Below, in pieces: positions 1 through 47,656 of a stretch of 47,656 nt of DNA (positions within the stretch are counted from its first letter, which is position 1; each line of letters opens with the position of its first letter). The position numbers and the translations under genes are program-made. Under the pieces are notes generated by a model. It searched no databases, had not been told where the DNA came from, and saw only the letters and a program-made list of their open reading frames with translations. Source of the stretch: Candidatus Poribacteria bacterium (lineage in GTDB: Bacteria; Poribacteria; WGA-4E; WGA-3G); NCBI GenBank assembly GCA_022827225.1, contig JAJDTJ010000031.1, positions 1-47,656 on the forward strand, written 5' to 3'.

Positions 1-1073
1 CTTTCTGGTCGTTGTATTATCCCGGAGCGTTTCCTAATATATTCAATATACGTCCGGATACTGTCAAAGTAGACTGGGGATTTGTAATCGGGTATGTTCT
101 GAGTCTGATAGCAATTCTGTTCACCTTTGATTCTATTTCCAATGAACGTGAACGCGGTACGCTCCGATTGGTGTTGTCGAATTCAGGGCCACGACACACT
201 GTATTGATTGGCAAATTTTTAGGAGCATTAGTAAGTATTAGCATTCCGTTTACTCTTGCGATATTGATGAATCTATTGGTAATTTCTATGTCCAGAGACA
301 TTAATCTTGGTGCAGACGTGTGGATACGTTTATGTATTATTTTTATTATTGCGATTTTGTACCTATGCCTGTTTATTGCGTTAGGTTTGTTAGTTTCGTC
401 ATCTGTGCAGAACAGTGTTGCGAGCCTTGTGATACTCCTATTGACGTGGTGTGTTTTTGTCGTATTTGTACCGAGTACTCTCGCTTCCATTGCAAGTGGT
501 TTCTCAAACCCAATGACTTATGATGAATACTTCAAACGCCGAAACCAAAACATAAAAAACCTCAAGGAAGAATACGTTGCTCTTTTGCAAGAGACGCGTG
601 GGCTGCCAGATAAAAAGATACAATTGGATAGTGAGTATGTCACCAAAGGTACTGAACAAGAGGAACGTTTGTCCCAAGAACAGTTAAATCAACAGATTGC
701 CCAAATTCAACTGGCACGTTCCGTCACGCGTATCTCACCTGTTACGCTTATCCAGCATCTTCTTGAAGTTTTTGTCGGAACAGGGTTTGAACGGCATCAA
801 CAATTTTTAGAGAATGTGCATCGTTATGCACGCGAATACCGGGAATTCGTCACGGATATGGATAGAGCAGACTCCGACAGTCTTCATATCATTGGAGTTC
901 GTGAAGGAATGTCGAAGAAGTCTATCAGTCCAGAATCAATTCCTGCCTTTGAAGATACGCTCAGTCTCAGTCGCGATTTTAACGCTGCGGCGATAAATTT
1001 GCTTTTGTTGGTTCTATTTTTCGTTGTTCTTTCGTTTGCGGCATATCTTGTATTTGTGCGCATTGAGGTGTAG
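1..1073 (+). CDS. ABC-2 type transporter permease, 3' part (5'-truncated by window edge)
   Basis: The frame is open to the left edge: in-frame codons for Phe-Trp-Ser-Leu precede the first possible start (TTG at 12), so the true start probably lies outside. About five hydrophobic segments are visible: near residues 22-40, 65-92, 105-127, 134-160 and, after a long polar loop of ~170 residues, 325-350. The sequence SNERERGTLRLVLSN followed by GKFLGA is the cytoplasmic signature of ABC-2 permeases of the GldF/NosY/DUF3526 type (family knowledge). These permeases pair with an ATPase usually encoded just upstream, which is not in view. The substrate cannot be told. The large Gln/Glu-rich loop between the fourth and fifth segments is typical of the DUF3526-like branch. 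It converges on the next gene with only 17 bases between the stop codons. Confidence 0.8.
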   Translation, partial: FWSLYYPGAFPNIFNIRPDTVKVDWGFVIGYVLSLIAILFTFDSISNERERGTLRLVLSNSGPRHTVLIGKFLGALVSISIPFTLAILMNLLVISMSRDINLGADVWIRLCIIFIIAILYLCLFIALGLLVSSSVQNSVASLVILLLTWCVFVVFVPSTLASIASGFSNPMTYDEYFKRRNQNIKNLKEEYVALLQETRGLPDKKIQLDSEYVTKGTEQEERLSQEQLNQQIAQIQLARSVTRISPVTLIQHLLEVFVGTGFERHQQFLENVHRYAREYREFVTDMDRADSDSLHIIGVREGMSKKSISPESIPAFEDTLSLSRDFNAAAINLLLLVLFFVVLSFAAYLVFVRIEV

Positions 1074-1090
1074 GACAAACTATTAAAGCC

Positions 1091-2290
1091 CTAAAAAGTC
1101 AACCATCGGTGAAAGAGAACACCTCTACCTTCAGGTTCAACCACCCGCAACAAGACCTTCCCATCAGTGAGAAAGTCCACCGCCATGAAACCGGTATGCT
1201 GATGCGCGAATAGGGTATTTGCCCCAGACATCACTTCTGTTACTTTCCGACTCGCGGCAGCACCACTGATAAGAAGATAGTCAACAGTATCACCTTTCAG
1301 GACTTGTAGCGAGTGTTCATGTCCTGAAGCATAGATTAAAAGGGGCATATCTTCTTGATGTACTGATGTCCTTGCAGAAAATGCTCGGTTGAGTTGTGCT
1401 ACCATATTTTTGTTGCGTGCGCTGCCTATATCTTGGTCGAGTTTATAAAGGTGCCCTCTTGTATACGCATACATTGAACCGAGAATCGGGGTTGGAATCC
1501 AGAGCCATTTTTTTAGAACTCTGGCAGCGAAAAAATGAGATTTCCAGTCAAAGTAGCCGCCGTGTGGACCGTAGCTTTGCAAGGGATGGTGTCCGATAAC
1601 GATCACTGGTAGTTCTGTATCCAACAAGCCGATCAGTTCTTCTATGACTTTTTCCGGTGATTTTTGCGGTTTTTCATATTGATGAAGCCACCATTGTGTA
1701 TCGAGAATGACGAGCCGCACTGCCGGGTTAACTTTTGGCAGCTCAAGCATAACAGGACCGGGTGAACCTCCAGTTGGCAAAAAATTCGGTTCTCCTGGAA
1801 GCGCATCGTTGATAAACTTCTCTTGTGTGAGCAGCGCGCTATAACCTTCCGATTCTCCGCTTGCCCAATCGTGGTTTCCCGGAATAAAGAACCCATGTAC
1901 ACCCGTATCTTTGATAACAGAGATTTGCGGTCCGAGGCGCGTCGCTGCTTCATGTTTTCGGCGTTCTGTCATCCCTTCAGGATACATGTTGTCCCCTAAA
2001 AAGACGATACTCGTTTTCGCAGCATCCTTTTGTGCCCATTCGCCGAGGGTTTTTAAGACAGGTTCACCAGGCTTCGGTGCCCCCCCATCGCCGAGCAATA
2101 AAAGACGGTAGCGCAGCACACCGTCTATTTCACTCTCGCGTTTTCCGATGTCGGGTATATCGGGATGGTAGTAAGGTTTGGTATGGCTACATCCGGCACT
2201 TATCAACTGTATCGCTTGAACGATACAACAGAGGATTACAATGTAATGGGTAAACTTCGGACGTTTGAAAGTGGTGGCGTTAAATTTCAT
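1091..2290 (-). CDS. Calcineurin-like metallophosphoesterase, predicted lipoprotein
   Basis: This 399-residue protein has the motif set of the metallophosphoesterase superfamily in order: GDGG (Asp68), GDN (Asp100-Asn101), GNHD (138-141), GHH (233-235) and GHEH (323-326). These residues bind the dinuclear metal centre that hydrolyses phosphoesters. The N-terminus has a basic start, a hydrophobic stretch at 15-30 and SAGC with Cys34, a plausible though not perfect lipobox (Ser instead of Leu at -3). It is therefore probably a membrane-anchored, exported enzyme. The layout resembles purple-acid-phosphatase-like phosphoesterases. The substrate is unknown. It lies 60 bases downstream of the sulfatase gene and may be the last gene of the 6.3-1.1 kb minus-strand cluster. 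Confidence 0.85.
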   Translation of the reverse strand: MKFNATTFKRPKFTHYIVILCCIVQAIQLISAGCSHTKPYYHPDIPDIGKRESEIDGVLRYRLLLLGDGGAPKPGEPVLKTLGEWAQKDAAKTSIVFLGDNMYPEGMTERRKHEAATRLGPQISVIKDTGVHGFFIPGNHDWASGESEGYSALLTQEKFINDALPGEPNFLPTGGSPGPVMLELPKVNPAVRLVILDTQWWLHQYEKPQKSPEKVIEELIGLLDTELPVIVIGHHPLQSYGPHGGYFDWKSHFFAARVLKKWLWIPTPILGSMYAYTRGHLYKLDQDIGSARNKNMVAQLNRAFSARTSVHQEDMPLLIYASGHEHSLQVLKGDTVDYLLISGAAASRKVTEVMSGANTLFAHQHTGFMAVDFLTDGKVLLRVVEPEGRGVLFHRWLTF

Positions 2291-2350
2291 ATTTTGGCGA
2301 GAACGAACAATCGGTTCTTAAGATAACAATCTGTTTTAGGGGTCCTTATT

Positions 2351-3781
2351 TTACTGTGTAGTGGCAATTGGACGATGTGGATCAATAAACTTGTTGTTCT
2401 TATCTTTACGTCGCGGTGTGGGTAGTGCGTCGGCTTTTGCGCGCAGCCTTGAAAGCGCGTCGGCATACGCTGGTACGTCAATCAAGTTGTTCCGTTCATC
2501 TGGGTCTTTGGCGAGATCAAAGAGTTGTTCGGGCCACCCTTTATCGTTGTCGAATCTAAAGTACTTTAAATTTCCTTCTTTGACCATCACAGAGGGACCA
2601 TTTTGGGCGCGCCAGAGTTCGCTGTAAACGGTATCGTCATCGTTCCAGTCGGCTGTGTTTCCATCAATCAACGGTACGAGCGAGCGTCCATCAAGTTCAT
2701 CGGGTGCGGGGATCTCTGCCAATTCACATAGTGTTGGGAACAGATCGACTAACGATACGTTGTGTTCAACGATTCTCGGTTCTCTCCCGAATCGTTTCGG
2801 GTACCAGATAGAGAGTGGTACACGCGCCGAAGCCTCAAAGTAACTCTGTTTCTCCCACAATCCTTTTGTGCCGAGCATCTCACCGTGATCAGAGAGAAAA
2901 ATAATAATGAAATCGTCCAAGACGTTCAGGTGCTCCAGTTTCTCAATGACCCGACCAAATTGTGCATCCATCCACTCAATCATTCCGTAATATGCAGCGG
3001 TTGCACGGTGTGCTTGACGGTAAGTTACATCTTCTCCAACTCGCACTCTAAAGAAATCGCTGTAGCCAAACTGCTCATTCGGTTCTTCAACGATCGGTTC
3101 TACGCGCTGCATGTAGTAATTGAACAGGTCGAGTGGACACTGATACGGATAGTGTGGTGCGATGAGGCTTACTGCCATACAGAGTGGATTGGCTTTTGGA
3201 CGGTCATAAGAGGCGTTGACGAAATACTCTTCAAGGAACAGTACTGCGCCATCTACGTTGTATTGGTCGTGGAGCATCCAGTGTCCGATTCCGGGTTGGG
3301 CATCGCGAACCTCTTGAATGACCTTGTTACGCTTCATACCGGTGCCGGGTTCTGGTGTCATCTGGGCGTGATGTTCATCTTTAACAATGCCGTATGGATA
3401 GCCGTTATTTCCGATAATATCGCGCCCGATCCGTTCTCGCCAACCGTGCATCACATCGGTTCCGACGAAATGCATTTTGCCCGCACAGCAGGTATAGTAA
3501 CCATAGTTTCCTAACTGTCCTGGAATTGTTCGGACCTCTGTCGGCATCGGATCTCCGAAATTGAGGCATCCGCAGTTGCGTGGATAGAGTCCTGAAAGGA
3601 AGCTCTGCCGTGCAGGGACGCAGACCGGCGAAGGCGTATAAGCGTTGCGGAAGTAAGTGCCTTCCTCCATAAATCGAGAGAGCGTTGGCATCCGAATAGC
3701 CGTATCTCCTTCGATTGGCTGGATATCTGGACGGTGTTCATCGTTAATAAGGAGTAAAATGTGCGGTTTATTTTGTGGCAT
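2351..3781 (-). CDS. Sulfatase (arylsulfatase/choline-sulfatase type)
   Basis: A 476-residue type I sulfatase-fold protein. Near the N-terminus NDEHRPD supplies the first metal ligands. CVPAR with Cys54 is the C-x-P-x-R motif, whose Cys is converted to formylglycine by FGE or an anaerobic maturase (family knowledge). GKMHFVG (Lys102/His104) and LSDHGE (Asp298/His299) complete the active site. No signal peptide is visible, suggesting cytoplasmic location, as for choline sulfatases; the length also fits that branch. No maturase gene is in view. The substrate is unknown; sulfated algal or sponge carbohydrates are plausible. The upstream gap of 68 bases to the PhyH gene holds a copy of the CTGACnn intergenic repeat, so co-transcription is likely but not certain. 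Confidence 0.9.
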   Translation of the reverse strand: MPQNKPHILLLINDEHRPDIQPIEGDTAIRMPTLSRFMEEGTYFRNAYTPSPVCVPARQSFLSGLYPRNCGCLNFGDPMPTEVRTIPGQLGNYGYYTCCAGKMHFVGTDVMHGWRERIGRDIIGNNGYPYGIVKDEHHAQMTPEPGTGMKRNKVIQEVRDAQPGIGHWMLHDQYNVDGAVLFLEEYFVNASYDRPKANPLCMAVSLIAPHYPYQCPLDLFNYYMQRVEPIVEEPNEQFGYSDFFRVRVGEDVTYRQAHRATAAYYGMIEWMDAQFGRVIEKLEHLNVLDDFIIIFLSDHGEMLGTKGLWEKQSYFEASARVPLSIWYPKRFGREPRIVEHNVSLVDLFPTLCELAEIPAPDELDGRSLVPLIDGNTADWNDDDTVYSELWRAQNGPSVMVKEGNLKYFRFDNDKGWPEQLFDLAKDPDERNNLIDVPAYADALSRLRAKADALPTPRRKDKNNKFIDPHRPIATTQ

Positions 3782-3849
3782 GGCTGCTTTAAGGGGTATC
3801 AGTTGTTAGTTGTCGGTCATCAGTTAACAGATTTTTCATCCTATCGCTG

Positions 3850-4608
3850 CTAATAAGGAGACATCAGTCCTTCTGCGCCCGGTATCGGTTTTCGCTCAAA
3901 TTCCGGTGTAATCCACCTTTCACCTGGGTCTTTTCCTGGTTTATAATATCCATAAACGACTGTCCATCTGGTGTCACTCTCTTGTTTTCTTGGGGTTACA
4001 GCATGTGCGGCATGCGTCCACATCAGGACAACCGTTCCTGGCGGTACCGATAACGGTTCAATTGCTAACGGTTCGCCGGTATCGGGATGGGTTTTTCCTA
4101 CCAACCAACCTTCTCGTAGTGCTTCATCTGTTGCCGCCTGAATTTTGGGATCGCGGTATAGATGACTACCGGGAACCGCCTTCAAACTGCCATCATCCGC
4201 CTCGAATCCATTAACATAGAAGAAGATACGGACAAAACCGTAGCGCGGATCGTCTTCAGCGTATGCGTGGCTATGCCATCCGGCACCATTATTGCCGCCT
4301 GGACGATTGAGGCTAACGCAGTGGTCATAACGTATCTCTTCCCCAAGCACTTCACGTGCGAGTTTAAGCATTTGAGGGTGTCCGATCAGACTTTCGAGAT
4401 AACTATCGTACTCCGCAGCAAATCGGTTCGGTTCATACCCTTTTTGGCAACCCGGTATAAGCGATTCAACCCGAGCCAGCGATTCTATCAATCGTGCTTG
4501 AGCGTTGATGGTAAGAAGTTTAGGCAGCACAAAATGGCCAACATGATCTAATTCTTTGCGCTCTTGATCTCCAAAAGTATAATCATGAAAAATCGAGTTT
4601 TGTGGCAT
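3850..4608 (-). CDS. PhyH (phytanoyl-CoA dioxygenase) family protein, paralogue A
   Basis: 252 residues with the PhyH-type jelly-roll pattern: SLNRPGG, then GWHSHAYAEDD (His112, His114), GFVRIFFYVNGFE, VPGSHLYRD and, near the C-terminus, MWTHAAHAV with Arg214 twelve residues after His202. The family uses Fe(II) and 2-oxoglutarate with an HxD...H triad; here the first part reads HSH rather than HxD. No signal peptide. It is a near-complete duplicate of the next gene upstream (same length, same start MPQ.., same end GAEGLMS.Y), separated by only 10 bases. The pair is thus a tandem duplication and surely co-transcribed. The substrate is unknown, and oxygenase activity should not be assumed because of the altered motif. 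Confidence 0.85.
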   Translation of the reverse strand: MPQNSIFHDYTFGDQERKELDHVGHFVLPKLLTINAQARLIESLARVESLIPGCQKGYEPNRFAAEYDSYLESLIGHPQMLKLAREVLGEEIRYDHCVSLNRPGGNNGAGWHSHAYAEDDPRYGFVRIFFYVNGFEADDGSLKAVPGSHLYRDPKIQAATDEALREGWLVGKTHPDTGEPLAIEPLSVPPGTVVLMWTHAAHAVTPRKQESDTRWTVVYGYYKPGKDPGERWITPEFERKPIPGAEGLMSPY

Positions 4609-4618
4609 AAAAACTCCT

Positions 4619-5377
4619 TTAATAGAGAGACATTAACCCTTCTGCTCCCGGTATCGGTTTTCGCTCAAATTCAGGCGTAATCCAACGGGCACCGGACGGT
4701 CTGCCGGGGTTCCGATAGGCATAGACCACACACCACCGCGTATCGCTATCCGGTTTTCTTGGTGACACGGCGTGTGCGGCATGCGTCCACATCAACGCGA
4801 CGGTGCCAGCGGGTGCAGATAGTGCCTCAATTTCAAGAGGTTCTCCCGTCTCTGGGTGCTTTCTTCCAACGAGCCAACCTTCGCGCAGTGCTTCGTCTGT
4901 TCCGGCATGGATCCTTGCATCCCGATAGAGATGGCTTCCCGGAACCGCCTTCAGACCGCCATCATCGGGTTCAAATCCGTTGACATAGAAGAAGATACGG
5001 ACGAACCCTAAACTCGGGTTGTCATCTGAATATCCGTGGCTATGCCAGCCGATGCCACCGTTACCGCCCGGACGATTGAGACTCACGCAATGATCGTATC
5101 GGATATCTTCACCGAGGACCTTCCGGGCAAGTTCAAGCATCTGCGGATGTGCGATGATGCTTTCGAGGTAGTTATCATATTCCGCTGAGAATCGGTTCGG
5201 TTCATGCCCTTCCGTTGACGTGCGCGAGAGTTCGTGGATATGTGAGAGGGAGCGTGTTAGGTTCGCCTGTGCTTCTGGTGTAAGTAAACCGGGTAAAACA
5301 AAATGTCCGTCCCGATCCATTTTTTTTCCCGCCGCTTCACCAAATGTGTACGGATGAAAAATAGGAGGTTGTGGCAT
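4619..5377 (-). CDS. PhyH (phytanoyl-CoA dioxygenase) family protein, paralogue B
   Basis: 252 residues, colinear with paralogue A over the whole length. Large identical blocks include the region around residues 84-106, the WHSH element (111-114), the RIFFYVNGFE core and the C-terminal PEFERKPIPGAEGLM segment. As in A, the expected HxD reads His112-Ser-His114; the distal His202 and Arg214 positions are conserved. The difference between the copies is concentrated at residues 14-60, suggesting divergence of a lid or recognition surface. Start ATG at 5377 has GGAG upstream. It is the first gene of a two-gene tandem, with a TATGCTATACA extended -10 element and a 17-base palindrome about 55-80 bases upstream. 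Confidence 0.85.
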   Translation of the reverse strand: MPQPPIFHPYTFGEAAGKKMDRDGHFVLPGLLTPEAQANLTRSLSHIHELSRTSTEGHEPNRFSAEYDNYLESIIAHPQMLELARKVLGEDIRYDHCVSLNRPGGNGGIGWHSHGYSDDNPSLGFVRIFFYVNGFEPDDGGLKAVPGSHLYRDARIHAGTDEALREGWLVGRKHPETGEPLEIEALSAPAGTVALMWTHAAHAVSPRKPDSDTRWCVVYAYRNPGRPSGARWITPEFERKPIPGAEGLMSLY

Positions 5378-5429
5378 GGCAAAACTCCTTTTACTTCTAC
5401 CCTATGATGTAGACCTAAATCCTATCTAT

Positions 5430-5459
5430 TGTATAGCATATCAAGAAATCCGATTTCTT
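5430..5459 (-). promoter_or_regulatory. Extended -10 element and 17-base palindrome upstream of the PhyH pair
   Basis: On the minus strand TATGCTATACA (5430-5440) is an extended -10. Where the -35 should be lies AAGAAATC-C-GATTTCTT (5443-5459), a perfect palindrome with eight-base arms and no -35 match, which suggests a regulator-dependent promoter. Confidence 0.5.
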
Positions 5460-5491
5460 TCAAGTCAAATTTTGTCTGCTTTAGAATTCGG

Positions 5492-6331
5492 CTACTTCAA
5501 TTCAGGTCCTGGGTCTCGATTCCATTTTAAGGGTTCCGCCTCACCTTGATAGACTGGAGCCAGTTCGGCGATCCGTGCCCAATCCGCCTCCGACCAAGCG
5601 AGACTCTGCCGGAGTCTTCCAATATGCGCTTGCATTCCTTTAGGTAATAACGCAAAAAACGGGTGATACCAGAGCGTAATCACGGTGCGGCGTTCATCTG
5701 ACTGATTGCCATGTGAGGCATGTAGTAACCGAGAATCACCGATAACGAGGTCTCCTGCTTTCACAGGTAGGTCAACTTCACCGGGGAAGTGTTGATAGGC
5801 GGGATGTTCAGCATCATCGACGCGCTGGAGTGCTTCACCGTGGGCATCGGGCAGGATGTCATGCAGCGGATGCCGTTTAAGATGCGAACCCCTAATCACA
5901 CGGAGGCAACCGTTGGATGGTGTTGTGTCAACCAAATAATACATGAGAAACAGCTGCTGGGGCAGTGCCGTGTAGCTGCACGGATCGTTCCAACCCCACC
6001 AGTCTTGATGCCAAAACAGGGGTGGACTCTTCGGTGGCTTGCTGATGACATATCCCGACGACCATTTCGGTCTCAAGAACCCCAAAGTTTCAAGAGCCTG
6101 CAACGCCCGCGGATAAACGACAAGTTCCGAGAACAGTGGATGCGTATAGACGCTGATCATACTGCCAGAGGAACGATGGGCGGCACGTTCACCTTCTGTC
6201 TGGGCATCAAGCAATTCGTCGGTCACTGTTCTAAGTTGAGTAAGCATCTCTTCCTTCAAGACACCCTCAATAACACAGTAACCGTCAGTGATTAATTGAT
6301 CGTATTTCTCTTTCGGTTTTTCGACTTTCAT
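5492..6331 (-). CDS. PhyH-family Fe(II)/2-oxoglutarate dioxygenase
   Basis: 279 residues. Unlike the neighbouring pair it carries a canonical iron triad: WHQDWWGW gives His108-x-Asp110, the distal His is His204 in RLLHASHGN, and Arg214/Arg215 follow for 2-oxoglutarate binding. GCLRVIRGSH and AGDLVIGDS are typical PhyH core strands. It should be a soluble hydroxylase; the substrate is unknown. Similarity to the tandem pair is only at family level. It is divergently oriented from the MDR gene at 6602, with a 270-base divergent intergenic region. A gap of 114 bases to the next minus-strand gene carries that gene's own promoter-like element, so it may be a separate transcription unit. Confidence 0.88.
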   Translation of the reverse strand: MKVEKPKEKYDQLITDGYCVIEGVLKEEMLTQLRTVTDELLDAQTEGERAAHRSSGSMISVYTHPLFSELVVYPRALQALETLGFLRPKWSSGYVISKPPKSPPLFWHQDWWGWNDPCSYTALPQQLFLMYYLVDTTPSNGCLRVIRGSHLKRHPLHDILPDAHGEALQRVDDAEHPAYQHFPGEVDLPVKAGDLVIGDSRLLHASHGNQSDERRTVITLWYHPFFALLPKGMQAHIGRLRQSLAWSEADWARIAELAPVYQGEAEPLKWNRDPGPELK

Positions 6332-6523
6332 AACGATACCTGCTTTTCCTTTTCTTGCTTCGTTGCTGTCCCTTTTCAGCCACTACAGAAAACCCATTAT
6401 CACTCTCTGGGCAGATGGCACAAACTAAAGGCTTATGCTACAAGCCCGTTTTATTTTTTCTTGTTTTTTAAATCAAATCACATTCATGAACAGATGTCAA
6501 GCGAATTCTTTATCGCTCCGATC

Positions 6524-6551
6524 TTGACTTTTTTCTCAGATATGCTATCAT
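6524..6551 (+). promoter_or_regulatory. Sigma70-type promoter for MDR gene
   Basis: TTGACT, 16-base spacer ending in TATGC, then TATCAT, 51 bases before ATG 6602. Confidence 0.65.
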
Positions 6552-6601
6552 TGCACTAACATTGTTTGAATAGGATTACGTTACCAGCGATAGGAGAAAA
6601 A

Positions 6602-7597
6602 ATGCCAAACATTGTAAGTCGACAAATTCGTCTCAGAGATCGGGTTGTGGGTATGCCCAAGGAGAGCGATTTTGAACTTGTCGAAGTGCCTCTTCCTGAA
6701 CCTGGAGAAGGAGAGGTCCTCGTCCAAAACCTGTACACATCAGTGGACCCGTATATGCGGGGTGGCATGCGGTCTGCGCAGCCCGGTCAACCGCTTGAAG
6801 GTGGGTGTGCCGGAAAGATTGTACATTCAAATAGCGATCGGTTTAAAGCTGGAGACTACGTGACAGGTCCCTTAGGGTGGCGGGACTATTATATAGCGCG
6901 GGCAGAGCATGTAACCGTCGTTGATACAACAATCGCGCCGCTGCAGTCATTTTTAGGTGCTGTCGGTATGCCGGGTCGAACAGCATACTTCGGTCTTCTG
7001 GAGATCGGTCAACCCAAAGCTGGTGAAACAGTTTTCGTGTCCGCAGCGGCAGGTGCGGTCGGTTCAATTGTATGTCAGATCGCTAAAATCAAAGGGTGCC
7101 GAGTTGTTGGGAGTGCAGGCTCAGACCAGAAAGTCGCTTGGTTACTTGAAACAGCAGGGGTTGATGCGGCATTCAACTACAAACAAGTTGATGATTTGGA
7201 AGCTGAACTCAGGAAACATTTCCCGGATGGACTTGACATCTACTTTGAGAACGTCGGTGGTAGGCACCTTCAGGCTGCGCTTGCGGTGATGAACATGCAC
7301 GGACGTATCCCGCTGTGCGGGATGATCTCACAATACAACGATATTGAACCGACGCCAGGTCCAACGAACCTCAGTTCCGCCATCGGTAAACGGATTCGAT
7401 TACAGGGATTTATCGTTACTGACTTTGCAGAACGGAACGCTGAATTTTATCGTGATATGCGGCAATGGATATCCGAGGGCAGAATACGGTGGGAAGAGAC
7501 AATCGTAGAAGGCTTAGAGAATACGCCAAAGGCGTTTGTATCACTTTTTACGGGTGAGAAACTCGGTAAAGTAATTATTAAAATTGAATCCGAATAA
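6602..7597 (+). CDS. MDR-family NADP-dependent oxidoreductase (CurA / leukotriene B4 dehydrogenase-like)
   Basis: 331 residues from the ATG at 6602, which has AGGAG six bases upstream; a TTG 12 codons earlier is in frame but has no ribosome site. The N-terminal LTSVDPYMR-type segment (YTSVDPYMRGGM), the EPLQ-like GroES lobe and the nucleotide-binding loop AAAGAVGSIVCQIAK place it in the zinc-free MDR branch that reduces enones using NADPH (family knowledge). FENVGG and GMISQYN near residues 230-255 are further family hallmarks. It is cytoplasmic. A good sigma70-type promoter lies just upstream. It is followed after 52 bases by a zinc-type dehydrogenase, with a REP-like palindrome between. Confidence 0.9.
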   Translation: MPNIVSRQIRLRDRVVGMPKESDFELVEVPLPEPGEGEVLVQNLYTSVDPYMRGGMRSAQPGQPLEGGCAGKIVHSNSDRFKAGDYVTGPLGWRDYYIARAEHVTVVDTTIAPLQSFLGAVGMPGRTAYFGLLEIGQPKAGETVFVSAAAGAVGSIVCQIAKIKGCRVVGSAGSDQKVAWLLETAGVDAAFNYKQVDDLEAELRKHFPDGLDIYFENVGGRHLQAALAVMNMHGRIPLCGMISQYNDIEPTPGPTNLSSAIGKRIRLQGFIVTDFAERNAEFYRDMRQWISEGRIRWEETIVEGLENTPKAFVSLFTGEKLGKVIIKIESE

Positions 7598-7600
7598 AAC

Positions 7601-7631
7601 GTAGGGAGTCGCGACCAAAGTTCGCTCCTAC
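7601..7631. repeat. REP-like GTAGG...CCTAC palindromic element
   Basis: GTAGGGAGTCGCGACC...TTCGCTCCTAC between the two MDR genes; imperfect inverted arms GTAGGgAG/CTCCTAC. Its inner TCGCGA and final CGCTCCTAC recur at 8734-8858. Confidence 0.65.
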
Positions 7632-7649
7632 AATAAGAAGGAGTTTGCA

Positions 7650-8702
7650 ATGGGAACCAGAACCGCGCGGGCCACGGTGATGAGTGGTAAAGATTTTGAA
7701 ATCCGAGAGTATCCTGTCGTTGATCCTGAACCTGGCACGGTACTCGTGCGTCAGGAGTTGGGCGGTATTTGCGGTACCGACCTCCACAACTGGGAATTTC
7801 AACATATTAAACACGATATTATCCTCGGACACGAGAACGTCGGTGTGATTGATACTTTAGGGGAAGGCGTCGAAACGGACTACCTCGGAAATCCGATTAA
7901 AATCGGAGATAGAGTCGCGCTCTCTCCGAGCGGGGGGCTCGGTTTCTCTCCGTCGGAAGAAGCACCGTATCTTCGCGGCGGCTTTAGTGAATATATCTAC
8001 CTTTCAAATCCATCAACGAATATGTTCCTTAAAACCGATTTACCGCCGGAGATCGCTGTCCTCGCGGAACCTGCTTCATGTGCGGCACACTGCGTGTCAC
8101 GCGGGAAAATTGAATTTGGGGATACGGTTGTGATTCAAGGGTCTGGTCCGATTGGTCTGCTTGCGCTTAATTGGGCGAGGGTTTCAGGCGCGGGGAGGCT
8201 TATTATGGTCGGTGGTCCTCCGGGAAGGCTTGAGATGGCAGAAAGATTAGGCGCGGACCTCACTATTGACATCGCAGAAGTGCCAGATCCTGAAGAACGA
8301 AAGCGGATTGTCCGAGAAAATACCTCGCAAGGCGAAGGTGCGGATGTCGTCTACGAATGTACCGGTTTTCTTGCTGCTATCCCGGAAGGTTTAGACTACA
8401 TTAGATACGGCGGAACTTACGTTGTCTATGGGCATTTTGTCGATGTTGGCAGCTTTGACTGCAATCCGAACCAGATGTTAATGCGTAAAAATCTTCGGTT
8501 GGAAGCTGGATGGGGTTTCGAGAGAAAGCATTTCCTCCGTGCCATTCCGATGCTTGAGAAACACGCTTCACTTTTTGAAGGGTTTGTCAGCCATATTCTG
8601 CCGTTAGAAGATGTGTCTAAAGGCTTCGACGCACTTCACGGAAATTATCACTTAGACGGCAAAGACACGATCAAAATCGCTGTTAAAGGCGGAGGTGCTT
8701 GA
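7650..8702 (+). CDS. Zinc-type alcohol dehydrogenase (MDR family)
   Basis: 350 residues. GGICGTDLHNWE (Cys41) and GHENVG (His61-Glu62) give the catalytic zinc ligands; LAEPASCAAHC supplies the later ligand/active-site helix. GSGPIGLLALNWARVSGAG is the Rossmann dinucleotide loop. The structural-zinc lobe with four closely spaced Cys seen in many family members is absent: that region reads SPSGGLGFSPSEEAPYLRGG. Polyol or threonine/2,3-butanediol-type dehydrogenases are the nearest matches by motif; the substrate is not determinable. The start ATG has AGAAGGAG upstream. It is probably co-transcribed with the preceding gene, and converges on the Gfo/Idh gene across a repeat-filled 180-base gap. 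Confidence 0.9.
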   Translation: MGTRTARATVMSGKDFEIREYPVVDPEPGTVLVRQELGGICGTDLHNWEFQHIKHDIILGHENVGVIDTLGEGVETDYLGNPIKIGDRVALSPSGGLGFSPSEEAPYLRGGFSEYIYLSNPSTNMFLKTDLPPEIAVLAEPASCAAHCVSRGKIEFGDTVVIQGSGPIGLLALNWARVSGAGRLIMVGGPPGRLEMAERLGADLTIDIAEVPDPEERKRIVRENTSQGEGADVVYECTGFLAAIPEGLDYIRYGGTYVVYGHFVDVGSFDCNPNQMLMRKNLRLEAGWGFERKHFLRAIPMLEKHASLFEGFVSHILPLEDVSKGFDALHGNYHLDGKDTIKIAVKGGGA

Positions 8703-8733
8703 AGTGGAGGCGCGCTTTATTGAATTGTTAGGG

Positions 8734-8858
8734 ATCGCGAGCGCGAAGAAATCCGCAGAAATACCCCAAGCAAAAACACTCGCTCCTACCATAGGCTGGA
8801 ACGTCCGGGTAAATCGCGAGCGCGAAGAAACACCCAAGCAAAAACACTCGCTCCTACC
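8734..8858. repeat. Two direct copies of a short intergenic repeat
   Basis: ATCGCGAGCGCGAAGAAA...CAAGCAAAAACACTCGCTCCTACC occurs at 8734-8790 and, 11 bases shorter in the middle, at 8813-8858, in the gap between the converging dehydrogenase and Gfo/Idh genes. The end CGCTCCTAC is shared with the element at 7601. Confidence 0.85.
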
Positions 8859-8882
8859 TGAAAAGCGCGCCTGTACATATCT

Positions 8883-9863
8883 TTAGGCGAATGCGTCTGC
8901 TTCTACATCTGCCAAAAATACGCGTGCGTTATTTTCCAAAGCCGACCTGTGTACCGCTGCCTCAAATAGGAGTTCGTTCCATGCGGCTTCACCGTCCGCG
9001 GGGAAGGGTGTATCGGCATGCATCGCCTTGATTACACCATCAGCCATCCGCTTGAAAGATTCCGGCATTTCAGGCTTGCCTGCTTCTGCTTCCCAGACTT
9101 CTTCTACTTCGGAGTTATTCGCTTTTCTGCGACAATATGAGCCTTCCAGTCCCTTTGCTTCGGCGTAAAATTCATCACCGAGGACTTTGACTCGGAGCGG
9201 ATGATCGTCGTAGCCCCACAGGTTCGTGCCGCTGAGGGAGCCGATGACCCCATTTTCCCAACCGATATGGATGAGTCGCCGCCAGCCACCGGATTCGTTG
9301 GGATCGCCGACGACGCTGACCCACTCTGGTCTACCGACTGTCCAAAGGATTTGGTCGATAATATGGGACCAGCAGTTGAAATGTGCGCGAGCGTGTACCA
9401 TCCGGATTTCACCCAACCGCCCCTCAGCCACATCGTCATGAAGTTTTCGGAAGTGGTGCATAAATCGGTAGTTGAAGTCGATCCCGAATTTGAAGTTGGA
9501 ATCTCGCCACGTTGCGATAGCAGGTGCAGCGATTCCGAGGTCCTCTTCACGGACGCGTGCCTGTCCTTCTAATCCACAGAGCGGTTTTTCAGTAAATACA
9601 TTCCGTCCAGCTTCAAGCAACTCCCGCAGCGGTGGGATGCGTCGGGTTTCGTTGACGATAAGAAGAACGAGTTCAGCATCACAATTCGCTAAGAGTTCTT
9701 GAATTGTTGAATACCCCGGTACCCCGAAGTGTTCTTTTGCTTTCGCGAGGAGTTCGGGGTCCATATCGCACACCGCTACAACTTCCGCATCCGGATGGGC
9801 GTGGAAGTTTCCGCCGTGCATCATCCCCATACCTCTACCACTAATAAGCGCGCATTTTGTCAT
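8883..9863 (-). CDS. Gfo/Idh/MocA family NAD(P)-dependent oxidoreductase
   Basis: 326 residues. The N-terminal Rossmann loop reads GRGMGMMHG (residues 9-17), a variant of GxGxxG. The catalytic signature EKPL is at 92-95. GVIGSLSGTNLWGYDDH and the C-terminal alpha/beta domain fit the family, which oxidises or epimerises sugars and inositols. It has no signal peptide. It follows the secreted jelly-roll-like protein gene on the same strand after 18 bases, so the two probably form an operon driven from the promoter at 10702-10729. The substrate is unknown; the pairing with an exported carbohydrate-binding-type protein suggests sugar catabolism. Confidence 0.88.
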   Translation of the reverse strand: MTKCALISGRGMGMMHGGNFHAHPDAEVVAVCDMDPELLAKAKEHFGVPGYSTIQELLANCDAELVLLIVNETRRIPPLRELLEAGRNVFTEKPLCGLEGQARVREEDLGIAAPAIATWRDSNFKFGIDFNYRFMHHFRKLHDDVAEGRLGEIRMVHARAHFNCWSHIIDQILWTVGRPEWVSVVGDPNESGGWRRLIHIGWENGVIGSLSGTNLWGYDDHPLRVKVLGDEFYAEAKGLEGSYCRRKANNSEVEEVWEAEAGKPEMPESFKRMADGVIKAMHADTPFPADGEAAWNELLFEAAVHRSALENNARVFLADVEADAFA

Positions 9864-9881
9864 GATTAAATTCCTTTCTGC

Positions 9882-10637
9882 TTACCGATGATTCGATTTC
9901 AAGTGTCCCCAAGTGGTTGCCAGTTTACCGACAGGTTGGACTGCAAGTCCGTGTGGATCGAAATTTTCAGCGAAAATCTCTTTTTCGTGCTCTGGTGTGG
10001 CAACGATCACGTTATCAACGCCGTAGATACCGAACTTCCAACAGTCAAAGCTAATGTTTCCGGACTTATAGGTGTTGTCTTTGATTTCCCACTCGGCGAC
10101 CTGTATCGGTTCTTTCTCAGTGACATCCCATATATGAACGGTGACGCGCTTTTCCTGCGTCATTAACGCCGCTTTGAGTATGAAATGCTCGGAACCTTGT
10201 GCGTAGTTCGCCTGCGCTTGTCCGCCTTTTACAGGAAAAGGTTGCCAAGCGTTGACGGGTCCATCTTTATTCGTTGTTACCTTGACGTTGGCACGTCCCC
10301 ACCAGCGCATCCAATAGGAACCATTCGGTGTCTGCCGCAGCGCACCGCCACCGTCGCCTTGTCCGCTCCACTCTATGATGAACCATTCGTAATAGATGAT
10401 GACATCATTGAATTGCTGAGGGGACCGAAGACTTACATAGTCCCCGCCAGATTTTCCTTGGTCCAAATAGAGGATACCATCCTTTGGGTAGACGAATTTA
10501 GGGGTATCTGTTCTCCATTTGGTGGTTAAGTCCAATTCACCCTCAAAATCTTCTTGTAGCAATATTTCCGCTGACACGTCAAACGCCACAAAAACGAGTA
10601 TCGTTAGAATCAAGACACATTTAATTGCGTGTATCAT
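9882..10637 (-). CDS. Secreted concanavalin A-like (jelly-roll) domain protein
   Basis: 251 residues with a clear signal peptide (hydrophobic 7-18, predicted cut after VSA at 23). The mature part opens with LLQEDFEGELD and has alternating beta-strand pattern with SLRSPQQFNDVIIYYEW, HFILKAALMTQEKRVTVHI and GIYGVDNVIV. This is the pattern of the concanavalin A-like/DUF1080-like family of carbohydrate-binding or glycosidase domains; I cannot assign a more exact family. The C-terminus ends in AVQPVGKLATTWGHLK plus a short basic tail, a motif shared with the unrelated secreted protein at 17304-18080. Probably co-transcribed with the Gfo/Idh gene. Confidence 0.65.
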   Translation of the reverse strand: MIHAIKCVLILTILVFVAFDVSAEILLQEDFEGELDLTTKWRTDTPKFVYPKDGILYLDQGKSGGDYVSLRSPQQFNDVIIYYEWFIIEWSGQGDGGGALRQTPNGSYWMRWWGRANVKVTTNKDGPVNAWQPFPVKGGQAQANYAQGSEHFILKAALMTQEKRVTVHIWDVTEKEPIQVAEWEIKDNTYKSGNISFDCWKFGIYGVDNVIVATPEHEKEIFAENFDPHGLAVQPVGKLATTWGHLKSNHR

Positions 10638-10701
10638 CTCCGTGAACTCCTTTGTTCGGATTTATTGGGTCGGAAATGTTATGTTTGAAGTGAGTTGTAG
10701 C

Positions 10702-10729
10702 AGTATAGCATACGTCATAGAAAAGTCAA
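10702..10729 (-). promoter_or_regulatory. Sigma70-type promoter for secreted jelly-roll protein and Gfo/Idh genes
   Basis: On the minus strand TTGACT, 16-base spacer ending in TATGC, then TATACT, 64 bases before ATG 10637. Nearly the same design as the promoter at 6524. Confidence 0.65.
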
Positions 10730-10804
10730 AGGAAATTTGGAAATTTTATCAATGACGGAGCGGTTTTCAGGATGCAGTTTCAGTTTTCGGAGGTTTGATT
10801 CTTC

Positions 10805-10833
10805 TTGCCACCTCTCTTTTACCATGCTATACT
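10805..10833 (+). promoter_or_regulatory. Sigma70-type promoter for 3-hydroxyisobutyrate-type dehydrogenase gene
   Basis: TTGCCA, 17-base spacer ending in CATGC, then TATACT, about 78 bases before ATG 10912. Confidence 0.65.
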
Positions 10834-10911
10834 CTCTGGACAGGAACAATGCAGTGGACGAGGAAAGTTTATGTGCTGTGAATTCAACAACTATACTTGG
10901 ATAGGAAAATT

Positions 10912-11802
10912 ATGACATCCCAACAACTTCCCAGAATCGGTTTTATTGGGCTCGGCAATATGGGCGGGCGGATGGCGAAGAATCTTCATAACGCTGGATA
11001 CCCACTCATCGGATATGATATTGATAGAGAAAAATGTGAGGCACTCACAGCGGCAGGTGCGAGTGCCGGTGAGGATACGACTGAAGTTGTCAAAAATAGT
11101 GATGTTGTCATGACCAGTTTGCGTTCGTCCGATGTTTTTTGCAGTGTTGCCGAACAACACTTCATCCGTAATGCGCGTGAGGATCAGGTATTTATTGATT
11201 TAGGGACGACAGAGGTGGCGAAGACTCGGAACTTGGCGACTGCACTTACTGAAAAAGGGGCGACGCTTATAGACGCTCCGGTGAGCGGCGGACCGCATGG
11301 GTCTGAAACGGGGACGCTCCGCATCTTTGTTGGTGGTGAGGCATCGGCTGTCGAAAAATGTCGTTCCGTCTTAGAAGTCCTCGGCGAACCGAAATATGTG
11401 GTGTATTGTGGTCCGAGCGGATCTGGTCAGATTGTCAAGGGAGTGAACCAATTGGCGATGGGACTCGGTGCTGCAGCGTACATGGAGGCGATGGCATTTG
11501 GAGTCTGTGCCGGTGTGGATCCGGTGGCAATCCGAAATGTTGTCGGTACGGGTAGTGGATGGCGCGGTGAATTCGACAGAATTGCTAAACGTATCATTGA
11601 TGGCACAGGTAAGACGCTCGTTGTGAAATATCCTGAGTTGCCGTATTTCCTCGCAGCGGCAAAGGCAACAGGATTTGAAATTCCGCTCACCGAAGCACTC
11701 TACGAATTCTGTAAAGAAGGGAGTTACGAGATGCTTGACAACATGAACCGTTCATCGCGTTCATTCTGGCACGAATTGACAAAGGATTCCGAAGAGGAGT
11801 AG
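10912..11802 (+). CDS. 3-hydroxyisobutyrate dehydrogenase-type NAD(P)-dependent beta-hydroxyacid dehydrogenase
   Basis: 296 residues from ATG 10912 (AGGA six bases upstream); an in-frame TTG at 10897 lacks a ribosome site. GFIGLGNMGGRMAKNL is the N-terminal NAD(P) loop typical of the family; DAPVSGGPHGSETGTL is the substrate-binding signature; GSGQIVKGVNQLAMG contains the catalytic Lys region. Members oxidise 3-hydroxyisobutyrate, tartronate semialdehyde, or related acids; which one cannot be told. Cytoplasmic. Single gene with its own promoter (10805-10833), converging on the ABC ATPase gene with a 36-base gap. Confidence 0.92.
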   Translation: MTSQQLPRIGFIGLGNMGGRMAKNLHNAGYPLIGYDIDREKCEALTAAGASAGEDTTEVVKNSDVVMTSLRSSDVFCSVAEQHFIRNAREDQVFIDLGTTEVAKTRNLATALTEKGATLIDAPVSGGPHGSETGTLRIFVGGEASAVEKCRSVLEVLGEPKYVVYCGPSGSGQIVKGVNQLAMGLGAAAYMEAMAFGVCAGVDPVAIRNVVGTGSGWRGEFDRIAKRIIDGTGKTLVVKYPELPYFLAAAKATGFEIPLTEALYEFCKEGSYEMLDNMNRSSRSFWHELTKDSEEE

Positions 11803-11838
11803 CGTTCTGGGTTACAAACCGGTTGCCCAAGGATCGTC

Positions 11839-12603
11839 TCAGTCGAAAGCCGTTGACATTTCGACTTGTAGTAACGCTAAGAGTTCCTTTTTCAAGTGAA
11901 TGAGAGCGGTGTCTGTGATGTCTCGTGGACGCGGTAACGGGATGGGTATCTCTGCTTTGAGTGTTGCGGGTCGGGCTGTTAGTAGATAAATCTTATCTGC
12001 GAGTAGGAGTGCCTCCTCAAGATCGTGAGTGATGAGGAGTACGGTCTGCTTGCCTTCCGCCCAGATGTCGAGCAGGATGGATTGCATGACGGTCCGGGTC
12101 ATTGCATCGAGTGCGCCGAAGGGTTCATCTAAAAGCAGGATTTCCTTGCGAAACAGGAGCGTCCGAACGAGCGCAACGCGCTGACGCATCCCGCCCGACA
12201 GTTGCATCGGATAACTGTTTTCAAACCCACTGAGACCGAGTTGCATGAGTCGCTGTCGCGCCTCCGTCTTCGCTGTATTAGGTGGTTCGTAGTGAATTTC
12301 TGGCCCGATAAGAACATTTTTGAGAACCGTTCGCCACGGTAGCAGGAGGTCTTTCTGTTGCATGTAAGCGAAATCGCCGGTGTTACCGGAGATGCGCTCG
12401 CCGTTGAGGTAAATCTCCCCAGTGTCTGGCGTGAGCAGCCCGGCGATAATATTAAAAAGCGTGCTCTTGCCGCAGCCAGAGGGTCCCAGTAAGGCGGTAA
12501 ACTGCCCCGCATCAACAGAGAAGTTTAAGTTGTCCAGCACCTGTAGTTGGGTGTCCTTCTGCGCAAAAGTTTGCGTTAAATTTCGGATCTCTAATGTGCG
12601 CAT
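11839..12603 (-). CDS. ABC transporter ATP-binding protein, nitrate/sulfonate/taurine (SsuB/TauB) type
   Basis: 254 residues with all ATPase motifs: Walker A GPSGCGKST, Q-loop MQQKDLLLPW, signature LSGGMRQRVAL, Walker B ILLLDEPFGALD and the switch His in LLITHDLEEALLL. The PW after the Q-loop and the EALLLADKIYLL helix are characteristic of the SsuB/TauB/NrtD/ThiZ branch, which energises uptake of sulfonates, nitrate, cyanate or pyrimidine precursors. No permease or periplasmic binding protein lies next to it in view: upstream is a DUF58 gene 14 bases away, downstream a convergent dehydrogenase. The transporter partners must be elsewhere or the ATPase serves several permeases. Confidence 0.9.
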   Translation of the reverse strand: MRTLEIRNLTQTFAQKDTQLQVLDNLNFSVDAGQFTALLGPSGCGKSTLFNIIAGLLTPDTGEIYLNGERISGNTGDFAYMQQKDLLLPWRTVLKNVLIGPEIHYEPPNTAKTEARQRLMQLGLSGFENSYPMQLSGGMRQRVALVRTLLFRKEILLLDEPFGALDAMTRTVMQSILLDIWAEGKQTVLLITHDLEEALLLADKIYLLTARPATLKAEIPIPLPRPRDITDTALIHLKKELLALLQVEMSTAFD

Positions 12604-12617
12604 AGTTTCTACGGATT

Positions 12618-13493
12618 TTAACCTTTGGCGGCACGCTGACGGAAAAACCGAATTAGCGGTTTCACGTAGGGCTCATCCGTCCTGACATCAATGGTATCAA
12701 CCTGGCTTGTCCGGAAAATCTGCCGACGTTCTGCCTCAGCGTGTTGATTAAGTTCTTTATAGAGCTGCCGTGCTTCCTCGGAGCGTGTATCAATAACCGT
12801 TGTCTCGCCAGTTTCGGGATCTTCAAGTTCTATCAGACCGACATCCGGCAGTTCTGCTTCACGTCTATCCTGTAGGGTGATAGCGGTGAGTGAGTGTCGC
12901 TTGCTGCTCAAGCGTAGCTGCTTTTCATACCCTGTATCTTTGAAATCGGAAATCAGAAATACAACGCTGTGGGGTTTAAGCACACGATCGACGAATGCCA
13001 ACGCCGTTTCAATGTTTGTCCCCGGTTGTTTCGGTTGAAAGTAGAGGATATCTCGGACGACGCGCAGGACGTGCCTTCTGCCTTTACGGGGTGCGACGAA
13101 GTGCTCTACCGTATCCGTAAAGCAGATAAGACCGACTTTATCGTTATTCCTAATAGCAGAAAAGGCGAGGAGTGCCGCAATCTCGGCAGCAATTTCCGCC
13201 TTTGTCTCACGGATACTCCCAAAACTGGTTGAAGCACTCATATCGACAACCAGCATCATCACGAGTTCACGTTCTTCTACATACTTCTTGATATATGCCT
13301 GCTCCATACGCGCGGTAACATTCCAGTCGATAGCACGGATCTCATCGCCTGCTTGATATTCACGGACTTCATCGAAGGTAATCCCTTGTCCTTTAAAGAC
13401 ACTCTCGTATTCTCCAGCAAAGACTGTGCTAACGAGGCGGTTGGTAAATATTTCGATGCGTCGGATTTTTTTAAGGATCTCTTTTTCGTTCAT
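12618..13493 (-). CDS. DUF58 / von Willebrand-A-like protein
   Basis: 291 residues. The DUF58 core is clear: FKGQGITFDEVREYQAGDE, IRAIDWNVTAR, then the vWA-like metal site DMSAS (MIDAS-type DxSxS) and a second acidic strand VVFLISDFKDTG. No membrane segment is visible. In many bacteria such proteins accompany a MoxR AAA+ ATPase and act in metalloprotein or surface-complex maturation (family knowledge). No moxR is in view; instead the gene leads into an SsuB-type ATPase gene 14 bases downstream, an unusual partner. Start ATG at 13493 is followed by a Lys/Arg-rich helix. Confidence 0.85.
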   Translation of the reverse strand: MNEKEILKKIRRIEIFTNRLVSTVFAGEYESVFKGQGITFDEVREYQAGDEIRAIDWNVTARMEQAYIKKYVEERELVMMLVVDMSASTSFGSIRETKAEIAAEIAALLAFSAIRNNDKVGLICFTDTVEHFVAPRKGRRHVLRVVRDILYFQPKQPGTNIETALAFVDRVLKPHSVVFLISDFKDTGYEKQLRLSSKRHSLTAITLQDRREAELPDVGLIELEDPETGETTVIDTRSEEARQLYKELNQHAEAERRQIFRTSQVDTIDVRTDEPYVKPLIRFFRQRAAKG

Positions 13494-13520
13494 TAGTTCT
13501 GTTCCGCATAAGGAAAGTGC

Positions 13521-13549
13521 TTGCTTAACTCTCTAAACGCTATTATACT
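13521..13549 (+). promoter_or_regulatory. Promoter for HAD hydrolase gene
   Basis: TTGCTT, 17-base spacer, TATACT, ~140 bases before ATG 13692. The overlapping ATTATA also offers a -10 on the minus strand for the DUF58 gene, so the site may work both ways. Confidence 0.5.
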
Positions 13550-13691
13550 ATCACAAAAAAGCGAAGGGATCAACATCTTTGTACTGGCTGTCGGCAGTCA
13601 GCAGAAGAGAGAAGGCGGGAAGCGAGGAAGGATGGGTGTTCAAGCTTCCACCGCAAACATTGAAAGCCGATAGCTAATTTTAGGATACATA

Positions 13692-14522
13692 ATGCAAAAC
13701 ATTTTTTTCGATGATACTGCAATTGAAATCCATCGTGAGGTCGAAACTGGAAACATCCGTCATGTCGTTTTGGATTTTGATGGCACGATCTCGCTTATCC
13801 GAGACGGTTGGCAAAATGTGATGGTGCCGATGATGGTCGAATGCCTTCAAACGGACACGGATACCACCGAGACAGAAGCACAACTTGAAGCACTCGTCGT
13901 TGAATTTGTGGATAGACTGACCGGTAAGCAGACGATCTATCAGATGATTCAACTCAGTGAAGAGATCGAAAAACGTGGCGGGACACCGCAAGAACCGCTC
14001 GCCTACAAAGATGCGTATAACCGCCGATTGCTGCCTGTTGTTGAGGAACGGATTGCCGGACTTGCGGCGGGGACGTTGTCTGCTGAGCCCCTCCGGGTGC
14101 CGAAGTCTCTCGAATTTCTACAGAGCCTACGCGAAATGCGGATACACTGCTATCTCGCCAGCGGGACGGATGTCGAATTCGTTAAAAACGAAGCGGAACT
14201 CCTCGGTGTTGCTCCGTACTTTGACGGTGGCATTTTCGGTGCGTTGCGGGAATATGAGAAGTTTTCTAAAGCCATGGTTATCCAAAAAATCATCACAGAT
14301 TTTGAACTGAGAGGGAACGAATTGCTCATTATCGGGGATGGGTACGTGGAGATTGAGAATGCCAAAGCGGTGGGTGCAATCGCTGTTGGTGTTGCGTCCG
14401 TAGAAGCGAATAGATACAACATGAACGCCGACAAACGGGAACGTCTTATCCGCGCGGGAGCGGATATTATCATCCCTGATTTTCGAGAAGGCACGCAATT
14501 GATAGACTATCTATTTAGTTGA
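13692..14522 (+). CDS. HAD-superfamily hydrolase
   Basis: 276 residues. Motif I is VLDFDGTIS (residues ~27-35, nucleophile Asp), motif II is LASGTD, and motif IV is IIGDGYVEIENAKAVGA. A helical cap of ~100 residues sits between motifs I and II, matching C1-cap phosphatases similar to phosphoglycolate phosphatase. It is cytoplasmic and Mg2+-dependent by family rule; the substrate is unknown. The promoter at 13521-13549 would give a ~135-base leader that carries a copy of an intergenic repeat. The next gene downstream (PL22-like lyase) is 121 bases away with a palindrome between. Confidence 0.88.
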   Translation: MQNIFFDDTAIEIHREVETGNIRHVVLDFDGTISLIRDGWQNVMVPMMVECLQTDTDTTETEAQLEALVVEFVDRLTGKQTIYQMIQLSEEIEKRGGTPQEPLAYKDAYNRRLLPVVEERIAGLAAGTLSAEPLRVPKSLEFLQSLREMRIHCYLASGTDVEFVKNEAELLGVAPYFDGGIFGALREYEKFSKAMVIQKIITDFELRGNELLIIGDGYVEIENAKAVGAIAVGVASVEANRYNMNADKRERLIRAGADIIIPDFREGTQLIDYLFS

Positions 14523-14574
14523 GGTCGGTTTATAATTCTTGTTTGTAGTCGCGCAATTTATTCAGCGTTCCCAC

Positions 14575-14590
14575 GGGTGATGAATCACCC
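14575..14590. repeat. GGGTGAT/ATCACCC palindrome
   Basis: A near-perfect palindrome in the 121-base gap between the HAD and PL22-like genes, set within GTAGT...ACTAC outer arms (about 14545 and 14591). Confidence 0.6.
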
Positions 14591-14643
14591 TACTACGAAC
14601 CGAACCCATTTTATCTCATAAGCAGACTTGCGAGGAACACACT

Positions 14644-15771
14644 ATGACAAACTACGCCAAAGCGTCCGTTCATCCTTCAGAACTACGTGAATTTCAAGAC
14701 GACCAAACGGGCGCGCATATCTATCAACTTACAAACGATACTTCTATTAATCATAACCTTTACTTCCTCACATCCTCGTTCACACCGGACCAGAAGCATC
14801 TCATCTTTACCTCTTACCGTTCAGGGAAACCGAACTTTTTCAAACTGGAATTCCCTAACGGCGATATTGTGCAGCTGACAGATGCCGACGATGTCCACGG
14901 GTATTCGGGTGTAATCTCCAAAGACGGGTCTGAACTCTTTTATACGCAAGCGGACGCGATAAAGGCGATTCACCTTGACTCTTTTGAGGAACGTGTGCTG
15001 GCGGAATTTCCGGGCGGGAGTCTCGGTGAATGCAGCGTCAGTGCGGATGAACGGTTTATTGTAACGGCAATGAAGCGCGATGATAAATCGCATATCACTG
15101 TGACCGCTACAGATGGCAGCGGCGGCGAGGTTATCTATACATCCCCAAACCAGACGATTATCCATCCGCAGTTTCACCCGAAATACCCTGATCTCATTGC
15201 TTACTCTGGCGACCCTGCACCCCGGATGTGGACGATTAAACGGGACGGCACAGAAAACCGGTCGCTCTATCAACACGATAATAACGAATTTTTGGTCCAT
15301 GAAACCTTCCTCGGCGCGCAAGACGACTTGATTGTAACGCATTGGCCCTACGCACTGCGGCGGATATCCTTGGAAACCTTACAGATACAGACGATCGCCG
15401 ATTTCAATGCGTGGCACATCGCCAGCAACCGAGATGGGACAAAGGTATTGTGCGACACTGTTCACCCCGACATCGGTCTACGATTGGTTGATGTGGAGAC
15501 GGGTGAACATACGCCTATCTGCTATCCGCAGAGTTCATCGAGCGGGAGTCAGTGGAAAACGGATCGGTATGCGCTCGCCGAAGATTGGGCAGCAGCACAA
15601 CAGGCAGGCGATCGCGAGAAATCGCTGAGTTGGATGGAAATGAAGGTGGACACCGTCTACGGACCACAATGGACACACCCGCATCCGTCATTTAGTCCTG
15701 ATGAAACGGCTGTCGTGTATACGTCAGATGTGTCGGGGCGTTCGCAGGTTTATGTTGCTGTTATTCCGTAA
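14644..15771 (+). CDS. Seven-bladed beta-propeller protein, oligogalacturonate lyase (PL22)-like
   Basis: 375 residues of repeated TolB/PD40-like blades, e.g. SSFTPDQKHLIFTS, GVISKDGSELFYTQ and PSFSPDETAVVYTS. HPQFHPKYPDLIAYSGD, RMWTIKRDGTENRSLY and HETFLGAQDD match the arrangement of metal-binding His and substrate residues in oligogalacturonate lyases of polysaccharide lyase family 22 (family knowledge). These cleave unsaturated digalacturonate to 5-keto-4-deoxyuronate. No signal peptide, as expected for the cytoplasmic enzyme. Many bacteria carry PL22-like proteins of unproven activity, so the substrate stays open. Start ATG 14644 has GAGGA upstream. Confidence 0.72.
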   Translation: MTNYAKASVHPSELREFQDDQTGAHIYQLTNDTSINHNLYFLTSSFTPDQKHLIFTSYRSGKPNFFKLEFPNGDIVQLTDADDVHGYSGVISKDGSELFYTQADAIKAIHLDSFEERVLAEFPGGSLGECSVSADERFIVTAMKRDDKSHITVTATDGSGGEVIYTSPNQTIIHPQFHPKYPDLIAYSGDPAPRMWTIKRDGTENRSLYQHDNNEFLVHETFLGAQDDLIVTHWPYALRRISLETLQIQTIADFNAWHIASNRDGTKVLCDTVHPDIGLRLVDVETGEHTPICYPQSSSSGSQWKTDRYALAEDWAAAQQAGDREKSLSWMEMKVDTVYGPQWTHPHPSFSPDETAVVYTSDVSGRSQVYVAVIP

Positions 15772-15786
15772 ATGGCGATGGTGTTG

Positions 15787-15885
15787 TTAAGTTTCTGGAT
15801 TCTGATGCTTGTTCTTTAAGCTTAACATTGCCGTTCAAGTGCCAGCATGGTATAATAGTTTGCAGTGGGCATACCAGAAACTTAA
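15787..15885. repeat. 12-base inverted repeat flanking the HigB promoter
   Basis: TTAAGTTTCTGG at 15787-15798 and its exact reverse complement CCAGAAACTTAA at 15874-15885, 75 bases apart with the promoter between. It could be a paired operator for autoregulation or the ends of a small mobile insert. Confidence 0.7.
15828..15856 (+). promoter_or_regulatory. Promoter of the HigB-TPR operon
   Basis: TTGCCG, 17-base spacer, perfect TATAAT, 92 bases before the toxin ATG. It lies between the arms of a 12-base inverted repeat (15787-15798 and 15874-15885). Confidence 0.7.
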
Positions 15886-15947
15886 GAGGTGAACCAAGTG
15901 CTTTGGGCGCTAACAGTGTGTCAAGGGAGACTTCATACACATAATCA

Positions 15948-16286
15948 ATGCATATCAGAAATGAAGAAAAACTGACTGAATTTGCCCAGAGACATCCGAA
16001 TACTCGATCAGCACTGAACAGATGGCGTGAATTGATGGAGCGAGAAAGTTTTGGTTCAATCGTTGAGTTGCGCGAAAAATTCCCGCACGCGGATCTAATC
16101 CAAGTGAACGTGCGAGAAAGGCTGCCGACAGGTTCTTACGCCACTGTGAAGAGAACTTGGACGGCTTTCAATATTGGCGGCAACAAAGTTCGTCTTTTAG
16201 TGTCCATGCAATATCAACTCCAGCATGCCACTATTCGCAAAGTATTCACACACGCGGAATATGATGCTTGGAACAAACGGAGATAG
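15948..16286 (+). CDS. higB: HigB-family type II toxin (mRNA interferase)
   Basis: 112 residues, the usual size for HigB of the RelE/ParE-like fold. The family hallmarks are all present: AFNIGGNKVRLLVSMQYQLQ in the centre and IRKVFTHAEYDAW at the C-terminus. The conserved His and Tyr in THAEYD are thought to act in ribosome-dependent mRNA cleavage. The N-terminal helix EFAQRHPNTRSALNRW is also typical. Start ATG 15948 has only a weak ribosome site. A strong promoter lies 92 bases upstream, flanked by a 12-base inverted repeat. The toxin gene comes first, as usual for higBA, and is followed after six bases by a TPR-protein gene. Confidence 0.88.
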   Translation: MHIRNEEKLTEFAQRHPNTRSALNRWRELMERESFGSIVELREKFPHADLIQVNVRERLPTGSYATVKRTWTAFNIGGNKVRLLVSMQYQLQHATIRKVFTHAEYDAWNKRR

Positions 16287-16292
16287 GAAATA

Positions 16293-17225
16293 ATGTTAAC
16301 CGATATACAAACTCCCCAAAATGTATTATCTCTATTAGCACCTTTTGTCCCGGTGGAGCCGGATATGCCTGCACCCCAAAAGCAAGATCCTTTTGTAACA
16401 CAACAGACTCTACTTCAGAAAACGGTGAAGGCTGCTCCTTATCCAGAAAGTGACTATCGTTGGCTCGCCAGTGTACTGAAATTATTAATCGATATCGGGA
16501 ATCGGGACGAAGCCCTCAGTTTGAATATAATATCAAGAAGCGACTACCGACACCTTTCACCCCTACTTGAAGAATTAGTTGACACAGTCGGTGAAAATGT
16601 ACACCATCCTGCTACCTCCCTGATGATGCTCGTTGGATTTCTCGTTGAAAGGTATGAGAAAGAAAACGTTCCGAAGTTATCGGATCTCCCTACAGATCCG
16701 GCGGAGGAAGCAGACGGGACAGAAGAAGCATTGGTCGAATTGGACGACGAATGGGAGATCTTGGAGATAAGAGACCTCACTCCAGAAGATATAAAGGAGC
16801 TTGAAAAAAAACATCCGCCGGCTGCCATCTTAGAATGGACTGAAACAGAGGTGACAATTCATGCCTTTTTTTCAATCGGCAATATTCTTTCAGAGGGTGG
16901 TTGGATAAGAGAAGCCATTTCTGCCTACGACATGGTGCTCCGCTTGAAACCTGATTTTGCTGAAGCCTATTACAATCGCGGAACGGCAAAAACGTTCATT
17001 GCTGAATATGCGGCTGCCATCGCTGATTTTGACGAAACTATTTGCCTCAAGCCAGAATTTGTTGAAGCTTACTACAACCGCGGTCTAACAAAGTCTACCC
17101 TTAACCAGCCGAAAGCGGCGGAACATGATTTACGAACGGCGTTAAAATTAGCTAAACAGCAAGGACAGGACAATATCAAAGTTAATATCAAGCAACGTCT
17201 CCGGGAATTCAATGACACCGAATAA
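16293..17225 (+). CDS. TPR protein in the antitoxin position, with HigA-like segment and no helix-turn-helix
   Basis: 310 residues; AGGA lies just upstream of ATG 16293, overlapping the end of the toxin gene region, so translation is likely coupled. Residues ~88-128 (LLEELVDTVG, then SLMMLVGFLVERYEKEN) resemble the N-terminal segment of HigA antitoxins that partner this HigB family. Where the XRE DNA-binding domain should follow, there is instead an acidic linker (130-180) and two to three TPR units (188-290), with the FAEAYYNRGTAK and FVEAYYNRGLTK signatures. I infer an antitoxin or chaperone-type role by position and the HigA-like segment; TPR proteins as toxin partners are not standard. 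A hairpin with a T-run follows. Confidence 0.7.
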   Translation: MLTDIQTPQNVLSLLAPFVPVEPDMPAPQKQDPFVTQQTLLQKTVKAAPYPESDYRWLASVLKLLIDIGNRDEALSLNIISRSDYRHLSPLLEELVDTVGENVHHPATSLMMLVGFLVERYEKENVPKLSDLPTDPAEEADGTEEALVELDDEWEILEIRDLTPEDIKELEKKHPPAAILEWTETEVTIHAFFSIGNILSEGGWIREAISAYDMVLRLKPDFAEAYYNRGTAKTFIAEYAAAIADFDETICLKPEFVEAYYNRGLTKSTLNQPKAAEHDLRTALKLAKQQGQDNIKVNIKQRLREFNDTE

Positions 17226-17231
17226 AGGGTT

Positions 17232-17261
17232 GTAGGAGAAGCCTTGTATCCTACTGTTTTT
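17232..17261 (+). terminator. GTAGGA/TCCTAC hairpin plus T-run after the toxin-TPR pair
   Basis: Six-base-pair stem with an 11-base loop and then TGTTTTTGG, seven bases past the TPR stop codon. The arms resemble the GTAGG..CCTAC intergenic repeat family seen at 7601 and 8734. Confidence 0.5.
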
Positions 17262-17303
17262 GGTACTGATGAAAGCGCGTGTTACGCGTGAGGAGGTTGA
17301 ATT

Positions 17304-18080
17304 ATGTATCCCCGTTTATTTGTATCGCTCTGTGTTTTGAATCTCGTTTTGAGTGTAATGGCTGTAGAAGCCTCTAAAATTGCGGTTGTTGATTTTGCTG
17401 ACGAGTGGACAAAGGTTGATGCGTTACGTCAGACCTTGGATGAATTCAAAGTTGAATACGATGATCTGACAGAGGCACTTGAGGATGGACAACTCCCTTT
17501 CAAAGCAGAAAATAAAATTTTCTTAATTGGTAGCATGGTGACCAACAATCCTGGATTGCACCAGAATCTTGACAAGAATGCAAAAGTGATTCAGGATTTC
17601 GTCGAAAATGGTGGTATCGTCTGGGAACCGACCCAAGCGGATCAGAACGAAGCAAATGTAGATTGGTTGCCGCCCGGATTGAGTTGTGTTCGGAGTGACC
17701 GTGATAGTCCAGATTTTGAAATACTACAAGCGGACCATCAACTCTTTAACGAACCAAATCCCATGGATCAAAAAACGTTTGAAGGCTGGGGACATCAAGG
17801 CTGGCCCACTGTCTGGGAAGTCATCGCTTCTCAGAAGGGTTTTGACGTGCTGATGGAAAGTTTGGGACAACCTGTTATCATGGAAGCGGGATTCGGGAAA
17901 GGTAAGTTCCTAATGATGGCAATTGCTCCTGATAAATACTATATCGCAGGTAACGATGACAATACGAAAGATATGGCAAAACTTTTCATGGAGAATTTGC
18001 TGTTCCATGTTGAAGAATTTGCTGCTGTCGAAGCAGATAGTAAACTTGCAACAGTGTGGGCAAATCTGAAAATGCGGTAG
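17304..18080 (+). CDS. Secreted GATase1-like (class I glutamine amidotransferase fold) protein
   Basis: 258 residues with a signal peptide (hydrophobic 5-20, cut near AVEA-SK at 23). The mature part has alternating beta/alpha pattern: KIAVVDFADEW, ENKIFLIGSM, VIQDFVENGGIVWEP and FGKGKFLMMAIAPD. This resembles the DUF4350/ThuA-like GATase1 fold, in which VxxGGxxW motifs follow a flexible loop. No catalytic Cys nucleophile is evident, so it is probably not an amidotransferase. The C-terminus ends AVEADSKLATVWANLKMR, the same motif as in the secreted protein at 9882-10637. A very strong Shine-Dalgarno (GAGGAGG) precedes ATG 17304. The function is unknown. Confidence 0.65.
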   Translation: MYPRLFVSLCVLNLVLSVMAVEASKIAVVDFADEWTKVDALRQTLDEFKVEYDDLTEALEDGQLPFKAENKIFLIGSMVTNNPGLHQNLDKNAKVIQDFVENGGIVWEPTQADQNEANVDWLPPGLSCVRSDRDSPDFEILQADHQLFNEPNPMDQKTFEGWGHQGWPTVWEVIASQKGFDVLMESLGQPVIMEAGFGKGKFLMMAIAPDKYYIAGNDDNTKDMAKLFMENLLFHVEEFAAVEADSKLATVWANLKMR

Positions 18081-18087
18081 ATGGGAT

Positions 18088-18117
18088 ATTGGGCATTATT
18101 ATAACATCCCAATTTTC
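18088..18117 (+). terminator. Terminator-like hairpin after GATase-like gene
   Basis: ATTGGG and CCCAAT arms with a 14-base loop are followed by TTTT, eight bases after the stop codon of the secreted protein gene. Confidence 0.5.
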
Positions 18118-18151
18118 AACGATCTGCCGGACGCTCCAACTGGTTTGAGAC

Positions 18152-18173
18152 GGGCGGATGTAGAAGTCCGCCC
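18152..18173. terminator. GC-rich hairpin between convergent genes
   Basis: GGGCGGA/TCCGCCC seven-base-pair stem with an eight-base loop, 14 bases past the stop of the enolase-superfamily gene on the minus strand. No long T-run, so it may equally be an intergenic palindromic repeat. Confidence 0.5.
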
Positions 18174-18186
18174 TTGTCAATAAAAC

Positions 18187-19446
18187 CTAACTCCATAGTC
18201 TATCGTGTGAACGTTCGGAATCCCATTCTGTTGTGGGTGCGAAGTATGTTGTCTCGTCGCGATGGAGATGTTCTCGGATGACCTCTTCGTTCAGGTCGAT
18301 GCCTAAGCCGGGGGTTTCTGGGACATTGATGTAGCCTTCTTGGATAATCGGGTTCGGTAAACCGGTTACCATTTCATCCCACCACGGATTGTCAACAGAG
18401 TGGTTCTCTAATACCATAAAGTTCGATGTCGCAGCGGCGCAGTGGACGCTCGCCATTGCGCAAATAGGTGTTCCCGCCATGTGGAGTGCCATCGCAATGC
18501 CGTGGTCTTCTGCGAGATCGCCGATCTTCTTCGTCTCCAAAATCCCACCCGATGTCGCAATATCGGGGTGTGCGACAGCGATGCCTCGACTCTCGAACAG
18601 TGGCATAAAGTCCTCTTTACAATAGATGTCCTCGCCTGTACAGATAGGCGTGGCACAAGCGTTAGAGAGACGCACATATTGGTCGGTATACTGCCACGGC
18701 ACCATATCCTCTAACCACGCGAGGTTATATTTTTCCAGGGCTCTCGCCAGGCGGATACAGTCTTCAATGCCGATATGTCCGAAATGATCGACTGCAAGCG
18801 GTATCTCATAACCGATGATGTCCCGAACAATCTCGACGTACTCACAGAGTATCGCGATCCCTTTTTCGGTGAGGCGGATACCGGTGAAAGGGTGCATCAG
18901 GTCGCGTGTGTCCAAATTTCCCTGTGGTGCGGAGAGTGTACCGGGAATACCGCGCAGCAATCCGACACCGACATCCATCTTCAAGAAGGTAAACCCCCTA
19001 TCGATGCGTTCTTGGAGTTTGTTTCCCATCTCTGCAGCATCTCTAAGCGACGGGGTATCGCTGTAACACCGGATTTTGTCTCGGAACTTGCCGCCGGCGA
19101 GTTGGTAGCACGGAACGCCGTAAGCCTTACCCGCCAGGTCCATGAGTGCCATTTCGATGCCGCAGATACCGCCGCCTTGTCGTGCGTGGTGTCCGAACTG
19201 TTTGATCTGTCGAAAGATTTTATCAACGTTGCACGGGTTTTCGCCCAATATTCGGCTTTTGAGCATCAGTGCATACGTCGGACTTGCCCCGTCTCGAACT
19301 TCACCGAGACCGTAAATGCCTTGGTTGGTGTCGAGCTTCAAGATGGGACCCCCTACTTGGGTCCGAACGATACGCATATCAGTGATTTTCAATTCTGAAG
19401 GCTGAGAAGCGGTATTAACATTTGATAATATCTGTTGATCTTCCAT
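18187..19446 (-). CDS. Enolase-superfamily (mandelate racemase/muconate lactonising) dehydratase
   Basis: 419 residues with the MR/MLE two-domain plan. Metal ligands are Asp220 (LAVDHFGH), Glu246 (LEDM) and Glu272 (GEDIY). His322 in ALHMAGTP is the probable general acid/base, and KMD at 156-158 lies on the second strand. The His-type active site is close to D-galactonate or mannonate dehydratase-like members, which remove water from sugar acids (family knowledge). Which acid is used cannot be told. Cytoplasmic. Its 3' end faces two hairpins separating it from the convergent GATase-like gene. AGGA sits before ATG 19446. Confidence 0.9.
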   Translation of the reverse strand: MEDQQILSNVNTASQPSELKITDMRIVRTQVGGPILKLDTNQGIYGLGEVRDGASPTYALMLKSRILGENPCNVDKIFRQIKQFGHHARQGGGICGIEMALMDLAGKAYGVPCYQLAGGKFRDKIRCYSDTPSLRDAAEMGNKLQERIDRGFTFLKMDVGVGLLRGIPGTLSAPQGNLDTRDLMHPFTGIRLTEKGIAILCEYVEIVRDIIGYEIPLAVDHFGHIGIEDCIRLARALEKYNLAWLEDMVPWQYTDQYVRLSNACATPICTGEDIYCKEDFMPLFESRGIAVAHPDIATSGGILETKKIGDLAEDHGIAMALHMAGTPICAMASVHCAAATSNFMVLENHSVDNPWWDEMVTGLPNPIIQEGYINVPETPGLGIDLNEEVIREHLHRDETTYFAPTTEWDSERSHDRLWS

Positions 19447-19556
19447 TTTTTAATTTTTCCTTGCGGTTAATGTAGTTGGTTTCGGTGTTCAGTTTTCTTT
19501 TCCTACGTCCGCCTTCCACTTCGTTTCAGGCTGCTTTCTTTAAGGACTTGTGCCAG

Positions 19557-20285
19557 TTAATTTTCGTTCGTTTCTGAGATAATGTCAAGTGCGGTATCCA
19601 GTATTGTTAGATGGAGTGCTGCACGTCGTTCAAGTTGCCAAATGGTAGGTGTTTCAGAAATAATAACATGTTTACTGTGAAAATGCAATAAGTAAGGCGC
19701 CAAACCTTGTGTACCCCATTCGGTGGCGACTTTGTAGACCCCTTCAACAAGATTTGGTGCGTCTTCGCCTGGGTCTTCTGGGTCTATGGGTCCGATTGCT
19801 TTTGCGGCTGCGGCGAGTTGGGGGCCGATATATTTCTCATTGCGTGTGCCTTCGTAGAGGTAGAACCCGGTCGCGTCGTAGTCTTCGTGAAAGTCTATCG
19901 CGAAGGTGAATTGGGTTTGTCCGAGTATCTTTTTGACGATAGCCACTTCAGGGATGTTATCTGTTTCAAATGCGCGGTTGATGTCTATGGCGTTCCGTGT
20001 CTCACGCGTTTCATGAACGTAGCCGTACGGGTTGACACACGGGATTATCGTAAAGGAAAATTGTTTCAAGAGTGCGGTATTGTCGCGTTCGAGGAACTGT
20101 AAGACTGCTTCAACGCCTGCCGGTTCATCGCCGTGTACGCCACCTGTGATCAGAACACGTTTTGGCGTACGTGCCGAGGATGCTAAGTGTATTTGATGTA
20201 TAGGATAACTGTGGACGTTGCCAACTAATTCTATTGGCAGTTCTAAGTTTTTTATGTGTTCAGTGATTTCAGTGTAATCGCGCAA
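19557..20285 (-). CDS. M14-family zinc carboxypeptidase / succinylglutamate desuccinylase-like amidohydrolase
   Basis: 242 residues. TGGVHGDEPAG carries the zinc ligands His51 and Glu54, DINRAF (101-106) the substrate-carboxylate Asn/Arg, DFHEDYD the third ligand His133, and ISETPT near the C-terminus the likely catalytic Glu. These are the hallmarks of the M14 family; the short length and GGVHGDEP form fit the AstE/AspA-like M14 branch acting on N-acyl amino acids or peptides. No signal peptide. It is divergent from the TPR/selenoprotein operon; an extended -10-like TATGCTATATG is present on its side of the gap. Confidence 0.85.
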   Translation of the reverse strand: MRDYTEITEHIKNLELPIELVGNVHSYPIHQIHLASSARTPKRVLITGGVHGDEPAGVEAVLQFLERDNTALLKQFSFTIIPCVNPYGYVHETRETRNAIDINRAFETDNIPEVAIVKKILGQTQFTFAIDFHEDYDATGFYLYEGTRNEKYIGPQLAAAAKAIGPIDPEDPGEDAPNLVEGVYKVATEWGTQGLAPYLLHFHSKHVIISETPTIWQLERRAALHLTILDTALDIISETNEN

Positions 20286-20387
20286 GTTTCAGTGCTCCTC
20301 AACAGGATTCGCAAAAGTTCTACATATAGCATACCGTAACACAGCTTGGTGTGCAACCGATTTTTCAGGATCAGGATCATTTTGTGT

Positions 20388-20416
20388 TTGACATTTGCTG
20401 TTTTTTTTGATAGAAT
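20388..20416 (+). promoter_or_regulatory. Near-consensus promoter of the TPR-selenoprotein operon
   Basis: Perfect TTGACA, 17-base T-rich spacer, TAGAAT, 34 bases before ATG 20450. Confidence 0.75.
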
Positions 20417-20449
20417 TCTGCCAAATACTTATCCCAAAGGACATAAAAA

Positions 20450-20782
20450 ATGCCTACCGAAACAGAACTTTACGACGCTGCACTCACCCATTTTGCGGAA
20501 AACGATCTTGAGGCGGCTGTCAACGCTTTCAGAGAATTGATTGACACCTATCCAAAGTATATTGAAGGATTCCTTGGGTTGGGACATGCTTATGAACGGT
20601 TGAGTCGCTACGATGAAGCGATTGAGGCGATTCAGAAAGCGATTGAGATTAACCCGAAGGATCCACTCGCGTATACCAGTCTATCTATCTGTTACCAACG
20701 AAAAGGGATGATCCAGGAGGCAGAGGATGCGATGGCGAAGTCGCAGCAGCTGCAGATGGAAGCGTCTGATTCGTCTGTATGA
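20450..20782 (+). CDS. Small TPR protein
   Basis: 110 residues composed of about three tetratricopeptide repeats: AALTHFAENDLEAAVNAF, GLGHAYERLSRYDEAIEAI and LSICYQRKGMIQEAEDAM. There is no signal peptide or other domain. TPRs mediate protein contacts. The start has AAAGGA upstream, and a near-consensus promoter (TTGACA-17-TAGAAT) lies 34 bases before the start. It is the first gene of a probable two-gene operon with the UGSC selenoprotein, which begins 60 bases after its stop codon, across a hairpin. A role as partner of the selenoprotein is possible by position only. Confidence 0.85.
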   Translation: MPTETELYDAALTHFAENDLEAAVNAFRELIDTYPKYIEGFLGLGHAYERLSRYDEAIEAIQKAIEINPKDPLAYTSLSICYQRKGMIQEAEDAMAKSQQLQMEASDSSV

Positions 20783-20792
20783 TATTTTAAAG

Positions 20793-20821
20793 GACTGGCG
20801 AGGTTACAAATCTTGCCAGTC
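20793..20821 (+). repeat. Intercistronic hairpin between TPR and UGSC genes
   Basis: GACTGGC...GCCAGTC arms extended by a further AG/CT pair across one mismatch; no T-run follows, so it is more likely an mRNA-stability or palindromic repeat element than a terminator. Confidence 0.55.
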
Positions 20822-20842
20822 AAAGAACGCTGAGGTGCTACA

Positions 20843-21379
20843 ATGCCAAATACCACCTTACTTGATCCGACCTCTCAAGGCGATGTATCAACAAAATTTC
20901 TTGCACCGCGACTTGACAGTCTTGATGGAAAAGTGATGGGTTTGCTTAACATCACAAAGAATGGGAGCGATATTTTTCTTGATCGTCTTGCTGAATTGAT
21001 GCAGGAACGGTTTGATATTGCCGAAGTGATTCATGTCAAGAAACCGACATTTACACGTCCGGCACCGACAGAATTAATCGTTGAGCTGGCGGAGCAGGCA
21101 GATTTCGTTATCGAAGGTCTTGCGGACTGAGGGTCGTGTATATCGTGCAGTATGCACGATGGAAGTGCTTTAGAGGAGCGTGGGGTGCCGAGTGTGGCGG
21201 TCTGTACGGAAGTTTTCTTCGCTGCGGGCAAGGTACAGGCACGTGTATTAGGTCACAGTGATTTGGAACCGCTTACTGTTCCTCACCCAATCCAAAGTTT
21301 GACCTCGGATCAGATTCGTGAACGTGCGGAGGGTGCGGTTGAAGAAGTCGTTGCGCGGTTGACAAAGCACAGCGCGTGA
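20843..21379 (+). CDS. UGSC-family selenoprotein with in-frame UGA (selenocysteine) codon
   Basis: Read through the TGA at 21128-21130, the frame is continuous from ATG 20843 (GAGGTG upstream) to TGA 21377, giving 178 residues with Sec96 in the order Asp-Sec-Gly-Ser-Cys99. This is the UGSC motif that names a known selenoprotein family first noted in marine metagenomes (recalled knowledge). The frame on both sides encodes one protein: ELAEQADFVIEGL before, SMHDGSALEERGVPSVAV after. A perfect eight-base-pair hairpin begins 12 bases after the UGA, with its apical loop about 20 bases downstream, as expected for a bacterial SECIS. Sec and Cys would form a selenylsulfide redox site. Without Sec insertion the product would stop at 95 residues. 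Confidence 0.88.
21142..21160 (+). promoter_or_regulatory. Bacterial SECIS-like hairpin downstream of UGA codon
   Basis: ATCGTGCA-GTA-TGCACGAT: perfect eight-base-pair stem, three-base loop starting with G, loop ~20 bases after the UGA at 21128-21130. This fits the known bacterial SECIS distance and the loop-G preference. Confidence 0.75.
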
Positions 21380-21391
21380 CCAGGACCCTCT

Positions 21392-22765
21392 TTACTTATT
21401 TTTTGCTGGTATCTTAATGGGGAAGTTATCGGTTTCAAGGATTGCCTGTCCGGTTGCGTTCCAGAAAAGATCACCGGGACCAACAGCGTGCCACGTTCCA
21501 TTGATAAAAGTCATAACAACCCCATCTTTCTCCTCTGCTGAGAGGGCACTGCGTGGAAACTTATCCTCGGGTCCCCAATTCATATAAGCGAGGGGTTCTC
21601 TGTTATCCCACTGCCACTGTCCCTCTGTTTCAGCATCGCTGAGTCCAATCCAATAGAGTCCATTGCCAAAGACTCCTGACAACCACTTCTGTTCTGCTGC
21701 GTTGTTAATGGTAACAAGGTATGCGTCATCAGCATCAGCTTTAGCGCGTGCATCGGCAAGACTTCTGGCTCTAATCCGTTTGTAAGCGTGCCCATTTTCG
21801 GGGTTCACCACGATCACAGACCATGGATGTGTCTCATCAGCGTATAGGATCTGCCAAGGGTGCATCGCCTGAACATCCATATCTCTTTCAGTAGAAGACG
21901 GTGTTTTAACAGGCAAATTTTCTCTTTCGAGGAATGCCGTATAGGTTTCTCCATCATTATCGACTTCAACAGATTCCCATCGGCCGGTGAATCCGACGAT
22001 GACGTAATCTTTTGTCTCGGTGTTGCCGCCCTCGGCTGTGTGATACTTTTCCTCCCAATTGATGTATTCAAGAGGTTCACCGCTGTGCCAGGACCACTTT
22101 CCCTCCTCGGCAGCATCGCTGAGGCCGATCCAAAAGAGCTCGTGCCGAAACGCGTTTTTTATCCATACCTCTTCCGCTCTATCATTAAGGGCAATAACAT
22201 AGGCATTTTCTACTGCGGCTTGGGTAATTGCATCGGTAATATCTTCACAATAGATTCTTTTGTAGGCGTGTCCATTTGCTGGGTTCACCACCCACACCGC
22301 TGGTGTATGAAGAAATCTTTCTAACGCAGCGTAAGCTTGATCTGATGTTCGTCCAGTATCTTGCGTTGGATCGCCGTTGAGTGTCAAAAGGAGCGGGGCT
22401 TGCAGTTGTTTTTCATCTATAATAAATGGGTCGGTTTTTGCGAGGTACCCACGACATTCAACACCCAGAATATAGATGTGAGGTTCATCGTCCCTAAGGT
22501 CCGCTACGAAAAACCCTTCCGCATCGGTCTGCTTTGTGCCTGGTGAATTCCCCCAACCGCTACCATCCAAATCCGTGTGTAGTAACTGAACACGAATGTG
22601 AGCATTGGTGAGTGGCGTTCCGTTGGCAGAAACAACTTGCACGCGAATCTGTTTCTGAGGGATCCGGATATTTTCCTGCGAAACGGTAGGCAATGATGTA
22701 AAGAGGAAAAGCACCGCAACCCCGATGATACATTTAAACTTTTGTCTGGAGCCTTGAGGGATCAT
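21392..22765 (-). CDS. Secreted protein with two C-type-lectin-like domains
   Basis: 457 residues from ATG 22765 (AGGAG eight bases upstream; a TTG two codons earlier is too close to it). A signal peptide ends near residue 29 (TVS-QEN). An Ig/carboxypeptidase-regulatory-like beta domain follows at ~38-130 with GTPLTNAHIRV and TDAEGFFVADL. Two tandem C-type-lectin folds come next: ~157-285 with FWIGLSDAAEEGKWSW and EPLEYINW, and ~316-455 with YWIGLSDAETEGQWQW and EPLAYMNW. Both domains open with VVNP-NGHAYKRI, so they are an internal duplication. Such folds bind carbohydrates or proteins at the cell surface. The Ca2+-site EPN/QPD triplets are replaced by EPL. Co-transcribed with the upstream unknown gene (15-base gap). 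Confidence 0.83.
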   Translation of the reverse strand: MIPQGSRQKFKCIIGVAVLFLFTSLPTVSQENIRIPQKQIRVQVVSANGTPLTNAHIRVQLLHTDLDGSGWGNSPGTKQTDAEGFFVADLRDDEPHIYILGVECRGYLAKTDPFIIDEKQLQAPLLLTLNGDPTQDTGRTSDQAYAALERFLHTPAVWVVNPANGHAYKRIYCEDITDAITQAAVENAYVIALNDRAEEVWIKNAFRHELFWIGLSDAAEEGKWSWHSGEPLEYINWEEKYHTAEGGNTETKDYVIVGFTGRWESVEVDNDGETYTAFLERENLPVKTPSSTERDMDVQAMHPWQILYADETHPWSVIVVNPENGHAYKRIRARSLADARAKADADDAYLVTINNAAEQKWLSGVFGNGLYWIGLSDAETEGQWQWDNREPLAYMNWGPEDKFPRSALSAEEKDGVVMTFINGTWHAVGPGDLFWNATGQAILETDNFPIKIPAKNK

Positions 22766-22780
22766 AGCCAATTCTCCTTT

Positions 22781-23260
22781 TTACGTATAAAATTGTAACA
22801 CCATTGATTCGCCTGGCTGTAAATCGTGCCATTGTTGTAAGAGGGCTTGTAATTTCTGGCGCATCGCCTCAAGTTGTTCATCTGTGATGCTTACGGAAAG
22901 CGTCGCGCTGTGTTCTCGAAATATTCCATTGGAATTAGCATCTTGCGGATATGGCGTATTCGGGAGCTCTGCTTGTAATAGTGCTACAATCGGTTCGGTG
23001 TTCATCGCTTCCTCTGGGATTTCAAAAGGACGCTGCGCTTTGGGTTCGCTAAAATCGGGAATATCGTACCCTTTTGACACAAGTCCAAAGAAGGCGTTTT
23101 CAAAGCCGAGTGTTGTTTCGACAACATAATGTGCGAAGTCGTGATGAACAAACCCGCGGTGGAGATAGGTCCACGTGACGCTTCCATCATCCCGGATACA
23201 GGTGAGCGTATCGGGTTTGTGTTTCGATTGGTTTTTGCCTTTTTTAAAACGGATAATCAT
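22781..23260 (-). CDS. Protein of unknown function
   Basis: 159 residues; I do not recognise the family. What can be seen: a basic N-terminus (MIIRFKKGKNQ), a beta-hairpin-like stretch TLTCIRDDGSVTWTYLH, then a histidine-rich GFVHHDFAHYVVETTLG (His-His-x2-x-His spacing), and a C-terminal helix QLEAMRQKLQALLQQWHDLQ followed by the short strand MVLQFYT. No signal peptide or membrane segment. It precedes the lectin-domain gene by 15 bases and follows a hairpin that ends the Lon operon, so it is probably the first gene of a two-gene unit. No clear ribosome site before ATG 23260. Confidence 0.75.
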   Translation of the reverse strand: MIIRFKKGKNQSKHKPDTLTCIRDDGSVTWTYLHRGFVHHDFAHYVVETTLGFENAFFGLVSKGYDIPDFSEPKAQRPFEIPEEAMNTEPIVALLQAELPNTPYPQDANSNGIFREHSATLSVSITDEQLEAMRQKLQALLQQWHDLQPGESMVLQFYT

Positions 23261-23278
23261 TTGACATCGTAAAATGAG

Positions 23279-23309
23279 AATGGCGAGGTAATTCTACCTC
23301 GCCATTTTT
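23279..23309. terminator. Hairpin at the end of the Lon-PSCyt operon
   Basis: GGCGAGGTA and TACCTCGCC form a perfect nine-base-pair stem (extended to twelve with flanking A/T) with a four-base ATTC loop. The T-run is better on the plus strand, but the position between two minus-strand genes points to minus-strand termination or mRNA 3'-end protection. Confidence 0.75.
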
Positions 23310-23323
23310 GCTTTAGGATTGGT

Positions 23324-25630
23324 CTATCGGACGAAAATAAATTCTCGCGATGAGATGAGAGCCCAGAGGATATCCTCGCTGCCTGTGCGGCGTTTCGGAC
23401 TCTCGGCGAGGTACGTTTTACCGGTTTTAAGTTCCTCATCCGTTGGGAACCGACTCAACGTAGTGAGGTACAACTCGGTGACGAATTCGCTGTTGTTGAG
23501 TTTCGCTTTTATCGAACGGGTGAGTACACCGTCGGAGCTTCTCAATTTCTGATGGACATCACGGGAGTTAATCATATAGAGTGCCTGTGTGAGTGTCGGT
23601 TCCAGTTTCGGGTCTAAGTCGCCTAGGAACTCTCTGCCGGAACGTCCATAGAGTGACAAGAATCGCGAACTCACCGGTAGCGGTAGTTCGACAGAACGCG
23701 TGCCAGACGGATAACGCCCGTACTTTTGCGAGATGCCGGTAATGTCATTTACGACATCTAACAGAATCTGTGCCATCATGGGCCGCGGATAGAAACGTGA
23801 GAAGAACCGGTCATCCAACTGGTTTGTCTCATTCGGTTCTGCGGAAAGTTGGTACGTGCGCGAATTGAAGATCAATCTGATGATATGTTTCGTATCAAAC
23901 CCGCTTTGTACGAAGGCATCTGCTAACGCTTCGAGAAGTCCCTCAACACTTGGTGGCGTTGTGGCACGCATATCATCGACAGGATCGACGATACCTCTAC
24001 TGAAGTAGTGGCTCCAGATGCGGTTCACGGTTGCTTTCGCGAAGTAGGGATTCGTCGAGGAGGTCATCCAGTCTGCGAGTACTTGCAGAATATCACCCTG
24101 ATAATTCGCGGAGAGGGACTCACCACCAAGGAAGGTTGGTTGTGCGACTTCACCGCGGTTCCCTTCTACGGACTGATTTATAACGCGTCCGTTGGGATTA
24201 TAGGAGATGACCAGTTCGTTGTAGATTTCACCGCCTTGGGTTCTAATCTTTCCGTTGAAGGCGGCAAAGTTCCAGTAGTCATCAGTTGTCCATTGGTCAA
24301 ACGGGTGTTTATGGCATCTGGCGCAACTGAGTCGGATCCCCAAAAATACTTGTGCAGTGGTCTCTGCTCTGCCTGCGGGTTGCCGCTCAATGCGGTAGTA
24401 GTTTGCGGGTCCGTGCTGAAAGGTACTGCCTCGTGCCGTGATGAGTTCCCGGACGAATTTGTCATAAGGTATGTTTGTCGCGATTGCCTCATGTACCCAC
24501 TCGTGCAAGAGCGTCGCCCCGCGTTCTCCGAAGGCACCGTTTCCTAAGGTCCGCGGGTGGATACGTAACATATCGGCTAACTTCAGCGTGCGTAGGTTAA
24601 CCCATTCTGGGGTATCAAGAAGTGTATCAATGAGTTGTGCGCGCTTGTAAGGATTTGTATCTGCCAGGAATGCTTTTACTTCATCCGGCGTTGGGAGCCG
24701 AGCGACAGTATCCAGATAGACTCTACGCATAAAGGCATCATCGGTTGTCAAGGCAGAGGGACGGATATTCAGTTTTTCGAGTTTGGCGAGTACAAACTCA
24801 TCAATGAAGTTATTCGGTTTGAATTTTTCGTCTTCAGGGACGGTAGCTGTTTCAGAGGTTCGGGGTATCGTTACAAACGCGGCATCGACAACTCCTAAGA
24901 AACGAGCGATAACTGCGGTTCCACCCCATCGAACGCTTGTTACTTCGCCGGTAGGCGACACCTCGGCGACAGGTGCGTCTTTGGATTCATAGACGGCTTT
25001 TTCGGTCACATCTTCGACAGAACCGTCGGAAAAATGGGCGAGTACTTTTAGTTGTGCGGTTTGTCCGACCTCAGAGAGGATAAAAGTGCTCGGTTCAACT
25101 TCGAGTTTCCGGAGTCTCGGTTCGTCATCCGAAAAAGGTGCGCCTGCTTCGATCCAACGCAGAATTTTTAATGCGTCCTCTGAGTTCGGATCGAACCGCA
25201 AACCGCCTTCATGTGGTACTTGTCCGGTCGGTTTGAGGAAGAAGAGGCTTTGATCGGGTTCGAGTAGGTTGACCCGCCGACCGCGATTGTGGTGAACGAT
25301 GGGTTGGTAATCGGTTTCCGGGTTCAGGGTCAACAGAGAGAGGTTTAACCCGCCTTGTCCACCGAATTTTCCGTGACACATGCCGGCTGAACAGCCCTGT
25401 TTGTCAAGGATTGGTGCGATGTCTTTCAGAAATTTAACTGACGGTTGCGTTTGGTGAGCTTCAGCACTATTCGTCGCTGGCTCGACGCTATTCGTTGTGT
25501 CTGCCTGTGTCGCGGATGGCAGTGCTAAGAGTGAAATGGAAAATAGAAGCACAACAGCGAGCGTGGCAAACTGAGCGGTTACGTGCACAGGACAAAGGTT
25601 TTGTACTGTGGTTCTCAATAGATGTCTCAT
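23324..25630 (-). CDS. Planctomycete-type cytochrome c protein (PSCyt1-BIG2-DUF1549-DUF1553)
   Basis: 768 residues with a signal peptide (hydrophobic 22-38). Domains in order: PSCyt1-like segment with C80-x4-C85-H86; a BIG2 bacterial Ig fold (~175-255, FSDGSVEDVTEKAVYES); DUF1549 (~272-460) ending in the heme-type motif CARCHKHPFDQW (Cys436, Cys439, His440); and DUF1553 (~535-765, ATVNRIWSHYFSRGIVDP). Proteins of this build are abundant in Planctomycetes and Poribacteria, where they sit beside a DUF1501 sulfatase-like gene; no DUF1501 gene is present here. It is exported and probably redox-active, but its role is unknown. ATG 25630 overlaps the lon stop by four bases (ATGA), so it is translationally coupled to lon. 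Confidence 0.9.
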   Translation of the reverse strand: MRHLLRTTVQNLCPVHVTAQFATLAVVLLFSISLLALPSATQADTTNSVEPATNSAEAHQTQPSVKFLKDIAPILDKQGCSAGMCHGKFGGQGGLNLSLLTLNPETDYQPIVHHNRGRRVNLLEPDQSLFFLKPTGQVPHEGGLRFDPNSEDALKILRWIEAGAPFSDDEPRLRKLEVEPSTFILSEVGQTAQLKVLAHFSDGSVEDVTEKAVYESKDAPVAEVSPTGEVTSVRWGGTAVIARFLGVVDAAFVTIPRTSETATVPEDEKFKPNNFIDEFVLAKLEKLNIRPSALTTDDAFMRRVYLDTVARLPTPDEVKAFLADTNPYKRAQLIDTLLDTPEWVNLRTLKLADMLRIHPRTLGNGAFGERGATLLHEWVHEAIATNIPYDKFVRELITARGSTFQHGPANYYRIERQPAGRAETTAQVFLGIRLSCARCHKHPFDQWTTDDYWNFAAFNGKIRTQGGEIYNELVISYNPNGRVINQSVEGNRGEVAQPTFLGGESLSANYQGDILQVLADWMTSSTNPYFAKATVNRIWSHYFSRGIVDPVDDMRATTPPSVEGLLEALADAFVQSGFDTKHIIRLIFNSRTYQLSAEPNETNQLDDRFFSRFYPRPMMAQILLDVVNDITGISQKYGRYPSGTRSVELPLPVSSRFLSLYGRSGREFLGDLDPKLEPTLTQALYMINSRDVHQKLRSSDGVLTRSIKAKLNNSEFVTELYLTTLSRFPTDEELKTGKTYLAESPKRRTGSEDILWALISSREFIFVR

Positions 25631-28059
25631 GCGAATACCTCCGTGAAAACTTCGGTTACATCTTCTACAAACAGAAACTTAATACCTTCTTGAATGTCTT
25701 CGGGTACTTCGGTAAAATGTTTTTCGTTCCCTTGTGGCAGAATAACCTTCTTAATGCCTGCCTGTTTCGCAGCGAGTATTTTTTCCTTGACACCACCGAT
25801 GGGGAGAACTCTCCCTCTGAGGGTAAGTTCACCGGTCATGGCGATATCCGGATTAATTGGGTGTTGCGTTGCAATAGAAGCGAGCGCAGTTGCGATGGTG
25901 ATACCAGCGGAGGGCCCATCCTTCGGGATTGCGCCTGCTGGTACGTGTACATGGATTTCTTCTTCTAAGATGCTTGGATCAAATTTGAGTGCGTCGGACT
26001 GGGATTTGACGTAGCTGAGAGCGGCTTGTACGGATTCCTGCATGACATCCCCGATCTGGCCAGTGATACGAAGTTGGTTGCTATCGTTTGTTTTTTTAGT
26101 TGTAGCAATCTCAATAAAGAGGATTTCACCGCCAGCAGGCGTGACAGATAAGCCGGTTGCGACACCGATGTCGGCTTTACGTCCTGCGATTTCGGAATCA
26201 AATTTCTCGGGTCCCAAGTACTCTTGAATGTCCTTTGCTGTAATCGTTGTCGGTTCAGTGTTCCCTTCTGCAACACGGCGTGCCACTTTTCGGCAGAGGG
26301 TCCCGAGTTCTCGTTCTAAATTTCGGACTCCTGCCTCTCGGGTATACTCACTAATTACTTTGTCAATCGCTGCGTCTTTAATATGGATTAAATCCTCTTC
26401 GAGTCCATTTACGGTCAATTGGCGAGGAATCAGATACTGTTTGGCAATGATCTGTTTCTCGTTGGCAGTGTAGCCGGGGAGTTCTATTGTCTCCATCCGG
26501 TCCCGCAGCGGTGGCGGGATCGTGTGAAGTTGATTTGCGGTTGTCACAAACATCACTTTTGAGAGGTCAAACGGGACATCGATGTAATTGTCCGTAAAGG
26601 AGTGATTCTGTTCTGGGTCCAGGACTTCCAAGAGTGCGGAAGCCGGGTCTCCGCGAAAATCGGAACCGAGTTTGTCGATTTCATCAAGCATAAAGACGGG
26701 GTTGTTTGATTCTGCTTGTCGTAATCCTTTGACAATCCGTCCTGGCATTGAACCGATGTAAGTGCGTCGGTGTCCGCGGATTTCGGCTTCATCGTGCATA
26801 CCACCGAGCGAGATGCGTACAAATTTCCTATTCATTGAGCGCGCGATAGATTTACCGAGTGAAGTTTTCCCGACACCGGGGGGGCCGACGAAACAGAAGA
26901 TCGGTCCCTTCATATCGGCTTTGAGGATGCGTATAGCGAGATGCTCCAGGATCCGTTCTTTGATTTTTTCCAAATCATAGTGATCGGTATCGAGTATCTC
27001 TTTTGCCTCAGCGAGGTCTAACGAATCCTCGGTACTAATTGCCCACGGGATGTGCAGCAACCAGTCCAAGTAATTCCGAGAGACGGTCGATTCAGGGGAG
27101 AACGACTGCATTTTTGAGAGTCGTTTAAGTTCTTTTTCAGCTGCCTGTTTCGCTTTATCAGGCATTTCGGTATTTTGTAGTTGTTCCCGCAACTCGTCAA
27201 TTTCGAGTCCTAAGTCGTCGGCTTCACCGAGTTCAGTTTGAATGGCTTTAAGTTGTTCTCGGAGATAATATTCGCGTTGTCCTTTATTAATAACAGCTTG
27301 TGCGTTATTTTGGATTTTGCTTTCTAATTCGTGTAGATCAAGTTCTTTTGCGAGTATAATAGCGAGCGTATTCAGACGTCCTTGGATAGAGACTGCTTCC
27401 AAAATGCGTTGCTTGTCGTGTGGCTTCAAGTCTAAGACAGCCGCGATATAGTCTGCGAGACGTCCGGGTTCATCGATCATTGTGCGTGTTATGCTTCCGT
27501 ATTCTTCTTGGTAGCGTGAGGACATTTGAACGATCCGTTGGAACATTTCATCATTACTGCGGACAAGTGCTTCGACTTCCAAATCCATTTCTGTGTTGGA
27601 TGTCGGATCTTCATCGTCGCCGCCGACAACGTTGACGCGCGCCTTGATGAAAGGTTCGGTGTGCATAATCTCCTCAATTTCCACGCGTTCACGTCCGTGT
27701 GCGAGGAATAGGACATCTTCGTCATCGGTCTTGTATCGGAGGATATGAATCAAGCTCCCGATTGGACTGAGGTCGCTCTCTTTAATATTTTTCATCTCTT
27801 TTTTGGACAGTTCTTTTTTCGGACGAAAGATGCAGAGTACCCTTTCACCGTCCATAGCATGCTCAATAGCGGCGGTAGCCATCTTGCCAGAGAGGGCTAC
27901 ATGATGTGGCGGGAACGGCGGCACCGGCGGCATGTACGGAAAGACAACGAGATCGTCGAGTGGCAGAATAGGATATTCCTGTGTAGATTCCTCTTCGTCA
28001 TTCGTACTTTCGGATTCTTTTTCTTCATCTTTTTCTTTTTCTTTTTCTTCGGCTTTCAT
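25627..28059 (-). CDS. lon: ATP-dependent protease Lon
   Basis: 810 residues, full family length. The substrate-binding N-domain (~28-225, [17 protein letters not shown]) is preceded by an unusually acidic, Glu/Lys/Ser-rich tail of about 27 residues. A coiled-coil region (~245-320) leads to the AAA+ module: Walker [10 protein letters not shown] (392-400) and Walker B VFMLDEID (455-462). The protease domain has the Ser-Lys dyad in GPSAGIT (Ser717) and GGVKEK (Lys760). It degrades misfolded and regulatory proteins in the cytoplasm. ATG 28059 has AGGAG upstream. It lies inside a six-gene cluster rather than near clpX/hup, which is unusual. Confidence 0.97.
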
Positions 28060-28108
28060 CTTTTTCTCCTATTGTGTTGTTCTCGGCAGTCAGCAACTGT
28101 TTTTATAG

Positions 28109-30097
28109 TTAGGGCCAGAATTGGTAAAGTGTGGTATTCGCGAGAATACTGCCGATACTCCATAAGCTTCCGGTTATGTAGTCTCCGAGCGCGAGTCCAA
28201 GGAAAAGAGGTACAGCGCGTCTGTAGGCTTTAAGTCCGCCTTGATGTAACACGAGTGCCTTCGCGACGTAAGCGACGAAGATACAGCTCCAGAGATTAGA
28301 CATCCCCCAACTATTTGCCATGGCGTAGCCGAGTGGGTGCAGTGGCCACCAGAGGAATCGGGTTCTCAATAGTATGAGTCCGAGTGAGAATCCTGCGCCG
28401 CCGCCCATAAATAGGAGGGCAGGAACATCGGTTTCCTGTGGATAATTCAGCCAGTTTTCAAGTTGCCTATAAACACCTCTCCCGAACCCTAATGCCCAAG
28501 GTCCATAATAACCTGTTTCGGCGCCGTGTCTGTAGTAGCTATCTAACAGGAGCCAAAATACGACGATGGCACCGACGAAGGTTGCGATAAGAATTGCAGC
28601 GGCGGTATGTTGCGGACGTATCTGCCGCCGCTCCGAAATTTTCAATGCCTCCAGCTCTTGCGGCATCGGGTGTGCCCGATATGCTCTGTTAAAGAACATG
28701 TACAACGAAAAGACGGTTTTTGTACGTGTTGTTAACCGTTGGGATCCGAAGGCTGTCACGATCAATCCGTGTGGATCGATTCTGTGTAAATCGTGGACTA
28801 AGAACCCCAATTCGGCGCGTAGTCGTGCGACCATTGTCGCGAGCAGGAAGTAGAGTCCGAAAAATATCGGGATTACCCAAAGCGACATACCCGCCTGATA
28901 AGAGAACAGTGTCAAAAAGAGCGTGCCGCCCACAATGCCGAGGAAAGCGATGTGATAAGGCATCGGCTCACGTTGCATATCTATCCGAGATGTGCCGCGA
29001 AGTCCGTCCATAACGCCGGCGAGAATCCGTTTGATATGTGATCTCCCGACCCAAGCTGCGGTACCGAGTAGCACCATATACGCCCCGAAGCTTTGTGCGT
29101 CTGCATAAGGGTACCCTGGTAAATTCCGCACACCGAGAATGCTACCTGCCATTAACTCAAATTTATACACCCAATAGAACACCCAACACGAAAAAAGCAG
29201 GTCCAACGGGATAAGGAAACTGATCCCAATCGCGAAGGGATAGAACGAAAGTCGTACGCCACCCATTGCATTCCAAGGGCGGCCGGTGAAATACTGATGG
29301 ATGTTTTGCCGTTTGACGGGCAGGTACGGGACCGCTGGATAAATAGAATTTAATAAGTTCAGGACACTAATGCCTGCAGCGATTCCGAACCCGCACCACA
29401 TCAGTTTGTTTTTGAAAAAACTTGCATCCGTCTCCGTCATTGCGAGCGGTAGCTGGATAATCGGGTATGTCAGCCGTTCTCGTTCCGTCCACTGAAGGCG
29501 GAGAAGCGTATTGATGCAGAGCATAACAAACATCAACACAAGGATGAAAACGGTCCACCATGCCGCAGGTCCTGCCCAAGCGGTAAGATGCTCCTTCCGA
29601 TAAAGGCTCGATTGTCCGTCATAGTATCCGGACAGAACGTTAGTGTCCTGGACGGTTAGCCATGTCGGGAGTTCTTTCCAAAACAGTTGTTGCCACTCGT
29701 TCTCGGATGTTGCGAATCGAAACGGGTGTCCGAGTATGGTGACCAAAATCTCCATCATATCGTGCGAACAGAGCGAGGAGACGATGCACAACATGACGTA
29801 GATTGTGAGCAATTCTGCCGGTTTCAGTTGTAACCTGGACGATAACTTCCGTAATGCTGCGCTGAATACTATCAGCCAAAATATGATGAAAATGACGTTA
29901 GACAACGGATGAATTAGCGTTGGATGTGTATAGCGGACGACCTCCAATTGAATGATCCAGAAAACGTTCAGAGGTATGAGAAGCATCGCTATGACAAGTG
30001 CCTTAGGTGTTAAACCGGGTTCACCTCTGAATACAGTGGACATGCTGTCTGTACTATCGGTTTGCGGGCTGCCCATAACCGCCTTGTTTTCTGTCAT
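28109..30097 (-). CDS. Multi-pass membrane protein, DUF6785/DUF6784-like
   Basis: 662 residues with about 12-14 hydrophobic segments (clear ones near 35-55, 66-84, 97-113, 180-205, 235-250, 285-310, 330-350, 380-400, 405-425, 505-525, 575-590 and 610-650). Motifs such as ERERLTYPIIQLPLAMTE and LRAELGFLVHDLHRIDPHG recall the DUF6785 family of large membrane proteins found in Poribacteria, Armatimonadetes and Planctomycetes; some are remotely like oligopeptide transporters. The function is unknown and I give none. It lies 26 bases after the CapA-like gene and 49 bases before lon, and is probably transcribed with both. Confidence 0.8.
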   Translation of the reverse strand: MTENKAVMGSPQTDSTDSMSTVFRGEPGLTPKALVIAMLLIPLNVFWIIQLEVVRYTHPTLIHPLSNVIFIIFWLIVFSAALRKLSSRLQLKPAELLTIYVMLCIVSSLCSHDMMEILVTILGHPFRFATSENEWQQLFWKELPTWLTVQDTNVLSGYYDGQSSLYRKEHLTAWAGPAAWWTVFILVLMFVMLCINTLLRLQWTERERLTYPIIQLPLAMTETDASFFKNKLMWCGFGIAAGISVLNLLNSIYPAVPYLPVKRQNIHQYFTGRPWNAMGGVRLSFYPFAIGISFLIPLDLLFSCWVFYWVYKFELMAGSILGVRNLPGYPYADAQSFGAYMVLLGTAAWVGRSHIKRILAGVMDGLRGTSRIDMQREPMPYHIAFLGIVGGTLFLTLFSYQAGMSLWVIPIFFGLYFLLATMVARLRAELGFLVHDLHRIDPHGLIVTAFGSQRLTTRTKTVFSLYMFFNRAYRAHPMPQELEALKISERRQIRPQHTAAAILIATFVGAIVVFWLLLDSYYRHGAETGYYGPWALGFGRGVYRQLENWLNYPQETDVPALLFMGGGAGFSLGLILLRTRFLWWPLHPLGYAMANSWGMSNLWSCIFVAYVAKALVLHQGGLKAYRRAVPLFLGLALGDYITGSLWSIGSILANTTLYQFWP

Positions 30098-30123
30098 ATT
30101 TCAGCCTCTAATGGAGACGCTAT

Positions 30124-31263
30124 CTATTGAATCCATCCGCGCTCGCCTTCTATATGCACCTCCGTTTTCAGTTTTACACAACGCCGCTGGTAGTCTTGCA
30201 ATGCTTCTATTGCTGTATCTCCAGTGAGAATACTCGGGAATTGATTTTTAATTTCAGGTGTTGCTGAGGTCTCCGTAGGTTTTCCACTTCGGACGGGTGT
30301 CTTAGGCGGATCCGTCAAAATAGGAATTAACTCAATAGACTGCAAGACGCTATCTTTGAAAGTCGCCTTTGGGATAACTATATGTGAGTGCTGTTTATCA
30401 TAAGCGTCATAGATGAAATCAGAGAGGCTGTAGATGATCGGCTTCCGTTGATATAACTCAATGCCGCCAAAAGTATGCATCTGCTGACATAGGACCATAT
30501 CTGCCCCGGCATCGATGAGTGCCTGTGCGAAGATGCGTTGCCTTCCGATTGCCCCATCGGTTGAACGTCCTTGAATCCCCCAATGTAACCAAACGATCAC
30601 GAGAGCTGCTTCTGAGCGCACCTTCGTAACAGCGTCTGTCATCTCACTGTAGACAGCGTAAGCGATCGGGTCTTCGGTGTATCGTGCGAATTCATTCAGT
30701 CGGTAATATGCGAGCATCGCGACTTTCAGAGGCTTGGTATCTCCAACACCGACCGTCACCCATGCGGGGCGTTTCGCTGCGTTAGTATTCATACCGGCAC
30801 CGATCGGTTTAACGTCGTACCACTCTAATTCGGTGATTGTATCTTCTAATGCTTCAAAACCGAAATCCATTATATGTGGTGTTGCTAAGGAGACAGCGTC
30901 AAATCCAGCATTCGCGAGGGCTCGTCCGAGTCCGGGTGCTGACCGAAAATGGTTTTTGATCCCGTGTCTCGGTTCGCCTCTTTCGGAAATACTGGCGTTC
31001 AAAGAGGCGGTAGCGACATCGGCGGACTGGATGAATTCGGTAGTTCCGGCGAAGAATACACCGGCACCGTTCTTTTCAATCAGTGGTGTCATACGACTAC
31101 TGACAGTAATATCACCGACAGCGAGAACTGCGATCTCACCGGCGGCAACGGGTTCAGAAACCGAGAGGACTATGGTCAATGCCCCGAGGAGCGTCCCAAT
31201 CAACAGTTTGTTAATCAGCGTGTGCATTGTGAATCGTCGGTTTTTAAGGTATTTAGATCTCAT
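30124..31263 (-). CDS. CapA-like (poly-gamma-glutamate biosynthesis type) metallophosphatase-fold protein, exported
   Basis: The CapA core is visible: AVGDITVSSRM, SADVATASLNASISERG, AGFDAVSLATPHIMDFG, VIVWLHWGIQGRS, and GADMVLCQQMHTFGGIELY followed by PIIYSLSDFIYD. The fold is that of dinuclear-metal phosphoesterases; in capsule systems CapA takes part in poly-gamma-glutamate export or anchoring, but most homologues are untested. Two starts fit: ATG 31263, overlapping the upstream stop by 11 bases, and ATG 31227, giving a neat signal peptide (MHTLINKLL.. to PVAA). I list the former; the export signal is kept in both. No capB/capC genes are in view. Confidence 0.8.
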   Translation of the reverse strand: MRSKYLKNRRFTMHTLINKLLIGTLLGALTIVLSVSEPVAAGEIAVLAVGDITVSSRMTPLIEKNGAGVFFAGTTEFIQSADVATASLNASISERGEPRHGIKNHFRSAPGLGRALANAGFDAVSLATPHIMDFGFEALEDTITELEWYDVKPIGAGMNTNAAKRPAWVTVGVGDTKPLKVAMLAYYRLNEFARYTEDPIAYAVYSEMTDAVTKVRSEAALVIVWLHWGIQGRSTDGAIGRQRIFAQALIDAGADMVLCQQMHTFGGIELYQRKPIIYSLSDFIYDAYDKQHSHIVIPKATFKDSVLQSIELIPILTDPPKTPVRSGKPTETSATPEIKNQFPSILTGDTAIEALQDYQRRCVKLKTEVHIEGERGWIQ

Positions 31264-31930
31264 GATCTTCTGCATCTGTCTCCAAATCTTCATCCATTCC
31301 GAGGTTGGCGGTGAATTCGTCGAACAGTGTGCCCTCTTTGAGTTTCATTCCGAGTGCGATGAGAGCTTCAGATAAGGTCAGCCGGTCAATTTTGGTAGAT
31401 TCAAGTGTTTCGGTTTCGGAGGCTAAGTCTGATCGTAGAGATTCCTGATTTCGGCGCGTCTGTTCTCGTAGGAGTTTCGTCTCGTTGCTGAGTCGGTCGA
31501 TTTGGGCTTGAAATTCACGGGCGAATTCGTCTACGAGGGTTGACAATTTCTGAAGGTCTGTCTCGCTACGTCCTGCGATCCCATCGAGCCGCTCATCCAT
31601 CCGTGTATCAATGAGTGCCTCAATTTTGTCTGATGTTAGCAGGAAATCTTCATTTTCGAGCTGCCCGGAAAGTTTGCGAATTTCAGTTTTCACGTCCGCT
31701 ATTTCTTCTCTGAAGTGTTGCTCTATGGCAGCGAGTTTATCATCGACCTGCTGGCGCGTTTTTTCTACGTCCTGGCTGAGGGTTCGTAATCGTTTGTTGT
31801 AGTTCTGAATATATCTTCCAATGACACTATCACGGAGATACGCTTCCAGCTGCTGGGTTCTCAATGCCTCAGCATTCGTTTCAGTATTGTCATCAATCTC
31901 GGGTTCTTGGACATCTATAGGTGTTTGCAT
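31253..31930 (-). CDS. Coiled-coil protein of unknown function
   Basis: 225 residues. Residues ~45-190 show heptad patterns with many Gln/Glu/Lys/Arg, e.g. LSQDVEKTRQQVDDKLAAI and FQAQIDRLSNETKLLREQ. Both ends are very acidic (DVQEPEIDDNTET; DEDLETDAEDHEI). No Cys, no signal peptide and no membrane segment. It is likely an elongated cytoplasmic oligomer; the family is not recognised. It sits 48 bases after the aldolase-like gene and overlaps the CapA-like gene, so it belongs to the same transcript. Confidence 0.75.
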   Translation of the reverse strand: MQTPIDVQEPEIDDNTETNAEALRTQQLEAYLRDSVIGRYIQNYNKRLRTLSQDVEKTRQQVDDKLAAIEQHFREEIADVKTEIRKLSGQLENEDFLLTSDKIEALIDTRMDERLDGIAGRSETDLQKLSTLVDEFAREFQAQIDRLSNETKLLREQTRRNQESLRSDLASETETLESTKIDRLTLSEALIALGMKLKEGTLFDEFTANLGMDEDLETDAEDHEI

Positions 31931-31978
31931 ATTCGTTGTTTCCTTGTCCTAAGCTGCTGCCGTTTGTTACGGCGATTT

Positions 31979-33043
31979 TTAAGGATAATTATAGACGTTG
32001 TCAGATTGCACGGGTGTATCGGACTCCAAGAGTTCATCGTCTAATCTGGGCGTAGCCTCTCGGTTTGCGTTGAATTCTCGTAAGATACAGTTGACGATTT
32101 CTTCCGTATACGCCTGAGCGTCAACGCGTTGCTGATTCGCTTCCCAAGCCATGCGTGCCGCGGCTTCGAAGTATTCTGCGTGTTTGTAAGCGTCAAGGAT
32201 ATCGCTGCCGCGTGAAAACGTTCCGTGTCCGACCCAATAAAGGATATGTCGTGCTGACTGCTCACCGTTTTGGCCCCCGTTCTGAAAGAGCCGTAGACTT
32301 TCGTAAGAGAGTTCTGGGATCCCTGGTGCGCGTTCTTCGACGAACCCGATGCCGCCGGATGCGTCGTATATGATAGGTGTCTCTGGCTCATATCCTCTGA
32401 GAAAATCGTAAAACCGATCTGGTGCGCCGTGTTCCGTGCGGGAAATTAGGTTCAAAAATTTCGGTTGCAGGTGGACGAGTGCATTAAATCCGTTTTCGGC
32501 TAACTGTTCAAAAATGAGGAGATAGTGGAACATTTCGCTCGTCGGTGCTGGCGGTGCAACGCCATTTTGTGCTTGCTCCAAAGTCGCCTGATCGGGTGTA
32601 CCGTAGCGCATCCGATAATGGACACCATCTGATTCTACTTCGATAAGCGTTAGATTGAGTGCGGGATGTTCAATGCCGATCATGTCGAGCCGCGACCCCG
32701 ATTTTGTGAGCAGTACGTGTCTACCTGCTAACCCCTTAACAACAATCTGGGGGGGTAGTTGATAACGCGGTGAAGCGTCATAAGTGATGAGGCATGCTTC
32801 GTCAACTGTTTCGGTTAGAACTGCCCCCATATTACCAGCGGTTGCCCACAGATAGTCGTGCGCGTGTGCGTGCTCGCCTACCCAGCCCATCTGTCCGATC
32901 AGCGTTCCGCACTCAGTGTCTGGCGAAAGGGGACGTAAGTCGGGATGATACCCGCGTTCGCGCCAGCGTTCGTAGCGGTATGTCTGCGGTGGTGGTGCTG
33001 TTAAAGCGTTTACAAGGTACGGATTGGTCAGCGTTGAATCCAC
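31979..33043 (-). CDS. Class II aldolase/adducin-fold protein (rhamnulose-1-phosphate aldolase-like)
   Basis: 354 residues. Features of the class II aldolase fold are visible: WATAGNMGAVL near residue 70 (the GN-[MI]-[SG] phosphate-binding turn), LVHLQPKFLNLISR in the middle and YWVGHGTFSRGSDILDAYKHAEYFEAAARMA near the end in two consecutive blocks, the GHG containing the usual third zinc His. The middle motif, normally HxH, reads His-Leu-Gln, so one zinc ligand is missing. Activity as an aldolase is thus uncertain. A good promoter (33089-33117) lies about 45 bases upstream, making this the first gene of the six-gene cluster ending with the PSCyt gene. Confidence 0.62.
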   Translation of the reverse strand: MDSTLTNPYLVNALTAPPPQTYRYERWRERGYHPDLRPLSPDTECGTLIGQMGWVGEHAHAHDYLWATAGNMGAVLTETVDEACLITYDASPRYQLPPQIVVKGLAGRHVLLTKSGSRLDMIGIEHPALNLTLIEVESDGVHYRMRYGTPDQATLEQAQNGVAPPAPTSEMFHYLLIFEQLAENGFNALVHLQPKFLNLISRTEHGAPDRFYDFLRGYEPETPIIYDASGGIGFVEERAPGIPELSYESLRLFQNGGQNGEQSARHILYWVGHGTFSRGSDILDAYKHAEYFEAAARMAWEANQQRVDAQAYTEEIVNCILREFNANREATPRLDDELLESDTPVQSDNVYNYP

Positions 33044-33373
33044 GCGCGATTCCTCTCTGTTTTTAGTGCTAACGTTCTCTTTCCTTTAACTATACCATGT
33101 CTAAGAAAAAATAGCAAATTTTAATGGTTATTAGTGGAAGGATTGTCCAAATTTTAGTAAGAAACTAACAAATGAATGAAATTGATTATGTTTTTTGTCA
33201 TGTTAAAATCTGTTATGGCGCAAGCTAACAGCGGACGCTACAAAAGATGATGTGCTACAAAATCGCGCGTCAATTTGATTGCATTGATAGATGGAAGTGT
33301 GCTAAATTTTAATTCATAGACATCGACAAAAAACCGTATAACCACAAAAACTGAAAGGAAAGTCAGAGACTTT
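33044..33373. other. Divergent intergenic region between the aldolase-like gene and fumC
   Basis: 330 AT-rich bases without a gene. It holds the minus-strand promoter at 33089-33117 and, for fumC, a weaker candidate TTGATT-16-TAAAAT at 33182-33209 plus TTGCAT-17-CTAAAT at 33279-33307. A CTGTTA...TAACAG hairpin lies at 33210-33231. AAAGGA precedes the fumC start at an unusually long distance (~14 bases). Confidence 0.5.
33089..33117 (-). promoter_or_regulatory. Promoter of the six-gene Lon cluster
   Basis: On the minus strand TTGCTA, 17-base spacer, TATAGT, about 45 bases before ATG 33043. Confidence 0.6.
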
Positions 33374-34762
33374 ATGAGAACTGAAACAGATAGTATGGGG
33401 ACACTTCAGGTCCCCTCTGACCGGTATTGGGGGGCACAGACGCAACGTGCGCTCCAGAATTTCAAGATCGGTGATGAACGCCTGCCACGGGCTGCGATAT
33501 GGGCACTCGGAACTATCAAACAGGCAGTCGCAGAAGTGAATGCCGATCTCGGCTTGCTTGATGCTAAACTGGCAGAGGCGATTCGCGCGGCAGCACAAGA
33601 GGTTATTGATGGGACATTGGATGACCACTTCCCGCTCCGTATCTGGCAGACAGGCAGCGGCACACAGACGAATATGAATGTCAACGAAGTCATAGCGAAC
33701 CGCGCAATCGAGATGCTCGGTGGTGAAATGGGGAGCAAGCACCCGATCCATCCGAATGATCACGTCAATAAGTCGCAATCGACAAACGATGTCTTCCCGA
33801 CATCTATCCATCTGGCAATGGTGAAACAGATTCAGACGCATCTATTGCCACGCTTGTCTGCATTGCAAAACGCGTTTGCGGAAAAGGTTTCTGAATTCGG
33901 GGAGATCGTCAAGATCGGCAGAACACATCTGATGGATGCGACGCCGCTTACGCTTGGACAGGAGTTTAGTGCTTACGCGCAACAGCTTATTGCTGGGGAA
34001 GAGCGTATCACGGCTACGTTACCACACCTCTGTGAACTTCCGATAGGTGGAACGGCTGTCGGGACGGGGTTGAATACGCATCCAGATTATACCGCAAAGG
34101 TTGTGGCACGGCTCTCGGAAGCGACAGGATATGAGCTCCAACGTGCCTCGAACGCGTTTGAGGCACTCGCGTGTCGAGATGCTGTTGTCAGTGCGAGCGG
34201 TGCATTGAAAACGTTGGCTGTTGGGCTGTTCAAGATTGCGAATGATATCCGGTGGCTGGCGTCGGGTCCGCGGTGTGGACTCGGTGAATTACGGTTGCCT
34301 GAGATGGAGCCCGGTAGTTCTATCATGCCGGGGAAGGTGAATCCGACGCAGTGTGAAGCCGTCACAATGGTGTGCGCACAAGTCATCGGGAACGATGCGA
34401 CCTTGGCGTTTGCGGGTGCGAATGGTGCGTTGCAGTTGAACGTGTTTATGCCTGTGATGGCGTATAACGCGCTGCAGTCTATACAACTTCTTGGGGATGC
34501 GTGTGAATCTTTTCGGGTTAACTGTGTAGAAGGGATTGTGCCGAACACGGAGGCTATCGGACGACATCTCTCGGAGTCTCTCATGCTTGTGACGGCGTTG
34601 GCACCACATATCGGTTATGATCAGGCGGCAAAAGTTGCGCAATACGCACATGAACACGGATGTACGCTTCGGGACGCTGCTATCGCTATGGAGGTTTTGA
34701 CAGGTGAGGCTTTCGATACGCTTGTCGTGCCAGGGGATATGACACGTCCGAATTTGGGATAA
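33374..34762 (+). CDS. fumC: Fumarate hydratase class II
   Basis: 462 residues, the standard length. It catalyses the reversible hydration of fumarate to L-malate in the TCA cycle. The N-terminus ([19 protein letters not shown]) aligns with other FumC starts. [14 protein letters not shown] (93-106), [10 protein letters not shown] (catalytic His185) and the superfamily signature [11 protein letters not shown] (314-324, catalytic Ser) are intact, separating it from aspartase and argininosuccinate lyase. Soluble and iron-free. It stands alone on the plus strand and ends at a strong bidirectional terminator shared with rpoC. Confidence 0.97.
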
Positions 34763-34785
34763 GCAAAGAAAGTGTTGATAAAGCA

Positions 34786-34815
34786 AAAAGGGAACCGTTT
34801 GGGTTCCCTTTTTTT
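34786..34815. terminator. Bidirectional intrinsic terminator between fumC and rpoC
   Basis: A GGGAACC/GGTTCCC stem with a short loop is flanked by an A-run on the left and seven T on the right, so it can end transcription from both convergent genes. Confidence 0.92.
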
Positions 34816-34825
34816 ACGACTTTTC

Positions 34826-37800
34826 CTAGTCTCTAGTCTCAGATTCAACATGTTCCGCATCATTAGATGCCTCTTCTGTTTGGTTCTCGTCGGATACCTC
34901 TAAACTTTGGAAATCTGAGAACCCACTGCCTGCCGGGATGAGACGTCCGAGGATGACGTTTTCTTTCAGCCCGAAGAGTTTGTCGGTTTGTCCGCTAACA
35001 GCGGCATCCGTTAGTACTTTCGTTGTCTGTTGGAAGGATGCAGCAGAGATAAAACTATCTGTGCTTAAGGATGCTTTACTAATACTCTGGAGGACCGGTT
35101 CCCCGGTTGCGGATACGCCGTCTTTCTCCAGAATTTCGCTGTTGACGCGTTGAAACTCTCTGCGATGTACTTCGTCATTCGGGTAGAAGTGTGTATCGCC
35201 TGGACTGATAACACGGACTTTGGTCAGCATCTGTCGGACGATGACTTCGACGTGTTTATCGTTGATAATGCTTTTGCCGTAGACCTTCTGTACTTCATCG
35301 ACGAGATATGCCCACACCGCTTCTTCGCCTTCAATGGGTACACCTTCAATGGTGACGCGTCCGATACTCAAGATATCGTGGGGGTTAAGGAACCCGTTGG
35401 TGAGTTGTTCGCCTGCGTCTACCCAATCGCCTTCGGCAATGAGTCGTTTTTCATCAGGAATCTGATAGAGTCTGCTTTCGTATCCTTCGTGCTCAATGCG
35501 ATATGTAGGTACACCGCTCTTGGTGCCGGCGGATCGGACGAATCCCTCGATTTCTGCGATCTGAGCGGCCTCGCCGCGTTTTAGACGACGCGCTTCAAAG
35601 AGATCGGTAACACGTGGGATACCGGCAACGATATCCAGGTTGGCTGTTCGTTCATGGAGTTCTGCGAGTGCTTCACCCTTACGGACGGTATCACCTTCTG
35701 CCAAAGAGAAGGAGTAGTCAGCCGGGATCACATGCGGTATTCGAGTGCCGTCATCGGTTTCTACTTCGATTCGCATTTGAAGGTCTAACTCGTCCACTTC
35801 AAATCCTTGGAATTGCGCTTGAGCGTCCTGATACTCTTCGTCTGACAATTCATCGTCAACAGCATAGTTGCAATTCGGATGGTAGACAGCGGTTACTGTA
35901 TGGGTAATCCGTTTGTTCGCTTTTTCCAAGGCACGATATTCCTTCGACAGGAGTTCCGTGCCTGGTTCAAGTGGGTTTTCAATTTCACGTTTATCTTCAA
36001 CGACACGAAAGATCAGTTCGGTGTCAAACCCTTTGAACTTGCGATTGTAAGCCTTGTAATCCTTGTCGGACAGTTCGGTGCCTGCCTCCAATTCTTGTTG
36101 GAGTTCGGGGTGATGGACACTTGCAACATGGTAACGACTCACTACTTTATTTCGGAGGGTGCTATCGGTTTTCAGGAGTGCTTTATACTCCGCTTCAGTG
36201 AGGCGTTGACCGGCGGTTACCGTTGTGGTGCCGTCCTCTACATTTGTCACTTCATAATGCCGTGAGACTTCCATCCCCTTGTATTGTCGGCGTTTCGCGT
36301 TTGTCTCTTGCTGTGTTAGAAGTTCACCCTCTTTTAATGGGCAATCTTCATGGTTAACGGCAGTTATACGGTACATGCGATCTACTTTAAAGCTGCCGAG
36401 TGTGTTTTCCTCTGTAGAAGTTGTGAACCCACGGTACTTCTCTTGATCTTTTTTTGCTTCAGTTTCACCGAGCAGGTCCCCCGGTTTAATTGGGCAGTCT
36501 GGATGATAGACTTGCGTTACGCGGTGCCTTAGTTTTTGTGCGTCGAACCCTGTAAACCGTTTATGTGCGCGGTCTAACGCTTCTTCGGTAATCTCTTCAC
36601 CCGGCGTAAGCGGGCATTCTGGATGATGGACGGCAGTTACAATGTATCGTTCAACATCATGTTTCTCGACTTTAAATGCGCGCTCAAGGTGCTGATACTG
36701 CTGCCGTGCGTCCTCGAATTCACGTGCCGTTAGTACCTGTTCAACCGAAAAATCATCGACATCCGTATGGACAACATAGACAGGCTTTGCTTCGAGTTCA
36801 AACGGTGTCAGCCACGGTGTGATGTCTTCCGTTGACACTTCTTCGCCGACTTGATATGGGAAGGATTTATCTGTTTTCTCGGTGATACGGTAAACGCGTT
36901 CCGCTCTGAAGTCAGCATCTTGATCGGTTTCGGGATCATCTTCGTTCTCTTGATCTCTGATGTCGGTTGCTATTGTGCTCTCGCCGTCGGAAGCCAAAAT
37001 AGCGTCCATTGCAGCGTCAGCGTAGTGCCATTCACCGTCAAACCCTTGGCGAATTTCGTCTTTCTTCTGTTCCGCCTCTTCTTCGGTAAGGAGATCATCG
37101 ACTGCCACCGAGATTTTCGGATGTTGCACTTCTGTTACCCGGAATTTCGGGGTTACAAACCGTTGGAACCCGTATACGACTAATGCCCGATTGTACTCTG
37201 CTTGTGATAGTTGTTGCCCTACTGTGAGTTTACACTCGCTGTCGAGAACTTCGGTGACTTCATACTGCCAAGCTTTGGTATCAAAACCTTTATAGCGTTC
37301 TGCGTTTTCGCTATACTGTTTTTCACTGAGGCGTTCACCCTCACGGAGTTGACATTCAGGGTGGTTGACCTGTTGGACTTTGTAAGCGGGTCCGTCAAGG
37401 TTCGTTCGATTTTCAAGTACGATCCATAGGTCACCTTCTCTTTTGACGGTTTGTCCATCTTGGAAATCTCGGAACCGTACGGTGCCGGCGGCTTTAGAGA
37501 GAATTCTGTGTGGACTGGCTTCCGAAACATCTTCAACTGCTCCGCCGGTGTGGAATGTCCGCATTGTGAGCTGCGTTCCCGGTTCACCGATGGATTGCGC
37601 GGCGATGATGCCGATGGCTTCACCGACATTCACGAGGCTATTCGTTGTTAAGTCGTTCCCATAACATTTTGCACAGACCCCGTCATCGGCTTGGCAGGTG
37701 AGGACCGAACGGACGTTGACTATCTTTATATCGAGTTTATCAATCTGTTCTGCCATCTGTGCGGAAATGACCTCGTTGGCAGGGACGAGTACATCACCGT

Positions 37801-40582
37801 TCTCTGGGTGGCGTATGTCTTGGGCAGTTGTGCGTCCGCTGATTTTAAAGGTAAGGTCTCCACCGGCTGTCGCGAACTTCTGGATGCTGTTAAGCGTGCC
37901 GCAATCTTCAAAGGTAACACGAACATCTTGGGCGACATCTACAAGTCTTCGGGTTAGATAGCCTGAAGACGCTGTTTTCAGTGCTGTGTCGACCAACCCT
38001 TTACGGGATCCGTAAGTAGAGTTGAAATAGTCGAGTACATCCAATCCTTCTCGATAAGAAGAAAAATATTCATTATCGGTAGATGTCCCGATGGGTGGGA
38101 TGAGGATGTTGCCGTCCTGTTTCGCCTTGAGTCCGATAAATGCACTGATCTGCATAAAGGGATTTTTCCGTGCCCGTGCGCCACTATCGGCCATGATATG
38201 TACTGGGCTGAATCCTTTCACGGTTTTATCAGCGATCTCTGTGCCATCACGGTTAACTTTAGGATGGACTTTGCGAGGGTCGCCGCGTTCAACGAGCGGT
38301 GTCTCCTCTAGGTCAGGTAAAGTCTCAAACATCTTTTCTTCTATTTGCGCCATGGCATCGAACCAGATACGGATCTGTTCGTTTTCGTGTTCTTCTCGGT
38401 CGGTTGTCTCCGCAGTTTCAAGTAGGGAAGCAATTTTTGACTTTGCTTCATCCACCAATGCGTCCCGGTTGTCAGGTGTAATATAATCCTTGATACCGGG
38501 TGAGATACCGCTCAGCGTGGCGTACTCGAAAGCGAGTTTTTGTACGTTCTCAAGTACGTCAACGGTAACACCTGTTCCGAGTTCATTAAAGCATCGATGG
38601 ATGAGCGTGGAGAGTGCGCGTCCACCGGCTTCCGCGTTGTAGAACGGAATAACTTGTTCTGAGTGTTCATCTTCCCAGTCTAATTTTGGCTCTCCATTTT
38701 CCTTTTTCGGCAGTACTTCATTAAAGATAACTCTACCGACCGTAGTGAGGATAGGCTCGGTTGGGTCCCCGTTTTCGCTATGTCCGTTGGATTTACAGAA
38801 GAGCTGGATACTATCGTGCAGCTTAAGTTGACCGGCGACATGCGCGGTGATAACATCTTCTGTATGGGAGTATCGGCGGCGATACCAAGATTTCTCACGA
38901 ATTTCATTAAAAAGAGAGGTATCACGCGTCGTGTATGCCTCGTGTAAAAGAGCGGCATCTTCAGGGTGCTCAGGTAGTGTCTTGGTCAAGAAGCTGGGGC
39001 CAAGCACCATATCGAGTTCTGGGACGGCAATAGGGTCACCGTGCGAGGGTTTCAGGATGTTATGGCTACTAAGCATGAGCAGTTTTGCTTCGGTTTGTGC
39101 TTCTACTGTCAGGGGTACGTGTACTGCCATCTGGTCGCCATCAAAATCGGCGTTGAAGGCCTTACAGACGAGTGGCGGGATCCTGATGGATTTACCTTCG
39201 ACCAATACAGGTAAAAACGCTTGGATGCCGAGTCGATGCAATGTCGGGGGACGGTTGAGTAGAACTGGGTGATCCGCGATAACTTCCTCTACGACATCCC
39301 AGACGGGCGAATCAGAGTCGACGTGTTCGGCGATGTGTTTTGCTCGCTTAATGGTCTGTGTATAACCGTAAGCCTGAAGTCGTTCAATGATAAAGGGTTT
39401 AAACAGTTCGACTGCCATCTGTTTCGGGATACCGCATTGATGTAATCCCAGTTCAGGTCCGACGACAATGACGCTACGTCCGGAGTAGTCAACACGTTTA
39501 CCGAGTAGGTTCTGTCGAAACCGCCCAATTTTCCCTTTAAGTACTTCAGCGAGAGATTTGAGGGGTCGATTACCGGGTCCGGTGACACGTCTTCCATGTC
39601 TTCCGTTGTCGAAGAAGGCATCAACGGCTTCTTGTAACATCCGTTTTTCATTTCGCAGGATGACCTCTGGTGACCGGAGTTGTATAAGTTTCCGGAGTCG
39701 GTTATTCCGATTGATAACTCGGCGATATAAGTCGTTGAGATCGCTGGTAGCGAAGCGTCCGCCTTCAAGTGGGACGAGGGGTCGTAAATCGGGTGGAATT
39801 ACGGGGATGACATCAAGGATCATCCACTCGGGTCGTTGTTCAGCGGCGGCAAAATCTGACATCTGCTTTAGCTGCTTGAAGGTTTTAAGCCGCTTTTGTT
39901 GGCTTGTGGTCTCTTCGAGTTCTTGGGTTAACTCTTTGATTTTTTCTTCGAGGTCGATATTACTGAGAATCTCTCGAATGACTTCAGCACCTGTCCCGGC
40001 GCGAAAACCGCCCCAGTGTTTATTGCTGTGCTCGACGTATTCGACCTCGGTTAACACTTGTCCGACTTCAAGTGAACATTCTGGGTCGGTTACCTCAACA
40101 ACAATAAAGCCTTCAAAATAGAGGACCCGTTCAACATCACGCGTGGAGAGTCCGCAGAAGAGACCGATACGCGATGGCAATCCCTTGAAGTACCATATAT
40201 GGGAGACGGGTGCGGCGAGTTGAATATAGCCGAGGCGGTCCCGACGGACGCGTTGCTGTGTGATCTCAACGCCGCATCGGTCGCATATCACACCTTTATG
40301 TTTAATCCGTTTGTATTTGCCGCAGTTACACTCCCAATCCTTTTGGGGTCCGAAGATAGCCTCACAAAAAAGGCCTTCGGGTTCTGGTCGAAAGGATCGG
40401 TAGTTAATAGTCTCTGCCTTCTTGACTTCGCCGCAGCTGCATGTGCCTCTCTCTGGGCAGTTAAAGGCTCCGTCAGTAGCGTCAGCAGGTTTCCGATATT
40501 TGCAGCTGGTTTGCTTTGCCGCATCTTTTATCTCTTCAGGCGAGGCTATCTTTATGGAGATGCTGTCAAATGCCGTGTTCAT
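34826..40582 (-). CDS. rpoC: RNA polymerase beta' subunit, expanded (1918 residues) by a repeat array in the trigger-loop insert
   Basis: All core elements are intact: zinc ribbon Cys85-x-Cys87...Cys100-x2-Cys103, catalytic NADFDGD (Asp479/481/483), second zinc site Cys894/963/970/973, trigger helix GEPGTQLTMRTFHTGG (999-1014), and the C-terminal clamp with KASLSTDSFISAASFQ. The usual beta' is ~1200-1400 residues. The excess lies mainly at 1066-1600, within the insert between the two trigger helices (the place of E. coli SI3). The flanking TVRFRDFQDGQTV (1034-1046) and the segment around 1602-1640 still resemble SI3 sandwich-barrel strands. The insert holds about 12 copies of a ~40-residue repeat also present in RpoB. 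ATG 40582 has AGGAGA upstream. Unlike many genomes, no rpsL follows. Confidence 0.98.
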   Translation of the reverse strand: MNTAFDSISIKIASPEEIKDAAKQTSCKYRKPADATDGAFNCPERGTCSCGEVKKAETINYRSFRPEPEGLFCEAIFGPQKDWECNCGKYKRIKHKGVICDRCGVEITQQRVRRDRLGYIQLAAPVSHIWYFKGLPSRIGLFCGLSTRDVERVLYFEGFIVVEVTDPECSLEVGQVLTEVEYVEHSNKHWGGFRAGTGAEVIREILSNIDLEEKIKELTQELEETTSQQKRLKTFKQLKQMSDFAAAEQRPEWMILDVIPVIPPDLRPLVPLEGGRFATSDLNDLYRRVINRNNRLRKLIQLRSPEVILRNEKRMLQEAVDAFFDNGRHGRRVTGPGNRPLKSLAEVLKGKIGRFRQNLLGKRVDYSGRSVIVVGPELGLHQCGIPKQMAVELFKPFIIERLQAYGYTQTIKRAKHIAEHVDSDSPVWDVVEEVIADHPVLLNRPPTLHRLGIQAFLPVLVEGKSIRIPPLVCKAFNADFDGDQMAVHVPLTVEAQTEAKLLMLSSHNILKPSHGDPIAVPELDMVLGPSFLTKTLPEHPEDAALLHEAYTTRDTSLFNEIREKSWYRRRYSHTEDVITAHVAGQLKLHDSIQLFCKSNGHSENGDPTEPILTTVGRVIFNEVLPKKENGEPKLDWEDEHSEQVIPFYNAEAGGRALSTLIHRCFNELGTGVTVDVLENVQKLAFEYATLSGISPGIKDYITPDNRDALVDEAKSKIASLLETAETTDREEHENEQIRIWFDAMAQIEEKMFETLPDLEETPLVERGDPRKVHPKVNRDGTEIADKTVKGFSPVHIMADSGARARKNPFMQISAFIGLKAKQDGNILIPPIGTSTDNEYFSSYREGLDVLDYFNSTYGSRKGLVDTALKTASSGYLTRRLVDVAQDVRVTFEDCGTLNSIQKFATAGGDLTFKISGRTTAQDIRHPENGDVLVPANEVISAQMAEQIDKLDIKIVNVRSVLTCQADDGVCAKCYGNDLTTNSLVNVGEAIGIIAAQSIGEPGTQLTMRTFHTGGAVEDVSEASPHRILSKAAGTVRFRDFQDGQTVKREGDLWIVLENRTNLDGPAYKVQQVNHPECQLREGERLSEKQYSENAERYKGFDTKAWQYEVTEVLDSECKLTVGQQLSQAEYNRALVVYGFQRFVTPKFRVTEVQHPKISVAVDDLLTEEEAEQKKDEIRQGFDGEWHYADAAMDAILASDGESTIATDIRDQENEDDPETDQDADFRAERVYRITEKTDKSFPYQVGEEVSTEDITPWLTPFELEAKPVYVVHTDVDDFSVEQVLTAREFEDARQQYQHLERAFKVEKHDVERYIVTAVHHPECPLTPGEEITEEALDRAHKRFTGFDAQKLRHRVTQVYHPDCPIKPGDLLGETEAKKDQEKYRGFTTSTEENTLGSFKVDRMYRITAVNHEDCPLKEGELLTQQETNAKRRQYKGMEVSRHYEVTNVEDGTTTVTAGQRLTEAEYKALLKTDSTLRNKVVSRYHVASVHHPELQQELEAGTELSDKDYKAYNRKFKGFDTELIFRVVEDKREIENPLEPGTELLSKEYRALEKANKRITHTVTAVYHPNCNYAVDDELSDEEYQDAQAQFQGFEVDELDLQMRIEVETDDGTRIPHVIPADYSFSLAEGDTVRKGEALAELHERTANLDIVAGIPRVTDLFEARRLKRGEAAQIAEIEGFVRSAGTKSGVPTYRIEHEGYESRLYQIPDEKRLIAEGDWVDAGEQLTNGFLNPHDILSIGRVTIEGVPIEGEEAVWAYLVDEVQKVYGKSIINDKHVEVIVRQMLTKVRVISPGDTHFYPNDEVHRREFQRVNSEILEKDGVSATGEPVLQSISKASLSTDSFISAASFQQTTKVLTDAAVSGQTDKLFGLKENVILGRLIPAGSGFSDFQSLEVSDENQTEEASNDAEHVESETRD
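35783..37387 (-). repeat. Array of ~12 protein repeats inside RpoC trigger-loop insert
   Basis: Residues 1066-1600 of RpoC. Units of 36-44 residues follow the pattern VTxVxHPxCPLxxGxxL, then [ST]-x-x-E-[YA] and a Y-x-G-F end. The clearest copies start near residues 1067, 1106, 1147, 1310, 1351, 1402, 1441, 1482 and 1560. Two divergent units (1229-1309) follow an acidic linker at 1200-1226. One Cys per unit is common but not universal. The DNA copies are diverged, so this array looks older than the one in rpoB. Confidence 0.85.
39992..40111 (-). other. Native single copy of the repeat module in RpoC N-terminal region
   Basis: Residues ~158-197 of RpoC (EVTDPECSLEVGQVLTEVEY, then GGFRAG) occupy the place where ordinary beta' subunits have a related segment after VLYFE (E. 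coli: QQILTEEQY followed by EFDAKMGAEAI, from memory). It matches the amplified repeat at the DPEC-L-x2-GQ-x-LTE-x-EY positions, so it is the best candidate for the source of the repeats. Confidence 0.65.
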
Positions 40583-40599
40583 CAGGTCTCCTTTTTTGG

Positions 40600-40690
40600 G
40601 GCTGTCGGCTGTCGGCTATCAGCCGTCAGTAACAAGAGGTTTCTGATTAGCAGAAAATCTCTTTGCTGACTGCTGACTGCTGACTGCTGA
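40600..40690. repeat. CTGACTG-type intergenic repeat between rpoB and rpoC
   Basis: The 118-base gap holds GGCTGTC twice, the palindrome CGGCTATCAGCCG, and then three tandem TGCTGAC heptamers plus TGCTGA (40664-40690). Related pieces lie at 3798-3831, 13586-13603 and 28084-28100. Confidence 0.8.
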
Positions 40691-40700
40691 TTTCTAAGTG

Positions 40701-43700
40701 TTATTCTTCATCTTGGTCGAGGGATACATGGAGTCCGAGAGTTTGGAGTTCGCGAACTAATACTTTGAAAGATTCCGGTGTTCCTGGTGGTTCTGGGTTT
40801 AGTCCCTTGACAACCGATTCATAGATTTCTCTTCTACCGAGTACATCATCGGATTTAAGCGTAAGCATTTCTTGGAGCGTGTGCGCTGCTCCGTAAGCTT
40901 CCAATGCCCAAACTTCCATTTCACCGAGTCGTTGCCCACCGTGCTGTGCCTTACCTCCGAGCGGTTGTTGTGTGACGAGGGAATAAGGTCCGGTGGAGCG
41001 GGCATGCATCTTGTCTGCGACAAGGTGGTTCAACTTGAGGAAATAGACATATCCGACTGTTATTTCTTGTGCAAAGGGTTCCCCGGTTCTACCGTCAAAA
41101 AGTATGCTTTTACCGGTCTCTTTGCTCCGTGCGGGTAGTTCGGTTTCAGCAAGCATTTTGAAGACTTCGGCTTCGGTTGCGCCATCAAATACAGGGGATT
41201 CGACGCGCCTACTGAGCTCGTGGCACGCCCATCCGAGGTGAATTTCGAGTATCTGCCCGACATTCATACGAGATGGCACGCCTAACGGATTCAATACCAA
41301 CTCGACGGGTGTGCCGTCTGGCATGTATGGCATATCCTCAGCCGGTAAGATTTTGGCAACAACGCCTTTGTTGCCGTAGCGTCCTGCCATTTTATCACCG
41401 ACAGAGATGGGGCGTTTGCTGGCGACATAGACTTTGACGCGCTTGATAACACCCGGTTTGAGTTCGTCGCCCATCTCCAATTGCTGAAGCGCCTGTTCTT
41501 TTTCTTCAGTATAAGCGGTTATCCGCCCCTGTGCCATTTCTTCGATGCGTTGAATGTGTTCTCGGACCTCAGTATCGGTAACGCGGATGTCCGAAAAAGA
41601 CAAACTACACTCTTTAAGTGCTTTCTGATAGTCAGCGTCAGAAACATGTTCGCCGACCGATAGTGGAGATTTCGGGTCGAAAACAGCGGTAATATGCCAA
41701 ACGCTTTCGATTTTTAGGTCTTTGACAGTTTTGCTGAGTTCGTCTTTCTCTTCTGCGGTCAGTCGCTGTCCTGCAGATACTGGGTGTGCTGGAAAATCGC
41801 TACACGCCTTTTGATAATCGGCATCGGAAAGTTTTTGTCCGGATGTTAAGGGACACGTCGGATCAAAGACCTCCTTAATTTCCCAAAATGGGTCTGCCTG
41901 TAAATCGGGGTAAATTTCACTGAAATTCTCCCATTCAACTTCAGAAAATTCTTCATCTTCAACGAATGGACATCCGGCAGCTTCCAATTGCGTGAGAACA
42001 GATTGTTCAAATTCTGGTCGAGTTTGGCTCTTTAATTCAGCGTCGTCGCCGAGTTCATAGAATTCCCAATTATCGGGTTCGAGGTCGTCTGTCAAGAGCA
42101 CGCCGAATCGTGCATCCGCTGCAGCGAGTGCTTCCTTGAGATGCTCGGTATCCGATTCATCTGTATCACCTTCATCGTCAGTGTGTGCCTCCGGACGTAA
42201 AGCGATTGTAACGGGCCTGCGATCCGCACCGAGCAGTGAAATACCGGTGTGTGCTACTTGTTCACTCGTCGTTATATCTTCTGGCAGATTGATTTCGGTA
42301 TTTCCCAAGAGCGGTTCACAAACGCCTTGAAAATATTCCTGTACTGCGGTGAAAAGCCCCGGTGTTGAAGCTTCGGATATTCCGATCTCTTCAAAATCAA
42401 GGTCCTCAGATTCGTCGTTATCGGGGTCTACCGTTCTGTCAGCTGAAGCATCTGGTGTGTACAGTGCTACCGTCGGAATTGGTTCAGGAGCACTCGTGAC
42501 CTTGTAGCGTTGTTCGGCAATGAAGGCTTCGGCAGCAGTATCTTCGGTTATCGTGTAGTACTCTTCTGCGATAGCGCCGGCGATATAAGCGTCCAGGATC
42601 TCTGCAATCAGTGTATCACCAGCATTCGCGAGGGGTTCGGAGTTTCCGACGCCTAAAAGTGGATCTGTGAGTTCACATCCTATGAGGGTATTACGAATTT
42701 CTTCGACTTTTCGACGGCGGATTGAAGCGGTTTGTTGTCGCCAGGTTTCGTCAATTTGCTTACGTTTGGATTCAAATCGCAATTCGTCAGCCATCGATGC
42801 CCCGGAGTCTGTTTGCCAGTTGCTGCGTCGTTGTGCGCCATCGGGTTTACGTGAAAAAACCTTTACATCAATAACGACGCCTTCAACGCCTGGACGAACG
42901 TAAGTGGATGCATCCCGTACGTCTTTAACCTTTTCGCCGAAGATCGCTTGTAGGAGTTTCTGTTCGGGTCCATACTCGCTTTCACCCTTTGGTGTGATTT
43001 TTCCGACAAGGATGCTACCGGCTTTAACAACACTGCCGACGCGGATAATCCCTTCTTCGTCGAGTTGGCTGAGTCGCCTTTCGCTGACGTTTGGGATGTC
43101 GCGTGTGATTTCTTCTGGCCCGACCTTCGTTTCGCGCGCCTCTACCTCAAATTCCTCAATGTGGATGGAGGTGAAGGTATCCTCTTTGATAAGCGTTTCG
43201 CTGATAAGGATAGAGTCTTCATAGTTGTGTCCACCCCACGGCATATAAGCGCAGAGGATGTTCCTGCCGAGTGCGAGTTCTCCATCTTCGGTAGAGGTGC
43301 CGTCAGCGATAACTTGTTCAGCTTTGACGTTGTCTCCGACTGCGACGATTGGACGTTGATGGATACAGGTACCGCTGTTACTCCGCTTGAATGTTTGAAG
43401 TTTGTAGACATCGTATCCCATTTCGCTAAAGGTGTTTTCGCCTTCATCGTGATGGAGTGCTTCGCCTGTATAGATAAGGATTTCATCAGCCGAAACACTT
43501 GTGACGGTTCCTGCTCGCTTTGCTGTGATGAGTGCGCCCGAATACCGTGCTGCGGGTCCTTCCATGCCGGTTCCGACAAGCGGTGCTTCTGGGCGGATCA
43601 GCGGAACGGCTTGGCGTTGGTGGTTTGCGCCCATCAAGGCGCGATTTGCGTCTTCGTGTTCAAGAAATGGGACGAGTGCTGCGGAAATACCGACAATCTG

Positions 43701-46700
43701 CTGCGGTGCGACGCCGATGTAATCAATCTTTTCCATCGGCAGGGAGAGTACCTCTTCACCACTGCGGACAGGTAGCAGGTGTCCTGAGGCATCGGAATCA
43801 CCGTTTTGTTCGACGTTGCGCGGTGTCGCCTTCGCTGCGATATGAGCGGAGTCCTCACCATCCGCTGTGAGGTATTCAACATCTACTAAAGGGGAACCGT
43901 TTTCGACCTTATGATACGGTGTCTCTATAAAACCGTAAGGGTTTATGCGTCCATAGCAGGCGAGGGATACGATGAGTCCGATTGAGGGACCTTCTGGCGT
44001 TTCCAATGGGCAGACGCGCCCGTAGTGTGTGCGGTGTACGTCCCGAACGGCGGCAGTTGCTCTATCGCGATGGAGTCCACCTGGGCCGATTGCTGAGATA
44101 CGACGCTTGTGGGTTAATTCATCGAGTGGATTAATTTGTTGCATGAACTGCGAAAGTTGGTTTGAACCGAAAAATTCGCGAAGTGCCATCATAAGCGGTT
44201 TCGGGTTTACGAGAGAAGACGGTACAACGTTCGCTAAATCGTTGTTCGTGCTCAACCGTTCGCGCGTGGTTCTGCGAATTTGGAGTAGCCCCATTCTGAA
44301 TTGGTTCTCCAGGAGTTCACCGATAACGCGCACGCGTCGGTTCCCGAGGTGGTCAAGATCGTCTTTCGGTTTAAGACCGTTATGTACTTTGAGGAGATAA
44401 TCTACCGTAGCGGCAATATCTTCTGGGCGGAGCGTACGCACCGTCTCAGGCACTGTTTTATCTTCCTCATATGCCTTCTTGTATTCGTCATCCGAGAGTA
44501 AATCTCCAACCTTAAATGGACACCTTGAGTGAAAAACTTCAGTAACACGCCGAACTGGATATCCGGGATAGTCTTCGCGTGCTTGTTTGTATTCGGCATC
44601 AGAGAGTTCCTCGTCAACCTGGAATGGACAGTCTGAATGGAAAACTTCAGTAACACGCCAAATGGGTTCGGTTTCTAAGTCTTTCCATGTTTTACGATAA
44701 TCCTCTAATTCCGCCCTAGTGAGTTTACCGCCCTCCTTCGCTGGACATCCGGGATAGTCTGTGCGTGCCTTCTTGTATTCGTCATCCGAGAGTAAATCTC
44801 CAACCTTAAATCGACACTTTGAATGAAAAACTTGGGTAACACGCCAAACTGGTTCGGTTTCTAAGTCTTTCCACGTTTTACGGTGCCGATCCAACTCGTC
44901 TTGAGTGAGCATATCACCTTTTAAAGGACGCGAGGATTCTTTCGCTTGTAAAACCATCTTTTCAGCAAATTCATCAGCATCCACCTGACTGGGCAGCTCT
45001 GAACCCACCCTCTCCCAAAAAGACCACTTCTCAGGATCAGAACTCGAAGCTATTATCCCGAATCGTGTATCGGTTGCACAGAGCAATGAATTTAAGACAG
45101 CTTTATTGCTTGCTCCATCCCTAGTTTCCACAATCGCAATATAACGACCATCGCGGCCTTGAAGCAGGAAATCCGCTTTTTCCTTGTTCGCTTTTTCCTT
45201 CTGGGTGTTAATCCAAATTTCTTTATTGGTATCCGGATTACATTCCCAGTTTTGCTTCAGAAGAGGCGAGAAATAATCCTCAACAGAAGTCTGAAGATCA
45301 GATCCCGGAGATGTTGACTTAACCTTTTGAACTATCTGCTTAAGACTTTCATCATCGTTTTTAAATTCTAAAGCCGCGTCAGGCAAATTATAATCACGCT
45401 CGTTTATCTTTGTCTCAAAGTGATCACGATCAATTTCACGAAACTTGTAGTGCCGTAGGTTTTCATAAAAAACCCAATCATCCCGATCTAGGCTATTGGC
45501 AAATATTCCAAACCGCGTATTAGTCGCAGAAAGATAGGCGAACAACTGGCGACGTCCGTAGTTTGCTCCATCTGTTCCTTTGCATTCTGCAATAGCAATA
45601 CGCTTTCCTTCTTTGAGCGAATATAGGTCAACATCTAGCTTAGCATTCACATTGCCTATCTTTATCGCTTGTTCAACACTAGCTTTGAAGCCATCAACAT
45701 CATGAAGTGATTCAAAATATTTCTTAACTTTTGCTTTAACGTCATCTTCTTTAGCCCGTTCTGGAACTCTTCGAGGCTTATCGAGGATTTCTAAAGAATT
45801 TGATCGCTCCGGTCCGTTCACTACTTTATGTTGTTCAACAGCAGTTAAACCTTCACGGACTGGCTTTGTCACTTCGTAACTGTTTTCAACAGCAGTTAAA
45901 CCTTCACGGACTGGCTCTGTCACCTTGTAACTGTTTTCAACAGCAGTGAAACTTGGGGGCGGCTCATAAATAGGCACATCCGTAAATTTCCGATTAAGTT
46001 TATATCTCCCGACGACACCGAGATCGTATCGGTGTGCGTCAAAAAGCAGCCATGTAAGGTGTTTACGAGCATTCTCTATGCTGGGTGCATCGCCGGGTCT
46101 CAAGGTGCGGAAAATTGTAAGGAGTGCGGCATCTTGTAGGTTGTGTTGTGAATCGTAATCGGCTTGTCGGTCGCGTTCCAAGGTATTCCGCAAAAATACG
46201 ATATGCCGGCAGTCTTCTTCATCGAGCACTGTAATTGCTTCAACGCCGGCCTCTTTGAGGCGTTCCAACTCGGTTTCGGTGAGGAGCGTATTCGCTGTAA
46301 GGAGTACTTCTTCGGTTTCTTGATGGACGATGTCTTCGGCGCAGACGCGATCCTGCCCATCATCAGGGATGATCTGTTCAGCGGTGAACGCTTTTTTTCC
46401 GTAGCGGGCGCGCGCCGCTTCATATTCGGAGTTCGTTAGTATCTGCCCGACAGTGAATTCACATCCACTATTGTGAGTATCAATGACCCGTTGGAAGAGT
46501 TCAGTTTCAAACCCCTTCCATTTTCTGCGGTGGTTTGTGCGTTCTTTATAGTTCAGTTCTTGTCCGACTTCAAGTGGACACTCTTTCTCGGTTACTTTCG
46601 TAACACGATAATACTTCTCGACCTCGATATCTGGATAGTCTTTCTTCGCCTGTCGGAATTCTGCAGCGTTTAGTAAATCGCCGGGTTTAACCTGTATTGC

Positions 46701-47471
46701 TGGGCCTTCAACGGATGTGACTTTCCATCCAGCGAGCACGAGCTGTTCCGTCTTCGCATAGAGTTGGAGAATGTCGGCATCTGTCTGCCAGCCGAGTGCG
46801 CGGAGTAGTACTGTAGCTGGCAATTTTCTGCGTTTGTCGATGCGGACATATATTTGGTCCTTGGTATCTATTTCAAATTCAACCCAGGCACCTCGATAAG
46901 GGATGATTTGTGCTGTCGGTGTCCGTCTTCCTGTCGGTAACGATTTTTCGAGGAAAATGACGCCCGGTGAGCGGTGCAGCTGGCTCACGATCACACGTTC
47001 ACTACCATTGACAATAAAACTACCGTTCTCTGTCATTAATGGTATTTCACCAAGATAGACATCCGATTCTCGGATATCTACGACGTGCGGTTCGTCTGCA
47101 TCTGGGTCCGCTTCGCGCAGGACCATCATAATACGTGCTGTGAGGGATACTTGATACGTTACACCGCGCGCGATGCACTCTTGTAAAGTATATTTCGGTG
47201 TGCCGAGTGTGTAATTGACGAATTCGAGGCTGTTGGTATCGGAAAAATCGCGAATGCCACTTTTAATGCCTTTCTCCTTATCTTCTTCCGGAAATATTTC
47301 CCTAAATACGGCTTGGAGTCCTGTATCTGTCCGGTCGTTCGGTGAGACATTTCGCTGTAAAAAGGCATCATACGAAAGTTTTTGCGTTTCTATAAGATTC
47401 GGGAGCTCTGTCCGAATCGGTGTTTTGGCAAATGATATCCTCTCGTTTTTCTGGCTGGGTTGTTTGTTCAC
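40701..47471 (-). CDS. rpoB: RNA polymerase beta subunit, expanded (2256 residues) with repeat and nuclease-like insertions
   Basis: GTG start at 47471 with AGGGGGA nine bases upstream. Core elements are all present: rifampicin-pocket region [11 protein letters not shown]...[12 protein letters not shown] (1100-1132), [16 protein letters not shown] (1151-1166), [13 protein letters not shown] (2025-2037) and the C-terminal [20 protein letters not shown]. Three insertions account for the extra ~1000 residues: A at ~243-385, B at ~500-1007 (between GRYKLNRKF and [15 protein letters not shown]) and C at ~1598-1965 (the place of E. coli SI2, between the coiled-coil EEIRNTL and EHIQRIEEM). A, B and C carry the ~40-residue repeat; B and C also carry HsdR-like domains. 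rpoC follows after 118 bases. Confidence 0.98.
   Translation of the reverse strand: [2256 protein letters not shown]
41607..41978 (-). repeat. RpoB insertion C repeat units
   Basis: RpoB residues ~1832-1955: a partial unit [20 protein letters not shown], then [20 protein letters not shown] and [20 protein letters not shown], each followed by SDADYQKA. The order nuclease-like domain then repeats is the same as in insertion B. Confidence 0.78.
41982..42362 (-). other. HsdR-like domain, copy 3 (motif lost), inside RpoB insertion C
   Basis: RpoB residues ~1704-1830, homologous to copies 1 and 2: [14 protein letters not shown] at the start, then [20 protein letters not shown] and a final PEFEQSVL helix. 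The ExK strand reads [10 protein letters not shown], so the catalytic residues are gone. Base composition is like the host core, suggesting an older copy. Confidence 0.55.
44463..44924 (-). repeat. RpoB insertion B repeat array with near-identical DNA units
   Basis: RpoB residues ~850-1003. Three strong units begin [36 protein letters not shown] and [18 protein letters not shown], interleaved with the shorter helix [12 protein letters not shown] / [12 protein letters not shown]. A 46-base stretch is identical at 44472-44517 and 44766-44811, 294 bases (98 codons) apart. Confidence 0.88.
44943..45308 (-). other. HsdR-like domain, copy 2 (degenerate motif), inside RpoB
   Basis: RpoB residues ~722-843, colinear with copy 1: [30 protein letters not shown], then [13 protein letters not shown] and WSFWERV. 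The motif reads Asp767...Glu782-Thr-Arg784, with Arg in place of the catalytic Lys. Confidence 0.65.
45402..45752 (-). other. HsdR-like PD-(D/E)xK domain, copy 1, inside RpoB
   Basis: RpoB residues ~574-690. [20 protein letters not shown] followed by Lys631 gives Asp615...Glu629-x-Lys631, the complete PD-(D/E)xK signature in the context seen at the N-terminus of type I restriction HsdR. RQLFAYL and [19 protein letters not shown] match the Q-x3-Y and I-x-T-N-G/W-x-F-Y elements of that family. Sample 60-base lines here count at 33-37% GC against 57% in a sampled core line. Confidence 0.7.
45819..45947 (-). repeat. 51-base tandem repeat within rpoB (17-residue units)
   Basis: Residues 509-551 of RpoB: two near-identical 17-residue units [17 protein letters not shown] and [17 protein letters not shown], then a partial third beginning TAVEQHKV. 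The DNA copies differ at only a few bases, so the duplication is recent. The array sits at the start of insertion B. Confidence 0.85.
46377..46736 (-). repeat. RpoB insertion A: three repeat units
   Basis: RpoB residues ~246-365 hold three units: [39 protein letters not shown] and [20 protein letters not shown], each followed by a charged helix and, in the second, WKGFETE. The array sits between the LLRALGW segment and the native [20 protein letters not shown] strand. Confidence 0.8.
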
Positions 47472-47533
47472 TGAATGGAGTCCCCCTATTTGGCGGTAGT
47501 TACGCAGCTTTTATCAATACTAAAGTTTGGACG

Positions 47534-47561
47534 ATATTGTAAACTTATGCTGCCTTGTCAA
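47534..47561 (-). promoter_or_regulatory. Possible promoter in the rpoB leader
   Basis: Minus-strand TTGACA, 16-base spacer, CAATAT, within the 185 bases upstream of the rpoB GTG. The TTGACA overlaps a CTGCCTT/AAGGCAG hairpin (about 47552-47569). The usual rplJ/rplL genes would lie beyond the window edge. Confidence 0.35.
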
Positions 47562-47656
47562 AAGGCAGGGGTGTATCGTCTTGAAAACGGACATTAATAT
47601 TCTGTGAGTTTGTTTTTTCATTGAACTTGGCAAAAAATCTTGAGACCGCTATTTGC

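Follow-up and report, generated by a model that had tools for sequence, protein, structure and literature searches.

The two large RNA polymerase subunits of one Poribacteria family carry many copies of a unit of about 40 residues that, judging from profile comparisons, is likely not foreign and derives from the polymerase's own β′ small left claw (sLC) domain. The explanation favoured here, with roughly even confidence, is that the units are copies of β′ sLC (bD2) amplified in this family, likely in SI3 first and afterwards in β SI1 and SI2, and that the nuclease-bearing form of the array is a homing-like, in-frame, unspliced cassette of rpoB and rpoC; on sequence grounds, such cassettes would be mobile and their nucleases active. 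The window, that is, the whole stretch of DNA analysed, comprises 47,656 nucleotides from a Candidatus Poribacteria bacterium (genome G000), in which rpoC and rpoB adjoin each other in unbroken frames. Its relevant features are as follows.

34826..40582, minus strand: rpoC, RNA polymerase β′ subunit, 1918 aa (intact frame and Pfam domains)
35789..37384, minus strand: array of sLC-type units inside the SI3 (β′ i6) SBHM domain, RpoC aa 1067-1598; 9 units of at least 10 bits and 3 weak ones
39992..40108, minus strand: β′ core sLC (bD2) domain, RpoC aa 159-197; a single copy common to sister families and the likely parent of the repeat
40701..47471, minus strand: rpoB, RNA polymerase β subunit, 2256 aa, GTG start (intact frame and Pfam domains)
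41607..42587, minus strand: β SI2 (β i9) insert, RpoB aa 1629-1955; decayed HSDR_N-like stretch and 2 units of at least 10 bits; 291-331 aa in 33/33 aligned RpoBs of the genus
44448..45965, minus strand: β site-2 insert, RpoB aa 503-1008 (E. coli β ~414); GC3 0.36; among 33 aligned RpoBs of the genus, in G000 only
44454..44918, minus strand: five sLC-type units, two of them half units, closing the site-2 insert, RpoB aa 852-1006
44922..45296, minus strand: HSDR_N-like domain 2, RpoB aa ~726-850; retains the Glu and has Arg in place of the catalytic Lys (6/6 aligned copies)
45402..45761, minus strand: HSDR_N-like PD-(D/E)XK domain 1, RpoB aa ~571-690; D613, E629 and K631 in invariant columns (15/15 aligned relatives)
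46350..46730, minus strand: β SI1 (β i4) insert, RpoB aa 248-374; 3 units; 127-141 aa in 33/33 aligned RpoBs of the genus

Standard RNA polymerase Pfam domains flank the inserts of both subunits on either side, bearing out the protein lengths and intact core described in a sequence-only reading of this DNA; these are in-frame β and β′ inserts restricted to one lineage around an intact core, and hence lineage-specific RNA polymerase insertions. The same reading counted about 22 copies of the repeat at four sites. One repeat family, shared by both subunits at four in-frame sites, stands, and the count becomes 19 clear units at the insertion sites plus one in the β′ core. Profile A2, built from units only (16 rows, no core row), finds 10 units in RpoB and 10 in RpoC, core copy included, at 10 bits or more, together with five weaker stretches of 0.8 to 6.4 bits; none of 200 shuffled versions of RpoB and RpoC reaches 10 bits with A2, the top score being 3.2 bits. 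Profile A1, which includes the β′ core row, gives 22 matches at E<=1 in a search of the window's own genome, all of them inside rpoB and rpoC. In a structure prediction for the SI3 array, the model shows regular strand-strand-helix units. A comparison with the E. coli SI1-SI3 boundaries, proposed in the earlier reading, places three of the sites at β SI1, β SI2 and β′ SI3 and the fourth at about residue 414 of E. coli β. The description of all four sites as repeats holds for SI1, SI2 and SI3 but not for site 2, which is not mainly repeats and consists of two restriction-endonuclease-like (HSDR_N-like) domains followed by five units. These endonuclease-like domains had been overlooked, as had the restriction of site 2 to G000 among the genomes aligned.

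The parentage of the unit is indicated by profile comparisons. In the parts of PMC11515920 available, sLC is described as an insertional domain of about 40 residues in bacterial β′, bD2, with bD7 as its homologue. Alignment with hhalign of A2 to A5, a core-segment profile made from E. coli and 14 of the 19 outgroup RpoCs (omitting G037, G040 and G042, which have long extra loops, and G047 and G057), gives a probability of 98.2 and an E value of 4.6e-14. In a control with 117 blocks of outgroup RpoB and RpoC (G037, G040 and G042 omitted), the bD2 block comes out on top (E 1.3e-13), blocks that overlap it take second and third place, and bD7, at a position assigned in this analysis, follows fourth and fifth with low probability. 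With A2 at 10 bits or more, 12 of the 19 outgroup RpoCs yield exactly one match, which falls at the core site wherever a position was listed; the remaining 7 yield none, nor do any of the 18 outgroup RpoBs. A PDB search with the unit profile at E<=3 returns 11 matches, of which 8 are β′ residues 141-190, each weak (E 0.27-0.68), and the unit motif HPxCPLxxGxxL resembles the DPxCPLxxKQLLTEEEY found in core copies of sister families. Because the unit profile ties to the β′ core sLC domain, the repeat is likely the polymerase's own; the earlier picture of an invading repeat family gives way accordingly, since the unit does not look foreign.

Two other origins of the unit are less well supported. 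For BBM2/BEAN modules as the parent, the block of the β SI1 region, at a position assigned in this analysis, has a probability of 6 and ranks sixth of 117, against 98 for bD2. A genome-wide repeat that struck rpoB and rpoC by chance is at odds with the near-confinement of matches to these genes in 15 genomes: 22/22, 97/101 and 118/119 matches lie in rpoB or rpoC in sets of 1, 6 and 8 genomes. Of the five matches elsewhere, three fall in a single free gene of G009, and G004 and G025 each contribute one from a second rpoC-like gene.

The profile search of Poribacteria and their relatives that the earlier reading had proposed finds unit arrays (at least 7 matches) in 55 of the 58 genomes searched from the family, and 0 or 1 match, with no array, in all 26 searched from the rest of the phylum; every one of six named contigs bearing a related SI3 array belongs to Poribacteria. 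SI3 arrays occur in three genera, SI1 units in two and genus-wide SI2 inserts in one, a distribution that suggests gain at β′ SI3, then at β SI1 and then at β SI2. The objection that close relatives might lack the inserts, raised in advance by the sequence-only reading, applies at one site: three of the four are filled in congeners, and site 2 is empty, with 5 aa in place of RpoB aa 503-1008, in 32 of 32 aligned congener RpoBs. The RpoBs of G014, G022 and G034, incomplete or not found, are outside the 33 aligned, and L082, L083, L089-L091 and a short G027 piece were left out of the RpoB and RpoC alignments. At the SI1 columns, G036 is longer by 131 residues, which contain no unit; these probably represent frame ahead of the start codon and were not treated as an array.

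A second, shorter RpoC-like protein is encoded in G004 (L090:2811-6032, 1073 aa), G012 (L091) and G025 (G025:C127). It is hit once by the unit profile, at its core sLC, and carries no array; in G004 it looks catalytically dead, as GSDCDNN is aligned to the NADFDGD of the window's RpoC. Frames of 1024-1104 aa that weakly match RpoC residues 361-542, possibly another polymerase-like protein, are present in ten genomes of the order (G036, G038, G039, G041, G043 and G045-G049). The RpoC of G027 (L058) is split into two frames of 1409 and 529 aa. Elsewhere in the window, positions 3850-5377 hold two neighbouring, similar ORFs of 252 aa, which we take to be phytanoyl-CoA dioxygenase-like.

The site-2 insert of G000, known from a single assembly, has a GC3 of 0.36 against 0.47-0.50 in core segments. 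The D…ExK motif of its domain 1 is intact. Pfam HSDR_N_2 matches this domain at E 0.0074 and 16.8 bits, under the cut-off of 25, and the top Foldseek match of its model (pLDDT 77) is 3ijm (probability 1.00, E 0.011), with restriction-endonuclease-like folds ranked first and none at E<=0.001. A PADLOC search with the insert alone gives no match at E<=0.1. No target duplication is seen at site 2, the only site that was read at the DNA level.

Relatives of this insert also exist outside RNA polymerase. Proteins P0001-P0004 (680-879 aa) are 46-48% identical to the G000 insert across 95-97% of it and continue, by eye, with a hydrophobic stretch and a coiled-coil-like region after the insert-like part, with TPR repeats too in P0001 and P0003; P0003 is nearly identical to a G009 frame. 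In 29 other congeners, the matches to P0002 at E<=1e-20 are RpoB or partial. No free donor gene with units is found at E<=1 in the window's own genome, where the HSDR_N match outside rpoB (C21) lacks units. In a tree of units, short sequences with weak resolution, those of young inserts, SI2 and free proteins fall largely together, and those of SI1, SI3 and the core group mostly by position. In the free genes L144 (G009), L146, L147, L148 and L150, an HSDR_N-like domain is fused to segments of coiled-coil-like, TPR-like or membrane type. PADLOC matches of P0002, P0008 and P0014 were set aside because they lie in coiled-coil-like parts, apart from one weak match (PDC-S02, E 0.0071) in the HSDR_N region of P0014.

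Six further RpoB or RpoC proteins carry an endonuclease domain, in all six with adjoining units of at least 10 bits. MTES_1575 (PF18741) is found in the RpoC inserts of G002 (E 1e-19, 70.8 bits), G026 (6e-24, 84.4 bits) and G077 (8e-23, 80.8 bits), over the cut-off of 38.2. The RpoB inserts of P0032, P0033 and G076 match PADLOC models of ZorE2-type HNH nucleases in the HNH part of the models only (E 1.9e-13, 7.5e-14 and 1.4e-19, respectively), and score 16.8, 19.1 and 13.0 bits with Pfam HNH, below its cut-off of 21.4. The position that we take, from the HNH motif, to be that of the Asn is occupied by Asp, Asp and His in these three inserts, and by Asp in 6, Asn in 1 and Val in 1 of 8 free relatives read in the genus. 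In SI2, which is old and genus-wide, the catalytic Glu of the HSDR_N-like stretch is replaced in 31 of 31 aligned copies (35 tried; G001, G013, G027 and G028 omitted, motif not found). Large young inserts with no recognised nuclease are those in RpoB of G018 (two units) and in RpoC of G019, P0034 and P0035 at the core sLC site, the enlarged array in RpoC of G003, and a coiled-coil-like RpoC insert of 449 aa in G080 that matches neither units nor nucleases. In all, 13 large young inserts were noted, 7 of them with a nuclease-type domain from one of three families; the sample is biased towards related inserts, as P0032-P0036 were discovered in a search with that of G000. The β loop at about E. 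coli residue 600 has been occupied twice, by the insert of G018 and, at almost the same position (570 and 576 in outgroup numbering), by that of G076, which belongs to a different genus. In a sister genus, the RpoCs L195 (G077) and L198 (G080) are enlarged to 2276 and 2304 aa. Short N-terminal repeats, similar by eye, were rejected as a mark of all cassettes: their profile does not rise above 100 shuffles in G076, G002 or G026, is barely over shuffles in G077 (0.8 vs 0.5 bits), and for SI2 is above them in G021 and not in G004.

The site-2 inserts of G000, P0032 and P0033 lie in three clades of the RpoB tree, each among empty relatives; the exact placement of P0033 is weakly supported (0.46), yet it falls outside the other two supported clades. 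This pattern requires three gains, or one gain and seven losses (five losses with weak nodes collapsed). Between P0032 and P0033, the site-2 insert is 70% identical, SI2 58% and SI1 73%, and the G000 site-2 units, at 52-57%, are not clearly over SI2. Because site-2 identity exceeds that of SI2 but not that of SI1, identity alone leaves transfer unproven, and a single old gain followed by losses would also account for it. The clearer lateral signal comes from the β′ core-site inserts of G019 and P0034, which belong to different clades: these are 73% identical, against 58% for SI3, and require two gains against five losses. G013, G020 and G027, whose RpoCs are incomplete, were left out of the RpoC tree. 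In the left flank, G019 and P0034 agree at 49 of 50 residues, against 43-45 of 50 with their own clades, and share three residues unique to the pair among the 18 sequences compared. The runner-up among 45 cross-clade pairs reaches 48 of 50, so that the outstanding feature is the distance of G019 and P0034 from their own kin. P0035 has a different insert at the β′ core site (35% identical) and keeps the flank residues of its own clade. From these few residues, the G019/P0034 insert looks to have moved between clades with a converted left flank. At site 2, no flank co-conversion is seen at the protein level for the nuclease-bearing inserts, and the best lateral signal belongs to an insert with no recognised nuclease domain.

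In the favoured explanation, self-folding sLC copies on the polymerase surface would be tolerated, and unit cassettes carrying an endonuclease domain would enter permissive loops of rpoB and rpoC in frame. The insert nuclease would cut the empty allele, and repair would copy the insert, which would remain in the protein, unspliced. Precise loss would be rare because the gene is essential; after fixation, the nuclease would decay and the units would stay behind. The observations favour movement by recombination in general over strict homing through the insert's own nuclease, and different nuclease families at one site are unlike what is expected from a single homing lineage. The fuller proposal, of a class of homing elements in the two largest RNA polymerase genes that place endonuclease cassettes there with no need of splicing by virtue of self-folding sLC copies, spread between species, swap nucleases (HSDR_N, HNH, MTES_1575) and decay to leave arrays that enlarge the polymerase, is tentative and falls short of even confidence.

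Ordinary domain shuffling would attribute the inserts to unequal recombination among similar repeats and free genes at permissive surface loops, with the nucleases accidental and no element-driven mobility. Array units can evidently multiply in place, as in the enlarged RpoC array of G003; the free G009 gene is a 49% match to the G000 insert, and the laterally placed G019/P0034 insert is among those with no recognised nuclease. This account is nevertheless unlikely, as it leaves unexplained both the recurrence of nuclease-type domains in the young inserts and the near-confinement of the units to rpoB and rpoC.

A selected fusion is somewhat more doubtful. Here, a defence nuclease tethered to RNA polymerase would cut foreign or stalled DNA during transcription and, like other defence genes, turn over quickly. 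The domains do come from families used in defence (HSDR_N of type I restriction, ZorE2-type HNH and MTES_1575), all three of which have free relatives in the same genus; the D…ExK motif is retained in G000, and P0032 and P0033 have a site-2 HNH insert in common. Against this, the remaining five nuclease inserts each occur in a single genome, the sole genus-wide copy, in SI2, is the one without its catalytic Glu, and the G000 insert alone draws no PADLOC match. Assembly error or post-translational removal as inteins is very improbable: the G000 insert is known from one assembly, but related inserts occupy the same site in the RpoBs of P0032 and P0033, whose contigs measure 0.92 and 1.06 Mb, the frames are intact, the arrays recur throughout most of the family, and, in keeping with the sequence-only reading, no intein family, and no Hint or splicing family in Pfam, matches RpoB, RpoC, P0032 or P0033 at E<=1.

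The proposed amplification of sLC, with homing-like cassettes as one form of the array, bears on how polymerase insertions arise. Most accounts of insertions in bacterial RNA polymerase present them as ancient and shared by a whole lineage. In this family, a likely parent domain, arrays, species-specific inserts with intact-looking endonuclease domains and empty sites in close relatives are found side by side, and the origin of polymerase insertions becomes directly testable. The arrays have not been met in the open literature: among the matches listed, there is no description of such arrays in both RNA polymerase subunits, of endonuclease domains within RNA polymerase, or of Poribacteria RNA polymerase, and the main text of PMC11515920 mentions neither Poribacteria nor a nuclease.

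Several elements of the system are known already, namely lineage-specific inserts, modules shared by β and β′, and rare sLC insertions. The first statement made about this DNA, that no description was known of a shared repeat expanding at several β and β′ insertion sites together, needs correcting in this respect: the accessible parts of PMC2939025 describe BBM1/BBM2 modules of β and β′, with 1-6 tandem BBM2 repeats at β i4, and those of PMC11515920 describe BEAN, HABAS and sLC insertions at many β and β′ sites, including rare β′ variants with sLC insertions. The sLC of β′-bD2/bD7 (CATH 3.30.60.280) resembles the present unit of about 40 residues by profile comparison; relative to what those parts of PMC11515920 report, the Poribacteria proteins differ in having 19 clear extra copies, in arrays, at four sites and in both subunits, some joined to endonuclease-type domains. 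The BBM2 repeats of β i4/SI1 and BEAN are likewise tandem modules in a lineage-specific β insert, with a module named for both subunits in the sections seen of these two papers, but the unit profile matches bD2 much more closely than it does the best β block of that region. In E. coli and cyanobacterial SI3 (β′ i6), the insertion is of SBHM/HABAS type, whereas growth here is by sLC-type units and not by copies of SBHM. The nuclease families matched by the insert domains, Zorya type II ZorE HNH, MTES_1575 and HSDR_N, are here found inside RNA polymerase subunits.

Inteins with homing endonucleases offer a further parallel, being patchily distributed in-frame inserts that bring an endonuclease-type domain into an essential, conserved gene; the Poribacteria inserts differ in having no intein domain and would stay in the protein. 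The nearest case found of homing without splicing is that of the WHO elements of yeasts, which, in the portions of PMC7282813 available, are homing elements of a host gene that dispense with protein splicing and are set apart from two self-splicing classes, inteins and intron-encoded elements. WHO elements lie downstream of FBA1 and replace its 3′ end, whereas the Poribacteria insert, for which homing is the proposed mode of spread, sits in the middle of the coding sequence and is translated as part of it. Should the cassettes prove mobile, a homing element that is unspliced and protein-resident would join the two self-splicing classes distinguished in that account.
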